Shown piece after piece: positions 1-59,791 of a DNA stretch of 59,791 nt. The notes below the pieces were generated by a model. It searched no databases. It saw only the letters and a list, made by a program, of their open reading frames with translations, and was not told where the DNA came from. Origin of the DNA: Deltaproteobacteria bacterium (GTDB lineage Bacteria; Desulfobacterota; Desulfobulbia; Desulfobulbales; Desulfobulbaceae). The stretch covers positions 1 through 59,791 of the forward strand of contig JAJRQC010000005.1 of the NCBI GenBank assembly GCA_024280455.1, written 5' to 3'. The translations under genes and the position numbers were made by a program. The stretch's first letter is position 1. Every line of letters begins with the position of its first letter.

Positions 1-3
1 CCC

Positions 4-140
4 CCTACTGTGTCAACTCCTGACGATAACATTTGTATTCTCCTATCGTTGTGTTTATACTGGAGAACATAAAGGCACGGCCTGCGCTTAACGTCAGAAA
101 TTCACCCTCACTTTCTGATGAAGAATTATAGTCTATGACA
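4..140. repeat. Terminal inverted repeat, left copy (137 bp)
   Basis: Bases 4-140 are the exact reverse complement of 59655-59791; position p pairs with 59795-p, and identity breaks at 141 (A here, C expected from base 59654). The left copy runs directly into the recombinase gene. Read in the recombinase frame, it encodes a plausible inter-domain stretch ending in LSDEEL, then a TAG at 129-131. Either this is a genuine repeat present in several copies, which stopped the assembly at both ends, or it is a fold-back artefact. Confidence 0.95.
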
Positions 141-674
141 AGTATCAGCGTACATAATATGACTTTACTGTCAATCTATTGCGGGCTTCGGGCGGGGGAG
201 ATATTTGCATTGCAATGGAGTGACGTTGATCAGGTTCACGGCCTTATAACCTTGCGGGATACGAAAAGCGGAAAAAGTAGAACAGTTAATATGCCATTGT
301 CGGTAAAAAAAATGTTTGCCGCTATGGCTTCGGTCGAGAATTCTGAGCTTGTTTTTCCAAGCAGAAACGGCAAGAAACGCAAACAAATTAGTAAAACCTT
401 TGATCGTACAATTAAAGAGTTGGGACTAAATAACGGTGTTCGGGACAGGAGGCAGAAGCTCACTTTTCATAGTTGTCGCCATACCTGTGCAAGTTGGCTT
501 GTCCAGGCCGGTGTTCCACTTTTTACGGTAAAGGAAATTTTGGGGCACAGCACCATTGCCCTTACTGAACGCTATTCCCATCTTGCTCCAAGTACCTTTC
601 GACAGGCAGCCGAGGCCATAGAGCAGGCTGGGGCTATTAGAGAGAATCAATCCAAGACAGTTAGTCTTCGTTAA
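135..674 (+). CDS. Tyrosine recombinase/integrase, catalytic domain (5'-truncated)
   Basis: This is a site-specific tyrosine recombinase that would cut and rejoin DNA to integrate or excise a mobile element. All the usual catalytic residues are visible: Arg in GLRAGE, the hairpin Lys in DTKSGKSR, HSCRH (H-x-x-R), LGHS, and the nucleophile Tyr in TERYSH. The N-terminal core-binding domain is absent. The same frame continues upstream through residues resembling the linker of these enzymes (RPALNVRNSPSLSDEEL), but it meets TAG at 129-131 and further stops at 27-29 and 21-23. No ribosome-binding site precedes ATG 135. The gene is therefore probably truncated, broken or misassembled at the terminal repeat. 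A tRNA-Lys about 1.7 kb downstream is the likely target of the parent element. Confidence 0.8.
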   Translation: MTSISVHNMTLLSIYCGLRAGEIFALQWSDVDQVHGLITLRDTKSGKSRTVNMPLSVKKMFAAMASVENSELVFPSRNGKKRKQISKTFDRTIKELGLNNGVRDRRQKLTFHSCRHTCASWLVQAGVPLFTVKEILGHSTIALTERYSHLAPSTFRQAAEAIEQAGAIRENQSKTVSLR

Positions 675-689
675 AGAGGCAATGGAACA

Positions 690-953
690 ATGAAAAGAAA
701 TATCGGCCAGGAATTACTTGAAGGCATTGAAGCTATAAAAAAAGGTGAGGGGAAACGGGTAACCGTCAACCTGCCAAGTGACGTGAAGACCATACGGAAC
801 AAAATTGGCCTGAGTCAATCAGCCTTTGCCGGTTTGCTTGGTGTGAGCGTTCGAACTCTCCAGGAATGGGAACAGGGGCGGCGGACACCGAAAGGGCCTG
901 CTCAGGCATTGCTGAGGGTTGCGGATCGGCACCCGGAAGCATTGCTGGGCTAA
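690..953 (+). CDS. HTH (XRE/NadS-like) antitoxin-type regulator
   Basis: This is an 87-residue DNA-binding protein of the HTH antitoxin type that normally accompanies a RelE/HigB-like toxin. The Cro/C1-type helix-turn-helix covers residues ~35-75 (IGLSQSAFAGLLGVSVRTLQ), followed by the conserved WEQGRRTPKGPAQALL block of this family. The N-terminal MKRNIGQELLEGIEAIKKG is also typical. It starts 15 bp after the recombinase gene and may be co-transcribed with it. No toxin gene is visible on either side: upstream is the recombinase, and downstream is an unrelated regulator-like gene. It looks like an orphan antitoxin, or a regulator of the element. Family assignment is solid; the exact role is inferred. 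Confidence 0.8.
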   Translation: MKRNIGQELLEGIEAIKKGEGKRVTVNLPSDVKTIRNKIGLSQSAFAGLLGVSVRTLQEWEQGRRTPKGPAQALLRVADRHPEALLG

Positions 954-1025
954 TCTGACGTTTTAATGTATTCCTGCTTCATTTCCACCTGTCCGGCAAT
1001 TATGATTTTTAAGGAATGAAGAAGC

Positions 1026-1940
1026 ATGTCTACACAAAAAAAAACAGACTGGATACCCAACTGGCAAAAAGTAGAAAAATACCCTGATCCGGCAACAACA
1101 TCAGCACGGCAATGGGCATGGGAGTTCCTTCGCCGTAGTCCCCTGTACCAAGATGATTACGCCGATTTTGAGAAAAAAATCATCCCTGAGATAAACAAAC
1201 AGGTAGAAAAGGGTATTATTACGCCTGAAACCGCCCAGGTTTTTATTTCAGAGATAGAGGAAAAAGGGGCGAACTGTCTCATGCAGAGTTTGGGATCACC
1301 TGCAAACATGCTTGAAGAGAGATGTGAGACTGAGTCGGAACATAAATTATGCTTGATTTCTTGGTTTGTTACACCTTGTTCAGACCATGATCTGATTGAA
1401 AATTGGGATGAGCCAACACCGGAAATTTATAATCCTCGCTGGCATGGAGAATTATGTGATCGTTATCATTTGACAAGCATGCACAATCCGGCTGAAAGTT
1501 CAGCACCTTTATTCTCTCACACGCAGGTTTTTTCTGACGTGCCTCTTGCACATAAATACGGTTTTACACAACATTTAAGCCCTCAAGAAGAGAATGAAAT
1601 TGCTTTCATGGTCGACCTAGATAAGCCAATAAAGAAGCAGGTTAAGTTTATTCAAAAATTATGTATGCAGTTACGGTCGGAAAAAAAGGGGAGAAATCCT
1701 GGTGCAAAGCAAAAAGAATGGCAAAAACAATTACGCCTGCTTGATGCTGAAATGTATGGCGACGCTAACAGTCGGAGCATTTTGGCTGAAGAATGGGGAT
1801 GCACTCCCAGCAATCTTGCAAAAAAAAGCCTGAACGACAACTATCATTGTCACCGAACAACTAAACAGCAGTACAAAAAGAAGAGTATAAAGCTTCAAGG
1901 TTTTCATATAGTGACCGTTATTATTCAAGGTTCCCTTTAA
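1026..1940 (+). CDS. Regulator-like protein with N-terminal WEFLRR domain (DUF6499-like)
   Basis: This is a 304-residue protein of uncertain function. Residues ~8-50 contain the pattern W..YP...ARQWAWEFLRRSPLYQDDY, which resembles the small N-terminal domain annotated as transcriptional-regulator-like in proteobacterial mobile elements. Residues ~195-260 (VDLDKPIKKQVKFIQK onward) resemble the second, DNA-binding-like part of those proteins. The last ~35 residues are lysine-rich and do not look conserved, so the 3' end may be frameshifted. It lies between the recombinase/antitoxin pair and the tRNA and is probably cargo of the same element. No membrane segment or signal peptide is seen. Confidence 0.55.
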   Translation: MSTQKKTDWIPNWQKVEKYPDPATTSARQWAWEFLRRSPLYQDDYADFEKKIIPEINKQVEKGIITPETAQVFISEIEEKGANCLMQSLGSPANMLEERCETESEHKLCLISWFVTPCSDHDLIENWDEPTPEIYNPRWHGELCDRYHLTSMHNPAESSAPLFSHTQVFSDVPLAHKYGFTQHLSPQEENEIAFMVDLDKPIKKQVKFIQKLCMQLRSEKKGRNPGAKQKEWQKQLRLLDAEMYGDANSRSILAEEWGCTPSNLAKKSLNDNYHCHRTTKQQYKKKSIKLQGFHIVTVIIQGSL

Positions 1941-2360
1941 TTATGATCGTCATTTACCCATTGATACTGCGTTCCTCCACAACCAGACAATGTCAATAGT
2001 ATCAGAATGACGGTGTTTTCCAGTCTCATGATCCCCCCATATTATGCGTGAACCCCATTGGTAAAATTTCACCCTACCGTCGTCGATAATCAAATTCAAA
2101 TAAAAAAAAGTCCGTGTTGTTTCTCAGATTGCATATTTCAGAGCATTCCGGCCGGTGATCCAGGGGAATCCGGTCACTATAATCCGGAGAGTACGGGGGC
2201 GTAGAATCACATATTTCCATTCAGCAGGGACATCTTTGTTCCTGAAAAATCGTTCAAGAGGGGAAGCACTATATTTGTAAAAGTGGGGACAAGGTGGGGA
2301 CTAAATGAGTTAGCAAATAAAGAGCACTTGGCGGTTACTGGCCTAAGTGCTTGATGTAAC
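1941..2360. other. Non-coding edge of integrated element with GTGGGGAC direct repeat
   Basis: I see no credible gene in this ~420-bp stretch between the regulator-like gene and the tRNA. It contains two direct copies of GTGGGGAC (2283-2290 and 2294-2301) spaced by one helical turn. Short repeats like this commonly lie near tyrosine-recombinase attachment sites and may be arm-type binding sites. The att core would be expected at the tRNA 3' end (about 2361-2380). The partner att site is not in the window. Confidence 0.45.
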
Positions 2361-2437
<77 letters not shown>

Positions 2438-2518
2438 AAGCATGCTGCTTGAAAACGGTCTCTGTTTAGCACAGGTTACCGTGGCCGTCAAGAAAGAAGA
2501 AGCCGGGTGGAAGTGAAA

Positions 2519-2734
2519 TTACATCCTGGCGATGCGTTCGCCGCTCATCCTCTCAAAATTATTACATTCACGCTGATTTATAAACGGGCAGGCCTCTTTC
2601 ATGAACCACTTTTGTTTTGGACACCAGTACCGATCCTTAAAGGGTTCATTGCAGCCGTGTCTGGTGAGTTGCCGCCGTTTTTTATTGCCGTGTCTGACCT
2701 CGTTGTTTACCAGTGAGAATTGCCATATTGCCAT
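2519..2734 (-). CDS. Small cysteine-containing protein
   Basis: This is a 71-residue predicted protein that I do not recognise. The start is supported by an excellent Shine-Dalgarno sequence (GGAGGG) seven bases before ATG. Four cysteines spread over the middle (HGCNEP, YWCPKQ, EACPF, RECNNF) could bind a metal, as in small zinc-finger-like proteins, but the spacing matches no family I know. It is basic and has no signal peptide. It stands alone upstream of the tRNA on the same strand. The overlapping plus-strand frame has no ribosome-binding site and is rejected. Confidence 0.5.
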   Translation of the reverse strand: MAIWQFSLVNNEVRHGNKKRRQLTRHGCNEPFKDRYWCPKQKWFMKEACPFINQRECNNFERMSGERIARM

Positions 2735-3005
2735 GGTTGTCCCTCCTCATCCTTGAGTGAAACAACAAAACGGCTGCATGGTCAAAAATGATGTTTATTC
2801 TTTTGAGACGTTTCGACCAGCAACCGATCCGTCCTTATATTCTCTTATCGGCAGAAGGACGGAAAATCTTTATGGTACAGGGTGGTATCCGAAAGGAAGG
2901 GTGATTAAGAAAGAGGTAATGCTTTGTAAAAGAATTGAATACAGGTAATTATGGGATGTTCACCGGCCCGGGATCGGGCCGGTGAACAGTTGTGTGCCAA
3001 AAAAA
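2735..3005. other. Intergenic region
   Basis: This stretch separates the 71-aa gene from the carboxyltransferase gene, both on the minus strand. Apart from the hairpin at 2957-2988, I see no supported feature. A 63-codon plus-strand frame has no ribosome-binding site or family resemblance. Confidence 0.4.
2957..2988 (-). terminator. Strong hairpin after the accA-accD fusion
   Basis: This is a perfect 14-bp stem (TGTTCACCGGCCCG pairing with CGGGCCGGTGAACA) with a 4-nt loop, 17 bp downstream of the carboxyltransferase stop codon. No U-tract follows on the minus strand. It may be a factor-assisted terminator or an mRNA 3'-end stabiliser and not a classical intrinsic terminator. Confidence 0.55.
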
Positions 3006-5291
3006 TTATCTGTAGTACAGGCTCGGGCTGCCCATGGTCTGCAGGGCCTTGTACAGGTTGCGACGGAAGTCGCGCCGATCCCAGACCCCCTGGATATGAC
3101 CGCGCCGCAGAGCACTGCGTGACTTGTGGTAGTCGGGCGGTATATCGGTGCCGGTGGTCTCCCGGATGACCCGCGGACCGGCAAAACCGATATTGCAGGA
3201 CCGGATGGCAAACTGATACGGTGAGCAGCCGAGAAAACTGGCTACTGGTCCGGCATAGGAGTTGTTGTCGTAGACGACAATGTAGAGTCCACCGGCGTCA
3301 ATATATTCACGGACCGCCATGGTACACTTGGGCATCTGGGTCACGCCCAGGGTGCCCTCCTGAATACGGATTCCACCGGTGGTATGGACGTAGGCCAGCA
3401 GGGGGCGCTTTTTCCGTTTGGCCAGTTCACAGGCCTGGACAAATTTTTCGCCTTCAGCGGTGCCGACCGTACCGTTACGGAAGTCGGCAATCAGCATGCT
3501 GACCACCATCTGTATATCCATAACCCGGGCGTGAAAGGTCAGGTTGGCACAGCCCAGTCCTGTCTTACTCCGGGCCATCTGCAACCGTGCATCCAGTCCT
3601 TCATAGTTCAGAGGGTTTTGGGAGTAGAAATCCGAATTAAAAACCCGAATCGAATCGGGATCAAAGATGTTTTTCAGGTACCATTGATGCTCAAGCGGGA
3701 AATGATGGCCGCATTTCTGGCACACGCCACAGAATTCGCCGTAAAGATCCGGTACCCAGAGGTCTTCACAACCGTATTTTTCGGCATTGGGACAGCTGAC
3801 GGTCCGGTCTTTATTGGCAAGCGGACTGGTGTAGGTGTCGGTGAGTTCAAGCGGATCCTGACCGGCCGAGGCAGCCGTGCCGATGGTTGGCGCGGTTGAA
3901 GTCGGAATGTATTTTTCACTCTTTTTGGTCCCGTTCTTATCCTTGCGGCGGAGTACGTCGTAGACGGATGTAAAGGGAGCCGTCAGACGTTTGACCAGGA
4001 CCGAGCCTTCGCCGGAAACCTCTTTGAGGACTTTCTTGACCTGCTTTTGCTGGCCTTTGAGGACGTCGTAACGAAAGGTGTAGTAGATCTTTTCGGTCGC
4101 GGCCTGCAGTGACTTGAAGATGTTTTCTGCGGGTAGGGATTCACCGCCGAATCCCTGCTTGCCCATCTCCCGGTATTTTTTTGAGCGCAGGCTGAGCAGT
4201 CTTCTGGTTTCCGTCGGGTTTAAATCCCAGGGAATGTCTATTTGAGGTGCTTCCTCCGGGTTTTCCGCTTTTTTCTTTTTGACCTCATAGGCCCGGAAGC
4301 CGCGCACGCTTTTGGTCTTTAAAACCACCTCATCGGTGGCCCGGATAATCTCGGAGCGTATTCTGGTGAAAAAAGAGAAATCATCACTTTTTGCTCCTAA
4401 GGGCGGCTCCTGGATAATCCGGTCAATGGTGCAGAGTTTGAGATTTTCTTCAGCTGTCATATGCAATCGGTTTGCACAGGCCTCTATGAGCTCGGGCGGG
4501 ACTTTTTCCCCCTCAGGCACCCTTCCTTCGATGGCTGCAGCCCCTTCCGGAGAAATAACAGAATAGTAGCCATGGGAAAACATGAGCCGGAAATCGCTGA
4601 GACCGATGGCTTCGGCGCCTCCGGATCCACCCTCGGAGATGACCGAGATCATGGGGATACCGAGCTTGGTCATGACGTAGAGGTTACGGGCGATCTGCTG
4701 GGCTGCTCCGGGATATTCCTCCACCGGATAGGAACCGGGGGTGAAAATATAAAAATGGATAGGGATGCCTTCGGTTTCGGCAACCCGCATGTACCGCAGG
4801 GCCTTTTCGTTGCCCCAGGGTTTACAGGACCCCCCGTTCCGAAACTCCTCACCATGGCCGACTTCCTGGCCGATTACCATAACCGACGAGGTATAGGGCT
4901 TCTTTTTTATACGGCGGACAATATTTGCCTTGGCAACAACCATGGCCGGATCAACATTAAATTCTCCCTGGCCACCGAGTTCGGTATAATCTTCATAGAC
5001 ATTTTCCAGGATATCCTTGAGGGAAAAACGGAGGGGATTACGGACAATGCGCACCCGTTCCATGGCCGTAAGGGCTTCTTCACAGCGCTCTTCCAGGAAC
5101 CGGACACTTTTATTGAGTTTATCCAGCTGCCGGGTAAACTTCTGCCTGTCAACTTCGTAAAATTCGGCCTTGAGGTCTTCACAGTCCTTTTTGAAAACCG
5201 AAAGATTACCCCAGTTCTCAGTATTTTTAATATGAATAAGACAGCTGATACGCTGTTCAATATCCTGGAGTTTTTTCAGCAGTTCGTTCAT
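3006..5291 (-). CDS. Acetyl-CoA carboxylase carboxyltransferase, AccA-AccD fusion
   Basis: This 761-residue cytoplasmic protein carries both carboxyltransferase subunits of acetyl-CoA carboxylase, which moves CO2 from carboxybiotin to acetyl-CoA to make malonyl-CoA for fatty-acid synthesis. Residues ~1-330 are AccA-like, with an N-terminal coiled region, VIGQEVGHG, and the glycine-rich SEGGSGGAEAIG followed by ISPEGAAAIE. A linker of ~150 residues follows. The C-terminal ~270 residues are AccD-like, with a cysteine-rich putative zinc ribbon (CPNAEKYGC, CGVCQKCG) and the GGIRIQEGTL and NIGFAGPRVI motifs. Free-standing AccA and AccD are ~310 residues each. The order here is alpha then beta, the reverse of the eukaryotic enzyme. 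It is followed 58 bp upstream on the same strand by accC. No biotin carrier (accB) is in the window. Confidence 0.88.
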   Translation of the reverse strand: MNELLKKLQDIEQRISCLIHIKNTENWGNLSVFKKDCEDLKAEFYEVDRQKFTRQLDKLNKSVRFLEERCEEALTAMERVRIVRNPLRFSLKDILENVYEDYTELGGQGEFNVDPAMVVAKANIVRRIKKKPYTSSVMVIGQEVGHGEEFRNGGSCKPWGNEKALRYMRVAETEGIPIHFYIFTPGSYPVEEYPGAAQQIARNLYVMTKLGIPMISVISEGGSGGAEAIGLSDFRLMFSHGYYSVISPEGAAAIEGRVPEGEKVPPELIEACANRLHMTAEENLKLCTIDRIIQEPPLGAKSDDFSFFTRIRSEIIRATDEVVLKTKSVRGFRAYEVKKKKAENPEEAPQIDIPWDLNPTETRRLLSLRSKKYREMGKQGFGGESLPAENIFKSLQAATEKIYYTFRYDVLKGQQKQVKKVLKEVSGEGSVLVKRLTAPFTSVYDVLRRKDKNGTKKSEKYIPTSTAPTIGTAASAGQDPLELTDTYTSPLANKDRTVSCPNAEKYGCEDLWVPDLYGEFCGVCQKCGHHFPLEHQWYLKNIFDPDSIRVFNSDFYSQNPLNYEGLDARLQMARSKTGLGCANLTFHARVMDIQMVVSMLIADFRNGTVGTAEGEKFVQACELAKRKKRPLLAYVHTTGGIRIQEGTLGVTQMPKCTMAVREYIDAGGLYIVVYDNNSYAGPVASFLGCSPYQFAIRSCNIGFAGPRVIRETTGTDIPPDYHKSRSALRRGHIQGVWDRRDFRRNLYKALQTMGSPSLYYR

Positions 5292-5349
5292 GATGATTGA
5301 CTATAACTATATATAACCCGTTCACGCCTTAGGCTGTTACGGGATATTT

Positions 5350-6753
5350 TTAAAAGGTGAGTAATCGATCGAGATTATCACGCAGGTAGTTGAGGTTGGT
5401 CAGGATGCCGGTGCCGGAAGTATTTTCCCCTTCAATAACCGTGTTATTGATAAAGTCTCTGGCCCGTTCTTTTGCCTGATCGACAGTGTCGCCCCAGACC
5501 AGGGCCAGAGCCAGATTAGGGTCGTATTCACTCGGGATCGGGTAGGCCCGGTCGGAAGGAACGTGGGTGTATACCGCAGCCCAGTCATAGCAGGGCAGGT
5601 CGAAACGGGTAATGGTCCCGATCCAGGGGGTAAAGTCACGGTCCGGGTTCTCAGCCACAATCCGCAACTCTATGCTGGCACCTCGAAATTCGATATCCTG
5701 CTGGCTGTAGCCCATGGGTTCGCCAAGGGCCAGCCGGATCTGCTCCCGAATCAGGTTTGGATGGGCATCATTTATATAACTGATACGGGCTGAAACATCG
5801 TTCTCTACCTGGATTCGGGTGTTGACTTCCAGCAGATAGGGCTTGCCGCTGCGGCTGACGATCCATTCCCAGGTGCCGACGTTGTCATATTTGACGTAAT
5901 CCGCCAGCTTCAGTGAGTATTCAACGATTTTATCAAGCACCTCGCCGGCATCAAAATCATAGGTGAAGCAGGAGTCGTCAAAGCCGGGTGCTGCTTCGAT
6001 ACGTTTCTGGCGGCCGGTGGACTGAATCGTACAGTTTCGTGAACTGAAGTGGACTCGTTCATCGTGGCGTGAACAGACCAGCTGGACCTCAAGGTGGTCG
6101 AAATCGGTTAACCGTTGTTCGATCAGAACGCCGCCGTCACCAAACTGACGCTTGGCATAGTTCTGTATCTGGCGGTAGACCCGGCGGAACTGTTCGATCT
6201 GGGTCACCTCTTCAATGCCCATTCCGCCGCCGCCGGCTGCCGCCTTTACAAGGACGGCCGGCTGGGCGATATTTTCATCGTCCTGGACGTCAAAGAGATG
6301 CTGGGCAATCTCTTCCGCTTCCATCTCGTTGTAGATAGGAGTGTCTGTGCCCGGAATAGTCGGGATACCCAACTTGTTGGCCACATGTTTGGTATTGATT
6401 TTATCACCCAGGTTTTTGATAACCTCCCAGTTGGGACCGATGAAAACAAGGGGCCGGTCACGGATGGTTACCCGGCGGGCAAAACGAAAATCTTCTGAAA
6501 AGAACCCGTAGCCTGGATGAATGGCTGTGCACAGGGTGTGGTCGGCAATGGCCAGGATATCGTTGGCATCGGTATACTGGGTTACCCGCCAGGCATTTTG
6601 CCTTGGCCCATCGACCTGATTACGGCAGACGTGTTCCGAGTCACGGTCGGCATCGGTATAGATGACCACATAATCAAGGCCCAGATCCAGGCAGGCCTCC
6701 ATGATGCGAATGGCTATTTCTCCGCGATTGGCGATGAGTACTTTGCCCTGCAC
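5350..6753 (-). CDS. accC: Biotin carboxylase subunit of acetyl-CoA carboxylase
   Basis: This ATP-grasp enzyme carboxylates the biotin of the carrier protein using bicarbonate and ATP, the first half-reaction of malonyl-CoA synthesis. The N-terminal KVLIANRGEIAIR motif, the ATP-binding glycine loop AAAGGGGMGI, and the ATP-grasp residues in LLEVNTRIQVEN are all present. The length is about 467 residues, close to the usual ~450. I place the start at GTG 6753 because AGAGG lies five bases before it and the family motif follows at once. A longer frame to 6870 adds 39 residues that do not look like the family. It is transcribed together with the AccA-AccD fusion downstream. Confidence 0.88.
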   Translation of the reverse strand: MQGKVLIANRGEIAIRIMEACLDLGLDYVVIYTDADRDSEHVCRNQVDGPRQNAWRVTQYTDANDILAIADHTLCTAIHPGYGFFSEDFRFARRVTIRDRPLVFIGPNWEVIKNLGDKINTKHVANKLGIPTIPGTDTPIYNEMEAEEIAQHLFDVQDDENIAQPAVLVKAAAGGGGMGIEEVTQIEQFRRVYRQIQNYAKRQFGDGGVLIEQRLTDFDHLEVQLVCSRHDERVHFSSRNCTIQSTGRQKRIEAAPGFDDSCFTYDFDAGEVLDKIVEYSLKLADYVKYDNVGTWEWIVSRSGKPYLLEVNTRIQVENDVSARISYINDAHPNLIREQIRLALGEPMGYSQQDIEFRGASIELRIVAENPDRDFTPWIGTITRFDLPCYDWAAVYTHVPSDRAYPIPSEYDPNLALALVWGDTVDQAKERARDFINNTVIEGENTSGTGILTNLNYLRDNLDRLLTF

Positions 6754-7079
6754 GCGAACCTCTTGATTGTGTGATAGTATCTGGAAAGCAGCCGATTGGG
6801 TGATCAGCTGTCTCAATTCAATTTTATATACTCGACCGTGGCCGGGCCGGATTTTCCGAGCCACCGCCACAATAACTCATCAGACAATGAAAACAAAAGG
6901 CTGAGAGTCGGCAGTGCGCTGTTATATAATCGCCGCAGGCGGTAACCGTTCTGACTTCTGTCCTCTGTTTCCTGATAAGTTGATCGGCTACTCTACTCTA
7001 CCTGTCCATTCTTGCAAAGAGGGAAGGTGAAAAAAGTATGATCCACGGCATACTTTACCAGGTATCGCAACAGGTTACC
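6754..7079. other. Intergenic region upstream of accC
   Basis: This ~325-bp region lies between the 3' end of the signalling operon and the accC start, both on the minus strand. It should contain the accC promoter. I see no confident -35/-10 pair, no clear terminator and no gene. The extended accC frame covers part of it, but the GTG start at 6753 is preferred. Confidence 0.4.
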
Positions 7080-8819
7080 CTACAGCTCCCTGTCCAGGTC
7101 CTCCCACAGATCTTCGATCCATTGATACCGACTTGCGCTTTTGCCCGCCATGGCCTTTGAGATAATCCGTTCAAGTTCCGGCGAGATGTCAAGGGCTCGT
7201 GCAAAAGGGGCCTGTACGGCCTTTTTTATATGGAGCCAGGTTTTGATGCTTGAATTTTGCCGTTCAAAGGGCATGGTTCCGGTGAACATGCGATACAGCA
7301 GAACTCCAATTGTATAAATATCACTGCGCGGATCACCCCGCCTGCCCTGGATCTGTTCCGGTGCCATATAACGAAAATCTCCCTGGGGGCCCAGGCCGGA
7401 GGAGAGAATAACATCTGGAATCTCACGCCATGAGGCCAGTCCCATGTCGGTGATTTTTACATTTTCTCCGGTTTCACCATCAATAATCAAAAATATTTCA
7501 GGGCGCAGGTCATGGTGGACTATACCGGCAACGTGCAGGGTGGCAACAAGGTCACAGATCTGGGCGAGTATTGTTTTTCGTGCCGGCCCCTGGTTTCGGG
7601 ATGACTGCATCCAGTCGATAAGATCTGTTCCCTGCATCGGTTCCATGATCAGTATGTCGTCTTTATGTTCAATAATCTCCGGAATGCAGTTGTGCCCAAC
7701 AGTGCGCAGCATCTTGAGTTCCGCCCGCAGGCAGGTCGCATAGAGGGGATTGTTCAGGACCTGGTTAAAACCGATCTTTATGGAAACTTTTTTAGGATTA
7801 TCCTCCCCGTGCCCTTCATAGAGCCAGGAAAGGGTTCCTGCGGTTATCGGTGGCCCGAGAACATAACAGCCAACGAAGTTGGGTTGCAGGCCTGCCCCCT
7901 TGCGGGCGGCCGTAACGTATCTGGACAGGGTTTTGACCGATTGTCGCAGAAGATCGAGTTCGTCCCGGTTGTTCTGCACTTCACCATTTTCCTCAAGCAG
8001 GCCGCTGCTTACATGGGTCAAGCGCTTAATGACCAGCCTGTTAAAGAGAATACTCAGGAGAAAGAGGAGGGCTGCGGCACCTGCCTGAATGGCGACAAAG
8101 ACAACAAAGGAGTCGCGTTTGATCCGGGCAAAGGCACCTGCAACCGGTATCGAGATCGAGTTGATCCCGGCAAGATCTCCCTCTTTGAACCTGAATCCGC
8201 CTTTGGTCCCGTAACGCTTAATTAGCTCTGCCGGAGCCCGGCGGGCATCGCCGTGGCAGCGCAGACAACTCTTCTCCATATAGTCGGGTACAATGGTCAC
8301 AAAGGAGAGCTGACCTTCCCGCGGGACAATGCCGCGCCACAACGTTCTGGACCGGTCGTCTTCAAACCAGGAAAACATCTCCTCTTCAAAGTCGTCAGCC
8401 CTGTTTTGGGGATTCAACGGGTTGAGGGCTGCCCGGCGAAAAGTGTAGCCGGGCATTTTTTTATTGAACCGACGCATGATATTGAGGCTGACAAAGGTGG
8501 AGGACATGGCTTCAATGACAAATGTATCCCGTGATTCCAGCTTGGAAATGGTCGGTCGCAGCACTTCTTTGACATACTCACGAATGGATTCCACTTCCAG
8601 CAGGATAACCTCCGAGGTGTCGAGGGCATTCCGTATCAGGATGGATCGCAGGTGAACATAATAGAGACTTGAGGCCAGCAGACCAAAGCAGCAGACGAGC
8701 AGTCCGGCCCAGATGAGAAATTTGTTGCGCAGATTAAGATCGGTAAAATATTGCATCATTTTTTTTGTTTTTTTTAATTGTAAAGCCAACGCGGAGATAC
8801 GCAGATTTACGCTTTCCAT
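7080..8819 (-). CDS. Membrane Ser/Thr protein kinase with periplasmic c-heme sensor domain
   Basis: This ~579-residue receptor-type kinase has a transmembrane helix at ~27-50 and a periplasmic DUF3365/Tll0287-like domain with a c-type heme motif, CLRCH, near residue 184. A second membrane helix lies at ~240-262, and a cytoplasmic Hanks-type Ser/Thr kinase domain at ~320-575. Kinase residues seen: the ATP-binding Lys in VSIKIG, Glu in LRAELK, catalytic Asp in HHDLRPE, DMG in place of DFG, and MAPEQ. The metal-binding Asn of HRDLKPEN is replaced by Ile (HHDLRPEIF), so activity is uncertain. The heme suggests redox or gas sensing. It is the last gene of a six-gene operon, 14 bp after the phosphoesterase. 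The start is uncertain: ATG 8819 is chosen over TTG 8828, and neither has a strong ribosome-binding site. Confidence 0.85.
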   Translation of the reverse strand: MESVNLRISALALQLKKTKKMMQYFTDLNLRNKFLIWAGLLVCCFGLLASSLYYVHLRSILIRNALDTSEVILLEVESIREYVKEVLRPTISKLESRDTFVIEAMSSTFVSLNIMRRFNKKMPGYTFRRAALNPLNPQNRADDFEEEMFSWFEDDRSRTLWRGIVPREGQLSFVTIVPDYMEKSCLRCHGDARRAPAELIKRYGTKGGFRFKEGDLAGINSISIPVAGAFARIKRDSFVVFVAIQAGAAALLFLLSILFNRLVIKRLTHVSSGLLEENGEVQNNRDELDLLRQSVKTLSRYVTAARKGAGLQPNFVGCYVLGPPITAGTLSWLYEGHGEDNPKKVSIKIGFNQVLNNPLYATCLRAELKMLRTVGHNCIPEIIEHKDDILIMEPMQGTDLIDWMQSSRNQGPARKTILAQICDLVATLHVAGIVHHDLRPEIFLIIDGETGENVKITDMGLASWREIPDVILSSGLGPQGDFRYMAPEQIQGRRGDPRSDIYTIGVLLYRMFTGTMPFERQNSSIKTWLHIKKAVQAPFARALDISPELERIISKAMAGKSASRYQWIEDLWEDLDREL

Positions 8820-8833
8820 TTTTATCAAACGGG

Positions 8834-9574
8834 TTATTGCCCTTTTGCCAGTCGCCGGACCAGATAATCGGACTGGCCGGCCTCTTTGATTTTTTCGCCG
8901 GTCCGGATAAAGTCATATTTCAGCCTGCGAAATTCCACGGTGTTTTTTTTTGTGTCAAGGATACAATAGCAGGCCCGTGGATCACGGTCACGGGGCTGGC
9001 CAACCGAGCCGCAGTTGATGATTTGCCGTCTTTGCGGGTCGAGATCACAGGATACCCGGCCCTTTGGCTGGAAGAAATCGGTCTGCAAGAAATTTTTTCG
9101 GGTAATGATCACCGGCCGGTGGCTGTGCGAAACAAATAAAACATGTTCCCTGGTCGCCCGAAATGATCGCTGGGCGTATTTATTATTGATCACATACCGA
9201 TATGCCTCGGGATTGTAGGGATTGGCATGGGAAAACAGCATGTCACCCATGGGCAGGGTAGGCGGGCGGTTTTTCAAAAAAGAACTGTTTTCCTCTGTCA
9301 GCTGGTCAATGGTCCACAGAATCGCCCTGGTTGCATCTTTTGTCATCGCATAGGGTGAATAACGCCAGATGGCCGCGGCATCGTGATTGCCCAGCAGGCA
9401 GTTGAGCTTTGGCAGGGCGCGCACCCGTTCGATACACTGGTTCGGATTTGCCCCGTAACCGACAATATCACCGAGACAGAAGTAGCGGTGAATGGATTGG
9501 CCGGCCGCGTCGTTTAAAACGGTATCCAGGGCCTCCAGGTTGGCATGGATATCTGAAAACACGGCAAGGCGCAT
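8834..9574 (-). CDS. Calcineurin-like metallophosphoesterase
   Basis: This 246-residue cytoplasmic metallophosphoesterase has the two-metal signature in order: FSDIHANLEAL near the N-terminus, GDIVGYG at ~36-42, GNHD at ~62-65, and the later FSHANPYN, FVSHSHRP and NCGSVGQPRD blocks. The family includes protein phosphatases and nucleotide phosphodiesterases, and the sequence does not decide which. It overlaps the end of the upstream kinase gene (shared TGATG) and lies just before the c-heme kinase. A plausible inference is that it is the phosphatase that opposes the neighbouring Ser/Thr kinases. No signal peptide or membrane segment is present. Confidence 0.85.
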   Translation of the reverse strand: MRLAVFSDIHANLEALDTVLNDAAGQSIHRYFCLGDIVGYGANPNQCIERVRALPKLNCLLGNHDAAAIWRYSPYAMTKDATRAILWTIDQLTEENSSFLKNRPPTLPMGDMLFSHANPYNPEAYRYVINNKYAQRSFRATREHVLFVSHSHRPVIITRKNFLQTDFFQPKGRVSCDLDPQRRQIINCGSVGQPRDRDPRACYCILDTKKNTVEFRRLKYDFIRTGEKIKEAGQSDYLVRRLAKGQ

Positions 9575-11517
9575 CAGGCAGTTCCCGGGCTATCGGCTGT
9601 TGAACCGGTTTTCAAGGTGGTCGGGGATCGGTCTTCAATGTACTGCCTGATGGTGTGCAGTTGGAGCAGGGGACCGCCGCTGGGAATATCGGTTGCATAT
9701 ATCGGGCATGAGGAATCAAACAGATTGCCCAGTTGGCCGGGATCCCGGTGGCCGGACTCTCTTCCGATATGATCGCTGACCGCAAAGAGTTGTTGACGAA
9801 ATCTGCAGGAGCCGGGGAGGGCCTGATTGATGTAGATGGATTTCATGGTCTCGAGGTCGCCCTGAACGGCTGCGGCAAGCATTTTGCCGGCAATGGCGTG
9901 TACTTCATTATGGACCGGTTCAAGGATTGTAACCACATCCCGCCAGGCCGGATTGGGCCGTAACTGCAAGAGCCACTGTTTAATGCAACACTGGTGTTCT
10001 CTCATCTCCGGTGGAGTTGCCTTTTTTTGCAGCAGGGTCAGGGCCAGGTCGCCTATCCATTCCACATGGTCAAACCAGCAGTCGATCAGAAAAAGATCCA
10101 TGGCCAGTACCTGATCTTCAGAGAGCTGACCAGGATCACTCTCCACCAGTGTCCAGACCGTTTCGTTGTTGTCGGGCCGGGAAATGAGAACCCTGGCCGT
10201 GCTTTTTTCGGTAACGGTATCAACAATGGACTGCAGAAATAAGGAGTTTGGTTTGCGCGGCGGGCCCAGGACAATCAGGTCTGCTCTGATGTTTTCCGCC
10301 AGCTCAAGGATCGTTTCAATGACGCTGCCCCGAATCAAACGGATCGTGGGGTCGAGGTTGTAATGACGAAAGCGGAGGATGAAATCCTCAAGCCGCCGCC
10401 GGAACTGTTCGCCCTCGACCTCACGGCTGTACTGCAGGAGGTGGGAGTCATCTTCGTCCTCAATCACAAAGAGCAGAGTGGCGTCGCCACGATGGATCAG
10501 GGCCCGGTGCCGGACCTCTTCGATTACTGAATCGGCGGTGTCGTCATTGGCTACGGCGCCAAGGATACGGTAATGCTGTTGGCCGGAGGGTTTGATTTTT
10601 ATATCCGCTGGAAGGTTCAGAGAGGGGGTGGGTAAAAAGAAACCAAGCCATTGCCAGGGTTTTCTGCGTTCCTCCCCCTTGTCTGTAACCGGTAAGTCAC
10701 GGTAGCTTTGGAGGTCTTCGAAGAGACTTTGAGCATTGCGGTAGCGTTTTTTTGGATTTCGCTCCAGGCTCTTCAGAATAATTTGTTGAATCTGGGGCGG
10801 AATGTCGGCCACGTAATATCTTGGGGGAACCGGATCGACCTTGAGCCGCCAGCGGGTGGTGGAACGTTTTTTCGAGCGGGGAAAGGGCAGGTGACCGGTC
10901 AGCATTTCATACAACATCACCCCCAGACTGTACAGGTCGCTGCCAGCCAGGTGCTGTCTGGCGACAAGCTGTTCCGGGGCAATATAGTAGGGGGTGCCGT
11001 GGGGCGTGGAAAAGTCCTCAGCCAGCAGGTCATCCATTCCCTCCATTGTCGCCAGCCCGAAATCAATGAGTTTGACGGCCCCGGCGTCGGTCAGGATGAC
11101 GTTTTCCGGTTTGAGATCAAGATGACAGATTTTCTGGTCGTGCAGGTAGGTGAGCGCCCTGGCAAGTTGTTGAATGAGTGCCTGGGCGCTCTCAAGCGAC
11201 AGGGTTTTTCCCGGGCCGACAAGAGTTCGCAGTTCTTTGCCGGCGACGTATTCCTGGATGATGTACTGCCGTGATCGTTTGCGGTAATAAAAGCGAACCA
11301 CTCCGGGATGGTTTAAAAAACGACCGATACGTTCTTCATTCTGATAATGATAAAATCGCACGGGATGGTTGAGAATGTCGCCGAGCGGAACCTTGAGGGC
11401 GACGGTCTGGTCGGTCAGCAGATCAACCGCCCGGTAGATTTGGGCCATGCCGCCGCCATAGAGGATTTCCTCTATGGTAAAGGTGTCTATGGTGTCACCG
11501 ACCTGGAGTGTTGCCAT
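9574..11517 (-). CDS. Ser/Thr kinase-universal stress protein-CZB-like fusion
   Basis: This 647-residue cytoplasmic protein has three parts. Residues ~8-265 are a complete Hanks-type kinase: YGGGMAQ loop, VALKVP Lys, HLDLKPEN, DFGLA, APEQL. Residues ~320-460 are a Usp domain (RILGAVAND at its start, then ADLIVLGPPRKP and ARVLISRP). The C-terminal ~140 residues contain DHVEW, CCIKQWL and VHNEVH, whose order and spacing resemble the zinc ligands of chemoreceptor zinc-binding (CZB) domains. The architecture is unusual. CZB domains sense zinc or hypochlorite, so this may be a stress-regulated kinase; that is inference. The start ATG 11517 is chosen because GGAGG lies nine bases upstream. A GTG at 11526 would touch the ribosome-binding site. 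Confidence 0.82.
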   Translation of the reverse strand: MATLQVGDTIDTFTIEEILYGGGMAQIYRAVDLLTDQTVALKVPLGDILNHPVRFYHYQNEERIGRFLNHPGVVRFYYRKRSRQYIIQEYVAGKELRTLVGPGKTLSLESAQALIQQLARALTYLHDQKICHLDLKPENVILTDAGAVKLIDFGLATMEGMDDLLAEDFSTPHGTPYYIAPEQLVARQHLAGSDLYSLGVMLYEMLTGHLPFPRSKKRSTTRWRLKVDPVPPRYYVADIPPQIQQIILKSLERNPKKRYRNAQSLFEDLQSYRDLPVTDKGEERRKPWQWLGFFLPTPSLNLPADIKIKPSGQQHYRILGAVANDDTADSVIEEVRHRALIHRGDATLLFVIEDEDDSHLLQYSREVEGEQFRRRLEDFILRFRHYNLDPTIRLIRGSVIETILELAENIRADLIVLGPPRKPNSLFLQSIVDTVTEKSTARVLISRPDNNETVWTLVESDPGQLSEDQVLAMDLFLIDCWFDHVEWIGDLALTLLQKKATPPEMREHQCCIKQWLLQLRPNPAWRDVVTILEPVHNEVHAIAGKMLAAAVQGDLETMKSIYINQALPGSCRFRQQLFAVSDHIGRESGHRDPGQLGNLFDSSCPIYATDIPSGGPLLQLHTIRQYIEDRSPTTLKTGSTADSPGTA

Positions 11518-11553
11518 TTCTTCCACCCTCCGGCATCACCTTGAGCAATCCGC

Positions 11554-12669
11554 CTAAAAGCCAAGCAGTTTGGGGCAGCCCCGACAGGGGAGCGGCGGCG
11601 GATTTTCATGGAATGCCTTACGGATTGTCTTGCGGGCCTGTTCCAATTGTTCAATCCCGTCCATATCGTACCCTACTTTGCCGAGATAGTGCTGGTAAAT
11701 TTCCACCCGTCGCTGAAATTCTTTTCGAAATGTTCTGTAGGAATCCTGGTTCCAGAGAGTATCGAGATCATCTTGATGCAGATTCCCGAATCGAACCGGA
11801 ATTTTTTGTGCATTGCGGCAATCCGACAGCCAGGTAAACTCTGCACTTATGGGAGGGTTGAGGAATACACAGGGAGAAACACTGCCGTCGGCAGCAATAA
11901 AGAGGTTGTCAATGGGGTTTTTATCACAGATCGGCAGCAGGGAAGGGGTATTGGCCGGTAATCGCAACTCCACCCGGCAGAGCAGGGCAAGCAGTGTGGC
12001 CAACCGTGGAGCGGTTTTTTGTCTTTTTATTGGCTGTTGTTTTTCATCGACCGAGAAAAGCTGCATTTTGACCTGCTTTTCATCGGCTGCATGGGTGAGG
12101 TGGACACCGGCAAGTAGGTGGATGCCCCATTTGCGGCAGAGCAGGAGGCTGCGGCAGAGATCTTTCAGGGTTTCCGGCGTGAGCAGGTAGCTGATAGCCA
12201 GCACAGGTCTCTTTTTATTGAGCTGTTTTTTGACCCGGCTTACGGTGGTGAGGGTCCGGCGCAACAGATCAAAAGATCCGGTACCGCGTAATGAATCCTG
12301 GGTAAGCGGTCCGGCTCCGGCCATGGAAAAGGTTATCGCATCCACCCCGGATTTAAGCAGGCGATGGGCAAGATCGTCATCCATGATCGTGCCGTTACTG
12401 GTAAAACTTGCCTGGCTGCCTGCGGTTTTGGCCAGGGAAATGAAGGAGATCAGGTGCGGATGGAGTAGCGGTTCGCCCCAGCCCTGGAGATGGACCGCCT
12501 GGGTTCGGCTGAAAACATCTTTCAGTTTCTGAAAAATGTCCGGGTCAAGATCCCGCTCCTGCCAGAGTGATGGATGTGATCCACGCAGGCAGGTTGTACA
12601 ATGCAGAGTGCAACGGCTGGTCGGCTCGATCTGGAGAAGACCGTATTCAGGTTTTTTGTACTCAACCAC
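11554..12669 (-). CDS. Radical SAM protein with SPASM-like C-terminus
   Basis: This 371-residue iron-sulfur enzyme has the radical SAM cluster motif CTLHCTTC at ~19-26, followed by GWGEPLLHP and FTSNGT, typical of the SAM-binding barrel. The C-terminal third has cysteines (ICDKNP, SPCVFL, PCRGCPK) as in SPASM-type auxiliary-cluster domains, plus GNLHQDDLDTLW, a common element before that region. Such enzymes modify peptides or cofactors; the substrate cannot be read here and no precursor peptide is obvious. The gene starts with GTG 12669, preceded by AGGA. It lies 36 bp before the kinase-Usp-CZB gene in the same operon, an unusual partner for signalling genes. Confidence 0.85.
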   Translation of the reverse strand: MVEYKKPEYGLLQIEPTSRCTLHCTTCLRGSHPSLWQERDLDPDIFQKLKDVFSRTQAVHLQGWGEPLLHPHLISFISLAKTAGSQASFTSNGTIMDDDLAHRLLKSGVDAITFSMAGAGPLTQDSLRGTGSFDLLRRTLTTVSRVKKQLNKKRPVLAISYLLTPETLKDLCRSLLLCRKWGIHLLAGVHLTHAADEKQVKMQLFSVDEKQQPIKRQKTAPRLATLLALLCRVELRLPANTPSLLPICDKNPIDNLFIAADGSVSPCVFLNPPISAEFTWLSDCRNAQKIPVRFGNLHQDDLDTLWNQDSYRTFRKEFQRRVEIYQHYLGKVGYDMDGIEQLEQARKTIRKAFHENPPPLPCRGCPKLLGF

Positions 12670-12754
12670 GTCTGTGTTCCTGTTGGTTACCGAAAAGAGA
12701 CGAACATGTATTTCAGATCATGGAGTCAGGCTGTGCTTTGATGGTGATCGGATT

Positions 12755-13327
12755 CTATTTTATAAAGTACGCATACCCCGCGACAAGAATCAGAATGACA
12801 AGAACTTCTATCACCGTGATTTTGGTGAGCATAATGCTGATTTTCCGCTGTGACGGATTCATCTGCAGAAGCACTTTGTTCATGAGCAGGCGAAAAAAAA
12901 GAGTCCGAGGCGTGGTTGCGGTGTAGAGCCTGAGATATTCCTGAATCGCCCGGGTCCAGAGAAGAATATCCTGTTCAAGTGCATCGTCGGGTACTTCATC
13001 CGTATACCTGACCCGTAGCCGTGTCTTGTCCTCGGTGGTAAAAAAGAGCAGCTCCTGTATGCCGAAATCAAAAAGCGTGACCCGCATGAAGATCTCGCAA
13101 TCTTCCGGATCATCCTGAGCGGTGGAATCATCTAAATGCAGTCCCAGGGAGAATTCCTGGTCGGTGGCATAATCACGAAGTGTTACAAAAAGGGTGTTGT
13201 CACGTTGTTCGGACTGGTCGACAAACCAGTGCGGATGCAGGTGGAGGAGTTTGTTTGCATCCAGAATCCTGCCCGGATCCAGAGCTGATACCGTGGCCGG
13301 CAGGGCCAGATCGACAAAACGTTCCAT
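12755..13327 (-). CDS. Tail-anchored membrane protein of unknown function
   Basis: This 190-residue protein is not recognised. The first ~165 residues are soluble and acidic, with a pattern of alternating strands. The final ~20 residues (ITVIEVLVILILVAGYAYFI) form one hydrophobic helix ending two residues before the stop, so the protein is probably anchored by its C-terminus with the bulk in the cytoplasm. It begins one base after the stop of the upstream universal stress protein gene and is followed by the radical SAM gene after 85 bp. Co-transcription suggests a role in the same signalling or stress unit. No catalytic motif is evident. Confidence 0.65.
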   Translation of the reverse strand: MERFVDLALPATVSALDPGRILDANKLLHLHPHWFVDQSEQRDNTLFVTLRDYATDQEFSLGLHLDDSTAQDDPEDCEIFMRVTLFDFGIQELLFFTTEDKTRLRVRYTDEVPDDALEQDILLWTRAIQEYLRLYTATTPRTLFFRLLMNKVLLQMNPSQRKISIMLTKITVIEVLVILILVAGYAYFIK

Positions 13328-13328
13328 A

Positions 13329-13823
13329 TCAGTCCGTAGATGTCAGAGGCGGGGCAATAAGCAGCGGGCAGGGCAGGGCAGGGTGCAGCTTTGCCGGGTC
13401 GATACGGGCCCTGAGACCTTTTTCCATCTTCAGTTTAAACAGCCTGCGACTCTTCCGATACGGCCCGATCACGATCAGGTCACAGTTTCGTTTCTTTGCC
13501 TGGGCGGCAATGGTCTCTTCAATGGGACCGACTACGCCGGCGAAGACGGCCCCGGCCGCAGCCGGATATTTTTCTTTAATTCTCTGCCAGTCTTCTTCGT
13601 TTTCTTCCTGCATCTGCCGCTCCACATGATCAAGAAAGGTTGTGTGGGTTTTACTTGAATTGAGCCAGTCATCGCCGGTCATGGACTGCCAGTCCTGGTC
13701 AATGATGGTCAACACCGTAACCTGAAGCTCAGGTGCCTTTGCGCAGAGCTCTGTGAAGACAATGTGCTCAGCCTGCATGGCACCTGCTGTTCCATGGGTA
13801 CAGAGAAGAAGGGATGTAAACAT
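13329..13823 (-). CDS. Universal stress protein (UspA family)
   Basis: This is a 164-residue single Usp domain. It has the N-terminal strand FTSLLLCTHGT, a long central helix, and the C-terminal nucleotide-binding region DLIVIGPYRKS ending in PCPLLIAPP. The variant G-P-Y-R-K in place of G-x2-G-x9-G(S/T) is close to the IVLGPPRKP of the Usp domain in the kinase fusion three genes downstream, so the two may be related. It is the first gene of the minus-strand signalling operon. I prefer ATG 13823, as the frame extends to 13895 but those 24 residues are not family-like. Confidence 0.8.
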   Translation of the reverse strand: MFTSLLLCTHGTAGAMQAEHIVFTELCAKAPELQVTVLTIIDQDWQSMTGDDWLNSSKTHTTFLDHVERQMQEENEEDWQRIKEKYPAAAGAVFAGVVGPIEETIAAQAKKRNCDLIVIGPYRKSRRLFKLKMEKGLRARIDPAKLHPALPCPLLIAPPLTSTD

Positions 13824-13870
13824 ATTTAAAAAACACCTGGGAGGTCGCCCCACGGAAACGTGAGGGAAAG

Positions 13871-13907
13871 AAAATCCTTCCCGACACGGATACATGCCGG
13901 GAAGGAT
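13871..13907 (-). terminator. Intrinsic terminator
   Basis: This is a perfect 10-bp stem (ATCCTTCCCG with CGGGAAGGAT) with a 14-nt loop. On the minus strand it is followed by TTTTC. It lies between the 65-aa membrane protein gene and the universal stress protein gene, so it separates the transporter transcript from the signalling operon. Confidence 0.75.
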
Positions 13908-13943
13908 AGGTTGATTGTTTGCGGTTTACTCTTTACGGACGTG

Positions 13944-14141
13944 CTACATCCATTTTGTAAAAATCAAAACAATAAAGGTTGTCAGCAGTGACAGGATAAG
14001 AGCAGTCATGTCCTCGTTACGTTCGCTGGAAAAAACGGACAGGGCGCGTTCTTCCAGCTCTTCCGTGTTTGCATTTTTTGAAATTTCAGCCTCCCCCTTG
14101 CCGGCATCACCTGTTTCGATGGTAATTTTATCATCACTCAT
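13944..14141 (-). CDS. Small single-pass membrane protein
   Basis: This 65-residue protein has a charged N-terminal 40 residues and one C-terminal transmembrane helix (ALILSLLTTFIVLIFTK). AGAGGA lies seven bases before ATG and supports the start. I do not recognise a family. It is 108 bp downstream of the YeiH-like transporter on the same strand and just before a terminator, so it is probably the last gene of that transcript and may be an accessory of the transporter. Confidence 0.6.
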   Translation of the reverse strand: MSDDKITIETGDAGKGEAEISKNANTEELEERALSVFSSERNEDMTALILSLLTTFIVLIFTKWM

Positions 14142-14249
14142 ATCAAATCCTCTTGGAAATTATACCTGAAAATTGATCCAAAGCCAGTGCTTTTGATGAA
14201 TTTTCATCAGTTATTGTTGCTGAGGCCGAAAGTTGTCGGTTTCCAATGG

Positions 14250-15878
14250 TCATTTAAGCACCACGTCTTTGACCAGCCATAAGACAACAAAGAATGACAG
14301 CACGGCCTTGGTTACCCCGGAAATAAGACCGATGGCCAGGGGCCAGCCGCCTGCCTGCAGAACTGCCTTTTTGGTAATCTGCATGCCGAGCCCGATCAGG
14401 CCGAAGGCAAAGAACCAGATCATGCAGTCGGTCAGGGTGGTGACGGTTTTTGATTTTTTATGGACCTGTTTGACGGCATGTTTGATAGCCCCCTTGACAT
14501 CTTTACTCAGGTTGATCTCTTTAGCCTTGGCAGCTGCCAGTACGGATTCGAGTTGGAACATCCGGTCTTCACCCTGCTTGTTGAAAACCTTTTTGTCGGC
14601 ACGGTTTTCATAGTTGCCGGCAATCTGGCGCTGGGCAATGAGGTCTGTGACTGCGGCCATCTGTTCCTCGGTCAGGCCTTTGATTTCGTTTGCCTTCAGG
14701 GCATCGTTTAAAGTCTCCCATTCTTTTTCAGTAACCTGGGTACGATCATTATAACTGAAATCAATGTATTTGCCCTTATAATGAGTGGGCGGTGAAAAGA
14801 GGCCCATGGAAGACATGGCAAAAAGCAGCAGAAAACCGAGAATAAAAATTGGAAACTTGTCGATGACAACTTCTTTGAAGGTCAATTTTTTTCCAGTCTC
14901 TTTTCCAAACCAGGTGGCCAGAACCAGGACGATGATCGGCAGGAAGAGAACACGGGTAATGTTGAAAATTTCAGCAACCTTCAGGGTCTTGATGTCAACT
15001 GCGTTGAATGCAAGTGCTGCGGCTGCAACCTGGGCGGAATTCAGGATGCCGGTTCCGGCCCAGGCCCCGAATTGAACCGGGTTCATGCCGGCCCAATGAC
15101 CGATGGTGGGAAAGACAAACATACAGATAATACCAAAGGAAAGAATGGTGCCGATGGTATAGGCCATTTCTTCACTTTTTGCCTTGACCACGGGGGCGAC
15201 CGCTACGGTGGCGGACACACCGCAGACCCCCATTCCTGCTGAGAGTACACCGGTCATGGTTTTCGGCTGTTTAAACAGGTTGCCGAGCCAGAGTACAAAA
15301 AAGACCGTTCCCAGGACAAAGGTGCCGACCAGAAAGATGGAGTAGGTGCCGAGTTTTGCCAGCTCGGCAAAGCTGTACCGAGCGCCCAGCATGATGACAC
15401 CCATCTTGAGAACAAAACGGGCGCATTTAACTCCGGAAGCGGCAAACTTGGGAATTCCGTAGGTGTTGGTCAGCAGAACACCGGCCAGCAGGCCGAGGAC
15501 AACATAGTTCAGGTTGAGAATTTTATAGATTTTGAAACCAAGAACCGGTTGCAGGCTCTGACTGATCAGTTTGACAACCGGTTCCAGATACCAGCGGATG
15601 GCCATGGCCATCAGCAGGATGAGAAGGATGCCCGGCAGTGGTTGCAGGACAAAGCGATCAATAATGGTGTCTCCGGGTTTGCGGATGGAATTGATGATTG
15701 CACCGAGTATGCCGATACCACCGCAGATAAAGCCCATGGCTATCTGAAGGTCGGAGGTTTTGGCTGTATGGAGATATTTCATCAGCGGATGCAACATGCC
15801 GCTGCTGGCAATCAATGCGTAAATGATCAGAAAACCGCTGATAATAAACAGCGGTTTGTTGTCCTGTGCCTGGGCCAT
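14250..15878 (-). CDS. YeiH-family putative sulfate exporter
   Basis: This 542-residue polytopic inner-membrane protein belongs to the YeiH/UPF0324 family, annotated as putative sulfate exporters. It has about 12 hydrophobic segments, with family-like blocks LGLLAGVLLTN, KMGVIMLGARYSF, GMGVCGVSATVAVAP, and GTGILNSAQVAAAA. A hydrophilic insert of ~110 residues (about 375-485, SFNDRTQ-like to VKGAIKHAVK) precedes the last helices and makes it longer than typical ~340-residue members. The start has a strong ribosome-binding site (GGAGAG). It is preceded by a 91-aa membrane protein gene on the same strand. The true substrate is not established for the family. Confidence 0.8.
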   Translation of the reverse strand: MAQAQDNKPLFIISGFLIIYALIASSGMLHPLMKYLHTAKTSDLQIAMGFICGGIGILGAIINSIRKPGDTIIDRFVLQPLPGILLILLMAMAIRWYLEPVVKLISQSLQPVLGFKIYKILNLNYVVLGLLAGVLLTNTYGIPKFAASGVKCARFVLKMGVIMLGARYSFAELAKLGTYSIFLVGTFVLGTVFFVLWLGNLFKQPKTMTGVLSAGMGVCGVSATVAVAPVVKAKSEEMAYTIGTILSFGIICMFVFPTIGHWAGMNPVQFGAWAGTGILNSAQVAAAALAFNAVDIKTLKVAEIFNITRVLFLPIIVLVLATWFGKETGKKLTFKEVVIDKFPIFILGFLLLFAMSSMGLFSPPTHYKGKYIDFSYNDRTQVTEKEWETLNDALKANEIKGLTEEQMAAVTDLIAQRQIAGNYENRADKKVFNKQGEDRMFQLESVLAAAKAKEINLSKDVKGAIKHAVKQVHKKSKTVTTLTDCMIWFFAFGLIGLGMQITKKAVLQAGGWPLAIGLISGVTKAVLSFFVVLWLVKDVVLK

Positions 15879-15999
15879 AATTACTCTCCTTTTATGTTTG
15901 TCGAAAAATCATCTTGAAGCCCTGTGCCGGTGGATCGATTTTCCGGGTCAAAGTCAACGTTGGTCGTCAAGAACAATGGTGTGGCTGTCTCGCGGCTAT

Positions 16000-16275
16000 T
16001 CACCTCCCTGTGCCGAATTCTTTTTTCTTTTGTTGGTCTATTTCGTCGAGTTTCCCGGAATAATAATGACCAACCATATCCAGAAGAACGTAGACGAGTC
16101 GTAAACCGATGACGGCTGCGACAATACAGCCGATGAGTTGTAAGGGGGTTCCCCGATCGGTGGCAAGAATAAATTGCATGGTCGGTGCCATGAGATCGGT
16201 CTTTGCAAGAAGAACAAGAGCGGTCAGGATGCCGATAAGAAGAGCAAGGATTGCTTTACGACTTGGCTGGAGCAT
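16000..16275 (-). CDS. Small two-helix membrane protein
   Basis: This is a 91-residue protein with two hydrophobic segments (residues ~9-25 and ~45-65) and a charged C-terminal tail (GKLDEIDQQKKKEF). AGGA lies five bases before ATG 16275. I recognise no family. It sits 121 bp upstream of the YeiH-like transporter and is probably its co-transcribed partner. It runs divergently from the histidine kinase gene to its right. Confidence 0.6.
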   Translation of the reverse strand: MLQPSRKAILALLIGILTALVLLAKTDLMAPTMQFILATDRGTPLQLIGCIVAAVIGLRLVYVLLDMVGHYYSGKLDEIDQQKKKEFGTGR

Positions 16276-16621
16276 GGTGTTCCTCTATCCTGTTGGAAAT
16301 GATGAAAAAATTGCATAGTTTCGCCACATGTTCTTTTATAGAGCAATTTCAGGGCCTAAAAAAGATGTTCGGTTAAGTATTTTTGTGATTATCTGGTTAT
16401 TCCACTATGTTCACCGTTTTTTTTTTCTTTTTTTGGCCAAAGGATGTGAAAAAAATGTAGTGTTAAATCTGATTCTGGTGCATCCTTAAGGAGGCACCAA
16501 GGCTGTTTCCTGGACCACTATCCGGCCAAAGCATCTGGTGCGTCCGCTTGGATGCAGTGCTTGCCATGGGATGCAGGGAGTCTTTTCCGTCACCGTCTGG
16601 TATGGAGAGAAAAAAGTAAAA
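16276..16621. other. Divergent intergenic region
   Basis: This ~345-bp region separates the minus-strand transporter operon from the plus-strand histidine kinase gene and should hold both promoters. It contains the palindrome at 16477-16498 and a related TCTGGTGC(A/G)TCC motif repeated at 16475-16486 and 16534-16545. No gene is supported. An extended kinase frame from 16538 would add a CSACHG sequence, but it has no ribosome-binding site. Confidence 0.45.
16477..16498. promoter_or_regulatory. Palindrome upstream of the c-heme histidine kinase
   Basis: GGTGC-A-TCCTTAAGGA-G-GCACC is symmetric except for the A/G pair that flanks the 10-bp perfect core. It lies ~125 bp before the kinase start. 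It could be a dimeric regulator operator. The GGTGC half recurs at 16537-16541. Confidence 0.4.
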
Positions 16622-19180
16622 ATGAAGAAACAGGATAGCGCGTCACCTCAATGGGATATCTCTTCAATTGGGCTGCAATCGAAGTTTTTGCTTGGACTGG
16701 CCTGCATCTTCATCTGTTTTTGTGTGGTCGTGACCAGTTTGCTGTATCTCTATGAAAAAAAGCGGCTTGAAAATGAGGTTTATTACCAGACCGAACTGAT
16801 CATGGCGGCGGTGGAATCGACCAGGGCATACGTCAGAGATGTGCTCCGTCCAAAGATGTATGAAACGCTTGGTGATGAGACGTTTATCCTTGAAGCCATG
16901 TCCACCTCCTATATCAGCCGGGTGGTTATGCAGCGATTTCAGGAAACTCTGCCCTCTTTTGAATATCGACGGGTGGCGATCAATGCCATGAACCCTGATT
17001 TTGAAGCTGATGCCCTTGAGCGCGAAAAAATACAATATTTTTCCGAGAATCCAGCCATGAATGACTGGCATGGAATAGTCCAGTTCGAGGATCAGCCACT
17101 GTATATGCGTTTTCGTCCGGTTCGTTTTACAACCCCTTGTTTTCGCTGCCATGGTGATCCGGTCGATGCTCCGCAGACGATCATTGACCTGTATGGAAAT
17201 GTCCACGGATTCAACCAGCAGGCCGATGTGGTCAGCGGAGTGATCAGTGTAGGCGTTCCCGTCAACGTGGGGCTGGTTCCCATTGTCGAGGTGGCCTGGA
17301 AGGTTTTTTGTGCCACCTTTATCTCTGTTGTTTTCCTCTATGGCATTATCTGGTTTTTCTTCAACAAGCTGATTATTCGTGATCTGCGCGGTCTGCTGGA
17401 GATTTTTCGGGATAATCTGCGCGATGAACACGGCGTGCAGCTCTACGAACAGGCCAGGGCAACCGATGAGTTTGGGGAACTGGCCGCATCGGTGCAGATG
17501 GTTGCCCGGCATCTCCGTACAACCAGGCGACAGCTGGAGGACTATGCGAAAAACCTCGAGGAAAAGGTGAAAGACCGGACTCTGGCCCTGCAGCGCTCTG
17601 AACAGAGCCTGCGCGAAAAAGTGATTACCCGGGGTCAGGAGCTGCGAACTTTAAACACCATCAGTGAGCTGATCACCCAGTCGGTCTATCTTGCCGATAT
17701 CCTCCCTAAGGTCCTGCAGCAGGCCCTCAAGGTGATACCGGCAGCCGGAGCGGGGATGTATCTGGTTGATCGGGAAAAGGCCATGCTTGTTCTGCAGTGC
17801 CGGGAAAGTGCGGATGCACTTGCAGAAACCATTCCCTTTGATGCCTCGGTCTGTCTGCCCTTTCTTGACGAGAAACGGCTTGATTTTGATGGATTTATTC
17901 AGGAGGCGGCCTGTGGCCGACTCAGTTTGACCGGGGAAAAGGCGGTTCTGATGAATAACTTTAACGTTCCGCTCTGCTGCCGCGGCCAGGTCATGGGGGT
18001 GATGACCTTTATCGGCGATGACCTGAAGAACGTTGACGCCCAGCTCCAGGAACTCTTATTCTCCATCGGCCACCAGATCGGGATCACCATTGAAAGTCTG
18101 CAGAATATCGCCCGCCTCATTGACAGTAAGGAACTGCTGCAGACGGTGTTTGACGGGATTACCGATGTGGTGATCCTTCTTGATCCGGAGTATCGGATAA
18201 AGATGGTGAACAAGGCATTTCTGGACCAGCACGGCCTGCCGCTTGAGGAGATTTTGAACCGGTCGCTTTCGGAACTCCCCCTGAAAAATCCCTGTCCGTT
18301 CACCGTCTGTAAAACTCCGCTTGCCCCTCTGCCCCGCTCGCCGGTGGTTGAACAGGTGCAGGGGCAGGATGGCAATATTTATGAAGTGACTTTTTATCCT
18401 CTCTTTTCCGAGAAAGGCGAAGTTCGGAATGTTGTCTGCTATGCCAAGGATATTACAGAGAAAATTGAGGTCGAGCGGCGTATTCAACAGACAGAGAAGC
18501 TGGTGTCGCTGGGCCAGCTGGCAGCCGGGGTTGCCCATGAAATCAACAATCCGCTGGGAATAATCCTCTGTTATACCGACATTCTGCTTGAGGACAGTCT
18601 TGATCTCAATATCCAGGCCTGCGAGGATGTCAGGGTTATTGAAAAACATGCCCGTTCCTGCCAGAAGATTGTTACCGATCTGCTCAATTTTTCCCGCAGT
18701 CAGAAAACGGATAAGCGGAACGGTTCAGTGAATCGGGCGATTGAAGAGGTCGTGGCCCTGGCAAAGCAGCAGTTTATAAAACAGAAAATTCACCTGAGTC
18801 TGCACCTTGACCGTGAACTGCCCGATATATTTCTTGATCAGGACAGAATGAAACAGGTGTTCCTGAATTTGCTTATGAATGCGGCTTATGCCATCGGGGA
18901 GGAGGGGACGATCCTGATTGTCACTGGCTATGATCAGCCGGCCCACCGGATACTGGTGACGGTCGAAGATGACGGTCAGGGGATCGAGGATGAGATCATG
19001 GCCAAAATTTTCGATCCGTTTTTTACGACAAAAGCCCTGGGCAATGGAACCGGACTCGGGCTTTCGGTGAGCTATGGTATTGTTCAGGATCATGGCGGAG
19101 ATATTTGCGTGGAATCCCAGCCTGGAAAGTGGACCCGGTTTACCATAACACTGCCGGTCAACAGGGCTGTTTCGGCATGA
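16622..19180 (+). CDS. Sensor histidine kinase with periplasmic c-heme domain, GAF and PAS
   Basis: This is an 852-residue membrane histidine kinase. In order: TM helix ~15-40; periplasmic DUF3365/Tll0287-like domain with the c-heme motif CFRCH near residue 173; TM helix ~228-250; HAMP-like and coiled-coil region to ~340; GAF-like domain ~345-495; PAS ~500-600; HisKA with phospho-acceptor His in [10 protein letters not shown] (~638); HATPase with DDGQGI and [11 protein letters not shown]. The heme suggests sensing of redox state or a diatomic gas outside the membrane. It is paired with the sigma-54 response regulator 39 bp downstream. Its sensor is closely similar in layout to that of the Ser/Thr kinase at 7080-8819. 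ATG 16622 is chosen with GGAGAG upstream. Confidence 0.9.
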
Positions 19181-19219
19181 TCCCGGAACGGTAAAAGACA
19201 GGAAACAAGACAATAAAAG

Positions 19220-20635
19220 ATGAAAAGCGAGACACCTCTGCGAAATATATTGATTATCGACGATCAGGCGGATTTGCTCAAGGGGCTGAAACGGATGCTC
19301 GGGCGCGAATTCCCTGACCTGTCGATTCATACCTGCGTCAACACCAGGGAGGCCCTGGATCTGGTTGCCGGTAAATCCATAGACCTTGTCCTGCTCGATA
19401 TTCAGATGCCGGAGATGAACGGTTTTGAAATGCTCAACCGGCTGCAGCGGGTTGATAGCTGCATAACCGTTATCATGATGACCGGGTATGGCAGCATAGA
19501 AACCGCGGTTGATGCGATCAAGGCCGGGGCCTACGATTTCATCACCAAACCCTTTGACAAGGCCGGCCTGTTTCGTACCGTGCGCAAGGGCCTTGAGCAT
19601 AACCTGCTGATCAGGGAAAATATTCACCTGCGCAGGCGGATCCGGGAAACCGAGTCTTTTGCCGATTTTGTCGGTGAGTCCAAGCCGATGCAGCGTCTGT
19701 ATCATGCGATCCGGACCACGGCTCGTACCGATTACACCGTCTTGATTCGTGGTGAGTCGGGTACCGGCAAGGAGCTCACGGCAAGGGCTATTCACAGCCT
19801 CAGCAAGCGGCGCAGTAAACCTCTTTTAATGGTCAACTGTCCGGCCATCCCCGAACATCTGCTGGAAAGTGAACTGTTCGGCCATACCCGTGGGGCCTTT
19901 ACCGGGGCGGAACGCGATCAGAAAGGGCTGTTTGTCGAGGCCGATAAGTCCACCCTCTGCCTTGATGAAATCGGTGACGTGCCGGTTGCGGTGCAGACCA
20001 AGCTGCTGCGGGTGTTGCAGGAACATGAGGTCAAACCGGTGGGCAGTCCGAAAACCCGGTCCGTGGATGTACGGATCATTGCCTCGACCAATCGGGAGCT
20101 GGAAAAGAAGATTCGTGAACGAACCTTTCGGGAAGATCTGTTCTACCGGTTAAACGTGGTTACCCTGCATACACCTTCTCTTGCTGAAATCCGGGAGGAT
20201 ATTCCGCTGCTGGTCGACCATTTTACCAGAAAGGTCTGCACTGAGCTCGACCTGCCTGAAAAGCAGTTTTCCCTGGATGCGGTTGATGAGTTGACCATGC
20301 GGCCGTGGCCGGGCAATGTCCGGGAATTACAAAATGTGATCCGTGGCGCCGTGCTTTTTTGCCCTCATGAGATTATTGATGCCCGCTATCTGCGCAGGCC
20401 GGAGCGTGAAGATCGGGGCAGCATTGCCTCGGCGTCGGTAGTGCAGCAGTACAAAGAAGCCAAGGACAAAACCATCAGCAGCTTCACGCTTAAGTATGTG
20501 TCCGATCTGCTGCGGAAAACCGGTGGAAATGTCTCCAGAGCGGCGGCAATGTCGGGCTTGACCCGGGCAGCCTTACAGAAAATCATGCGGCGTCACCAGA
20601 TCGTCGCAGAGGAATACCGGCAGGAAAAAACATAG
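19220..20635 (+). CDS. Sigma-54-dependent response regulator (NtrC family)
   Basis: This is a 471-residue transcription activator. The receiver domain is residues ~8-125, with IIDDQAD and the phospho-acceptor Asp in LVLLDIQMPE (~58). The AAA+ domain is ~145-385, with Walker A GESGTGKE, the sigma-54 contact loop GAFTGA, and LDEIGDVP. A Fis-type helix-turn-helix follows at ~425-465 (GGNVSRAAAMSGLTRAALQ). It is the obvious partner of the preceding c-heme histidine kinase. Its target promoters must be of the -24/-12 type; one strong match lies at 58934-58949, but a link is only inference. Confidence 0.92.
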   Translation: MKSETPLRNILIIDDQADLLKGLKRMLGREFPDLSIHTCVNTREALDLVAGKSIDLVLLDIQMPEMNGFEMLNRLQRVDSCITVIMMTGYGSIETAVDAIKAGAYDFITKPFDKAGLFRTVRKGLEHNLLIRENIHLRRRIRETESFADFVGESKPMQRLYHAIRTTARTDYTVLIRGESGTGKELTARAIHSLSKRRSKPLLMVNCPAIPEHLLESELFGHTRGAFTGAERDQKGLFVEADKSTLCLDEIGDVPVAVQTKLLRVLQEHEVKPVGSPKTRSVDVRIIASTNRELEKKIRERTFREDLFYRLNVVTLHTPSLAEIREDIPLLVDHFTRKVCTELDLPEKQFSLDAVDELTMRPWPGNVRELQNVIRGAVLFCPHEIIDARYLRRPEREDRGSIASASVVQQYKEAKDKTISSFTLKYVSDLLRKTGGNVSRAAAMSGLTRAALQKIMRRHQIVAEEYRQEKT

Positions 20636-20774
20636 TCATCGACAAGGGAGTGAAATTTTCAAGCGAACCCTTGTTATTTCCGGTCAGTCCTTTAAACTCA
20701 AACAACAGGGTGCCAAATCGCTGCCCTGTATTATGTTCTCTTCAAGAAAATGTTGTATCAATAAATAAACGTAG

Positions 20775-21641
20775 ATGACAAAATTACAAAATGAGGATCC
20801 GGCAGAGAGTCATGCCGAAAAAAGTATATGGAGCCGTGTGAAAGGTTTTTTACGGCTGCGGAATGCACCGGATACGACCGAAGAGCTGGAAAGTGAAATC
20901 CAGGATTTGCTGGAAGAAGGGGAAGAGCAGGGCTTGATCAGCAGCCATGAAGAGCGGATGATCAGTTCCATCTTTGATTTTCGCGAGACCCTTGCCTCGG
21001 AAATTATGACCCCCTCTGCCGAGATGGTCACGGCCGACTGTACGAGTTCGGTCAAAGACCTGATTGGGCTGGTAACCGAAGAGGGCTATACCAGAATCCC
21101 CCTGTACGAGGGCAGCCCGGATACAATTGTCGGTATTCTCCACGCAAAAGACCTCCTCCGTTTCTGTACCGCAACTGGACAGCCTGACCCGGATTTGCGG
21201 CAGCGGCTCTATCCGCCGGTTTTCATCCAGGAATCCACCCCGATCACCAAGCTGCTCCGTGATTTTCAGGAGAAAAAAAATCATATGGCGATTGTCACCG
21301 ATGAGTTCGGCGGAGTTCGCGGCCTGATTACTCTTGAAGATGTTATTGAGGAGATCGTTGGTGAAATTGACGATGAACATGACCAGGAGGAAAGTGAGCT
21401 GCGGGTTCTGGGTGAAAAGGTTATCCTGGTCGATGCCAAGATTGATATTGAAGAGGTGGAACAATACTTTGACTGCCGGCTGCCGGAAGGGCCCTATGAA
21501 TCCGTGGGCGGACTTGTTCTGCATTGTCTGGGCCGTGTACCGGTACGAGGTACGGTGGTCACTGTCGGCGGTCTCAAGTTCACCGTGCTGTCTGCTGATC
21601 AGCGCCGGGTGAAAATGGTCAAGGTTGAGCAGCAGGGATGA
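20775..21641 (+). CDS. corC: CorC/HlyC family CBS-domain protein
   Basis: This 288-residue protein has two CBS domains (about residues 70-190: EIMTPSAEM, YTRIPLYEG, VGILHAKDLL, MAIVTDEFGGVRGLITLEDV) and a C-terminal transporter-associated (CorC_HlyC) domain with DCRLPEGPYESVGGLVL. Members are linked to magnesium/cobalt efflux and membrane integrity. No membrane segment is present, as in E. coli CorC (YbeX). It overlaps lnt by ATGA, the same gene pair as ybeX-lnt in enterobacteria, so the two are co-transcribed. Confidence 0.88.
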   Translation: MTKLQNEDPAESHAEKSIWSRVKGFLRLRNAPDTTEELESEIQDLLEEGEEQGLISSHEERMISSIFDFRETLASEIMTPSAEMVTADCTSSVKDLIGLVTEEGYTRIPLYEGSPDTIVGILHAKDLLRFCTATGQPDPDLRQRLYPPVFIQESTPITKLLRDFQEKKNHMAIVTDEFGGVRGLITLEDVIEEIVGEIDDEHDQEESELRVLGEKVILVDAKIDIEEVEQYFDCRLPEGPYESVGGLVLHCLGRVPVRGTVVTVGGLKFTVLSADQRRVKMVKVEQQG

Positions 21642-23230
21642 GCTTGTTTCGCGCAGGCAGGCCGACCCGGTGGCAGTCTCTGGCAACCAGCCTGATTACG
21701 GCTTTGCTTCTTTTTCTTGCCATGCCCGGGTATTTCGGGTGGTGGCCCCTGCTTTTTGTCGCCCTGGTTCCTCTTCTGTCTGCCGCCCTGTATCTTCCTC
21801 CCCTGCGCAGCGGGTGCATGGGGCTTCTGGCAGGTTTTATCTATAACCTCCTTACCCTGCACTGGCTTGTTGTCGTTCTCGGAAAGTATGGCGGTCTGCC
21901 GCCCTGGTTGAGTGTGCCGGCCATGGTGTTGCTGGCCCTGTATATGGGGATATATTTTGCCCTGTTCTGCCTGCTTGTAAGCATGTTTGGCGGCAGATCC
22001 TGGCATAAGGAGCGGTCCGTGGTCACCCTGGTCTGGATTGCTCCCGTTCTCTGGGTCGGTCTTGATTATCTCCGGGGCATCCTCTTTACCGGATTTCCAT
22101 GGCTGGATCTGGGTTATGGGCTCTACTCGCAGCCCATACTTATCCAGGCCGCCGATCTCGGCGGGCACCACTTGATTTCTTTCGGACTGGTGCTTGCCAA
22201 TGGATTGATTGTCTCGATCATTGATCGTCAGCGTTCAAAGGTCCACTGGAACATTCGAACGGAACGACGGCTACTGTTTGCGGCCTGCTGTTTTTTGATC
22301 TTTATCTTCGGCTATTCCATGGTTCGGTACCGGGTGATGCCGTCACTTTACCGACCGGCCCTGCAGGCGGAAATTTCCGTGGTTCAGGGCAACATCCTCC
22401 AGGATGAGAAATGGGTGCCGGAGAAAAAAGAAAAGACCGTTGCCATCTATGAACGGCTTTCCCGCCGCGCCCTTGCCGGTAAAACAACTGAACTCCTGGT
22501 CTGGCCGGAAACGGCCCTGCCGTTTTATCCACAGAACGATCCCCTTTCCAGGCGGGTGGCGGATCTGGTCCGCAAAGAAAACGTCTACCTGCTCACCGGT
22601 GCGCCGACCTATCAGGTGGATCAGGCCGGAGAGAAACCGAAAATTGAGTATTTTAACAGTGCCCTGCTGGTGGATCCGGGCGGGGTAATCGTCAGCACTT
22701 ATGCCAAGCAGCATCTGGTTCCTTTTGGAGAATATGTCCCCCTGCGCAAATATCTGCCCTTTCTTGCCCCGCTGGTGGTGAATGTCGGTGATTTTACAGC
22801 CGGTAGATCATCAAGTCCGCTGCCGCTGGGCAACGATCTGAAGCTCGGCATCCTGATCTGCTTTGAATCGATCTTTCCGGAAATTGCCAGAAACGAGGTG
22901 GCCGCAGGGGCGAATATATTGGTCAACCTGACCAATGACGCCTGGTACGGACGGACAAGTGCGCCCTATCAGTCCATGGCCATGACTGTGTTCAGGGCGG
23001 TGGAAACCAAGCGTTCGCTGGTGCGGGCTGCCAACACCGGAATCAGCGGTTTTATCGACCCGACCGGCAATATCATAGAGAAAACTGATATTTTTGTGCC
23101 CCAGGCAATAACAGCTCAGCTTCCTGTTTTTGAAAAGCAGACGGTTTTTGTCCGTTCCGGGTATATGTTCGGTGCGGCCTGTCTTGCCTTTATTCCGGTG
23201 CTGCTCCTCTTCAGGAGACGACATCTTTGA
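21638..23230 (+). CDS. lnt: Apolipoprotein N-acyltransferase
   Basis: This inner-membrane enzyme adds the third acyl chain to the N-terminal cysteine of lipoproteins, the last step of lipoprotein maturation. Its 530 residues contain an N-terminal set of about six to seven transmembrane helices, then a periplasmic nitrilase-like domain from ~245 to 500, and a final helix. The catalytic triad is visible: Glu in WPETALPF (~290), Lys in KQHLVPFGEY (~356), and Cys in ICFESIFPE (~407). LTNDAWYG is also conserved. The length is normal for the family. It starts four bases before the corC stop. Confidence 0.92.
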   Translation: MSLFRAGRPTRWQSLATSLITALLLFLAMPGYFGWWPLLFVALVPLLSAALYLPPLRSGCMGLLAGFIYNLLTLHWLVVVLGKYGGLPPWLSVPAMVLLALYMGIYFALFCLLVSMFGGRSWHKERSVVTLVWIAPVLWVGLDYLRGILFTGFPWLDLGYGLYSQPILIQAADLGGHHLISFGLVLANGLIVSIIDRQRSKVHWNIRTERRLLFAACCFLIFIFGYSMVRYRVMPSLYRPALQAEISVVQGNILQDEKWVPEKKEKTVAIYERLSRRALAGKTTELLVWPETALPFYPQNDPLSRRVADLVRKENVYLLTGAPTYQVDQAGEKPKIEYFNSALLVDPGGVIVSTYAKQHLVPFGEYVPLRKYLPFLAPLVVNVGDFTAGRSSSPLPLGNDLKLGILICFESIFPEIARNEVAAGANILVNLTNDAWYGRTSAPYQSMAMTVFRAVETKRSLVRAANTGISGFIDPTGNIIEKTDIFVPQAITAQLPVFEKQTVFVRSGYMFGAACLAFIPVLLLFRRRHL

Positions 23231-23338
23231 GTGCGGAATCCCGGAGTTCAATCTGTCTTCTGTCTGCTGGCGGCGTCGTTTTTCGGGCGTATAAAAAGGT
23301 TTTAACTGAATAAATTTGCTTGGTTTTTAGCTTTTTTT

Positions 23339-23366
23339 TTGTTAAGAGCTTTAATCATAGTATAAG
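23339..23366 (+). promoter_or_regulatory. Probable sigma-70 promoter of the cold-shock gene
   Basis: TTGTTA and TATAAG are separated by 16 bp. Transcription would start near 23373, giving a ~110-nt 5' leader, as is typical for cspA-type mRNAs. The match is moderate. Confidence 0.4.
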
Positions 23367-23482
23367 TGCGTAGTGCTGCTGGAGAAGTAAAGACGTCATG
23401 CAGTTGCGTGGATCTAGTTTTTGTTACCTTGAAGCCTTACGCGTCTACAACATTCAACCCACATAAGGAGCGCTAGGGAGCA

Positions 23483-23683
23483 ATGTTACAAGGAACAGTA
23501 AAGTGGTTCAATGAGTCTAAAGGTTTTGGTTTTATTGAACAGGAAGACGGGAAAGATGTTTTTGTCCACTATTCCGCTATTGAGGGCGGTGGATTCAAAA
23601 CATTAAACGAAGGCGACAAGGTAGAGTTCGAGGTAGTCGACGGCCCCAAGGGACCGGCTGCAGCAAACGTACAAAAACTTTAA
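23483..23683 (+). CDS. Cold-shock protein (CspA family)
   Basis: This 66-residue single OB-fold protein binds single-stranded nucleic acids and acts as an RNA chaperone. It has the RNP1 motif KGFGFIEQ and the RNP2 motif VFVHYSAI. The length is typical of the family. GGAG and AGGGAG precede the ATG. It stands alone between lnt and nadE with its own promoter-like sequence, a long leader and a terminator. Expression may not be limited to cold. Confidence 0.95.
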
Positions 23684-23769
23684 AATCACTCCTTCTTTCC
23701 GTCGGCCTGCAACGACCGGTGGTAAGGTAGGAACGAAACAACGGTCCGGCTCAGGCCGCACCTGTTGAG

Positions 23770-23803
23770 AATCCCGGTAACCGTGTGTTGCCGGGATTTT
23801 TTT
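23770..23803 (+). terminator. Intrinsic terminator after the cold-shock gene
   Basis: This is a 12-bp stem (AATCCCGGTAAC against GTTGCCGGGATT, with one T-G pair), a 5-nt loop, and a run of seven T. It lies 87 bp after the csp stop codon. Confidence 0.85.
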
Positions 23804-24045
23804 ATGGCGGTTTATGGCCATAAGGGTATTTTGTCTGATACCTGAGACCTGACCCGGATAAACCGGAATACAGGGGAATTGATTGTAGGCGGTTAGGGTT
23901 GCCCTTTAGCGGGTTATTTAAAATGCCCCCCCTAATAGCCTTCAGCCGAAACAACCTATTGCTTTGATAATCAATAATTAACTTCCTGCCATAAGAAACA
24001 CGAAAATAAATAGTAAGGTATTAACACCTGACACCTGAGAAACCT

Positions 24046-25674
24046 GTGAAAATCGCCCTTATTCAAACAAACCCGGTTATCGGGGCTTTTAACAACAACC
24101 TGGAAGCGATCTGTGCTCGCCTGGAACAGGCTCGTGCAGCCGGCTGTCGGCTGGCCGTCTTGCCGGAACTTTCCCTGTGCGGCTATCCGCCCCGGGACCT
24201 TCTTGAACGGGCTTCTTTTCTTGATGCCCATGATGCCGCTTTGCAGGAGTTGGTCGGGCAAGTGCAGGGAATCGCCTGTGTGGTTGGTGTTCTTGAGCGG
24301 CGGCAGGGTCCGGGCCGGGCGCTCTATAATTCCGCTTTTTTTATCAACAGCGGCAAGGTGTGTTTTCGGGTCCGCAAGCAGCTGCTGCCGACCTATGATG
24401 TCTTTGATGAGAGTCGCTACTTTGAACCGGGTGGGCCTTCGCTGCCCTTTTCCTTTGCCGGGGTGAAGATTGCCCTGTCGGTCTGTGAGGATATCTGGCC
24501 GGATGAACATAAATATCCCCTTGATCCGGTGGCCGCGCTTATGAAGCGGGAAACCGCTCCGGATCTTCTGATCAATATTTCCGCATCACCCTACTATAAT
24601 GGCAAGATTGGTGAGCGATCCGCGCTCTTTTCTTCCCTGTGCCGGAAACATAACCTGCCTCTGCTCTATGTTAACCAGGTCGGTGGTCAGGATGAACTGA
24701 TCTTTGATGGTCATTCCATGGTCCTTGATGCAGGCGGTGTTGTGCGGGCTGCAGGCCGGGGATTTGTCGAAGACATGATTATTATTGAGACCGAAAACTG
24801 GCAAGCGGATTGTTCCCGACAGGTTCCTGTTGATTCCGTGGCCCGGGTGCTGGACGGTCTGACCCTCGGGGTTGGTGATTACATGAAAAAGATTGGGTTT
24901 AAACGGGCGGTTCTCGGTCTGTCCGGTGGTATTGATTCCGCAGTGACTGCAGCTGTTGCCTGCCGCGCGCTAGGCCCGGAAAATGTACTCTGTATAGCTC
25001 TGCCCTCGCTCTATACCTCGCAGATGTCGATTGATGATGCCCGGTCGCTGGCCGAAAATATGGGCTGCGGCTTTGAGCTGCTGCCGATCGGGGAGGCGAT
25101 GCAGGTGTACGAAAAAACGCTTTCTTCACTTTTTGCAGGCCTGTCCGAAGATGTAACTGAACAAAATCTGCAGGCCCGGATCAGGGGAACCCTGCTCATG
25201 GCCCTGTCCAACAAACTGGGCCACCTGCTGCTGTCCACCGGCAACAAGTCGGAGATGGCGGTGGGCTACTGTACCCTGTACGGCGATATGAACGGCGGCC
25301 TTGCGGTTCTGGCCGATGTGCCCAAGGCCATGGTCTATGAGCTCGCCCACTGGATCAATAAAGACCGGGAGGTCATTCCCGAGCGCATCATCACCCGTCC
25401 ACCTACGGCCGAGCTCAAGCCCGATCAGCTGGATCAGGATGATCTGCCTCCCTATGAGATTCTTGATCCGATCCTCAGCGGCTATCTTGAGGAATTTCTC
25501 AGCGTGGATGAACTGGTTGAGCGTGGTTTTGAGCGAAAAACCGTCCAGGACATCATCCGCAGGATCAAGATTAACGAGTACAAGCGCCGGCAGTCGCCCA
25601 TGGGCCTGAAGGTGACCTCCAAGGCTTTCGGGCACGGGCGCCGCTACCCGGTCGCCCAGGGGTTTGTGGAGTAG
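24046..25674 (+). CDS. nadE: Glutamine-dependent NAD+ synthetase
   Basis: This 542-residue two-domain enzyme makes NAD+ from deamido-NAD+, ATP and glutamine. The N-terminal ~265 residues are a nitrilase-type glutaminase with Glu in LPELSLCGYPPRD, Lys in RKQLLPTYDVFDE, and Cys in SVCEDIWPDE. The C-terminal part is the synthetase with the ATP-pyrophosphatase loop LSGGIDSAV and STGNKSEMAVGYCTLYGD. The length matches the fused bacterial form. GTG 24046 is the start that gives the family N-terminus KIALIQTNP. The multiheme cytochrome gene begins 8 bp after its stop, so the two are probably co-transcribed. Confidence 0.93.
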   Translation: MKIALIQTNPVIGAFNNNLEAICARLEQARAAGCRLAVLPELSLCGYPPRDLLERASFLDAHDAALQELVGQVQGIACVVGVLERRQGPGRALYNSAFFINSGKVCFRVRKQLLPTYDVFDESRYFEPGGPSLPFSFAGVKIALSVCEDIWPDEHKYPLDPVAALMKRETAPDLLINISASPYYNGKIGERSALFSSLCRKHNLPLLYVNQVGGQDELIFDGHSMVLDAGGVVRAAGRGFVEDMIIIETENWQADCSRQVPVDSVARVLDGLTLGVGDYMKKIGFKRAVLGLSGGIDSAVTAAVACRALGPENVLCIALPSLYTSQMSIDDARSLAENMGCGFELLPIGEAMQVYEKTLSSLFAGLSEDVTEQNLQARIRGTLLMALSNKLGHLLLSTGNKSEMAVGYCTLYGDMNGGLAVLADVPKAMVYELAHWINKDREVIPERIITRPPTAELKPDQLDQDDLPPYEILDPILSGYLEEFLSVDELVERGFERKTVQDIIRRIKINEYKRRQSPMGLKVTSKAFGHGRRYPVAQGFVE

Positions 25675-25682
25675 TCTATCCC

Positions 25683-27458
25683 ATGAAACCACCCTCAAAA
25701 CTCATCTCCGCCCTTATCATTACACCGTTTCTGTTCCTGCTGATCGTGTATCTGGTGTACCGGGAGACGACCACCAAACGTCCGGAACAGCTGGCCGTAA
25801 CAACAGCCGGCTATGTGGAAATGTGTTTGAGCTGTCATACCACGGAAAAACTGGACCGGGCCCATGACGCCCAGGTGGTCGGCTGTTCTCCCTGTCATCT
25901 CGGTGATGCCCTGGCCATTGACAAGGACAAGGCCCATAAAAATATGGTGCTCAACCCGGGTGACCTGCGGGTGGTAGATAAGACCTGCGGGGTCGAGGGC
26001 TGTCATCCGGCCGATGTCCATAAGGTGAAAAACTCTCTGATGGCCACCAATCGCGGGATTCTGTCGACCCTGCTCTACTACTGGGGCGAACGGGAAACCC
26101 AGGACAGCAATATTACCGTGGAGCAGCTGCTGGCAAGCGGTGAAACTTCGCTGGCCCTTGATTATTACCGGAAACTCTGCGCTACCTGTCATCTCTGGAA
26201 ACAGAAGAACGACCTGCCCGATGCACCGGATTTTTTTAATGAAAAGGGAGGCGGCTGTTCAGCCTGTCATTATATCCTGCCGCAAGGGGAAAAGCGGCTG
26301 ACCGTGACCTCGTTTGAGAACTCGGAACCCACTGTTACAAATGGGGAAAAGAAAAAGAAACCCCATCCTCTGATCATCAAAAAAGTTCCCGATGAAAATT
26401 GTATTCGCTGTCATAACAGATCGGGAAGAATCGGCATTTCCTATGGTGGCATTTATGAGTCCGAAGGATACGGTACCCCGTATGAAAAAGGAGGACTGTC
26501 TTCCAAACGACTGCCCGGTGACCGGTTCTACCTCGAGATTGCCGAGGATATTCACCATAAGAAAGGGATGTCCTGTATCGACTGCCATACCCGGGACGAG
26601 ATCATGGGTGACGGCACCAGCTATGCCCATTACGAGGACCAGTTGGAAATCAGCTGTGAGATGTGCCACTCGGAGAATCCTGGGACAACCCGGAAGGGAA
26701 AAAAAATGACCAATCTGGCCCGGGAGCAGGGCAAATTCACCATGATCGGCAAGAACAATGAAAAGGTCTATCCCTTGAATCCGCCCAAAAAAGAGAGCTG
26801 CGGCTATCCGGGCCATAAACGACTCACCTGCGAGTCCTGTCATTCCACCTGGGTTCCCCAGTGTTACGGCTGCCACGCCAAACGGGATGCCAGAGAAACC
26901 CATCTCGACAAGCTGACCCTGGAAGAGACTCAAGGCTGGTGGGAAGAGGGACGATCCTATATTCGCTACGAAAAACCCATGCTCGGTGTTTGGGGCGAGA
27001 AGGTCGTGATCGTGACCCCCGGCTGCCAGGATATCGTTACCCTGGTGGATGAGGAGGGAAACATAGAGGGCGGATTTAACCGCTTTACCATGGCCGCCAT
27101 CAATCCCCACACCACCCAGGCCAAGGGCCGGGGGTGCGCGGATTGCCATAGCTCACCCAAAACCCTGGGCCTGGGGGAGGGGACGGTGACGAAAAAAGAC
27201 GGCAAGTGGGCCTTTACGCCGCTGGATCAGGGGGTTGAAACTTTGGTGGGGCGAACCGTCGGTTTTGATAACTTTGTCGACATTGACGGCAACCAGTTGC
27301 AGCATGGTTCCCGGGCGAATCTGCGTCCCTTTAACGGGGAAGAACTTCGGCGGATTCTGCGGGTCGGCCTCTGCCTGCAGTGTCATAAATCATATGACGA
27401 TCCCGTCTACCTGAACTATGATCCTAAACGGCCCTGTCCGGTGTACAACGAACCGTAA
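25683..27458 (+). CDS. Membrane-anchored dodecaheme c-type cytochrome
   Basis: This 591-residue cytochrome has an N-terminal hydrophobic anchor (residues ~9-26) and a periplasmic or outer-face domain. I count eleven CxxCH motifs (CLSCH, CSPCH, CATCH, CSACH, CIRCH, CIDCH, CEMCH, CESCH, CYGCH, CADCH, CLQCH) plus one CX4CH (CGVEGCH), so up to twelve hemes. The region around CESCH and CYGCH followed by a long heme-free stretch (~400-480) recalls multiheme cytochromes with a catalytic or docking domain. Such proteins carry electrons between the quinone pool and periplasmic or extracellular acceptors. The exact family is not recognised. A ribosome-binding site lies inside the nadE end. Confidence 0.88.
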   Translation: MKPPSKLISALIITPFLFLLIVYLVYRETTTKRPEQLAVTTAGYVEMCLSCHTTEKLDRAHDAQVVGCSPCHLGDALAIDKDKAHKNMVLNPGDLRVVDKTCGVEGCHPADVHKVKNSLMATNRGILSTLLYYWGERETQDSNITVEQLLASGETSLALDYYRKLCATCHLWKQKNDLPDAPDFFNEKGGGCSACHYILPQGEKRLTVTSFENSEPTVTNGEKKKKPHPLIIKKVPDENCIRCHNRSGRIGISYGGIYESEGYGTPYEKGGLSSKRLPGDRFYLEIAEDIHHKKGMSCIDCHTRDEIMGDGTSYAHYEDQLEISCEMCHSENPGTTRKGKKMTNLAREQGKFTMIGKNNEKVYPLNPPKKESCGYPGHKRLTCESCHSTWVPQCYGCHAKRDARETHLDKLTLEETQGWWEEGRSYIRYEKPMLGVWGEKVVIVTPGCQDIVTLVDEEGNIEGGFNRFTMAAINPHTTQAKGRGCADCHSSPKTLGLGEGTVTKKDGKWAFTPLDQGVETLVGRTVGFDNFVDIDGNQLQHGSRANLRPFNGEELRRILRVGLCLQCHKSYDDPVYLNYDPKRPCPVYNEP

Positions 27459-27619
27459 ACTCGGGTAGCTGGTGATTTGGATTTTCGAATTCTCCAGGGA
27501 TTGTCGGCGAAAATTGTTTACAGAAAGTGGCGGAAGCTGTATCTGTTGAGCGGCAAAAAAATAGAGAAACATACTAGAGCATCCAACATCATTGTCGGTG
27601 CCGTAGATAGCGAGTATGC

Positions 27620-27650
27620 GAGACTTCGAAAAGACTCGCCACCGACGGCG
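27620..27650. repeat. 31-bp inverted repeat, left copy
   Basis: This copy matches the reverse complement of 31789-31819 at 29 of 31 bases, including an identical 16-mer core CTCGCCACCGACGGCG. The pair bounds a 4.2-kb segment containing the aminotransferase, the vapC remnant and the hydrogenase. It may belong to a dispersed repeat family of this genome. Confidence 0.75.
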
Positions 27651-27735
27651 GAGAAGCCTGACTTGTTGATTCTCCGTGCTGTGCAACATACATATTTGGT
27701 TTTTTATCAGGCCAACATCATTGATGGAGAGTATA

Positions 27736-28938
27736 ATGTGGAAAAATATTCAGCCGGCACCACCGGACTCAATCCTGGGCTTGACCGAGCAGTTTAAAAA
27801 GGATCAGAATCCAGCTAAGGTAAACCTCGGGGTCGGGGTCTATAAAGACAACAACGGCAATACTCCCATTCTCGAAGTCGTTAAAAAGGCGGAACAGACG
27901 CTTCTAACCTCTCAGACCACCAAAAGCTACCTGCCCATATCCGGCGACCCTGCCTATGGCAAGGCCGTGCAAAAACTTGTTTTTGGTAAGGACAGCGATG
28001 TTTTAAAGTCGGTAAGAGCGGTCACTGTCCATGCCCCGGGCGGGACCGGGGCCCTGAAGGTAGGCGCCGACCTGTTGAAAAAGTTCAAGCCCCAGGCCAG
28101 AGTCTGGGTCAGTTCTCCGACCTGGGCCAACCACAATGGTATCTTTGGTGATGCCGGTTTTAAAATCGATACATACAGCTATTATAACCCCGAAAGCAAG
28201 GGGCTTGATTTTGACGAGATGCTCACCGACCTTGGCAAGGTACCGGCTGGTGATATCGTGGTCCTTCATGCCTGCTGCCATAACCCCTCCGGGGTCGACC
28301 TGGATCAGGCCGGGTGGGATGAAGTCGTCCGGGTGGCCGACAGGCAGGGCTGGATTCCCTTTCTTGATTTTGCCTACCAGGGATTTGGTGACGGGGTCGA
28401 GGAAGACCGCTACGCGGTGGAATGTTTCGGCGCTTCCGGCATGGATTTTCTGGTCGCCAGTTCTTTTTCAAAGAATTTCGGGCTCTACAATGAGCGGACC
28501 GGGGCACTGACCATTATCTGCCCCAGTGCGGAAGAGGCTGCGGTGGCCATGAGTCACCTGAAGGTCGTGATCCGGACAAACTACTCCAACCCTCCAGCCC
28601 ATGGCGGGCTGACGGCAACCATCATTCTTGATGATCCAGAGCTCTATGAACAGTGGCTGGCTGAACTGGCCGCTATGCGCGATCGGATCAGAGCCATGCG
28701 AAGCGGCCTGGTTCAAGGGCTGGCCAACTGCGGGGTCGAAGGAGATTTTTCCTTTATTGAGCGTCAGCGCGGCATGTTTTCTTTCAGCGGTCTTTCCGAT
28801 GAGGTGGTTCAATGGCTCCGGGCCGAAAAGGGTATTTATATGGTCGGCGGTGGCCGGATCAACCTTGCCGGACTGACGACCGACAATATTGACTATGTCT
28901 GCAAGTCCATTGCCGAGGCAATGCAATCCGTTAGCTGA
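27736..28938 (+). CDS. Aspartate/aromatic aminotransferase (class I)
   Basis: This 400-residue PLP enzyme transfers amino groups between aspartate or aromatic amino acids and 2-oxo acids. It has the N-terminal LGVGVYKDNNGNTPIL block of the AspC/TyrB group, the HACCHNPSGVD motif, the PLP-stacking region FLDFAYQGFGDG, the PLP lysine in SSFSKNFGLYNERTG, and the C-terminal GGGRINLAGL with the carboxylate-binding Arg. The length is typical. ATG 27736 is preferred, as GGAGA lies five bases before it; the longer frame from 27676 adds residues that do not fit the family. It lies just inside the left 31-bp repeat. Confidence 0.92.
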   Translation: MWKNIQPAPPDSILGLTEQFKKDQNPAKVNLGVGVYKDNNGNTPILEVVKKAEQTLLTSQTTKSYLPISGDPAYGKAVQKLVFGKDSDVLKSVRAVTVHAPGGTGALKVGADLLKKFKPQARVWVSSPTWANHNGIFGDAGFKIDTYSYYNPESKGLDFDEMLTDLGKVPAGDIVVLHACCHNPSGVDLDQAGWDEVVRVADRQGWIPFLDFAYQGFGDGVEEDRYAVECFGASGMDFLVASSFSKNFGLYNERTGALTIICPSAEEAAVAMSHLKVVIRTNYSNPPAHGGLTATIILDDPELYEQWLAELAAMRDRIRAMRSGLVQGLANCGVEGDFSFIERQRGMFSFSGLSDEVVQWLRAEKGIYMVGGGRINLAGLTTDNIDYVCKSIAEAMQSVS

Positions 28939-29007
28939 TTTGTCTGTTTTTGGATCTATTGCTTCATATCTTGAAAAGAGGAGGGGGTTGTTCTTTTTTT
29001 CCCGAGC

Positions 29008-29610
29008 TTAATGATCACCAAATAGAACGACCTCAAAATCAAGTAATTGAGCAGATTGCGCCATAATTTTATCTGCTGTGGCAATGCTGTGTACGGGAAT
29101 ATCATGGGCTATGGTCAGGTGAAGAGCATCCAACGTTCGTAACGGCACAGATGGCAGGCTTTCAATCATTAACGATGCGTTGAGGATGTGTCGGTTTTCA
29201 ACCGGGTAGTGAATCAGGTGAGCATCCTCAATGTCTTGTTTGAATTTTGGTAACCGTTCACCAAAAACGACAAGTTTACGATAATCTTTGGTCTGTAAGC
29301 GTTTACCAGTGCCTTAGATTCGTTCATTTTTGACTTTGAAGCATACTAGTGCTATTCGAGAAGGCAATAATGGATGAAGATGAGGTGCTGGTGAACGCTT
29401 ACGAATTTTGCATATAACCGTTGCACTTCTATGCGCTTAACATTTCCATGCGCTGTCGTCTGGCCAAAAGACTACGAAACTCAGTGATTGTCAGGCTGGA
29501 GATGCAACTGTCCTCTTGATGTTGCATCCATTTTGAAAAATTCTCTGAACCGGCCTCGGGCAGATACCATTTTGCCAGAGCACTGGTGTCAATAATGGGG
29601 AGAATAATGG
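29008..29610 (-). pseudogene. Decayed VapC-like PIN-domain toxin
   Basis: The minus strand encodes the N-terminal PIN motif IIDTSALAKWYLPEAGSE just below 29610. This frame ends at a TAG (29429-29431). The remaining C-terminal half, with the PIN motifs TLDALHLTIA and ATADKIM, is in another frame and ends with TAA at 29008-29010. The shift and the stop lie in the ~140 bp between the halves. An intact VapC would be a Mg-dependent RNase toxin of ~130-140 residues. No antitoxin partner is visible. Confidence 0.8.
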
Positions 29611-29648
29611 GGGGCAGACCACGTTTTCCCCGGGCAGTTGGCTGATTC

Positions 29649-30170
29649 CTACTCCGCCCTTTTCAGATTTGTCTGAAGAGACGGTTGCCCCTTGTCCTCT
29701 TTTTTCCACTTTTTGTTGAGCTGAGGGCAGTGCGCATAACAGACACCACATCTGATACACCTCTCTACAATAAACTCAGGGAGTTTGTCGACAATCTGGA
29801 TGGCAAGTGAAGGGCATACCTTTTCGCAGATTCTGCATCCTACACAGAGCTGCATGTTGGTAACGTCATCGAGCAAATCAAAACAACTGAGGCGGGTTTT
29901 TTGAGTCAACTTTTTGTAAGGGTTAAATATGTCCTTTCCAGCATCAGACAGGCTGGATATGAGTCGGCTGATGGTTTGTGGGGACGGTGGGCAGCCGACA
30001 ACTGACAGGTCGGGTGCGATGAACTGCCCCAGCGGCAGGTGGGTCGCCTGCCAGGGCTTTGGTTCCTGTCCACCTCTTATGAAAAATCGCATTATACCGC
30101 CCACCGCCGCACAGGAACCAAAGCTAACTATGGTTTTCACTTTTTCTCTTAAGGAAGCGATCAGTTCCAC
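29649..30170 (-). CDS. [NiFe] hydrogenase small subunit, C-terminal part (split gene)
   Basis: These 173 residues continue exactly where the preceding 61-residue frame stops at an in-frame TAA (30174-30176). Together they make a normal ~235-residue small subunit of the FrhG/MvhG type. This half carries two ligands of the proximal iron-sulfur cluster (GSCAAVGG and VGCPPSP), then two [4Fe-4S] ferredoxin motifs (CVGCRICEKVCP and CIRCGVCYAHCP). It would feed electrons from the Ni-Fe site to a partner. The frame reopens at GTG 30170, and GGA lies ten bases before it, so restart by translational coupling is possible. Otherwise the gene is inactive, or the TAA is a sequencing error. Confidence 0.82.
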   Translation of the reverse strand: MELIASLREKVKTIVSFGSCAAVGGIMRFFIRGGQEPKPWQATHLPLGQFIAPDLSVVGCPPSPQTISRLISSLSDAGKDIFNPYKKLTQKTRLSCFDLLDDVTNMQLCVGCRICEKVCPSLAIQIVDKLPEFIVERCIRCGVCYAHCPQLNKKWKKEDKGQPSLQTNLKRAE

Positions 30171-30173
30171 ACT

Positions 30174-30359
30174 TTAATCATCCTGAACACAGACCGAACC
30201 GCTGATGAAAATAATATCTGTTTCTTCCGGGGGCTCGCCGACATCAAGGGTCAGAGGGAAATATACAATTTCACAATTATCGGGCAGGTTTGATGAGCCC
30301 CTCATGAAGGTAAGAGAGCAACCACCACAGCCACCAATCTCAATAAAAGATATCTTCAT
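30174..30359 (-). CDS. [NiFe] hydrogenase small subunit, N-terminal part (split gene)
   Basis: These 61 residues begin with KISFIEIGGCGGCSLTFM, the first two cysteine ligands of the proximal [4Fe-4S] cluster of hydrogenase small subunits. They end at SVCVQDD before a TAA, where homologues continue with a residue such as Glu before SVELI. The same frame continues uninterrupted after the stop. It starts two bases after the large-subunit stop codon. There is no twin-arginine signal, so the enzyme would be cytoplasmic. TAA cannot be read as selenocysteine. Confidence 0.8.
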   Translation of the reverse strand: MKISFIEIGGCGGCSLTFMRGSSNLPDNCEIVYFPLTLDVGEPPEETDIIFISGSVCVQDD

Positions 30360-30361
30360 GT

Positions 30362-31645
30362 TTAATGCACCTCACAGGGCATGCAAGGGTCATATAAACG
30401 AACAATTAAATTGCTCAAGTCCGACGGTAGTTCTTTAATCGATTCTTGAGTTGCCAAAACATTAAACATGGTGGGAAGGATGATGTTGTAGTTGGAAACC
30501 CTGCCGTACTCGTTCAATTTTACCGAATGAATAAGAACTCCCCTGGGAGCCTCGTAAATACCGGTTCCTTCACCTGCACCAAGAGTTATTCCTTTCATTA
30601 GAACGACGTCATCGGGAGAAATTGATTCCAGTATTATTTTTGCCCTGTTCAGGTCATGGAACATCTCTGCAACCCTTGCATCATTTATTGCAACCACGCT
30701 GTCTATAATGGAATTATCCGAATTCGACATCCGGGCACGGGGACCTGTTTCAACTATCGTCTTTCGGTACAGAGCAACCACTCCCGTGGTTTTTTCAACA
30801 GCTTTTTTAAATTCGACTTCTTCAGAAGTATGAAGAAGGACATCTATGAGGTCAGAATAATTTTTCCCGATGTTTGGTGCGGAATTTTTGAGGGCAAAAA
30901 GAGGGGGAAGTGTTGTTTTTATAGATTGCAGGCGCAGATATTTTTCACTCAAAAACTTTGTTGTTTGCAGGATGGCAAGGTATTCCTCGAGTATATCTTC
31001 AAAGCCGGATACTAGAGTGGTGAGCTTATCAATAGACTTGGCGGACAGGCTTTTCTGCATTCCTCCAATAGTGATATAAGGAGAATGGACAGGTGATCCT
31101 CCAATCATAGCCATTACATCACACAGGTGATCGTTGAACTTCAAGAGTCGTGTCTTTATCTCTGCCGACTTACCGGGAATAAATATGTCTTCGAGCAGCA
31201 GCATTTGAGCAAGGTTGTGACTCTGAATCCTGTTGAAAAGTCCGCATAATTCTCGAAGTAATCGACCGCCTTCAGGTACGGAGACGTGAAGAGCTTCCTC
31301 CATAGCCATGGAGGCCGCAATGCCCTGAACAGCATGACATACCCCGCAAATTCTTTTTACTCCTTCTATTAAAAAATAAGGATTTTTTCCCTTGGCAAAA
31401 GCACCAAAAGCCCTGATTGGCAGTGTGGAGCTGAAAAAAACATCTTTGACAATCCCATCCGGTTCTGTCAAAAGAGACAATTGCGCTTCACCTGCTATCC
31501 TGGTCATTTTTGTTTCGATCTTCTGCAGATGAGGCATTCTTTTCTTCGTCTTTTGACTGGATCCTTGCTCGGCCTTTTTTATCATGTCATCCTCATGTGC
31601 AACCACATCGTTGCCGTAACAGTGCTTCTGCAGGAATAGCATCAT
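30362..31645 (-). CDS. [NiFe] hydrogenase large subunit (group 3-like)
   Basis: This 427-residue catalytic subunit binds the Ni-Fe centre. The N-terminal motif RICGVCH and the C-terminal motif DPCMPC supply the four cysteine ligands. KMTRIAGEAQ replaces the common TRIEGH. The protein ends at DPCMPCEVH, exactly at the residue after which maturation proteases normally cut, so it would need no C-terminal processing. It resembles MvhA/FrhA more than membrane-bound uptake enzymes. It is followed by the split small-subunit gene. No maturation genes, MvhD or FrhB are nearby. The start is uncertain: ATG 31645 or the internal ATG of MIKKAEQ, which has GAGG upstream. Confidence 0.85.
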   Translation of the reverse strand: MMLFLQKHCYGNDVVAHEDDMIKKAEQGSSQKTKKRMPHLQKIETKMTRIAGEAQLSLLTEPDGIVKDVFFSSTLPIRAFGAFAKGKNPYFLIEGVKRICGVCHAVQGIAASMAMEEALHVSVPEGGRLLRELCGLFNRIQSHNLAQMLLLEDIFIPGKSAEIKTRLLKFNDHLCDVMAMIGGSPVHSPYITIGGMQKSLSAKSIDKLTTLVSGFEDILEEYLAILQTTKFLSEKYLRLQSIKTTLPPLFALKNSAPNIGKNYSDLIDVLLHTSEEVEFKKAVEKTTGVVALYRKTIVETGPRARMSNSDNSIIDSVVAINDARVAEMFHDLNRAKIILESISPDDVVLMKGITLGAGEGTGIYEAPRGVLIHSVKLNEYGRVSNYNIILPTMFNVLATQESIKELPSDLSNLIVRLYDPCMPCEVH

Positions 31646-31891
31646 TGCCTACTCTGTTATTCGCCTGCATTATGGCCTCCGGAGGTCTCCAGGCCTTACC
31701 GACAGGTCGTATCTGAGACTTGATGGACTCGTAAAAAGACAAAAACGTTATTTGCACTGTATGGAAATACAAGAAGTTATAACGTTTTCGCCGTCGGTGG
31801 CGAGGCTTTTCGGAGTCTCACGAGTTCGCTCGTCATGTGGACATTGCCACATCACTACCTGAAGTCTTCGCTCTCTATGACACCGACATAC
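31646..31891. repeat. Repeat-containing intergenic region
   Basis: This region contains the right copy of the 31-bp inverted repeat (31789-31819) and, at 31721-31736, the reverse complement of TTTTACGAGTCCATCA, which occurs again at 49868-49883. Several arms could pair locally (AACGTTAT...ATAACGTT around 31745-31785). No gene is supported. Confidence 0.55.
31789..31819. repeat. 31-bp inverted repeat, right copy
   Basis: This is the reverse-complement partner of 27620-27650, with 29 of 31 bases identical. It sits between the hydrogenase operon start and the LysR-family gene. Confidence 0.75.
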
Positions 31892-32872
31892 TTAAGCCTT
31901 GTCCTGTTTCTGGGCGTTGTATTCGGCCAGCAGGTTCTGCAGTTTCCAGGGTGAGGAAATACATTCCCGGCCCAGGCCGCATTCGGTAATGACTTCGCAG
32001 AAGCTTAAGAATTCATCCATCAGCCGAGTCACCACCTTTTCCTGGTGCTGAATAATGCGCAGCTGCCTGCGCATGTCCATGCCCTCGATCGGCAGGCATT
32101 TCAGCCAACCCTGTTCCGCCTCGCGACAGACCGTCAGCTGTGAAAGGCAGGCCGCGCCGATCCCGGATTCCACCGCTTTTTTGATGGCCTCGGTGTGGCC
32201 CATCTTGGTGACCACTTTGAGCAGGTCGGCATGGCGGCCCAGTTTTTTCCTGAAAATCTCAGCGGTTCCCGAGCCTTCTTCCCGCATGACCCAGTTGGTC
32301 TCCCGCAGATCATCCGGAACACGAAAGGTTTCATTCATCCCCAGTTTATTAGTCGGGCTGACGATCACCACCAGTTCATCATCAAACCAGGGTACGGCCC
32401 GCAGAGAGTCGAGGGTAACGCTGCCCTCAACAAAACCCAGATCGGCTTCTCCCTTCTGAACAAGTTTTTCAGCATTCCGGGTGTTGACAACCAGCATGTT
32501 GATATGGGCCTCCGGATGCAGGCGCATGAACGAGCCGACCAGGTACGGAAGCACATAGTTGCCGATGGTTGAACTGGCGACTATCTCCAGGGATCCGGCC
32601 ACGATGTCGCGCTGTTCGGTCAGCATGCTCTCTGCATTGACAACCTGGTAAAGGATACTCTTGGCAAGCGGCAGCAGATAGCGGCCCCGGTCATTGAGCA
32701 GCAGGCTGCGGCCATGGCGGTCAAAGAGTGGGCCGCCGAGCTGGTTTTCAAGTTCGCCCAGGGCCATGCTCACCGCTGACTGAGTCAGGTAGAGGCTTTT
32801 ACTCGCCTTGGTCACCTGTTTGGTTTCAGCAACCGCTGTGAAAATTTCCAACTGTCTCAATGTGATTGACAT
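31892..32872 (-). CDS. LysR-family transcriptional regulator
   Basis: This is a 326-residue regulator with an N-terminal winged helix-turn-helix (residues ~1-65: LRQLEIFTAVAETKQVTKAS, then LTQSAVSMALGELENQLG and LFDRHGR) and a two-lobed inducer-binding domain from ~90 to 295. The C-terminal ~30 residues extend slightly beyond the usual length. It is transcribed away from the first nuo operon, with a ~535-bp region between, so it could control that operon, as many LysR regulators act on divergent neighbours. The inducer is unknown; the CbbR/CysB-like branch is possible but not proven. Confidence 0.9.
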   Translation of the reverse strand: MSITLRQLEIFTAVAETKQVTKASKSLYLTQSAVSMALGELENQLGGPLFDRHGRSLLLNDRGRYLLPLAKSILYQVVNAESMLTEQRDIVAGSLEIVASSTIGNYVLPYLVGSFMRLHPEAHINMLVVNTRNAEKLVQKGEADLGFVEGSVTLDSLRAVPWFDDELVVIVSPTNKLGMNETFRVPDDLRETNWVMREEGSGTAEIFRKKLGRHADLLKVVTKMGHTEAIKKAVESGIGAACLSQLTVCREAEQGWLKCLPIEGMDMRRQLRIIQHQEKVVTRLMDEFLSFCEVITECGLGRECISSPWKLQNLLAEYNAQKQDKA

Positions 32873-33407
32873 AATAATCCGTTTGCAGGGTTAAGGTGAG
32901 ACTGTATGGAGCGGGCCAATGTTAAAAAACAGCCGTACCGGAAAGCCTGTGTGCCCACTTCATGTGATGAGGTAATTGCACTTTTGGGGCCTGTGAATAT
33001 GTGCAACCTATGGCCTCGTTACCAATGAAAAAAATGTTTTTTTCTCCATTTGTAAAAAAAAAATGAATAAAAAAACAAAAAAAAGAACTACAGAAGCGCT
33101 GGATATAAGTTTGACCTTTAAAAGGTGTTATTGTCAAATTGTTCTTTAATTCTGTAATTTTATTGAACTTTTGCATAGAGTTTAAGTAGTCCTGTAGCGA
33201 TATAAATTTTATGTATCATATCATGCATAAGCGAAAGTGAACATAACTATTATTTTTTCAAATTTTACTTAATGTTAGTTTTTGATTAGTTTGCCCTACA
33301 TTGTAGGACTATCTCAACTCGTGATCCGTCTGGATGAAGAGAAAGTGAAGCCGGAAAAAGGACCATGATTTTTCATTTCTAAAGTTCCATATCCTGAGAG
33401 GAAAGAA
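32873..33407. promoter_or_regulatory. Divergent AT-rich control region before nuo operon 1
   Basis: This ~535-bp non-coding, AT-rich region lies between the LysR gene and nuoA1. It contains a 13-bp perfect palindrome CCTACATTGTAGG at 33295-33307, and an imperfect one ATGTATCATATCATGCAT at 33211-33228. Either could be an operator for the LysR or another regulator. No confident -35/-10 pair is named. No gene is supported; a minus-strand frame (32922-33176) is low in complexity. Confidence 0.45.
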
Positions 33408-33857
33408 ATGAACCCGACCCCATCCCCGCAGCAGGCGGTTGAACTCCTGGCCCAGGTCCAGCCTGATCCGGCCATTGTTGCCGATGTCTATTCCCTGGCC
33501 GTCATGCTGCTCTATGGACTTGTTTTTGCCGTTCTGCCCCTGGTGGCCGGTCTCCTGCTTGCTCCCCGTGAGACGGCGCCCCTGTTTGGGGCTATCTATG
33601 AATGCGGCATGCCGGCATTCGGACGTGCCAGAGCAGCCCGTTTCGGCGTTTTTTATTATCTCTATGCCCTGTTGTTTATTGTCTTTGAAGTTGATGTTCT
33701 CTACCTCTTTCCCATTGCAAGGATCTACAGGGAGCAGGTTGGAATTGCAGGGTTTTGTGAGATTTTGTTTTTTGTCATCGTATTGTTTCTGGCCGTTGCC
33801 TATGCCTGGAAAAAAGGAGTGTTGGAATGGGAAAGGGAAGCGTTGTCCCTCCACTGA
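33408..33857 (+). CDS. nuoA: Complex I-like subunit NuoA, operon 1
   Basis: This is a 149-residue membrane subunit at the junction of the peripheral and membrane arms. It has three transmembrane helices and the conserved loop [27 protein letters not shown]-type region with the acidic pair in [14 protein letters not shown] precedes ATG at a good distance. First gene of a 13-gene operon; it overlaps nuoB by 31 bases. A paralogue is nuoA at 46034-46438. Confidence 0.92.
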
Positions 33858-34339
33858 TTGGGTTTGCCCAGCTGGAAAAGGTATTGAACCATGCCCGGGC
33901 CAATTCGCTCTGGCCGTTGACCTTTGGTCTGGCTTGCTGCGCCATGGAGATGATGGCCGCCGCCGGGCCCAAGTTTGATCTGGACCGTTTCGGGGCTGGT
34001 GTTTTCAGGGCCTCACCCAGACAGGCCGATGTAATGATTGTCGCCGGAACCGTAACCCATAAGATGGCGGATACGGTCAAGCGGCTGTACCTGCAGATGC
34101 CGGCTCCGAAATGGGTGATTGCCATGGGCAACTGCGCGATTTCCGGGGGGCCGTTCAAGCTGGATATCAACTATTCAGTGGTTGAGGGGGTGGACGCTAT
34201 TGTCCCGGTTGACGTCTATGTCCCCGGGTGTCCGCCTCGGCCCGAGGCATTGATAGAGGCCTTCCTGCAGCTTGAAGAGATGATCTGCGGTGTACGGCGT
34301 TTTCCAGACCCGCCGGTGGTCACGCAGGAACTAGCATGA
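33827..34339 (+). CDS. nuoB: Complex I-like subunit NuoB, operon 1
   Basis: This is a 170-residue peripheral-arm subunit that holds the terminal [4Fe-4S] cluster N2, the direct electron donor to quinone. All four ligands are present: the CC pair in LACCAMEMM, Cys in MGNCAISGG, and Cys in [11 protein letters not shown]. The length is typical. ATG 33827 has GGAG seven bases upstream. It is followed by a ~330-bp gap before nuoC, unlike operon 2, where nuoB and nuoC overlap. Confidence 0.93.
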
Positions 34340-34667
34340 TTGTATTTCTATAGGTTGTTGTGTTTACACGCAATAATGATGCCCTGAAAGGCAGGTTTAC
34401 CCGAAAATAACCCACAAAGTGATGCTGATCCAGGGCTATTTTCATGCTTCGAAGTCTACGCTATCTGTTGTGGCTGTGACGTTAATAATCTGGTCCAGCC
34501 ATGCTGGTTTATCCGTCTGTTGTTCACTGTAGGTTGGCGTTAGCGGGTCTTTACACAAAATCTGTCGGGTTACGCTTGTCGCACCCTTAAATTAAACGTC
34601 CCCGAAAGAAAGTGAGGCTGGCGTAACCCAATAATTATCTACATGAAAAAATCGGGAATAAAGAGCA
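34340..34667. repeat. Non-coding insertion-like gap inside nuo operon 1
   Basis: This is a ~328-bp gap between nuoB1 and nuoC1, where operon 2 has an overlap. I see no gene. Inverted 9-mers GGGTTACGC (34567-34575) and GCGTAACCC (34621-34629) could form a hairpin. Its position suggests a small repeat element that entered the operon. Readthrough must be preserved if the operon works as a unit. Confidence 0.5.
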
Positions 34668-35123
34668 ATGAATCTTATTGAAACAGCCCTTGACGTACTT
34701 GATATCGGGGTCGACAGGTTCGACTACACTGCCGGCGGACTGCACGCGCAGGCCTGGGTCCGACCTGAACAGCTCCGACCGGCATGCCGCGCTCTGTATT
34801 CTCTTGGTTTTTTTCTGGAAACCGTCACCGCGGTTGACCTGATTGCCGGGGAAATCATGCAGGGAGTCTATCTCTTTAACCACTATGAACAGAACATGCG
34901 CTGTAAAATAATCCTGGAGACCGAGAGAATAAATCCTGTTTTTCCATCCATCGGTGCAATCTATCCCGGTGCGGTCTGGCATGAACGGGAGACCGGAGAA
35001 TTCTTCGGCATTACCTATGAAAACAGCCGCGACAGTCGTTGTCTGCTCCTGCCGGAGGAAACAACATTTCACCCCCTGCGCAAGGACTTCAAACCGCAGG
35101 GACAGCCCGTGGACACACCGTGA
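34668..35123 (+). CDS. nuoC: Complex I-like subunit NuoC, operon 1
   Basis: This is a 151-residue peripheral subunit next to NuoD. The typical motif WHERETGEFFGI is at ~106-117 and the C-terminal LPEETTFHPLRKDFK is conserved. It lacks the long N-terminal extension seen in the operon 2 copy. Its stop overlaps the nuoD start (TGATG). The start has AGAG close to ATG 34668. Confidence 0.9.
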   Translation: MNLIETALDVLDIGVDRFDYTAGGLHAQAWVRPEQLRPACRALYSLGFFLETVTAVDLIAGEIMQGVYLFNHYEQNMRCKIILETERINPVFPSIGAIYPGAVWHERETGEFFGITYENSRDSRCLLLPEETTFHPLRKDFKPQGQPVDTP

Positions 35124-36259
35124 TGTTTGAATCCGAGACCGCACCGACATATCACCTGGAGACCGTAGAGGACAACCAGTTTGTTCTCAATCTTGGTCCA
35201 CAGCATCCCGGGACCCACGGCGTCCTGCGGGTCGTCCTCCACATGGATGGCGAATATATTCTGACCGCTGATCCGGTGCTGGGCTATGGCCACCGGATGC
35301 AGGAAAAAATTGCCGAAACCATGACCTACACCCAGGTGCTGCCGTATATGGCCCGGATGGATTACCTCGGCGCCCTGTCCTACAATCAGGCCTGGGTCTG
35401 CCTGATCGAGAAAATGTGTGGTTTAGAAGTGCCGAGAAGGGCGGAATATATACGGGTTCTCTGCGTGGAGCTCAACCGAATTGCCAGCCACTTTCTCTGG
35501 TTCGGTGCCTTTCTGCTTGATCTTGGTGCCTTCACCCCCTTTCTCCACGCCTTTGCCGATCGGGAGAAGATTCTCGACCTGCTGGAATCGGTCACCGGCT
35601 CTCGCCTGACTCATTGCTATTTTCGATTCGGCGGGGTCGGCGCCGATGTTGATGACGATTTTTTTGCCGGTGCACAGGCCTTTGTCGATCACATGAGGCA
35701 GCATCTTCCGACCTACCATAGCCTTGTTACCGGCAATGTTATTTTTCAGGAACGGACCAAAGACGTCGGTGTGATTCTGCCCTTTGAGACCTGGGGCTAC
35801 GGCCTCAGCGGTCCGGTGTTGCGGGGATCGGGCAAACAGTATGATGTACGGAGAAGTGAACCCTATTCCATCTATCCGGAGCTGGACTTCAAGATTCCGG
35901 TGGAGCAGAGCGGTGACTGTCTGGCCAGATACCTGGTCAGGCTGCGGGAAATTGAAGAGAGCCTGAACATCATTGAGCAGGCTGTTGCCGGAATGCCGGA
36001 TGGACCGGTCCGTTCCAAAGTACCCAAAATCATCAAGCCGCCCGAGGGTGAAGCCGCCATGGCCGTGGAAACCCCGCGGGGGGAACTGATGATCTATCTG
36101 GTCAGCGACGGCACCAAGGTCCCGTACCGGGTCAAGTATCGGGTTCCCTCTTTTGCAAATTTGAGCATTTTCTCTCACCTGGCCCGCGGGCAGCTGCTGG
36201 CCGATGTGCTGGCGATTCTCGGTAGCCTGGATATGGTTATTCCGGAGGTGGACAGATGA
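35123..36259 (+). CDS. nuoD: Complex I-like subunit NuoD, operon 1
   Basis: This is a 378-residue peripheral-arm subunit, related to hydrogenase large subunits, that forms the quinone site with NuoB. LGPQHPGTHGVLR carries the quinone-site His, and MARMDYLG the Tyr. The C-terminal DMVIPEVDR is typical; Ni-binding cysteines are absent. ATG 35123 overlaps the nuoC stop. An upstream frame from 35039 lies within nuoC and is not used. Confidence 0.93.
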   Translation: MFESETAPTYHLETVEDNQFVLNLGPQHPGTHGVLRVVLHMDGEYILTADPVLGYGHRMQEKIAETMTYTQVLPYMARMDYLGALSYNQAWVCLIEKMCGLEVPRRAEYIRVLCVELNRIASHFLWFGAFLLDLGAFTPFLHAFADREKILDLLESVTGSRLTHCYFRFGGVGADVDDDFFAGAQAFVDHMRQHLPTYHSLVTGNVIFQERTKDVGVILPFETWGYGLSGPVLRGSGKQYDVRRSEPYSIYPELDFKIPVEQSGDCLARYLVRLREIEESLNIIEQAVAGMPDGPVRSKVPKIIKPPEGEAAMAVETPRGELMIYLVSDGTKVPYRVKYRVPSFANLSIFSHLARGQLLADVLAILGSLDMVIPEVDR

Positions 36260-37221
36260 TGATTACCGAAATCTCCATCCTTCGGACCCTGCTGACGATT
36301 GCAGGCATTACCCTGGTAGTCGGCATCAATGCAGTGTTTGTGGTCTGGCTTGAGCGGAAAGTTGCCGGTCACATGCAGTTTCGGCTCGGCCCCACCGAGG
36401 TCGGGCCTTTCGGGTTGCTGCAGACCGTTGCCGACGGCCTGAAACTGCTCTCCAAGCAGATTATTTTTCCCAGTTCGGCTGATACGCCGATCTTTATTCT
36501 GGCCCCGATTATCTGCCTGATTCCGGTGTTTGTGGCCCTGGTTCCGGTGCCCTTTTCCAAGACCCTCCAGGCCCATGAACTGGACATCGGCCTGCTGCTG
36601 GTTATTGCCCTGGGACTCTTAAATACCCTGGGTATCCTGCTGGCCGGTTGGGGATGTGACAATAAATACGCCCTGCTTGGCGCCTCCAGGGCAGTGGCCC
36701 AGATCCTGGCCTACAAAATTCCACTGCTGCTCTGTATCCTGCCGGTCATCCTGCTGGCCGGGACCTTCAGCCTGCGGGAGATCGTTGTCGCTCAACAGGA
36801 ATCCATGTGGTTTGCGTTCTACCAGCCGGTGGCGTTTTTCATGTATCTGATTGCCATTACCATGGAAACCAATCGCAGTCCGTTTGACTTTGCCGAAGCG
36901 GAAAGTGAACTGGTGGCCGGATTCCATACCGAATATTCCGGCATGATGTTTTCGCTTTTTTTCCTGGCTGAATATACCTACATGTTTCTGGCCTCCGCCA
37001 TAGCCTCCATTCTCTTTCTCGGGGGCTGGCTGGGTCCGATCCTGCCGGGGCCGATCTGGATGCTGCTGAAGATTTATTTTTTTCTCTTTCTGATGATGTG
37101 GTTTCGCTGGACTTTTCCGCGGGTCAGGGTTGATCAGATGCTCACCTTTGGCTGGAAAATCCTGTTGCCGATTTCGCTGCTTAATTTTCTCATAACTGCC
37201 GGAGTGATGGCCGTCCTATGA
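36256..37221 (+). CDS. nuoH: Complex I-like subunit NuoH, operon 1
   Basis: This is a 321-residue membrane subunit that forms the heel of the complex and the quinone channel entrance. It has about eight transmembrane helices, RKVAGHMQFRLGPTEVG near the N-terminus, and the acidic loop ETNRSPFDFAEAESELV, which helps shape the quinone site. It overlaps nuoD by four bases and nuoI by ATGA. Confidence 0.93.
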   Translation: MMITEISILRTLLTIAGITLVVGINAVFVVWLERKVAGHMQFRLGPTEVGPFGLLQTVADGLKLLSKQIIFPSSADTPIFILAPIICLIPVFVALVPVPFSKTLQAHELDIGLLLVIALGLLNTLGILLAGWGCDNKYALLGASRAVAQILAYKIPLLLCILPVILLAGTFSLREIVVAQQESMWFAFYQPVAFFMYLIAITMETNRSPFDFAEAESELVAGFHTEYSGMMFSLFFLAEYTYMFLASAIASILFLGGWLGPILPGPIWMLLKIYFFLFLMMWFRWTFPRVRVDQMLTFGWKILLPISLLNFLITAGVMAVL

Positions 37222-37685
37222 ACTGGAGTTACGCACAAAATATCATCACCGGTTTGGTAAGCCTGGTGAAAGGTATGCAGGTGACCATGACCACCATGCT
37301 CACCCCGAGTCCCACCGTTGAGTGGCCCAGTGAGACCGCGCCTCTGCCGCCCCGGTTTCGTGGCCATATTATGCTGGTGGCCGACGAGTCGACCGGGTTT
37401 GCCAGGTGTATAGCCTGCGGCGCATGCAGCCGGGCCTGTCCGTCGAACTGTATCCAGGTCATCGGCGAGAAACCGGAAGGGGTCAAAAAGAAGTCGCCGA
37501 CCCTTTTTCAGCTCGATTTCACCAAGTGCAGCCTGTGCGGGCTCTGTGTTGAGAGTTGCCCGGTTGCAGCCCTTGCCTATTCCCGTGACTACGCCCTGGC
37601 AGGGCCCGACCGGCAGGTCTATTCCTCCATGGATCTGCTGACCGGTTTTGCCTCCCCTCTTACGGAGCAGTGTCATGAGCTTTGA
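37218..37685 (+). CDS. nuoI: Complex I-like subunit NuoI, operon 1
   Basis: This is a 155-residue iron-sulfur subunit with two [4Fe-4S] motifs, CIACGACSRACPSNC and CSLCGLCVESCP, that hold clusters N6a and N6b and pass electrons to NuoB. With no NuoEFG in the operon, it is the likely docking point for the external electron donor. It starts within the nuoH stop and its stop lies inside the nuoJ start region. Confidence 0.92.
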   Translation: MNWSYAQNIITGLVSLVKGMQVTMTTMLTPSPTVEWPSETAPLPPRFRGHIMLVADESTGFARCIACGACSRACPSNCIQVIGEKPEGVKKKSPTLFQLDFTKCSLCGLCVESCPVAALAYSRDYALAGPDRQVYSSMDLLTGFASPLTEQCHEL

Positions 37686-38187
37686 GCGCTTTGCCCTTGA
37701 TATATATGCGCTGACCTTTGCCTCGTTGCTGATCCAGATAGTGGTCGGGGCCGTGATGGCGGTGATGTTTAAAAAACTGGTCCACTGTTTTCTGGGCCTG
37801 GTCATGACCATGGTCGGGGTTGCCGGGCTCTATTATTTCCTCGGCAGTCCGCTGCTTGCGGTCATGCAGATCATGATCTACGTCGGCGCGGTCTGTGTGG
37901 CCATTGCCTTCGGCCTCTCCCTGACTCATAAGACGGGTGAAGAGGGGCTGCAGGCGCCCGGTCCGCGCGGCATAGTCCCCCCGCTTATCACCCTGGCCAT
38001 GCTGGGCTCGGTGCTGCTGGGCCTCTCCAAACGGGAATGGGTCGGATATCCCCAGAAAATCGATGAATCACCGATCGGCACGATGCTGCTTGGAGAATAC
38101 CTCCTGCCCTTTGAGGTCATCTCCATTCTGCTCACTGTCGCAGTCATCGGCGCCATCTCTGTGGCCCTCATCAAACGGCGGAGGTAA
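37675..38187 (+). CDS. nuoJ: Complex I-like subunit NuoJ, operon 1
   Basis: This is a 170-residue membrane subunit with five transmembrane helices. The conserved third helix YVGAVCVAIAFGL contains the region that forms the pi-bulge in known complexes. I use ATG 37675 (ACGGAG upstream), not the earlier in-frame ATG 37648, which lies inside nuoI. Confidence 0.9.
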   Translation: MSFERFALDIYALTFASLLIQIVVGAVMAVMFKKLVHCFLGLVMTMVGVAGLYYFLGSPLLAVMQIMIYVGAVCVAIAFGLSLTHKTGEEGLQAPGPRGIVPPLITLAMLGSVLLGLSKREWVGYPQKIDESPIGTMLLGEYLLPFEVISILLTVAVIGAISVALIKRRR

Positions 38188-38192
38188 CCCCA

Positions 38193-38522
38193 ATGGAATT
38201 CTTACACACCCTGCCCAATAACCTGATCGTCTATGTGGTGGTCGCCCATCTGTTGTTTGGAATCGGCTTGCACGGCATGATGTTCCGCCGGACCCTGATC
38301 GGTATTCTCATCTCTCTGGAACTGCTTATCCAGGGCGTCGGCATCAACGTGATGGCCTTTGGCACCTTTCTCCACGTCGATCCTCTGGCAGCCCGGGTGA
38401 TGACCCTGTTCCTGCTCGGTATCGGAGCTGCCGAAGCAGCACTTTTTCTTGGTATTGCTGTTGCGGTTTTCCGTAATAACCAGACCATTTCGATTAATAA
38501 ACTGACGCGTCTCAAGGGATAA
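38193..38522 (+). CDS. nuoK: Complex I-like subunit NuoK, operon 1
   Basis: This is a 109-residue, three-helix membrane subunit. Both membrane glutamates used in proton transfer are visible: ISLELLIQG and GAAEAALFL. The length is typical. Its TAATG joint overlaps the next gene by one base. Confidence 0.92.
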   Translation: MEFLHTLPNNLIVYVVVAHLLFGIGLHGMMFRRTLIGILISLELLIQGVGINVMAFGTFLHVDPLAARVMTLFLLGIGAAEAALFLGIAVAVFRNNQTISINKLTRLKG

Positions 38523-39988
38523 TGAAAGATACGATCACTTCAATCATACCCCTGTTGGCGGCCTTCACCCCTATGGTCGCAGCCCTCCTGATTCCTCTGC
38601 TGCGCAAGGACCCGGATAAACGGGAAGCCGTTTCGGTTATTGCCTCGGTAATCACCTTTCTGCTTGTTCTGTCCATGGCCCCGACGATCATGGCGGGCCA
38701 GGTGATCCGGCTTGAACTGGCCCAAATCCTGCCCGGTTTCGGGGTCAGCCTGCGGGTGGATGGTTTCGGCATGCTGTTCGGGTTGGTCTCCTCATTTCTA
38801 TGGATTTTCACCACCCTGTACTCCATCGGTTATATGCGCGGTCTGGATGAACATGCCCAGACCCGCTACTACACCTGCTTTGCCCTGACCCTGGGCTCGG
38901 CTCTCGGGGTCGCCTTTTCCGGCAGTCTGTTTACCCTCTACCTCTGTTATGAACTTGTCTCTATCTTTACCTATCCCCTGGTCATGCACCACGAGGACAG
39001 TGAAGGGCAGCAGGGAGCAAAAAAATATTTGGTCTATCTCATGGGGGCCGGTAAACTTTTTTTCCTGCCCGCCCTGGTTCTGACCTATATCCTGGCCGGA
39101 AATCTGGATTTTGGTGTCCAGCCGATTTTAACCGCCGGTGACGGCAGCCGCACCATGCTGATCGCACTCTATGTCCTGTTCCTGGCCGGTCTTGCCAAGG
39201 CCGGACTCATGCCCATGCATTCCTGGCTGCCCTCGGCCATGGTGGCGCCGACCCCGGTTTCGGCCCTGCTGCATGCGGTGGCCGTGGTCAAGGTCGGCGT
39301 ATTTTGCGTGGCCCGGGTGATCTACAACGTGTACGGCCCGGATCTCATGCAGGCCCTGCACCTGGTCATGCCCACCGCCTACCTGGCTTCGGCGACTATT
39401 CTGCTGGCCTCGATGATCGCCCTGACCCATGATAATCTCAAGGCTCGGCTGGCCTTTTCCACGGTCAGTCAGCTGGCCTACATAACGCTCGGCTTTGCCC
39501 TGGTATCGGCCAGCGGCATCACCGGCGGCGCTATTCACATCGCCAACCATGCCTTTTCCAAGATCACACTCTTTTACTGTGCCGGTGCTATTTTTGTTGC
39601 CACCGGCAAGAAATATATCAGTCAGCTCGACGGCATCGGCCGGGTCATGCCCTGGACCATGGCCGCTTTTTCCATCGGCGCCCTGTCCATGATCGGCATT
39701 CCCGGCACAGCCGGATTTATATCCAAGTGGTATCTGGGGCTTGGCACCCTTGATAATAATTCCATGCTGCTGCTGGTCTTTCTGCTCACCAGCTCCCTGC
39801 TCAATGCCGGGTATTTTCTGCCCATCGTCTATCGGGCATTTTTCAGGCAACCTGTAGCAGCGGATCTCCAGCTGACCGAGGCAAATCCGGCCATGGTGGT
39901 GCCGTTGACTGTGACCGCGATAATCACCCTGGTTCTGGGCATTTTTCCAGGGCCGCTGCTCACATTAATACAGGGGGTAATCGGATGA
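38522..39988 (+). CDS. Extra antiporter-like (MrpD-like) subunit, operon 1
   Basis: This 488-residue protein has about 14 transmembrane helices and belongs to the NuoL/M/N-MrpD family. The proton-path residues are present: TM5 Glu in LCYELVSIF, TM7 Lys in GLAKAGLMPMHSW, and TM8 Lys in AVVKVGVF. It has no C-terminal lateral helix. It sits between nuoK and a small membrane protein, where a normal nuo operon goes straight to nuoL. It is a fourth antiporter-type module in this complex. Its counterpart in operon 2 is at 51331-52827. Confidence 0.88.
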   Translation: MKDTITSIIPLLAAFTPMVAALLIPLLRKDPDKREAVSVIASVITFLLVLSMAPTIMAGQVIRLELAQILPGFGVSLRVDGFGMLFGLVSSFLWIFTTLYSIGYMRGLDEHAQTRYYTCFALTLGSALGVAFSGSLFTLYLCYELVSIFTYPLVMHHEDSEGQQGAKKYLVYLMGAGKLFFLPALVLTYILAGNLDFGVQPILTAGDGSRTMLIALYVLFLAGLAKAGLMPMHSWLPSAMVAPTPVSALLHAVAVVKVGVFCVARVIYNVYGPDLMQALHLVMPTAYLASATILLASMIALTHDNLKARLAFSTVSQLAYITLGFALVSASGITGGAIHIANHAFSKITLFYCAGAIFVATGKKYISQLDGIGRVMPWTMAAFSIGALSMIGIPGTAGFISKWYLGLGTLDNNSMLLLVFLLTSSLLNAGYFLPIVYRAFFRQPVAADLQLTEANPAMVVPLTVTAIITLVLGIFPGPLLTLIQGVIG

Positions 39989-40269
39989 TAATCGTACGCT
40001 TGATAACCTGGCTCCGCAGCCACATGCTCCTGGTGAAAATCGTATCCATCAGCGTCCTTGTTCTCCTTGTGGTCGGAGACCTGTTGATTCCCCGGCACCG
40101 GCCTCATTTCATCGGAGATATTATCCCGGGATTCTGGGCCGGGTTCGGATTTCTTGCCTGTGTTCTTATCATCATTATTTCCAAATGGCTGGGCACGGCC
40201 TTTTTGTTTCGTCCGGATACCTACTACGGGGCTGATGAAAAGGGACCGCAGGAGGGGGCAGGGAAATGA
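39985..40269 (+). CDS. Small two-helix membrane protein of the nuo cluster, operon 1
   Basis: This is a 94-residue protein with two hydrophobic segments (about 15-32 and 48-70) and a charged C-terminal tail. It overlaps the genes on both sides by four bases. A protein of the same size and layout is encoded at the same position in operon 2 (52824-53105), with a similar N-terminus (RLITWL / RLIDYL) and a similar aromatic tail (PDTYYG / RTNYYD). I recognise no family. The conserved position and tight coupling argue for an accessory or spacer subunit between the two NuoL-type proteins. Confidence 0.75.
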   Translation: MIIVRLITWLRSHMLLVKIVSISVLVLLVVGDLLIPRHRPHFIGDIIPGFWAGFGFLACVLIIIISKWLGTAFLFRPDTYYGADEKGPQEGAGK

Positions 40270-42065
40270 TAGAATCCTTACACGCCGGCAATTTTTTCTT
40301 TCATCCGGCCCTGCTCTTTTTTCTCGGCGCCTGTATCCTGCCGTTTGTAAAGGGATGGGGCAGAAATATATTTATAATTGCCGTACCTCTGGCCTCGCTC
40401 ATCCTGGTGCTGTTTCTCGGCTACGGAGCGCACTGGCAGGTGCAGGTCGGCGGCATGGAGATCACCTTCGGCCGGGTGGACCGGCTGTCCCTGGTCTTTG
40501 CCTACATTTTTTGCCTGATGTCGATCATCGGCTCACTCTATGGCCTGCATGTCAAGGAAAACCGGCAGACCATGGCGGCCTGGGGCTATGTCGGTTCCGC
40601 CCTGGGCTGTACCCTGGCCGGTGATTATCTCAGCCTCTTTTTCTTCTGGGAAGGACTGATGGTGACTTCGGTCTGCCTGGTCTGGCTGCGCGGGACCGAA
40701 GAGTCGCTGCGGGCTGGTTTTCGCTATATCCTGGTCCACACCTTCGGCGGTCTGTCGCTGCTGGCCGGAATCTTTGTGCTCTATTTCCAAACTGGGGATA
40801 TCACCTTTGGGCCCATGCCCGAAGGCGTGACCCTGGCTGCCTGGCTTATCATGATCGGATTTCTTCTCAACGCCGCCGTGCCGCCCCTTCATGCCTGGCT
40901 GCCCGATGCCTACGGCAGCGCTACCGTGGTCGGCTCGGTCTTCATGTGCGCCTATACCACCAAGACCGCAGTCTATACGCTGGCAAGAGCCTTTGCCGGT
41001 TTTGATATTCTGATCCCGCTCGGGGTTATCATGGCTCTGTACGGGGTTGTTTATGCGGTGCTTGAGAATGATACCCGGCGATTGCTCTCCTACCACATCA
41101 TTAGTCAGGTCGGCTACATGGTTGCCGGAGTGGGCATCGGCACCGAGATGGCCATCAACGGGGCCACGGCCCATGCCTTTGCCCATATTCTCTATAAATC
41201 GCTCCTGTTCATGGGGGTGGGCTCAGTGATTGCGGCCACCGGCCGGTCTAAATTCTCTGAACTCGGGGGCTTATGGAAATACATGCCCTGGACCTTTGTC
41301 TTCACTCTGATCGGCGGTCTGTCCATCTCCGCCTTTCCCTTTTTCTCCGGTTTTATCTCAAAATCCATGGTCATTGCCGGGGCCTGGGAGGATCATCTTA
41401 CCTGGGCCGGCCTGCTGTTGACCCTGGCTTCAGCCGGAACCTTTCTCCATACCGGGCTCAAGGTACCCTATTTTATCTGGTTCAACCGGGAAGAACCGCC
41501 CTTTGATCCGCCTGAAAAAGAAGCGCCCTGGAACATGCTGGCTGCCATGGGCATTGCCGCCTACTTCTGTATCATGCTGGGATGTAATCCACAGTACTTA
41601 TACGCCATGCTGCCCTATCCTGTGGATTATCAGCCCTATACCGCAACCCATGTTATGGCCTCATACCAGTTACTCCTGTTCACCATGCTCGGTTTCTTTC
41701 TCCTCTTAAAGCAGCTGAAGCCGAAACCGCTCATCGGCCTGGATGTGGACTGGTTCTATCGCCGGGCAAGTGTGTATTTCATGGCCTTTTGCCGCAATGT
41801 ACCGGCAGCCATTGATACTGTTGTGATCTCAAGGCTGCATGCAACCGTGGCCCTGCCGCTGCTGCGTCTGGGTTCCAGACTTTCTTCCTGGAATGATATC
41901 CGGGTGGTGGATGGTTTGATTGATGGGGCGGCAAACAGTGTGCTCCGGTTCAGCCGCTATATGCGATGTATTGCCCAGCCCGGTTCGCTGTCTAAATACC
42001 TGGCCGGGATGTTGACCTTTCTGGCCGGTACGGTCATGGCGGCAGTGGCCCTGGCCCTGTACTGA
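40266..42065 (+). CDS. NuoL-like antiporter subunit with lateral-helix tail, operon 1
   Basis: This is a 599-residue membrane protein at the NuoL position. About 14 core helices are followed by a long amphipathic region (VDWFYRRASV onward) and a final membrane helix, as in the lateral helix HL of NuoL. TM5 Glu is in FFWEGLMV, and TM8 Lys in TTKTAVY. The TM7 lysine is missing: the position nine before the conserved Trp is Asn (LLNAAVPPLHAW), where all non-NuoL subunits here have Lys. This would weaken or change a proton path. The gene overlaps the small membrane protein. Confidence 0.88.
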   Translation: MIESLHAGNFFFHPALLFFLGACILPFVKGWGRNIFIIAVPLASLILVLFLGYGAHWQVQVGGMEITFGRVDRLSLVFAYIFCLMSIIGSLYGLHVKENRQTMAAWGYVGSALGCTLAGDYLSLFFFWEGLMVTSVCLVWLRGTEESLRAGFRYILVHTFGGLSLLAGIFVLYFQTGDITFGPMPEGVTLAAWLIMIGFLLNAAVPPLHAWLPDAYGSATVVGSVFMCAYTTKTAVYTLARAFAGFDILIPLGVIMALYGVVYAVLENDTRRLLSYHIISQVGYMVAGVGIGTEMAINGATAHAFAHILYKSLLFMGVGSVIAATGRSKFSELGGLWKYMPWTFVFTLIGGLSISAFPFFSGFISKSMVIAGAWEDHLTWAGLLLTLASAGTFLHTGLKVPYFIWFNREEPPFDPPEKEAPWNMLAAMGIAAYFCIMLGCNPQYLYAMLPYPVDYQPYTATHVMASYQLLLFTMLGFFLLLKQLKPKPLIGLDVDWFYRRASVYFMAFCRNVPAAIDTVVISRLHATVALPLLRLGSRLSSWNDIRVVDGLIDGAANSVLRFSRYMRCIAQPGSLSKYLAGMLTFLAGTVMAAVALALY

Positions 42066-42297
42066 ACCATCGAATAAAACAAGAGCGGAAAAAAATGCGA
42101 TGAGCATTGAGAGATTCCAGCACCGTTCTGCAGGGATGCAGACGTAAGGGCGCTGAGCGCCGGGGAATACGTTCCACCGCAGAGCGGTGAAACGAGAGCA
42201 AAAAAGATCGTAGCCCGGCCCTCCGGGCGATGTTTAGCTCCTGAATAAAAAAACAGCGATAAATAGATGAAAAAATCATGAGAGAACTGCAAAAAGA
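42066..42297. repeat. REP-like hairpin region inside nuo operon 1
   Basis: This is a 232-bp gap before nuoM with three short hairpins: GGCGCTGAGCGCC (42149-42161), ACCGCAGAGCGGT (42176-42188), and GCCCGG paired with CCGGGC (42213-42228). The layout resembles repetitive extragenic palindromes. In operon 2 the same gap is 14 bp, so this looks like an insertion. No gene is supported. Confidence 0.6.
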
Positions 42298-43833
42298 ATG
42301 GAACCCATACTGCATATGAACCCCATGGGCATCTCGGTGCTCACCATGATTATATTCCTGCCCATGGGTGGGGCACTGGCCTTGCCGCTTATCCCCGATG
42401 ACCGGGCGGCAAAGATGTACAGCCTTATCCTCACCCTGGCGGTGCTGGTGTTCTCCATTCCGCTCTATACCCGCTTTGATCTGTCGTTGACCGGGTTTCA
42501 GTTTGTCGAGCAATATCCCTGGGTCAAAAGTGTCGGTCTGACCTACCTGCTGGGCATTGACGGCATCTCCATGCCCATGATCCTCTTGACCACTCTGTTT
42601 GGCCCCATTGTCGTGCTCTGTTCCTGGACCTATATCACCAAAAGGGTCCGTGCGTTCCTGGCCTGCCTGCTGCTGACCCAGGGCATTATGGTCGGCGTCT
42701 TTGCCGCCCTGGACGTCATGCTGTTTTACTTCTTTTTCGAGGCCCTGCTGATCCCCATGTTTCTAATGATTGCGGTCTGGGGCGGGCCGAGAAGAATCTA
42801 TGCGGCGGTGAAATTTGTTCTCTTTACCCTGGCCGGATCCATCTTTCTGCTTCTGGCCCTGATCGGGCTGTATCTGCAGGCCCATACCTTTAGTTATCCG
42901 GTTATTATGAGCCTGTCGCTTTCGCCTCAGTTCCAGTTCTGGCTCTTTCTGGCCCTGCTGGCAGCCTTTGCAGTAAAGATCCCCATGTTCCCGGTCCATA
43001 CCTGGCTGCCTGCCGCCCATGTCGAGGCGCCCACGGCAGGCTCGGTTATTCTGGCCTCGATTCTGCTCAAAATGGGAACCTACGGCCTGCTGCGGTTCAA
43101 CCTGGCTCTGGCGCCTCAGGCAAGCGTGGATCTTGCCCCGCTCATGATTGTGCTCTCCATCATTGCCATCATCTACGGCGGTCTGCTTTCCCTTGCCCAG
43201 ACCGATATCAAAAAACTGATCGCCTACAGTTCGGTGGCCCACATGGGCTTTGCCACCCTGGGCATTTTTACCCTGACTTTCCAGGGCAACCAAGGGGCCA
43301 TGCTGCAAATGATCAACCATGGTCTCACCACCGGCGGCCTCTTTCTACTGGCCGGTATGCTCTATGAACGGACCCATTCCCGTGAGCTTGGCGTCAACGC
43401 CGGTATGGGGCGCCTGATGCCCGCATTCGGGTTTTTTCTGGGCCTGTTTTCCCTTTCCTCCCTGGCCTTTCCCGGAACTGCGAGTTTTGTCGGTGAATTT
43501 CTCTGCCTGACCGGTGCCTTCAAGCTCGACTGGCGGGTCGGGGCCTGGGCAATTCCCGGGGCCCTGCTGGCGGCGGCCTATATGTTCCGCCTGTTTTTAA
43601 AACTGACCTGGGATGCCAAGGGAAATAAAAAAGTTGCCCGGGATCTGAATTTCAGGGAATGGATCTGTCTGGTGCCGCTGGCTGCGCTGATTATGGTGTT
43701 TGGGTTTTATCCCAAGCCGCTCCTGCAGGTTATGAATCCGGCCCTGGAGGGACTGCTGGCCCGATTGCCGGTGGGGCAGGGGACGGACATGCTTGTCGCA
43801 GTGCGGCAGGCGGTGGAATCCATTGTTCCATGA
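42298..43833 (+). CDS. nuoM: Complex I-like subunit NuoM, operon 1
   Basis: This is a 511-residue antiporter-like membrane subunit with about 14 helices. TM5 Glu is in FFFEALLIPM, TM7 Lys in FAVKIPMFPVHTWLPAAHVE, and TM8 Lys in LLKMGTYG. These residues and the LIAYSSVAHMG block are typical of NuoM. It starts with ATG 42298, close to a weak ribosome-binding site. nuoN follows after 117 bp. Confidence 0.92.
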   Translation: MEPILHMNPMGISVLTMIIFLPMGGALALPLIPDDRAAKMYSLILTLAVLVFSIPLYTRFDLSLTGFQFVEQYPWVKSVGLTYLLGIDGISMPMILLTTLFGPIVVLCSWTYITKRVRAFLACLLLTQGIMVGVFAALDVMLFYFFFEALLIPMFLMIAVWGGPRRIYAAVKFVLFTLAGSIFLLLALIGLYLQAHTFSYPVIMSLSLSPQFQFWLFLALLAAFAVKIPMFPVHTWLPAAHVEAPTAGSVILASILLKMGTYGLLRFNLALAPQASVDLAPLMIVLSIIAIIYGGLLSLAQTDIKKLIAYSSVAHMGFATLGIFTLTFQGNQGAMLQMINHGLTTGGLFLLAGMLYERTHSRELGVNAGMGRLMPAFGFFLGLFSLSSLAFPGTASFVGEFLCLTGAFKLDWRVGAWAIPGALLAAAYMFRLFLKLTWDAKGNKKVARDLNFREWICLVPLAALIMVFGFYPKPLLQVMNPALEGLLARLPVGQGTDMLVAVRQAVESIVP

Positions 43834-43950
43834 GTCTCAGGTCGGATCCATGGAAGAACAGGTCTTCCCGGCAAAAGACAACAAGGAGTGAAAATGACGA
43901 GAGAACATAACGTTATGGGTTGTTTTCAGGTAGAATTAAAGGAGCTTTGA

Positions 43951-45381
43951 GTGGATACACTGCAGGCAATATTACCTGAACTGGTTCTGGGCTGTGCGGC
44001 AGCATTTTTTTTCGGCTGCAGCCTGTTCAACGTGGAGAAAAACATGCACCGGTATGCCGTGGCCTGGGCTGCCGCAGTTTTTCTGGCGGCGGTAATTGGT
44101 ATGAGCGGCCAGGCCGAGTTCTTTCACGGTGCCTACCGGGTTGATCGGTTCAGCCGGTTCTTTTCCCTGTTCATCACCGGTGCGTTTCTGGTGGTCATGA
44201 TCATTACTCAGCGTATGGAGGATATAGATCGAAACTGTCGGGCCGATTTGTATTTTTTCCTGACCGTTTCCACCTCGGGCCTCATCCTGGTGACCGGAGC
44301 CACTGAGCTGCTGACCCTGTTTATTGCCCTGGAGATTTCATCCTATCCGCTCTATATCATAACTTCATACCGGAAGGGACTTGGTTTTCAGTTTGAGGCC
44401 GCTGCCAAGTACCTGGTGTTCGGCGTTGTTTCCACTGCCCTGATGATCTATGGCATCAGTTACCTGTACGGTGCTCTGGGCTCGACCTTTTTAAGTGATA
44501 TTGTCGTGGCTCTGCCTTCGCATCTCTATGATCCCCTGACCCTGGTCGGAGTCATTCTCTTTATGGCCGGGCTCCTGTATAAACTTGCCGCCTTTCCCTT
44601 CCATTTCTGGGCTCCGGATGTGTATTCCGGGGCGGCGGTCGAGGTGGTCGCCTTTGCCGCCAGCCTGCCCAAACTCGCCGCCGTGGCCCTGTTTGCCAGA
44701 GTGGGCGGAGTCTTTATGGATTTTGATGTGCTGGCCCCGGCCCTGGCTATTCTTGCCGTTCTTTCCATGACGGTCGGCAACCTGCTCGCCCTGGCGCAGA
44801 CCGAACTCAAGCGTCTGCTTGCCTATTCCGCTGTTTCCCATGCCGGTTACATACTGCTTGGGGTGCTGGCCGCTTCCCAGGGCGGGTTGAATTCGGCCAT
44901 GTTTTACGGCGCCGTCTATGCCGTCATGTCGCTGGCCGCGTTTCTGGTCGCCGTTCAGATGGCGGAAGAGGGCAAGAATGATATTCCCCTAGACGACCTC
45001 AAGGGACTCTGGCATCGCGCGCCTCTGCTGGCAATTGTCTTTACCATCGCTCTGGTTTCCCTGGCCGGTCTACCGCCGACAGCCGGTTTCACCGGCAAGC
45101 TGCTGCTTTTGACTGCAGCCTGGAAAGCGGGCTGGTTCTGGACCGTGGTCTTCGGGGTACTCAACTCTCTGCTCGGCCTTTTTGTCTACCTCAATATCAT
45201 TCGAATCAGTCTGGTCGATGATCAAGCTTCCGGTCGGCCTGTCCCGACCTCGCCGCTCCTGGGAACAACGGCAACAGCGCTTGGCCTTGGTCTCCTTGTT
45301 CTGGGTGTTTTTCCCGGCGGTCTGCTGACCATGGCCCGGAAGGCGCTGGCGGCATTGCTCTATATTGTACCTTTAACCTGA
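43951..45381 (+). CDS. nuoN: Complex I-like subunit NuoN, operon 1
   Basis: This 476-residue antiporter-like subunit is nearest the quinone module in known complexes. TM5 Glu is in FIALEISSYPLY, TM7 Lys in LLYKLAAFPFHFWAPDVY, and the later Lys in LPKLAAVALF. The GTG start 43951 has AAGGAG upstream. It is the last gene of operon 1. A possible weak terminator follows (see the intergenic entry). Confidence 0.92.
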   Translation: MDTLQAILPELVLGCAAAFFFGCSLFNVEKNMHRYAVAWAAAVFLAAVIGMSGQAEFFHGAYRVDRFSRFFSLFITGAFLVVMIITQRMEDIDRNCRADLYFFLTVSTSGLILVTGATELLTLFIALEISSYPLYIITSYRKGLGFQFEAAAKYLVFGVVSTALMIYGISYLYGALGSTFLSDIVVALPSHLYDPLTLVGVILFMAGLLYKLAAFPFHFWAPDVYSGAAVEVVAFAASLPKLAAVALFARVGGVFMDFDVLAPALAILAVLSMTVGNLLALAQTELKRLLAYSAVSHAGYILLGVLAASQGGLNSAMFYGAVYAVMSLAAFLVAVQMAEEGKNDIPLDDLKGLWHRAPLLAIVFTIALVSLAGLPPTAGFTGKLLLLTAAWKAGWFWTVVFGVLNSLLGLFVYLNIIRISLVDDQASGRPVPTSPLLGTTATALGLGLLVLGVFPGGLLTMARKALAALLYIVPLT

Positions 45382-46033
45382 ACTCTTTTGCCTTTAACCT
45401 GAATTCCGCAGTTTTTGGGACTCTCCCTCCTTGCCCATCGACTGCGGTTTTCTGGTTAATCCTGCCCCGTCTCCTCTCTCTCAAACCATCCTCAAAGCAA
45501 AAAACTTTCCAGAGGCATCAGTCGGCCTGTTTTCAGCAGCAAATAAAAAAAATCCTGATTACGTACAAAGCTCAGCTTTTCACAAATCAGGGATACCATC
45601 GCTTATTCATCCGGATTGCAGGACCCGGTAAATTCATCATAATTCGCTGGGCTCGTAATGCCCTTTGGTATTCAGCGATGATATCCCTTGCATCAGGCTG
45701 AGGATTGTGAATAATCAGAAAAAATATTCGAATTGCAATTTTTCTATCCTTGATCTTCAAGTTCGTGCTCAACCTTTGATTAAAAACAACCAGAGAAACA
45801 AAATTTCGCTCAAACATGGATTGTCTTTTGCTCTTGTTTTTATGTTGTTTTTTTTGAGACATATCGCCGGGTACCATATTCAGGATTTCCGGATAATGAA
45901 TGAAGGTTCATTTTTTGTTGACAAATACCCATAAGCTTAAGTAGTGTGCAACACGATTCCTGATACTTCGTATCATCGGAATTTATGGCTCAGCATGTGC
46001 TGACACACGAATAGAACTTAACGGAGAGACCGG
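45382..46033. promoter_or_regulatory. Intergenic control region between the two nuo operons
   Basis: This 652-bp region holds no convincing gene. Near the start, CCGCAGT and ACTGCGG (about 45408-45446) followed by TTTT could be a weak terminator. TTGACA at 45918-45923 is a perfect -35 match, but the -10 is poor (TAGTGT at 45942). Two symmetric elements follow: the hairpin ATTCCTGATAC/GTATCA-GGAAT at 45956-45982, and a perfect 14-bp palindrome TCAGCATGTGCTGA at 45990-46003, 30 bp before nuoA2. A minus-strand frame of 96 codons (45587-45877) has no recognised motif. Confidence 0.45.
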
Positions 46034-46438
46034 ATGGATCAGCAAATTCTGACCAACATAATCTACGTTACTATTTTCCTTATCGGGGCGCTTTTGTTCG
46101 GCTTTGGCCCGATCATTATCGTCAAGCTCCTCAGCCCCACCTCCACCCGTAATGTTGCAAACAAGTCAGGTCAGTTTATTGAGTGCGGTATGGACCCGAT
46201 CGGGTCCGCCTGGATCCGTTTCGGGATCGTCTATTATCAGTATGCCCTCATTTTTCTGGCATTTGACATTGATATCCTGTTTTTGTTTCCGGTGGCTGTG
46301 GCTTATAACAGCCCGGAATTTGTCGTCCGTGATTTTGTCGAGATTGTCATCTTTGTCGGCATCCTGTCACTGGCCATTGTCTACGCCTGGGTGAAAGGAG
46401 TGTTCAAGTGGGAACAGAAAACGTACCATCATCAATAG
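46034..46438 (+). CDS. nuoA: Complex I-like subunit NuoA, operon 2
   Basis: This is a 134-residue, three-helix membrane subunit. The loop [19 protein letters not shown] and the acidic [10 protein letters not shown] segment are conserved. CGGAGAG precedes ATG. The protein is clearly diverged from its operon 1 paralogue (YECGMPAFG there). First gene of the second 13-gene operon, overlapping nuoB by 31 bases, the same overlap as in operon 1. Confidence 0.92.
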
Positions 46439-46923
46439 TTCAGTTTGCGCAACTCGATAAACTGCTCTATCTCTGTCGGGCCAATTCGCTCTGGCCGATG
46501 ACTTTCGGGCTTGCCTGCTGTGCCATTGAGATGATGTGCACCGGCGGTTCCAGGTTCGATATCTCCAGGTTCGGGGCTGAGGTCTTCCGTCCCTCGCCCA
46601 GGCAGTCTGATGTCATGATCGTTGCCGGCACTATTACCAAAAAAATGGAACCGGCCGTCAAGACCCTCTATGATCAGATGCCCGAACCTAAATGGGTTAT
46701 CGCCATGGGCAACTGTGCCATCTCCGGGGGACCGTTCAAGTGCAAGAATAATTATAATGTTGTGGAAGGTGCAGATCAGTTCCTTCCTGTTGATGTGTAT
46801 ATACCAGGGTGCCCTCCAAGACCGGAAGCATTACTTGAAGGAATCATGACCCTGGAAGAGAAGCTGACCGGCAGTCGTCGCTGGCCGCGCAGACAACCAG
46901 AGAAAATCGGAAGTCTCTCATGA
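46408..46923 (+). CDS. nuoB: Complex I-like subunit NuoB, operon 2
   Basis: This 171-residue subunit carries cluster N2. The four cysteine ligands are present in [18 protein letters not shown] and [11 protein letters not shown]. The start is GTG 46408 with AAAGGAG upstream. Its end overlaps the nuoC start (ATGA). Confidence 0.93.
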
Positions 46924-47606
46924 GTATCGTAGAAGAAACCAGAATTGCGCTCCTGGATCTGTTCCCGGAGCAGGCCGCAGCTGATGCTGAGGCCCGGGCC
47001 GCTGCAGAAGCTGAAGCCGAGGCTGCAGAGGCCGCCGCAGCCGTTCAAGCTGAAATTGATGCTGCAGCCGCAGAAATGGAGTCCATGGATTTGACTGCGG
47101 ATGCCTCTGCAGAGCCGGAGGAGGGCGCTGCAGGCGAAGAAGCTGCCGAACCCGAGGCCAAGGCCGCTGCTACGAAAAAAGAACCTGAAGAAGAGGGGCC
47201 GAGGGAAAACGGGGTTCTGCTTACCGATCATGCTGCCAGGGGCGCACACATTGATGTTCTCTGCGACCCGGATCAGATTGTTGAAAGCGCCCGGATAATG
47301 AATGAAGCCGGTTTTTTTCTTGAGTCCATTGCCGGAGTCGACTGGATCAAGGAAGACAAAATAGAGGTTATTTACGATTACAACCAGTACGGCATGGAGC
47401 CGTGCAGAGTTGTGGTCAGAGCCTTCATCGATAGAGCTGAGCCTGAGATTGCCACCATTTCCGAGATTTTTCCTTCCGCTGACTGGCATGAACGGGAAAC
47501 CTTTGATTTCTACGGCATCAACTTCCAGGGACATCCGTATCTGGTTCCCATCCTGTTACCCGAAGATGCTGATTTTCATCCACTCCTAAAGGATTTTAAG
47601 CCATGA
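46920..47606 (+). CDS. nuoC: Complex I-like subunit NuoC with Ala/Glu-rich extension, operon 2
   Basis: This 228-residue NuoC has two parts. Residues ~18-95 are low-complexity, almost only Ala, Glu, Asp, Pro and Lys, and probably disordered or helical. The NuoC domain proper starts near 97 ([12 protein letters not shown]), with [13 protein letters not shown] and [15 protein letters not shown]. The operon 1 copy is 77 residues shorter and lacks the extension. The extension is acidic and could bind a partner protein, perhaps the electron donor. Both ends overlap neighbours by four bases. Confidence 0.9.
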
Positions 47607-48721
47607 CAGTGCCTATCCAGTGCCGACATGATGAGACCTTTGTTCTCAATCTTGGTCCGCAGCATCCAGCCACTCACGGGGTACTGCGTGTCAAGCTGAC
47701 CATGGATGGTGAATATATTGTCAAGGCGGAACCGGTTCTTGGTTATATTCACCGTATGCATGAGAAGATGGCTGAGGACGGCAACTTTGCCCAGTTCATG
47801 CCCAATACCGCCCGCATGGATTATCTCCATGCCCTGGCCTATAACCACGGCTACTGTCTGGCGGTTGAGCGGGCAGCCGGCATTGAGGTCCCGGAACGGG
47901 CCGAGTATATCCGGGTTATAACCGTTGAAATGAACCGTCTGACCAGCCACATACTCTGGTGGGCGGCTTTTCTGCTCGATCTCGGCGGTTTTTCACCCCT
48001 GCTCTACGCCTTTGATGATCGTGAGCATCTGCTTGATCTGCTTGAACGGGTGACCGGCTCCCGGTTGACCTACTGCTATTTCCGTTTCGGCGGGGTCTAT
48101 AACGATATCGATGATGAATTCATCACCGGAACCCATGCCTTTATCAAGCGTCTGCGTTCACGAATGCCCCGCCTCTACCATGATCTGGTCACCGGCAATA
48201 TTATCCTCCAGAAACGACTCAAGGGTATCGGTCTCCTCACCGAGGAACAGTGCCGCAGATTCGGCTGTACCGGCCCGGTTGCCCGCGGATCCGGCATAAA
48301 TTATGACGTACGCAAGAACGAGCCCTATTCGGTCTATCCTGAGTTAGATTTTGATGTACCGGTCTATACCGAAGGCGACTCCATGGCCAGATACATGGTG
48401 CGAATGGATGAAATGGAACAGTCGATGCGTATTATAGAACAGGCCCTGGATAAACTGCCGGACGGCCCGATAAAGGCAAAGGTGCCTAAAATTCTAAAAC
48501 CGGCGGCCGGTGATTACTGGGCCTCGGTCGAGACCGCCCGTGGTGACCTTGGTATGCGGCTGGTCTGTGACGGCGGCAAGAATCCGTACAGACTGAAACT
48601 GCGCTCGCCGACGTTCTGCAACCTGAGCAGTTTTGCCGAGGTCGCAGAAGGTATGATACTGGCGGATGCCCTGGCGTATATGGGTAGTCTGGATCTGGTC
48701 ATACCTGAGATAGATCGTTAG
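47603..48721 (+). CDS. nuoD: Complex I-like subunit NuoD, operon 2
   Basis: This 372-residue quinone-site subunit has LGPQHPATHGVLR with the quinone-site His and ARMDYLHA with the Tyr. The C-terminal DLVIPEIDR is conserved. Here the signature is HPATHG as in most bacteria; operon 1 has HPGTHG. nuoH follows after 23 bp. Confidence 0.93.
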   Translation: MTVPIQCRHDETFVLNLGPQHPATHGVLRVKLTMDGEYIVKAEPVLGYIHRMHEKMAEDGNFAQFMPNTARMDYLHALAYNHGYCLAVERAAGIEVPERAEYIRVITVEMNRLTSHILWWAAFLLDLGGFSPLLYAFDDREHLLDLLERVTGSRLTYCYFRFGGVYNDIDDEFITGTHAFIKRLRSRMPRLYHDLVTGNIILQKRLKGIGLLTEEQCRRFGCTGPVARGSGINYDVRKNEPYSVYPELDFDVPVYTEGDSMARYMVRMDEMEQSMRIIEQALDKLPDGPIKAKVPKILKPAAGDYWASVETARGDLGMRLVCDGGKNPYRLKLRSPTFCNLSSFAEVAEGMILADALAYMGSLDLVIPEIDR

Positions 48722-48744
48722 AAGGTAAGGGGGAAAAAGGAATT

Positions 48745-49746
48745 ATGGACACAAGTATCTGGCGCCCAATTCTCTATCTGATAGGTTTTATGGCCTTTGC
48801 CGGGCTCAATGCCGCCTATCTCGGATGGTGTGAGCGTAAAGGCGCAGCTCGTATCCAGCGTCGAACCGGTCCCATGGAAGTCGGTTTCCAGGGTCTCCTG
48901 CAGCCTCTGGCCGACGGCCTCAAGCTGATGAGCAAGCAGTTGCTGGTTCCCGATGGCGTTGACGGCATACTCTATCGGGCGGCCCCGATTCTGGCAATGA
49001 TTCCGGCCCTGACCTCGATGGCGGTTATTCCCTTTGCCGGTAATGTGCAGGCACGGGCGGTCGAGCTCTCCGTTCTGCTGCTCTTTGCCCTGGCCTCCAT
49101 CGGTATGATGGCGGTCCTGCTCGGCGGCTGGGCCTCCGGCAACAAGTACTCGCTCATCGCCGCCGCCCGTTCGGTCTCCCAGAATCTGGCCTATGAAATT
49201 CCGATGCTGGTCACCGTCATCACCATCGTCATGCTGACCGGCTCCATGAATCTTGAGGATATCGTTCTCCACCAGCAGGGCGGTTTCTGGAACTGGAATA
49301 TTTTTCCCCTGGTCAATCATTCGATTGCCCAGGCCATCATCATGCCGGTTTCCTTTATCATCTTCTTTATCTGCTCGGTGGCGGAAACCAACCGGGCCCC
49401 CTTTGACATGGCCGAGGCCGAATCCGAGCTCATTGCCGGTCATATGACCGAGTATGGTTCCATGGGTTTTGGTCTGTTCATGATGGGCGAGTATCTGAAT
49501 ATGGTTGTCGGTGCCTGTCTGATTACCATTCTCTTTCTCGGCGGCTGGGATTGTCCATTCGGCCTGTTTCCCGGGGTCTGGTGGTTCCTGATAAAGATTT
49601 ACATACTGCTGTTCACCGTTATCTGGATTCGCTGGACCTATCCCAGGACCCAGATCTATAAGCTGCTCAACCTGTCGTGGAAAATTTTGATTCCGTTCTC
49701 GCTGGCGAATCTGCTCATGACCGCAGCATTTATTAAGATTTTTTAA
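48745..49746 (+). CDS. nuoH: Complex I-like subunit NuoH, operon 2
   Basis: This is a 333-residue membrane subunit with about eight helices. It has the RRTGPMEVGFQGLLQPLADG block near the N-terminus and the acidic loop ETNRAPFDMAEAESELI. AAGGAATT precedes ATG 48745. A 164-bp gap follows before nuoI, whereas in operon 1 these genes overlap. Confidence 0.93.
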   Translation: MDTSIWRPILYLIGFMAFAGLNAAYLGWCERKGAARIQRRTGPMEVGFQGLLQPLADGLKLMSKQLLVPDGVDGILYRAAPILAMIPALTSMAVIPFAGNVQARAVELSVLLLFALASIGMMAVLLGGWASGNKYSLIAAARSVSQNLAYEIPMLVTVITIVMLTGSMNLEDIVLHQQGGFWNWNIFPLVNHSIAQAIIMPVSFIIFFICSVAETNRAPFDMAEAESELIAGHMTEYGSMGFGLFMMGEYLNMVVGACLITILFLGGWDCPFGLFPGVWWFLIKIYILLFTVIWIRWTYPRTQIYKLLNLSWKILIPFSLANLLMTAAFIKIF

Positions 49747-49867
49747 AATGAGATCATGATGCAAGGACGGCAATCCGGCCGTATGTGACCAGAGAGCCTC
49801 TGCAAGATCTTCCGGTATTGCAGCATGTGACACGGAATTTTGGACAGCGGAAGCAATGATACTTGAG

Positions 49868-49883
49868 TTTTACGAGTCCATCA
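49868..49883. repeat. Dispersed 16-mer TTTTACGAGTCCATCA
   Basis: This identical 16-mer occurs in reverse orientation at 31721-31736. Here it lies in the 164-bp gap between nuoH2 and nuoI2. It looks like part of a short genome-dispersed repeat. Confidence 0.6.
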
Positions 49884-49910
49884 CAATCAATTTAGGATGC
49901 GTATTGAATC

Positions 49911-50351
49911 ATGAGTGAATACTGGAACGATGTATTTGGCGGCGCAAAGAGTCTGGTTGTAGGGCTCTCGATTACTGCCAGAGAATTTTTCAAACCGGTG
50001 GTGACTGAACAGTACCCCTGGTTTGTTCCGGAAATGACCGAGAACTTTCGCGGTCATATCGAGCTGGTCGGCAACGAGAAGACCGGCAAACCCAAATGTA
50101 TTGTCTGCGGTATGTGCCAGCGTTCCTGTCCCTCCGGATGTATATCGCTTGCCGGCAAAAAACCGGAAGGGGAGAAAAAAAAGGCTCTGACCAAGTATCA
50201 TCTCGATTTCACTACCTGCAGTCTCTGCGGCACCTGTATCGAGAGCTGTAATTTCGGCGCTATCCAGTTTTCCAAGGACTACAACCTGGCCAGCACCAGA
50301 AAGGAAGATTACATCTTTGACTTACTCAAACGACTGGAGGAACAGGGCTGA
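49911..50351 (+). CDS. nuoI: Complex I-like subunit NuoI, operon 2
   Basis: This 146-residue subunit has two [4Fe-4S] motifs, CIVCGMCQRSCPSGC and CSLCGTCIESC; the Pro after the last Cys of the second motif is replaced by Asn. It would receive electrons from the unknown input partner. Its stop overlaps the nuoJ start. Confidence 0.92.
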   Translation: MSEYWNDVFGGAKSLVVGLSITAREFFKPVVTEQYPWFVPEMTENFRGHIELVGNEKTGKPKCIVCGMCQRSCPSGCISLAGKKPEGEKKKALTKYHLDFTTCSLCGTCIESCNFGAIQFSKDYNLASTRKEDYIFDLLKRLEEQG

Positions 50352-50902
50352 TGCAAGCAACAATCTGTCAGACAGCTGCTAATCCGTCGCTTTTTTCGGC
50401 TGAAAGCTTTGTCGGTCTGATCTTTCTCGTCACCATCGGCCTGATTTTCGCCGGTGCGCTGATAGCGACTACCTCCAAACGGCTTGTCCGATGTATTGCC
50501 GGACTTGCCCTTTGTTTCACTGGAGTTGCCGGGGTCTATTACTTCCTGCTCTCTCCCTTCATTGCCATGATGCAGATGCTCATCTACGTCGGCGCGGTTT
50601 CCATCCTCATCGCCTTTGCGATTATGATGGCAACCCCTGAAGAAGATGACATACCCGGTAATCAGATAACCCGCTTTGCAGGACCGCTCGGCTTTGCCCT
50701 TGCCTCCCTGATCTTTGCCGCCCTCTCGCTCCTGGGCCTGAAGACTGAGTGGCAGGTATTTCCAAAGACCGGAGCCGGGGACATGCAGGCAATGGGTACG
50801 GCATTGCTCACCACCCATTCCATGGTTTTCGAGCTGATTTCATTTGTTCTTTTGATGGCAATCATTGGCGCTCTGGTTCTTGCGCGCAGAGGAAGAAATT
50901 AA
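50351..50902 (+). CDS. nuoJ: Complex I-like subunit NuoJ, operon 2
   Basis: This 183-residue membrane subunit has five helices. The third has YVGAVSILIAFAIMM, matching the conserved NuoJ helix with its pi-bulge region. It starts within the nuoI stop (TGATG). nuoK follows after two bases. Confidence 0.9.
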   Translation: MQATICQTAANPSLFSAESFVGLIFLVTIGLIFAGALIATTSKRLVRCIAGLALCFTGVAGVYYFLLSPFIAMMQMLIYVGAVSILIAFAIMMATPEEDDIPGNQITRFAGPLGFALASLIFAALSLLGLKTEWQVFPKTGAGDMQAMGTALLTTHSMVFELISFVLLMAIIGALVLARRGRN

Positions 50903-50904
50903 TC

Positions 50905-51231
50905 ATGTATCTGCTTAACCTGTACAACTGTCTCGGCACCTACCTGGTTCTTGGCGCCATGCTCTTTGCCTTCGGCATCTATGGCCTGGTTTCCCGGCGG
51001 ACAATCATCGGCATGCTCATCGCCTCCGAACTTATCCTGGCCGGTGCCTCCATGAATTTCATGGCATTTAACCGCTTCACCGCCCCTGACCCTACCATTG
51101 GTCAGATGTTCACCCTGTTTATTATGGCCATTGCCGCAGCCGAGGCTGCCATTGCCGTCAGCATCGTCATATCCGTGTATCGAAACTATAAGTCTATCGA
51201 TGCCGAGGATATTGTCGACCTGCACGGTTAG
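50905..51231 (+). CDS. nuoK: Complex I-like subunit NuoK, operon 2
   Basis: This is a 108-residue, three-helix subunit with both membrane glutamates (IASELILAG and AAAEAAIAV). I start it at ATG 50905, with GAGGAAG upstream. The longer frame from 50749 reads through nuoJ in another frame and is an artefact. Confidence 0.92.
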   Translation: MYLLNLYNCLGTYLVLGAMLFAFGIYGLVSRRTIIGMLIASELILAGASMNFMAFNRFTAPDPTIGQMFTLFIMAIAAAEAAIAVSIVISVYRNYKSIDAEDIVDLHG

Positions 51232-51330
51232 AGCAGGACAGGATTTATGAGGTACTCGGCATGAAGATATTCACTGATTTATGCAACCTGGGATTCTGTC
51301 CCAAGGGACTTACACGGTAAGGGATTGATT

Positions 51331-52827
51331 ATGGACGCTGCTTCCACTACTGCACATATTGTAGAAAATGCAAACCTCGGCCTGGCGGTGATGATACCGC
51401 TTTTTGGTGCCCTGGTTGTTATGACGATGAAAAATCATCCCAATCTCCGGGAGTTTATTTCGTCATGTGCCTCTATTCTTCTCTTTATCATTGTCCTGTC
51501 CTTTATACCCGCACTCAAGGCCGGGCAGACACTGGTCTATCCCATTTTTCATCTCCTGCCCGGGCTCTCCATAACCCTGCGGGCCGACGGAATGTCCATG
51601 ATTTTTGCCATGGTTGCCTCGTCTCTGTGGGTGATCGCGGTGTTCTACTCCATGGGGTACATGCGGGCCCATGACGAACCCTGCCAGACCCGGTTCAATG
51701 CCTGTTTTGCCCTGGCCATTTTTGGAGCCATCGGGGTGTCGCTTTCGGACAACCTGTTCACCCTGTACCTGTTTTACGAGATTGTCTCCATCTGCACTTA
51801 TCCACTGGTTGCCCATCATCAGGATGCAGAGGGCTATGCCGGTGGACGCAAATACATCATCTATCTGACAACCACGGCCAAGATGTTTCTGCTGCCGGCC
51901 ATGATTCTGATCTATGTGCTGGTCGGCAACCTTGATTTTCCCCACGACATCTTTACCGGCATGTTCCCGGCTGATACCAAGTCCTGGGTTATTGTGATGC
52001 TCTATATCTTCTGCATCCTCGGTTTTGCCAAGAACGGTATCATGCCGCTCCATCACTGGCTACCGGGCGCAATGGTTGCTCCGACTCCGGTCTCCGCCCT
52101 TTTGCATGCGGTTGCCGTGGTCAAGGTCGGCGTGTTCTGCACGACCCGGACCATGCTCTACGTATTTGGCGTCAACACCATGGATATGCTCAACCTCGGT
52201 ATTCCAACGGCGTACTTTGTCAGCTTTACGATTTTAATGGCCTCGGTCATTGCCCTGTCCAAGGATAATCTGAAGGCGCGGCTTGCCTATTCCACGGTCA
52301 GCCAGTTGTCCTACATCATCCTTGGTGTTGCCCTGTTGACTCCGCACGCCATAAACGGCGGCCTGATTCATATCGTCAACCACGGTTTCTCCAAAATCAC
52401 CCTTTTTTTCTGTGCCGGTGCCATCTTTATCGCCACCCATAAAAAGAACATCTCAGAGATGAGCGGGCTGGGAAGGACCATGCCCTTTACCTTCGGTGCC
52501 TTTGCGGTCGCATCGCTCTCCATGATCGGGGCGCCGCCGGTGGCTGGATTTGTGACCAAGTGGTACCTGCTGGTCGGGTCCATGGAGGCGCATCAGATCG
52601 GCATTCTCCTGGTTCTTATAGCCTCCACCGTCCTCAATGTAGGGTATTTTGCGCCGGTTACCTATAAGGCATTTTTCGGTAAACGCCCTGAAGGTGAGGT
52701 GGAGACCGGGATTCATGAGGCACCGCTTTCCATGCTGATCCCGATTCTCATTGCGGTAACGGTTTCGGTTGTTATCGGTATTTATCCTAACTTTATGATG
52801 CAATTCGTTGAAATGGTGACAGGATGA
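51331..52827 (+). CDS. Extra antiporter-like (MrpD-like) subunit, operon 2
   Basis: This 498-residue protein is the counterpart of 38522-39988. It has about 14 helices with TM5 Glu in LFYEIVSIC, TM7 Lys in GFAKNGIMPLHHWLP, and TM8 Lys in AVVKVGVF. The segment VAPTPVSALLHAVAVVKVGVF is nearly identical in both copies. ATG 51331 (AAGGG upstream) is preferred over TTG 51325. It ends in ATGA, overlapping the small membrane protein gene. Confidence 0.88.
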   Translation: MDAASTTAHIVENANLGLAVMIPLFGALVVMTMKNHPNLREFISSCASILLFIIVLSFIPALKAGQTLVYPIFHLLPGLSITLRADGMSMIFAMVASSLWVIAVFYSMGYMRAHDEPCQTRFNACFALAIFGAIGVSLSDNLFTLYLFYEIVSICTYPLVAHHQDAEGYAGGRKYIIYLTTTAKMFLLPAMILIYVLVGNLDFPHDIFTGMFPADTKSWVIVMLYIFCILGFAKNGIMPLHHWLPGAMVAPTPVSALLHAVAVVKVGVFCTTRTMLYVFGVNTMDMLNLGIPTAYFVSFTILMASVIALSKDNLKARLAYSTVSQLSYIILGVALLTPHAINGGLIHIVNHGFSKITLFFCAGAIFIATHKKNISEMSGLGRTMPFTFGAFAVASLSMIGAPPVAGFVTKWYLLVGSMEAHQIGILLVLIASTVLNVGYFAPVTYKAFFGKRPEGEVETGIHEAPLSMLIPILIAVTVSVVIGIYPNFMMQFVEMVTG

Positions 52828-53105
52828 TTAGACTTATTGATTACCTGCGGGAGCGGATCAAGGCCGTTATTCTGGCCTGTTACATCCTGCTTGCATTTAT
52901 AGTAACCTTTGCCGCGATGGTCGACAGGAGCCATGCCCATACAAGCGTTGAGCGGGACATACCGTTTTTCTGGTCCCTGTTCGGGTTTGTCGCCGCTGCA
53001 GTTATCATAGGTGTTGCGTACTGGTACGGACGTTCGGGTATTCAGGCCAGAACCAACTATTACGATTGCCCACTGAAGGATGATTGTACTTCTTCGGATT
53101 CTTGA
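52824..53105 (+). CDS. Small two-helix membrane protein of the nuo cluster, operon 2
   Basis: This is a 93-residue protein with two hydrophobic segments (about 12-30 and 48-68) and a polar C-terminal tail with two Cys. It is the positional equivalent of 39985-40269. It overlaps the MrpD-like gene by four bases and precedes the NuoL-like gene by 42 bp. The family is unknown to me. Confidence 0.75.
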   Translation: MIRLIDYLRERIKAVILACYILLAFIVTFAAMVDRSHAHTSVERDIPFFWSLFGFVAAAVIIGVAYWYGRSGIQARTNYYDCPLKDDCTSSDS

Positions 53106-53147
53106 ATTTAATCCGCCTCTTAGAAGAAGATAACGAGGAATAAAAGC

Positions 53148-54938
53148 ATGTCAGCTCATTTTGTCCATCCCGCACTGGTCATGATCATCGGTGCCCTGTT
53201 GGTTCCCTTTGTCCGGGGACCGCTGCGCAAACCTTTTTTGTTCATCGTGCCCCTGGTTGCGCTTGGAGCCGTTGTCTCCAACAGCTTTTTAAGCGGCGAG
53301 TTTGCAACCTTTCAGTTCATGGACTGGCAGCTGGTCTTCGGCCGCATCGACAAGCTGACCACGGTCTTTGCCTATATCATGGCCCTGATGGCCGTTATCG
53401 GTTCCCTGTACGGACTGCATGTGGACAACGCCGGTGAGCACATGGCGGCCTGGCTGTATGTGGCCGGATCGCTGGGCACTATTTATGCCGGTGATTACCT
53501 GACCGTCTTCCTGTTCTGGGAGATGATGGCCTTTGCCTCGGTTTTTCTGATCTGGGCCAGAAGGGGACCGCGCTCTCCTGCCGTTGGTTATCGCTATCTG
53601 GTTATTCATACCATTGGCGGAGTTATTCTTCTGGCCGGTATCATGCTGCGTTATCAGGCGGTGGGTGACCTTGCCTTCAATCTGCTGGATGTGAAAAATC
53701 CTGAACTCTATACCTGGCTGATTATGGCCGGTTTTGCCCTGAGTGCGGCTGTTGTTCCCATGCATTCCTGGCTTCCGGATGCCTATTCAGAGGCCTCGTT
53801 CAACGGTGCGGTCTTCATGTGCGCCTTTACCACCAAGACCGCGGTTTATGCCCTGGCCAGATCCTGTGCCGGAATGGATATACTGGTGCTGCTTGGTGTG
53901 GCCATGGCCCTGTACGGTGTGATCTACGCGGTGATGGAAAATGATATCCGCAAGCTGCTTGCCTGGTCGATTGTCTCCCAGGTCGGTTACATGGTTGCCG
54001 GAATCGGCATCGGTACCGAGATGGCCATCAACGGTGCCTGTGCCCATGCCGTTGTCCATATCCTCTACAAGAGTCTGTTGTTTATGGGAACCGGCTCTGT
54101 GCTCTACATGACCGGTAAAACCAAGTTCACCGAACTCGGCGGACTCTATAAAAAGATGCCCGGCACCTTTTTCTTTACCCTGGTCGGCTGCCTCTCTATC
54201 TCGGCCGCGCCGTTTTTCGCCGCCTATATCTCCAAATCCATGATCATTACCGCCGGTTTTGAGAGCCATCTCAACTGGGCCTCATGGCTGCTGATGTTCG
54301 GTGCCACTGGAACGTTTATGTATAACGGACTCAAACTGCCCTACTTCCTCTTCTTCGGCAAGAACAACTGCAGCCCGGAGACCTGGGAGAAGGCCGAGGA
54401 TCCGACCTGGAACATGATGACCGCCATGGCTCTGGGCGCCGCCTTCTGTATCATGGTCGGCTCAGCGCCGGGCTTTCTCTACAGCCTGCTGCCGTACCCG
54501 GTCGAGTATAATCCCTTTACCCTCTATCACCTTGCTGAAACTCTGCAACTCATGGGTTTTGCAGCACTGGCGTTCTTCCTGCTCAAGAAGTATCTGCAGC
54601 CTGTTGATCGGATCTGTCTGGATATGGACTGGTTCTATCGCATGGCCGGCAGGTTGTTCCTCTGGATCGCCAAGAATCCCATTCAGTGGTTTGATACGGC
54701 CTGGGGCGAGGTGTACAGGGTTGTCGGTCTGGGCACCCTCATGTCAACCGCCAAATTCTGGAGCTGGTTTGACTGGAATGCGATTGACGGCGTGGTCGAC
54801 GGTATAGCCCGATCCGTACGCGGGATCGGCGGCAAGGTTCGGCTGCTGCAGAGTGGTCAGATTCAGGTAACGATTTTTTACGCGGCATCGTTTGCCGCCA
54901 TCGTCCTGGTCAGCTATATACTTTTTCAACTTTCATAA
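53148..54938 (+). CDS. NuoL-like antiporter subunit with lateral-helix tail, operon 2
   Basis: This 596-residue protein is the counterpart of 40266-42065. TM5 Glu is in FLFWEMMAF and TM8 Lys in TTKTAVYAL. The TM7 lysine is replaced by Ser (FALSAAVVPMHSW). The C-terminal ~110 residues (DMDWFYRMAGR onward) form the amphipathic lateral-helix-like stretch and a last membrane helix. CGAGGA precedes ATG. nuoM follows after 14 bp. Confidence 0.88.
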   Translation: MSAHFVHPALVMIIGALLVPFVRGPLRKPFLFIVPLVALGAVVSNSFLSGEFATFQFMDWQLVFGRIDKLTTVFAYIMALMAVIGSLYGLHVDNAGEHMAAWLYVAGSLGTIYAGDYLTVFLFWEMMAFASVFLIWARRGPRSPAVGYRYLVIHTIGGVILLAGIMLRYQAVGDLAFNLLDVKNPELYTWLIMAGFALSAAVVPMHSWLPDAYSEASFNGAVFMCAFTTKTAVYALARSCAGMDILVLLGVAMALYGVIYAVMENDIRKLLAWSIVSQVGYMVAGIGIGTEMAINGACAHAVVHILYKSLLFMGTGSVLYMTGKTKFTELGGLYKKMPGTFFFTLVGCLSISAAPFFAAYISKSMIITAGFESHLNWASWLLMFGATGTFMYNGLKLPYFLFFGKNNCSPETWEKAEDPTWNMMTAMALGAAFCIMVGSAPGFLYSLLPYPVEYNPFTLYHLAETLQLMGFAALAFFLLKKYLQPVDRICLDMDWFYRMAGRLFLWIAKNPIQWFDTAWGEVYRVVGLGTLMSTAKFWSWFDWNAIDGVVDGIARSVRGIGGKVRLLQSGQIQVTIFYAASFAAIVLVSYILFQLS

Positions 54939-54952
54939 AGGAATTGTAGGGA

Positions 54953-56470
54953 ATGGACTGTTTACTCATCAACGAGGGGTTTCCCCTGCTCAGTTTCCTG
55001 ATTTTCTTGCCGCTTGCCGGAGCATTTGTACTGTTTTTCTTCTCCAGCGAGTCGTTTGCCAGGTTGTGGACCCTGGCTGTCACCACCCTTGCCGCCCTGG
55101 CTACGCTGCCGCTGATTTCCGGCTTTGACACCACCACGGCCAAGTATCAGTTCGCTGAGGCCCATACCTGGATTCCGCAGCTGAACATCAACTACATAGT
55201 CGGTGTGGACGGCATCTCCATTCTGCTGGTTATCCTGACCACCTTTATCATGCCGCTCTGTGTACTGGCTTCCTGGAAGTACATCAAGACCCGGGTCACT
55301 GCCTTCATGTTCTGTCTGCTGATCATGGAAACCTCCATGCTCGGCGTGTTCATGTCCCTTGATTTTGTCCTCTTCTATGTCCTCTGGGAGTTCATGCTCA
55401 TCCCCATGTACATGCTGATCGCGATCTGGGGCGGACCGAGAAAGATCTACGCCTCAATCAAATTCTTTCTCTACACCCTGGCCGGTTCTATTCTGCTGCT
55501 GGTAGCGATCATTGCCCTCTATCTCAAGAACGGCAGCTGTTTTATTCCGGACATGATGTGGCAAAACTATTCAACTACCTTCCAGATCCTGGTGTTCCTT
55601 GCCTTTTTTCTGGCCTTTGCGATCAAGGTCCCCATGTTTCCCTTTCATACATGGCTTCCTGCCGCCCATGTTGAAGCGCCGACCGCCGGTTCGGTCATCC
55701 TGGCCTCGGTCTTGCTGAAGATGGGTACCTACGGCATGCTTCGTTTCTGCCTGCCCATTACCCCGGAGGCAACCTTTGCCCTGGCCCCGTACATCCTCTG
55801 GCTCTCGATTGCCGGTATAATTTACGGCGGCTTTACCGCTCTGGCCCAGAATGACATGAAAAAGCTGATCGCCTACTCGTCGGTCGGTCACATGGGCTTT
55901 GTCACCCTTGGTATCTTTGTCCTCAATACCCGCGGGGTTGAAGGGGCAATCATCCAGATGATTAATCATGGTGTAACCACCGGCGCCCTGTTCCTGTGCG
56001 TAGGCATGATCTACGAACGGACCCACAGTCGTGAACTTTCGGTTGCCCAGGGCTGTGGTAAGTACATGCCCTGGTATGCCACCTTTCTGGTTATCTTTTC
56101 ACTCTCTTCATTCGGCTTTCCGGGTACAAACTCCTTTATTGGTGAGTTCCTGATCATTGCCGGTGCCTTTGAGTTTAACAAGACCCTGGCCCTGGCCTCG
56201 ATTCCAGGCGCTGTTCTTGCCGCGGCCTATATGCTGCGCATGCTGCAGAAGGTTGTGTACGGCACCGAAAACAACCCGGATCAGTCGCACCTGAAAGACT
56301 TGAGTGTCCGTGAAATTGCAGTCCTTACTCCGTTTCTTATCTTTGTCTTCTGGATTGGACTTGGACCGCAACCGTTTATGGATATAATACATGTGTCCGT
56401 TGCCAACCTGCTGGATCAGCTCCATGGCTGGCAGCAGGCCCAGGACGTTGCCGCAGTATTTTTGCAGTAA
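54953..56470 (+). CDS. nuoM: Complex I-like subunit NuoM, operon 2
   Basis: This is a 505-residue antiporter-like subunit. TM5 Glu is in VLWEFMLIPMYM, TM7 Lys in FAIKVPMFPFHTWLPAAHVE, and TM8 Lys in LLKMGTYGMLRF. LIAYSSVGHMGF is conserved. AGGG precedes ATG 54953. A 253-bp gap with a nested palindrome separates it from nuoN. Confidence 0.92.
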   Translation: MDCLLINEGFPLLSFLIFLPLAGAFVLFFFSSESFARLWTLAVTTLAALATLPLISGFDTTTAKYQFAEAHTWIPQLNINYIVGVDGISILLVILTTFIMPLCVLASWKYIKTRVTAFMFCLLIMETSMLGVFMSLDFVLFYVLWEFMLIPMYMLIAIWGGPRKIYASIKFFLYTLAGSILLLVAIIALYLKNGSCFIPDMMWQNYSTTFQILVFLAFFLAFAIKVPMFPFHTWLPAAHVEAPTAGSVILASVLLKMGTYGMLRFCLPITPEATFALAPYILWLSIAGIIYGGFTALAQNDMKKLIAYSSVGHMGFVTLGIFVLNTRGVEGAIIQMINHGVTTGALFLCVGMIYERTHSRELSVAQGCGKYMPWYATFLVIFSLSSFGFPGTNSFIGEFLIIAGAFEFNKTLALASIPGAVLAAAYMLRMLQKVVYGTENNPDQSHLKDLSVREIAVLTPFLIFVFWIGLGPQPFMDIIHVSVANLLDQLHGWQQAQDVAAVFLQ

Positions 56471-56482
56471 GGGATTGTAAGG

Positions 56483-56616
56483 AAATAACTGTAACAAGAT
56501 TGCGCCGATTTTTTGTTCATTTCCAAGGCGCGCAAAGGGGCGCATAGCCTGGTTATGTAACTCTTTGCGCAACACAGGAAATGGGCAAAAAGGCAAACAG
56601 GATGTTACAGTTATTT
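56483..56616. repeat. 134-bp nested palindromic element between nuoM2 and nuoN2
   Basis: The outer arms are a perfect 14-bp inverted repeat, AAATAACTGTAACA (56483-56496) and TGTTACAGTTATTT (56603-56616). Inside, the arms TTTTTTGTTCATTTCC and GGAAATGGGCAAAAA pair with few mismatches, and a third pair GCGCAAAG/CTTTGCGC is nested further in. The transcript would fold into a long imperfect hairpin. It looks like a MITE-like or REP-like element. It has no coding capacity. Confidence 0.8.
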
Positions 56617-56723
56617 TGGCACAGTCCCTGAGAAAACGAGATCCACGCTTTAGGAATAAACCCCGGCCAGTGATTATGCACCGCGGTCGGCCTCTGAACA
56701 TTTAATAAGGAAAGGAATACCCA

Positions 56724-58139
56724 ATGGCTATTCTACCCGAATTAGCACTGATTGCCGGAGCGCTGGCATTCTTTGCTCTCAGCCTCTGTAAAACGCTGGA
56801 CAGTACCCAGGTGAAAAACTCGGCGGTCCTGTTCGGTTTTATCACCCTGATCAGTGCGATTATTTCGTACAATCAACAGGCAACAATGTTTTACGGCAGT
56901 TACGAGATCGACATGTATTCTCAGCTGTTCAAGCTGATCATCGGGTTTGCCTTGTGCGTGGTGTTGATCTTCGGGCAGAACCTCAAGGGTATTGACGAAT
57001 CCATCCGGCCCGAATACTACATTTTTCTGTTTCTCAGCGGCCTTGGCCTGATGATGCTGGTCAGCGCGGTTGAGCTGATCACTCTGTTTGTTTCGCTTGA
57101 ACTCTCATCTTTTGCCCTCTACCTGCTGGTGCCCATGCGTGACGACCGCACCGGGGTTCGGCAGCAGATGGAGGCCGGAATTAAATATATTCTTTTTGGA
57201 GTTCTGGCAACCGGTTTCATGCTGTTCGGCATGAGCTATCTCTTCGGCCTGACCGGTTCCACGTATATCAAGGATATCGTTCCTGCTCTTGAGTCGATTT
57301 CCTCCCAGCCCGCAGTCTTCTTTGCCGTCCTCATGGTTCTGGGTGGATTCTTCTATAAACTGGCTGTCTTCCCCATGCACTTCTGGGTTCCTGATATTTA
57401 CGAGGGCGCTTCTAACGAGACCACCGGTTTTATCGCCACCGTGCCAAAGCTTGGGGCTGTGGCCCTGTTGATTCGGTTCATGACCCTGCCCACCGGTCAG
57501 CCCGAGCTTCTGGTCAACCTGTTTATCGTCCTTGCCCTCTGTTCCATGTTCTACGGTAACCTGTGCGCGCTGGTGCAGAAGGATATCAAACGAATGCTCG
57601 GCTTCTCCGGTATTTCCCATGCCGGTTTTATTCTCCTTGGCCTGCTCACTATGCAAGCCGGCGGCTATGCAACCGCGATCTACTATATCACCGGTTATGT
57701 CCTGATGAACCTTGCCTGTTTCCTGGTCATCTCCAATGTCTCCGTGCATGGTGAAAATCTCAAGATCGATGATCTCAACGGACTGCATAAACGACAGCCG
57801 GTTCTGGCCTTTGTCCTCGCCGTCAGCCTGTTCGCCCTTGGCGGCATCCCGCCTATGGTCGGTTTCATGGGTAAATTCATGCTTTTGACCGGAGCACTTA
57901 AACTTGGCCACTTGACCCTGGTTATTGCCGCCGCCTTTAATACCGCCATCGCCATTTACTACTATCTCTCGGTCGTCAAGGCCGCCTATACCGCCGACAG
58001 TGAAGAGCGCGAGAATGTGGAAGTCAACAGCCTTATCAAGGCCACCGGCGTTGTCCTGGTGCTGCTTATCCTGCTGATGGGAACTCTGCCTTCCAAGTTC
58101 GTTGCCATTGCCGATACTGCGGTTCGAACTATTATGTAG
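56724..58139 (+). CDS. nuoN: Complex I-like subunit NuoN, operon 2
   Basis: This is a 471-residue antiporter-like subunit. TM5 Glu is in FVSLELSSFALYL, TM7 Lys in FFYKLAVFPMHFWVPDIYEG, and the later Lys in VPKLGAVALL. AAGGA precedes ATG 56724. It is the last gene of operon 2; an intrinsic terminator follows within 50 bp. Confidence 0.92.
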   Translation: MAILPELALIAGALAFFALSLCKTLDSTQVKNSAVLFGFITLISAIISYNQQATMFYGSYEIDMYSQLFKLIIGFALCVVLIFGQNLKGIDESIRPEYYIFLFLSGLGLMMLVSAVELITLFVSLELSSFALYLLVPMRDDRTGVRQQMEAGIKYILFGVLATGFMLFGMSYLFGLTGSTYIKDIVPALESISSQPAVFFAVLMVLGGFFYKLAVFPMHFWVPDIYEGASNETTGFIATVPKLGAVALLIRFMTLPTGQPELLVNLFIVLALCSMFYGNLCALVQKDIKRMLGFSGISHAGFILLGLLTMQAGGYATAIYYITGYVLMNLACFLVISNVSVHGENLKIDDLNGLHKRQPVLAFVLAVSLFALGGIPPMVGFMGKFMLLTGALKLGHLTLVIAAAFNTAIAIYYYLSVVKAAYTADSEERENVEVNSLIKATGVVLVLLILLMGTLPSKFVAIADTAVRTIM

Positions 58140-58184
58140 TGACTTTTGATTTGCCTGCATACAGCTCTGAGAAGAGTTTGATAC

Positions 58185-58225
58185 AAAAGGGCCAGTTCCA
58201 TGAAAGTGGAGCTGGCCCTTTTTTA
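58185..58225 (+). terminator. Intrinsic terminator of nuo operon 2
   Basis: A 16-bp stem (AAAAGGGCCAGTTCCA against TGGAGCTGGCCCTTTT, one wobble pair) with a 6-nt loop is followed by a T run. It lies 46 bp after the nuoN stop. Confidence 0.9.
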
Positions 58226-58933
58226 TACTGCTGCGCAAGCCTTTTCAGGAGTTGCGTTTTCAGTCCACTTTCAGCGGCAAGAAAGGGGTTACCAGCTCAA
58301 GGAATTAAGTGTGGTATCTTTTTCATGTGAATATAAGAGGGGCCGCATAAAATTTAATTTCAGACCTCCTGATGACGACAGTATGACATCAGCAATTGGT
58401 CAACATGTATCGGTTTGAAAGAACAACTTTTTTGCTCTGTTTCGTCATTATGCTGTTGAACGGATTTTTTCTACGGATTTTTGCTTGTCATCAGATTTCG
58501 TTGTGGTGGTGTCAGGGCTATGCCAAAGCGAAAAGACATCCTTTTAGAATGATATGACTTTTTTAATTTTAAGGTGAGCCTGTTTTAAAACAGGTGCCGC
58601 GGTAAAATATACGAGGTAAGAAGGTCTGAATTTTACTTTGACCCATTTATCCAATCCGACCCCCTTTTTTCTCCGGTTTTCCGGAGTTTCCCTTCTAAGT
58701 TTACTCCCAAGTATACCAGAGTTGGATGCAGATAATCCGCTAGCCCCTGCCATGGCAGCCTTTAGCAGAGGCAATCATAAATATGGGTGACCTGCTTGGC
58801 AAATCCGTTATCTAGAATTGTTTTCCGAAAAAAAGGAATTGATATTAGTGAAAGGAAGAATTGCTTTGCATGCTAAATTACATAGCATCCTGATAACATA
58901 GAATTAATTTAACAAAAGCATGCGCGCTGAACA
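58226..58933. other. AT-rich non-coding stretch
   Basis: I see no supported gene in these ~700 bp between the nuo terminator and the sigma-54 promoter. The base composition is visibly richer in A and T than in the nuo genes. Short frames on both strands lack ribosome-binding sites and family motifs. Confidence 0.5.
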
Positions 58934-58949
58934 TGGTACGATTTTTGCA
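58934..58949 (+). promoter_or_regulatory. Sigma-54 (-24/-12) promoter
   Basis: TGGTACG-ATTT-TTGCA matches the consensus TGGCACG-N4-TTGCW with one change (C to T) and exact spacing. Transcription would start near 58961, giving a ~50-nt leader before ATG 59011. Confidence 0.65.
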
Positions 58950-59010
58950 ATATTCGATGGGGTGGGATGGGGTTAAAGAAATTGAGCTTTAAGACAGAAA
59001 AGGAGAGGAA

Positions 59011-59790
59011 ATGAAGAAGAAGCTATTAGTAGGATTTGCGACAAGTTTGTTTCTATTTGGAGCGATGGGGATATCTCAGGCAACCAGTATGCAAGCTGGT
59101 GGAGATCGGTTGGTTGATCTACAAAATAACGATGGAGGTTGGGACTGGCCATTAGATGACGGTACCCCAAATAACGATAGCCCTAAAAATACTATTGGTC
59201 CAATTGCAATGGGGTTAGCTCAAGCATACCGATCCACTGGTGACACCAGCCAGCGAAGTGCCTTACTTGAAGCGGGATCTTTTTTGCTTAACAAAACTAC
59301 TTTCGCTACATCAGATGGTTACTTAGCAAATCAACTTGATGCAATTTTCGGAGTAACTGATTATTCCGATTATGTCAGAGAAAATTATTATGACAAGTTA
59401 GCAAGTGGAACATATTCAAGAAGTGGCACGGACTATGATACTAACAGTTATGTAAATGCTGTCCGCGCAGACCGGGCCAGTCAAGGAATACCTAACCTTG
59501 CTGCATGGGATATTGGTATGGGACTTGTAAGTGCGGTAGCTGTAGGTGCAGACACAACCGCATGGATTTCAGGTGCCGAGGCTGAAATAAATGAACTGGA
59601 TAGTAATGACTACTATGATGTTATTGGCTTGGCGGGCAGCATTTATGGACTAGGTGTCATAGACTATAATTCTTCATCAGAAAGTGAGGGTGAATTTCTG
59701 ACGTTAAGCGCAGGCCGTGCCTTTATGTTCTCCAGTATAAACACAACGATAGGAGAATACAAATGTTATCGTCAGGAGTTGACACAGTAG
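59011..59790 (+). CDS. Secreted repeat protein, 3' end in terminal repeat (probably incomplete)
   Basis: This is a 259-residue predicted exported protein with a clear signal peptide (KKKLLVGFATSLFLFGAMG, cut after SQA). The mature part has a repeat with QNNDGGWDWP followed by helix pairs, resembling alpha/alpha-toroid repeats of the prenyltransferase or terpene-cyclase fold. Proteins of this look often end in a PEP-CTERM-type sorting signal, but none is seen here because the last ~45 residues are encoded by the terminal inverted repeat. The start has AGGAGAGG upstream. Codon use is AT-richer than in the nuo genes, and the gene is behind a sigma-54-type promoter. The true C-terminus is unknown. 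Confidence 0.65.
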   Translation: MKKKLLVGFATSLFLFGAMGISQATSMQAGGDRLVDLQNNDGGWDWPLDDGTPNNDSPKNTIGPIAMGLAQAYRSTGDTSQRSALLEAGSFLLNKTTFATSDGYLANQLDAIFGVTDYSDYVRENYYDKLASGTYSRSGTDYDTNSYVNAVRADRASQGIPNLAAWDIGMGLVSAVAVGADTTAWISGAEAEINELDSNDYYDVIGLAGSIYGLGVIDYNSSSESEGEFLTLSAGRAFMFSSINTTIGEYKCYRQELTQ

Positions 59791-59791
59791 G
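59655..59791. repeat. Terminal inverted repeat, right copy (137 bp)
   Basis: This is the exact reverse complement of 4-140. It covers the 3' end and stop codon of the secreted-protein gene, so the reading frame there may be foreign to that gene. Confidence 0.95.

Follow-up and report, generated by a model that had tools for sequence, protein, structure and literature searches.

What could a zinc-binding redox domain do at the end of a protein kinase? The question is raised by one gene of the window (the whole stretch of 59,791 nucleotides analysed here, from a deltaproteobacterium of the Desulfobulbaceae), whose product appeared to join a Hanks-type Ser/Thr kinase and a universal stress protein (Usp) domain to a C-terminal region resembling CZB, a well-studied zinc/redox switch on chemoreceptors, CheW and cyclic-di-GMP enzymes.

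The gene and its kinase and Usp domains

The gene occupies positions 9574..11517 of the minus strand, on which all features of the window described below also lie, and encodes 647 amino acids (aa), starting with ATG at 11517 and ending with a stop codon at 9576-9574; an alternative start (GTG at 11526) is possible. The coordinates given in the earlier note, which named no strand, were thus right. Frame 1 of the plus strand over 9574-11517 was rejected, as it is interrupted by stops. The TGA stop overlaps the ATG of the next gene by one base. Predicted promoters and terminators around the cassette were about as numerous as expected from shuffled sequence (11 vs 7.9 +/- 3.0 and 13 vs 11.2 +/- 3.7, respectively).

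Pfam searches confirmed that kinase, Usp and a C-terminal CZB-like region are combined in one protein. The kinase domain (aa 17-263; 10729..11469) matched Pkinase (PF00069; E 6.8e-46) with 157.2 bits against a cut-off of 31.7, and residues K42, E61, D134, N139 and D152 are all present, with HLD where HRD is usual. The catalytic residues (Lys, Glu, HxD Asp, Asn and DFG Asp) are complete in all 31 rows of the family alignment that cover this domain. The Usp domain (aa 317-446; 10180..10569) matched PF00582 with 41.7 bits against a cut-off of 24 (E 2.2e-10). Usp domains of the ATP-binding subtype carry the loop G-2X-G-9X-G(S/T). This motif is absent here: Arg421 stands at the position of the second Gly in 32 of 32 rows.

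The C-terminal domain

The His-Cys-His-x3-His spacing, which had first suggested a CZB domain, is exact (H484, C510, H536-x3-H540). The predicted zinc ligands are His484 (10066..10068), assigned from the ligand pattern and a structural alignment, and, from the ligand pattern and a profile alignment, Cys510 (9988..9990; also the putative redox thiolate), His536 (9910..9912) and His540 (9898..9900). The PF13682 (CZB) match to the 647-aa protein covers aa 484-545 (9883..10068) and profile positions 1-62 of 64 (E 2.1e-5). Its score was 25.3 bits for the whole protein, 28.4 for the trimmed C-terminus and 29.5 in the genome search against a cut-off of 29.4, so that the domain sits on the curated Pfam threshold. 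A chance match is unlikely, because 11 of 13 C-termini (the window protein and 12 relatives) matched PF13682 at E <= 0.01, a level at which none of the 13 matched any other Pfam family; the profile search that the earlier note had proposed as a check therefore returned CZB alone. When the 13 C-termini were compared by hhalign with 10 ordinary CZB domains of the phylum (left out were L067, taken from the wrong stretch close to a contig end, and L050, a near-duplicate of L049), a probability of 94.8% and an E value of 5.6e-8 (for a single comparison) were obtained, and the His, Cys and His-x3-His positions were aligned.

CZB domains have been called automatically from four attributes, among them the helix 3 signature CX(L/F)GXW(Y/L), and sequences that failed were reviewed by hand (PMC8262984). 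The window protein has CCIKQWL in its place, with the signature Gly replaced, and for this reason we use the label divergent CZB-type domain; the exact signature occurs in four of 32 rows (L011, L017, L033 and L110). The protein also has a Trp (Trp487) three residues after His484, shared by 9 of the 30 aligned rows; an extra Trp at His+3 has been reported for the CZB domains of diguanylate cyclases (PMC8262984), which the window protein resembles in this respect. Past the Pfam match, the C-terminal helix and tail (aa 555-647; 9577..9855) contain the conserved Cys571 and Cys604. Conservation is also strong at D479 and W481 (32 of 32 rows) and at Y562 and P568 (31 of 31 readable rows).

The C-terminus is predicted, with a mean pLDDT of 79.1, to form a helical bundle, which aligns with the CZB crystal structure of Escherichia coli DgcZ (3t9o) over 114 of 120 residues (Z 10.3, rmsd 2.5); His484 superposes on DgcZ His22, provided that the structural alignment is gap-free before that point. 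The expected bundle was thus obtained, but other four-helix bundles align equally well, such as the unrelated ligand-binding domain of PcaY_PP (Z 10.4). Foldseek gave no match at E 0.001; chemoreceptor four-helix bundles headed its list, with 3t9o in 21st place (E 1.3), and the fold alone cannot decide CZB identity. When the C-terminal alignment was used as a profile against PDB sequences, 11 rows up to E 10 were obtained, headed by a designed helical protein (E 1.3e-4) and with no CZB chain among them, which we read as a lack of reach of this search. The full-length model (mean pLDDT 68.5, pTM 0.49) is too weak for domain contacts to be read from it. Judged by its sequence, the tail is a divergent CZB-type domain.

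Relatives and the fate of the predicted zinc site

We identified at least 32 distinct kinase-Usp-CZB proteins, every one with the domain order of the window protein. Relative L010 is 84% identical to the window protein. In the profile search across the phylum no more than eight candidates per genome were scored, so that rare members may be missed; beyond the phylum, one contig scan reaching close relatives and one plasmid scan were performed. The same protein from different searches was counted once (L111 was equated with L013, as all three profile scores are equal). L018, which lacks the kinase part, was left out of the tree, and a contig end truncates L033, leaving only the first His and the Cys of the ligand set (HC--) and no testable downstream gene.

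The full ligand set (HCHH) is whole in 22 of the 31 readable rows and occurs in both halves of the tree under midpoint rooting, which suggests that it is ancestral and that most lineages have retained it. In the other nine rows between one and four ligands are missing, which takes at least five changes, and yet the kinase is kept; zinc cannot therefore be needed for every member, and the alignment indicates that some lineages can do without the metal site. All four ligands are gone in L031 and L032 (loci L120 and L121), which retain the whole cassette; these are sister rows, and their joint loss counts as one event.

A conserved gene neighbourhood

The overlapping gene (8834..9574), recognised from Pfam and gene order, encodes a calcineurin-like metallophosphoesterase, which is the next recognised gene in all 31 testable loci, our own included. 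The phylum has further loci for this phosphoesterase, and in 29 of them (L199-L227, the best among 72 matching genomes) the fetched flanks, at most about 1.5 kb long, showed no kinase. A chance neighbourhood was rejected on this contrast (0 of 29 vs 31 of 31).

The third gene (7080..8828, start codon uncertain) encodes a protein with hydrophobic segments, a Tll0287-like domain (sCache_heme/Tll0287-like match of 127.3 bits vs 24.1) with a CXXCH motif at aa 188-192, and a kinase-like domain. Of the 29 loci that could be tested (those of L011 and L091 stop short of this position), 27 have such a c-heme kinase-like partner in third place; it is absent from the divergent pair L013 and L107. Its alignment comprises 24 rows, our own included, with L018, L109 and L110, each of whose loci has a partial copy of the gene, outside. 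CXXCH is present in 23 of 23 readable rows. The kinase-like domain retains the kinase Lys and both Asp residues, with DMG instead of DFG, and lacks the catalytic-loop Asn of HxDxxxxN, all 21 readable rows having Ile or Val in its place.

On the other side lie a radical SAM/SPASM protein (11554..12669; Pfam and gene order), which is an optional member of the cassette, and three neighbours conserved in gene order: a 190-aa protein without a family match and with a hydrophobic C-terminal segment (12755..13327), a stand-alone Usp protein (13329..13895; Pfam) and a PF03601 (Cons_hypoth698) protein (14250..15878; Pfam). The true start of the stand-alone Usp gene may be downstream, as homologues align mostly from about residue 22.

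Comparison with known systems

The 3His/1Cys pattern is common to the window protein, DgcZ of E. coli and chemoreceptors of the TlpD/McpA type, and in TlpD the CZB domain is likewise C-terminal; these proteins differ from ours in output, which here is a Hanks-type Ser/Thr kinase with Usp. The seven subgroups set out in a 2021 census of 10,140 CZB sequences (PMC8262984), as named there, are soluble and membrane chemoreceptors, two kinds of diguanylate cyclase, EAL, CheW and CZB-only proteins, with no kinase among them. A CZB domain on a kinase-Usp protein is thus a variant beyond the chemotaxis and cyclic-di-GMP proteins which that source describes. Among the open-licence PubMed Central papers listed, none hinted at a CZB kinase in its title or the opening of its abstract. 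Within the phylum, a kinase match was found in none of 90 other CZB loci (whole fetched stretch), and a chemoreceptor motif in some frame in 76 of them; these loci are a part of the phylum matches, chosen blind to architecture (60) or as given (30), several coming from one genome and some being cut by contig ends. CZB kinases as a common type were rejected on this count of 90 loci.

The claim that the fusion is non-standard stands for the CZB tail and fails for the rest, since kinase followed by Usp is already an annotated architecture in alphaproteobacteria ("bifunctional serine/threonine-protein kinase/universal stress protein", on plasmids of Rhodobacter sp. CZR27 and Pseudoroseomonas cervicalis). 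In both, a gene of the same phosphoesterase family adjoins; the Rhodobacter kinase is 36% identical to ours over the kinase domain and the neighbouring metallophosphoesterase 37% identical. The two proteins are 488 and 469 aa long, with Usp ending at 460 and 462, and gave no CZB match at E <= 0.1; no heme-kinase partner is among their annotated neighbours shown, the gene table being incomplete. In Shinella the same phosphoesterase family lies, by coordinates, beside a related kinase. As kinase-Usp and phosphoesterase occur in alphaproteobacteria without CZB, the CZB tail is the new part.

The domain of the third gene also has known relatives: Tll0287/DUF3365 is a c-heme Cache sensor (PMC12889525), and its CXXCH is shared by the third gene. 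The fusions named in that source are with histidine kinases, MCPs, GGDEF/EAL enzymes, guanylate cyclase and a cytochrome_c-like domain, whereas the third gene fuses it to a Ser/Thr-kinase-like domain.

Proposed mechanism and alternatives

Taken as a whole, the data are best explained by a zinc/redox-tuned Ser/Thr kinase acting within a kinase-phosphoesterase-heme-sensor cassette, a reading that we consider probable, with considerable room for doubt. The CZB bundle would be the input module, most likely holding one zinc via His484, Cys510, His536 and His540. In DgcZ, the zinc-free CZB domain activates the enzyme and HOCl relieves the zinc inhibition (PMC8262984), and CZB has been described as reading a zinc supply that depends on redox conditions (PMC13370339). 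Zinc might be lost from the window protein by oxidation of the Cys thiolate, or through a lower availability of zinc under oxidising conditions; by analogy with DgcZ, the loosened bundle would change kinase activity, most likely by relief of inhibition. The metallophosphoesterase encoded by the overlapping gene may reverse or balance the phosphorylation. The third protein is predicted to sit in the membrane and to sense redox state or NO through a c-type heme, on the periplasmic side if it follows its family; its kinase-like domain looks catalytically weakened and might pass a second, extracytoplasmic redox signal to the active kinase. The first candidate substrates would be the neighbouring Usp, the 190-aa protein and the PF03601 protein.

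The main alternative, which is possible but which we lean against, is that the CZB-type bundle is mainly a structural or docking module (forming a dimer interface, or binding the heme partner or the phosphoesterase), with any zinc only stabilising it and the partner controlling the kinase. The repeated ligand losses (9 of 31 readable rows, at least five changes) fit this, as do the invariant D479, W481, Y562 and P568 and the intact cassette of the ligand-less L031 and L032. However, the full ligand set looks ancestral and persists in most lineages (22 of 31 rows; both sides of the tree), and L031 and L032 lost all four ligands together in one event, as would be expected of one functional site. 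It is very unlikely, in our opinion, that the C-terminus is a non-CZB four-helix bundle with an accidental His/Cys arrangement: the sub-threshold Pfam score of the whole protein, the incomplete signature and the equal Z of unrelated helical bundles would agree with this, but the hhalign result with every ligand position aligned, the 11 of 13 C-termini matching CZB and only CZB, and the exact signature in four relatives all speak against it.

The heme-domain partner might also be the real signalling kinase, with the kinase-Usp-CZB protein as its effector or target in one cascade. Its presence in 27 of 29 loci, the constant CXXCH and the retained Lys and Asp residues would suit such a role, which nevertheless seems unlikely to us given Ile or Val at the Mg-binding Asn and DMG for DFG (the loss of Asn alone being no proof of inactivity), the complete catalytic residues of all 31 kinase-Usp-CZB rows and the lack of the partner in L013 and L107. 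Returning to the zinc/redox-tuned kinase, a more elaborate version is conceivable, although we regard it as rather doubtful: a two-compartment redox circuit on Ser/Thr phosphorylation, in which a periplasmic c-heme pseudokinase (external redox or NO) and a cytosolic zinc-thiolate CZB domain (internal redox) would converge on one Hanks kinase with a dedicated phosphoesterase, lineages devoid of the zinc site using heme input only.

Conclusions

The natural variants that have lost ligands and keep an intact kinase allow a direct test of what the zinc site does, and the heme pseudokinase-like protein and the phosphoesterase nearby offer a compact, testable kinase/phosphatase circuit. The hosts, to judge from the family named in related records, are probably anaerobes, for which oxygen is a threat. 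If CZB is coupled to the Hanks kinase in these bacteria, this would add a further major output to the CZB family and provide bacterial Ser/Thr kinases with a metal-thiolate input.

Domain organisation and identity of the C-terminal tail

The minus-strand gene at positions 9574-11517 of the window is a single ORF with an ATG start, whose 647-residue product contains, according to Pfam, a protein kinase domain (residues 17-263), a universal stress protein (Usp) domain (317-446) and a CZB domain (PF13682; 484-545). The combination of kinase, Usp and CZB-like tail described in the earlier note is real, and the interpretation offered there is supported. The top NCBIfam matches are kinase models with scores far under their cut-offs; residues 482-557 also match the diguanylate cyclase model PRK09894 (E 0.0021), a weak similarity which agrees with a CZB.

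With a curated Pfam cut-off of 29.4 bits, the CZB match is borderline, scoring 25.3, 28.4 and 29.5 bits in three framings. The reading of the C-terminus as CZB-like gained support from the relatives, since 11 of 13 C-termini (the window protein and 12 relatives) matched CZB at E <= 0.01, and none of them matched any other Pfam family. In a single comparison, the profile of these 13 C-termini matched that of 10 ordinary CZBs of the phylum at 94.8% (E 5.6e-8), with all four ligand positions aligned. These predicted ligands, taken from the pattern in the earlier note, are His484, Cys510, His536 and His540. In the structure prediction proposed there, the C-terminal model (built from 7 sequences; mean pLDDT 79.1) aligns over 114 of 120 residues to the CZB crystal structure of the E. 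coli diguanylate cyclase DgcZ (3t9o; Z 10.3, rmsd 2.5). Chemoreceptor four-helix bundles score equally, however, and a Foldseek search with the model returned no match under E 0.001. His484 is equivalent to His22 of DgcZ, provided that the 3t9o alignment has no gap before that point.

A 2021 census gives CX(L/F)GXW(Y/L) as the helix-3 signature of CZBs and reports an extra conserved Trp in those of diguanylate cyclases (PMC8262984). The window protein departs from the signature (CCIKQWL), which is exact in 4 of 32 rows (aligned relatives, including the window protein). Its Trp487, three residues after His484, corresponds to the extra Trp of the diguanylate-cyclase CZBs, and 9 of 30 rows have Trp there. 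Because a threshold Pfam score, a non-unique structural match and a departure from the helix-3 signature stand beside the agreement of CZB profiles, we call the tail a divergent CZB-type domain, for which the evidence from sequence and model is good but not clean.

Conservation of the kinase, the Usp domain and the predicted zinc site

The catalytic residues Lys42, Glu61, Asp134, Asn139 and Asp152 are kept in all 31 readable rows, and the catalytic loop reads HLD instead of HRD. Arg421, in the Usp loop, is invariant (32/32 rows); it replaces a Gly of ATP-binding Usps, and the domain therefore probably lacks the usual mode of ATP binding.

The full ligand set, HCHH, is present in 22 of 31 readable rows, while nine relatives have lost from one to four ligands: L008 (HCHR), L009 (HCHQ), L031 (QWFV), L032 (QSFA), L098 (HSHQ), L101 (HCYQ), L102 (YSHQ), and L103 and L104 (both QCHH). 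At least five changes are needed to explain these losses on a midpoint-rooted tree built from the kinase and Usp regions, in which 16 of 28 inner branches are well supported. Intact sites occur on both sides of this tree, which makes an intact site the probable ancestral state. The predicted zinc site has been abandoned repeatedly, with the kinase retained. Asp479 and Trp481 (32/32 rows) and Tyr562 and Pro568 (31/31) persist throughout; together with the repeated ligand loss, this suggests that the bundle has a function besides zinc.

Cys571 (28/31 rows) and Cys604 (27/28 readable rows) lie in the tail (9577-9855, minus strand), show roughly the same degree of conservation as the predicted zinc ligands and are still present in ligand-less relatives. 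At locus L135 (genome G154, contig C211), which encodes the same protein as L017, the tail profile match runs on beyond a stop codon and in another piece, perhaps through an assembly or frameshift error in that genome.

A conserved cassette

The kinase stop codon overlaps by one base the start of a calcineurin-like metallophosphoesterase gene (8834-9574, minus strand), which is the next recognised gene in all 31 testable loci, our own included. The third gene (7080-8828, minus strand) encodes a Tll0287-like c-heme domain joined to a Ser/Thr-kinase-like domain. It is present in 27 of 29 testable loci, again including our own; the two loci without it, L013 and L107, form a divergent pair. Its CXXCH motif is kept in 23/23 readable rows, and the kinase-like domain retains the Lys (23/23) and both Asp residues (21/21). 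The catalytic-loop Asn is Ile or Val, and DMG stands in place of DFG, in 21/21 readable rows each. These substitutions are those of what is possibly a heme-sensing pseudokinase family. The Tll0287-like domain has been described as a Cache domain that carries c-type heme; one member has the properties of an NO sensor, and another shows behaviour of a redox type (PMC12889525).

Of the 20 long-flank loci, 17 have a PF03601 gene, a Usp gene and a gene for a 190-residue protein upstream of the kinase. Among the remaining three, L134 lacks the trio, and in two the contig sequence begins too far downstream to show it. The 190-residue protein (12755-13327, minus strand) adjoins the cassette in most long-flank relatives, has a hydrophobic C-terminal segment and gave no usable Pfam or NCBIfam match. 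In the window, a radical SAM/SPASM gene (11554-12669, minus strand) separates it from the kinase. This gene holds the same place in 7 of 20 long-flank relatives and is missing from the close relative L010; its best NCBIfam matches, far under cut-off, are metalloenzyme and tungsten-cofactor maturases. The plus strand carries, at 16538-20635, a histidine kinase with Tll0287-like heme, GAF and PAS domains, followed by a sigma-54 response regulator; a good part of the relatives have pieces matching this histidine kinase upstream of their cassette and on the strand opposite to it. A phage-integrase-family ORF (135-674, plus strand) lies close to the window edge.

Distribution and origin

All 32 distinct kinase-Usp-CZB proteins collected (by protein query, then profiles) belong to the window's order, Desulfobulbales, in its own family and one other (f104); the six records that carry a name come from Desulfobulbus or Desulfobulbaceae. 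In the class, 37 of 257 genomes gave a profile match at E <= 1e-10, all of them from this order, with at least one match lacking the kinase fusion (genome G375, locus L108). In the phylum, 7 of 395 genomes matched, the fusion being found in only two of those matches; loci L112-L115, like L108, match without a kinase. Of 90 CZB loci inspected in the phylum, none had a kinase match in its stretch and 76 had a chemoreceptor motif there; the one further CZB listed in the window's genome (L001) also reads as a chemoreceptor. The seven subgroups listed in the census of 10,140 CZB proteins do not include a kinase (PMC8262984). Proteins with the kinase-Usp core already have annotations in other bacteria; in open-licence papers, among the matches listed, we found no description of the CZB tail on it, nor of a conserved cassette that unites it with a phosphoesterase and a heme pseudokinase-like protein.

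A kinase-Usp protein without CZB adjoins a homologous metallophosphoesterase (37% identity in Rhodobacter) on plasmids of Rhodobacter and Pseudoroseomonas. In Shinella a related kinase adjoins the phosphoesterase, judged by coordinates. At 29 other phosphoesterase loci of the phylum, the fetched flanks yielded no kinase. From these few records, kinase-Usp and phosphoesterase look like an older pair, to which the CZB tail and the heme partner would have been added within the window's order.

A possible zinc- or redox-responsive kinase

In DgcZ, according to the census, zinc-bound CZB inhibits, the zinc-free form is active, and HOCl relieves inhibition by oxidising the CZB Cys (PMC8262984); a 2026 preprint argues that CZBs sense redox via zinc availability (PMC13370339). 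By analogy, we slightly favour the view that the tail is the zinc/redox input of the Ser/Thr kinase. The zinc-bound tail would keep the kinase in one state and oxidising conditions would release it, the phosphoesterase would reset its output, and the heme protein would add a signal from outside the cytoplasm. For an anaerobe, oxygen, its products or NO would be the natural signal, rather than neutrophil bleach. The full-length structure model is too weak to reveal domain contacts. The chief weakness of this zinc/redox-sensor reading is the repeated ligand loss in proteins that retain the kinase; these same relatives constitute natural controls for the role of the predicted zinc site.
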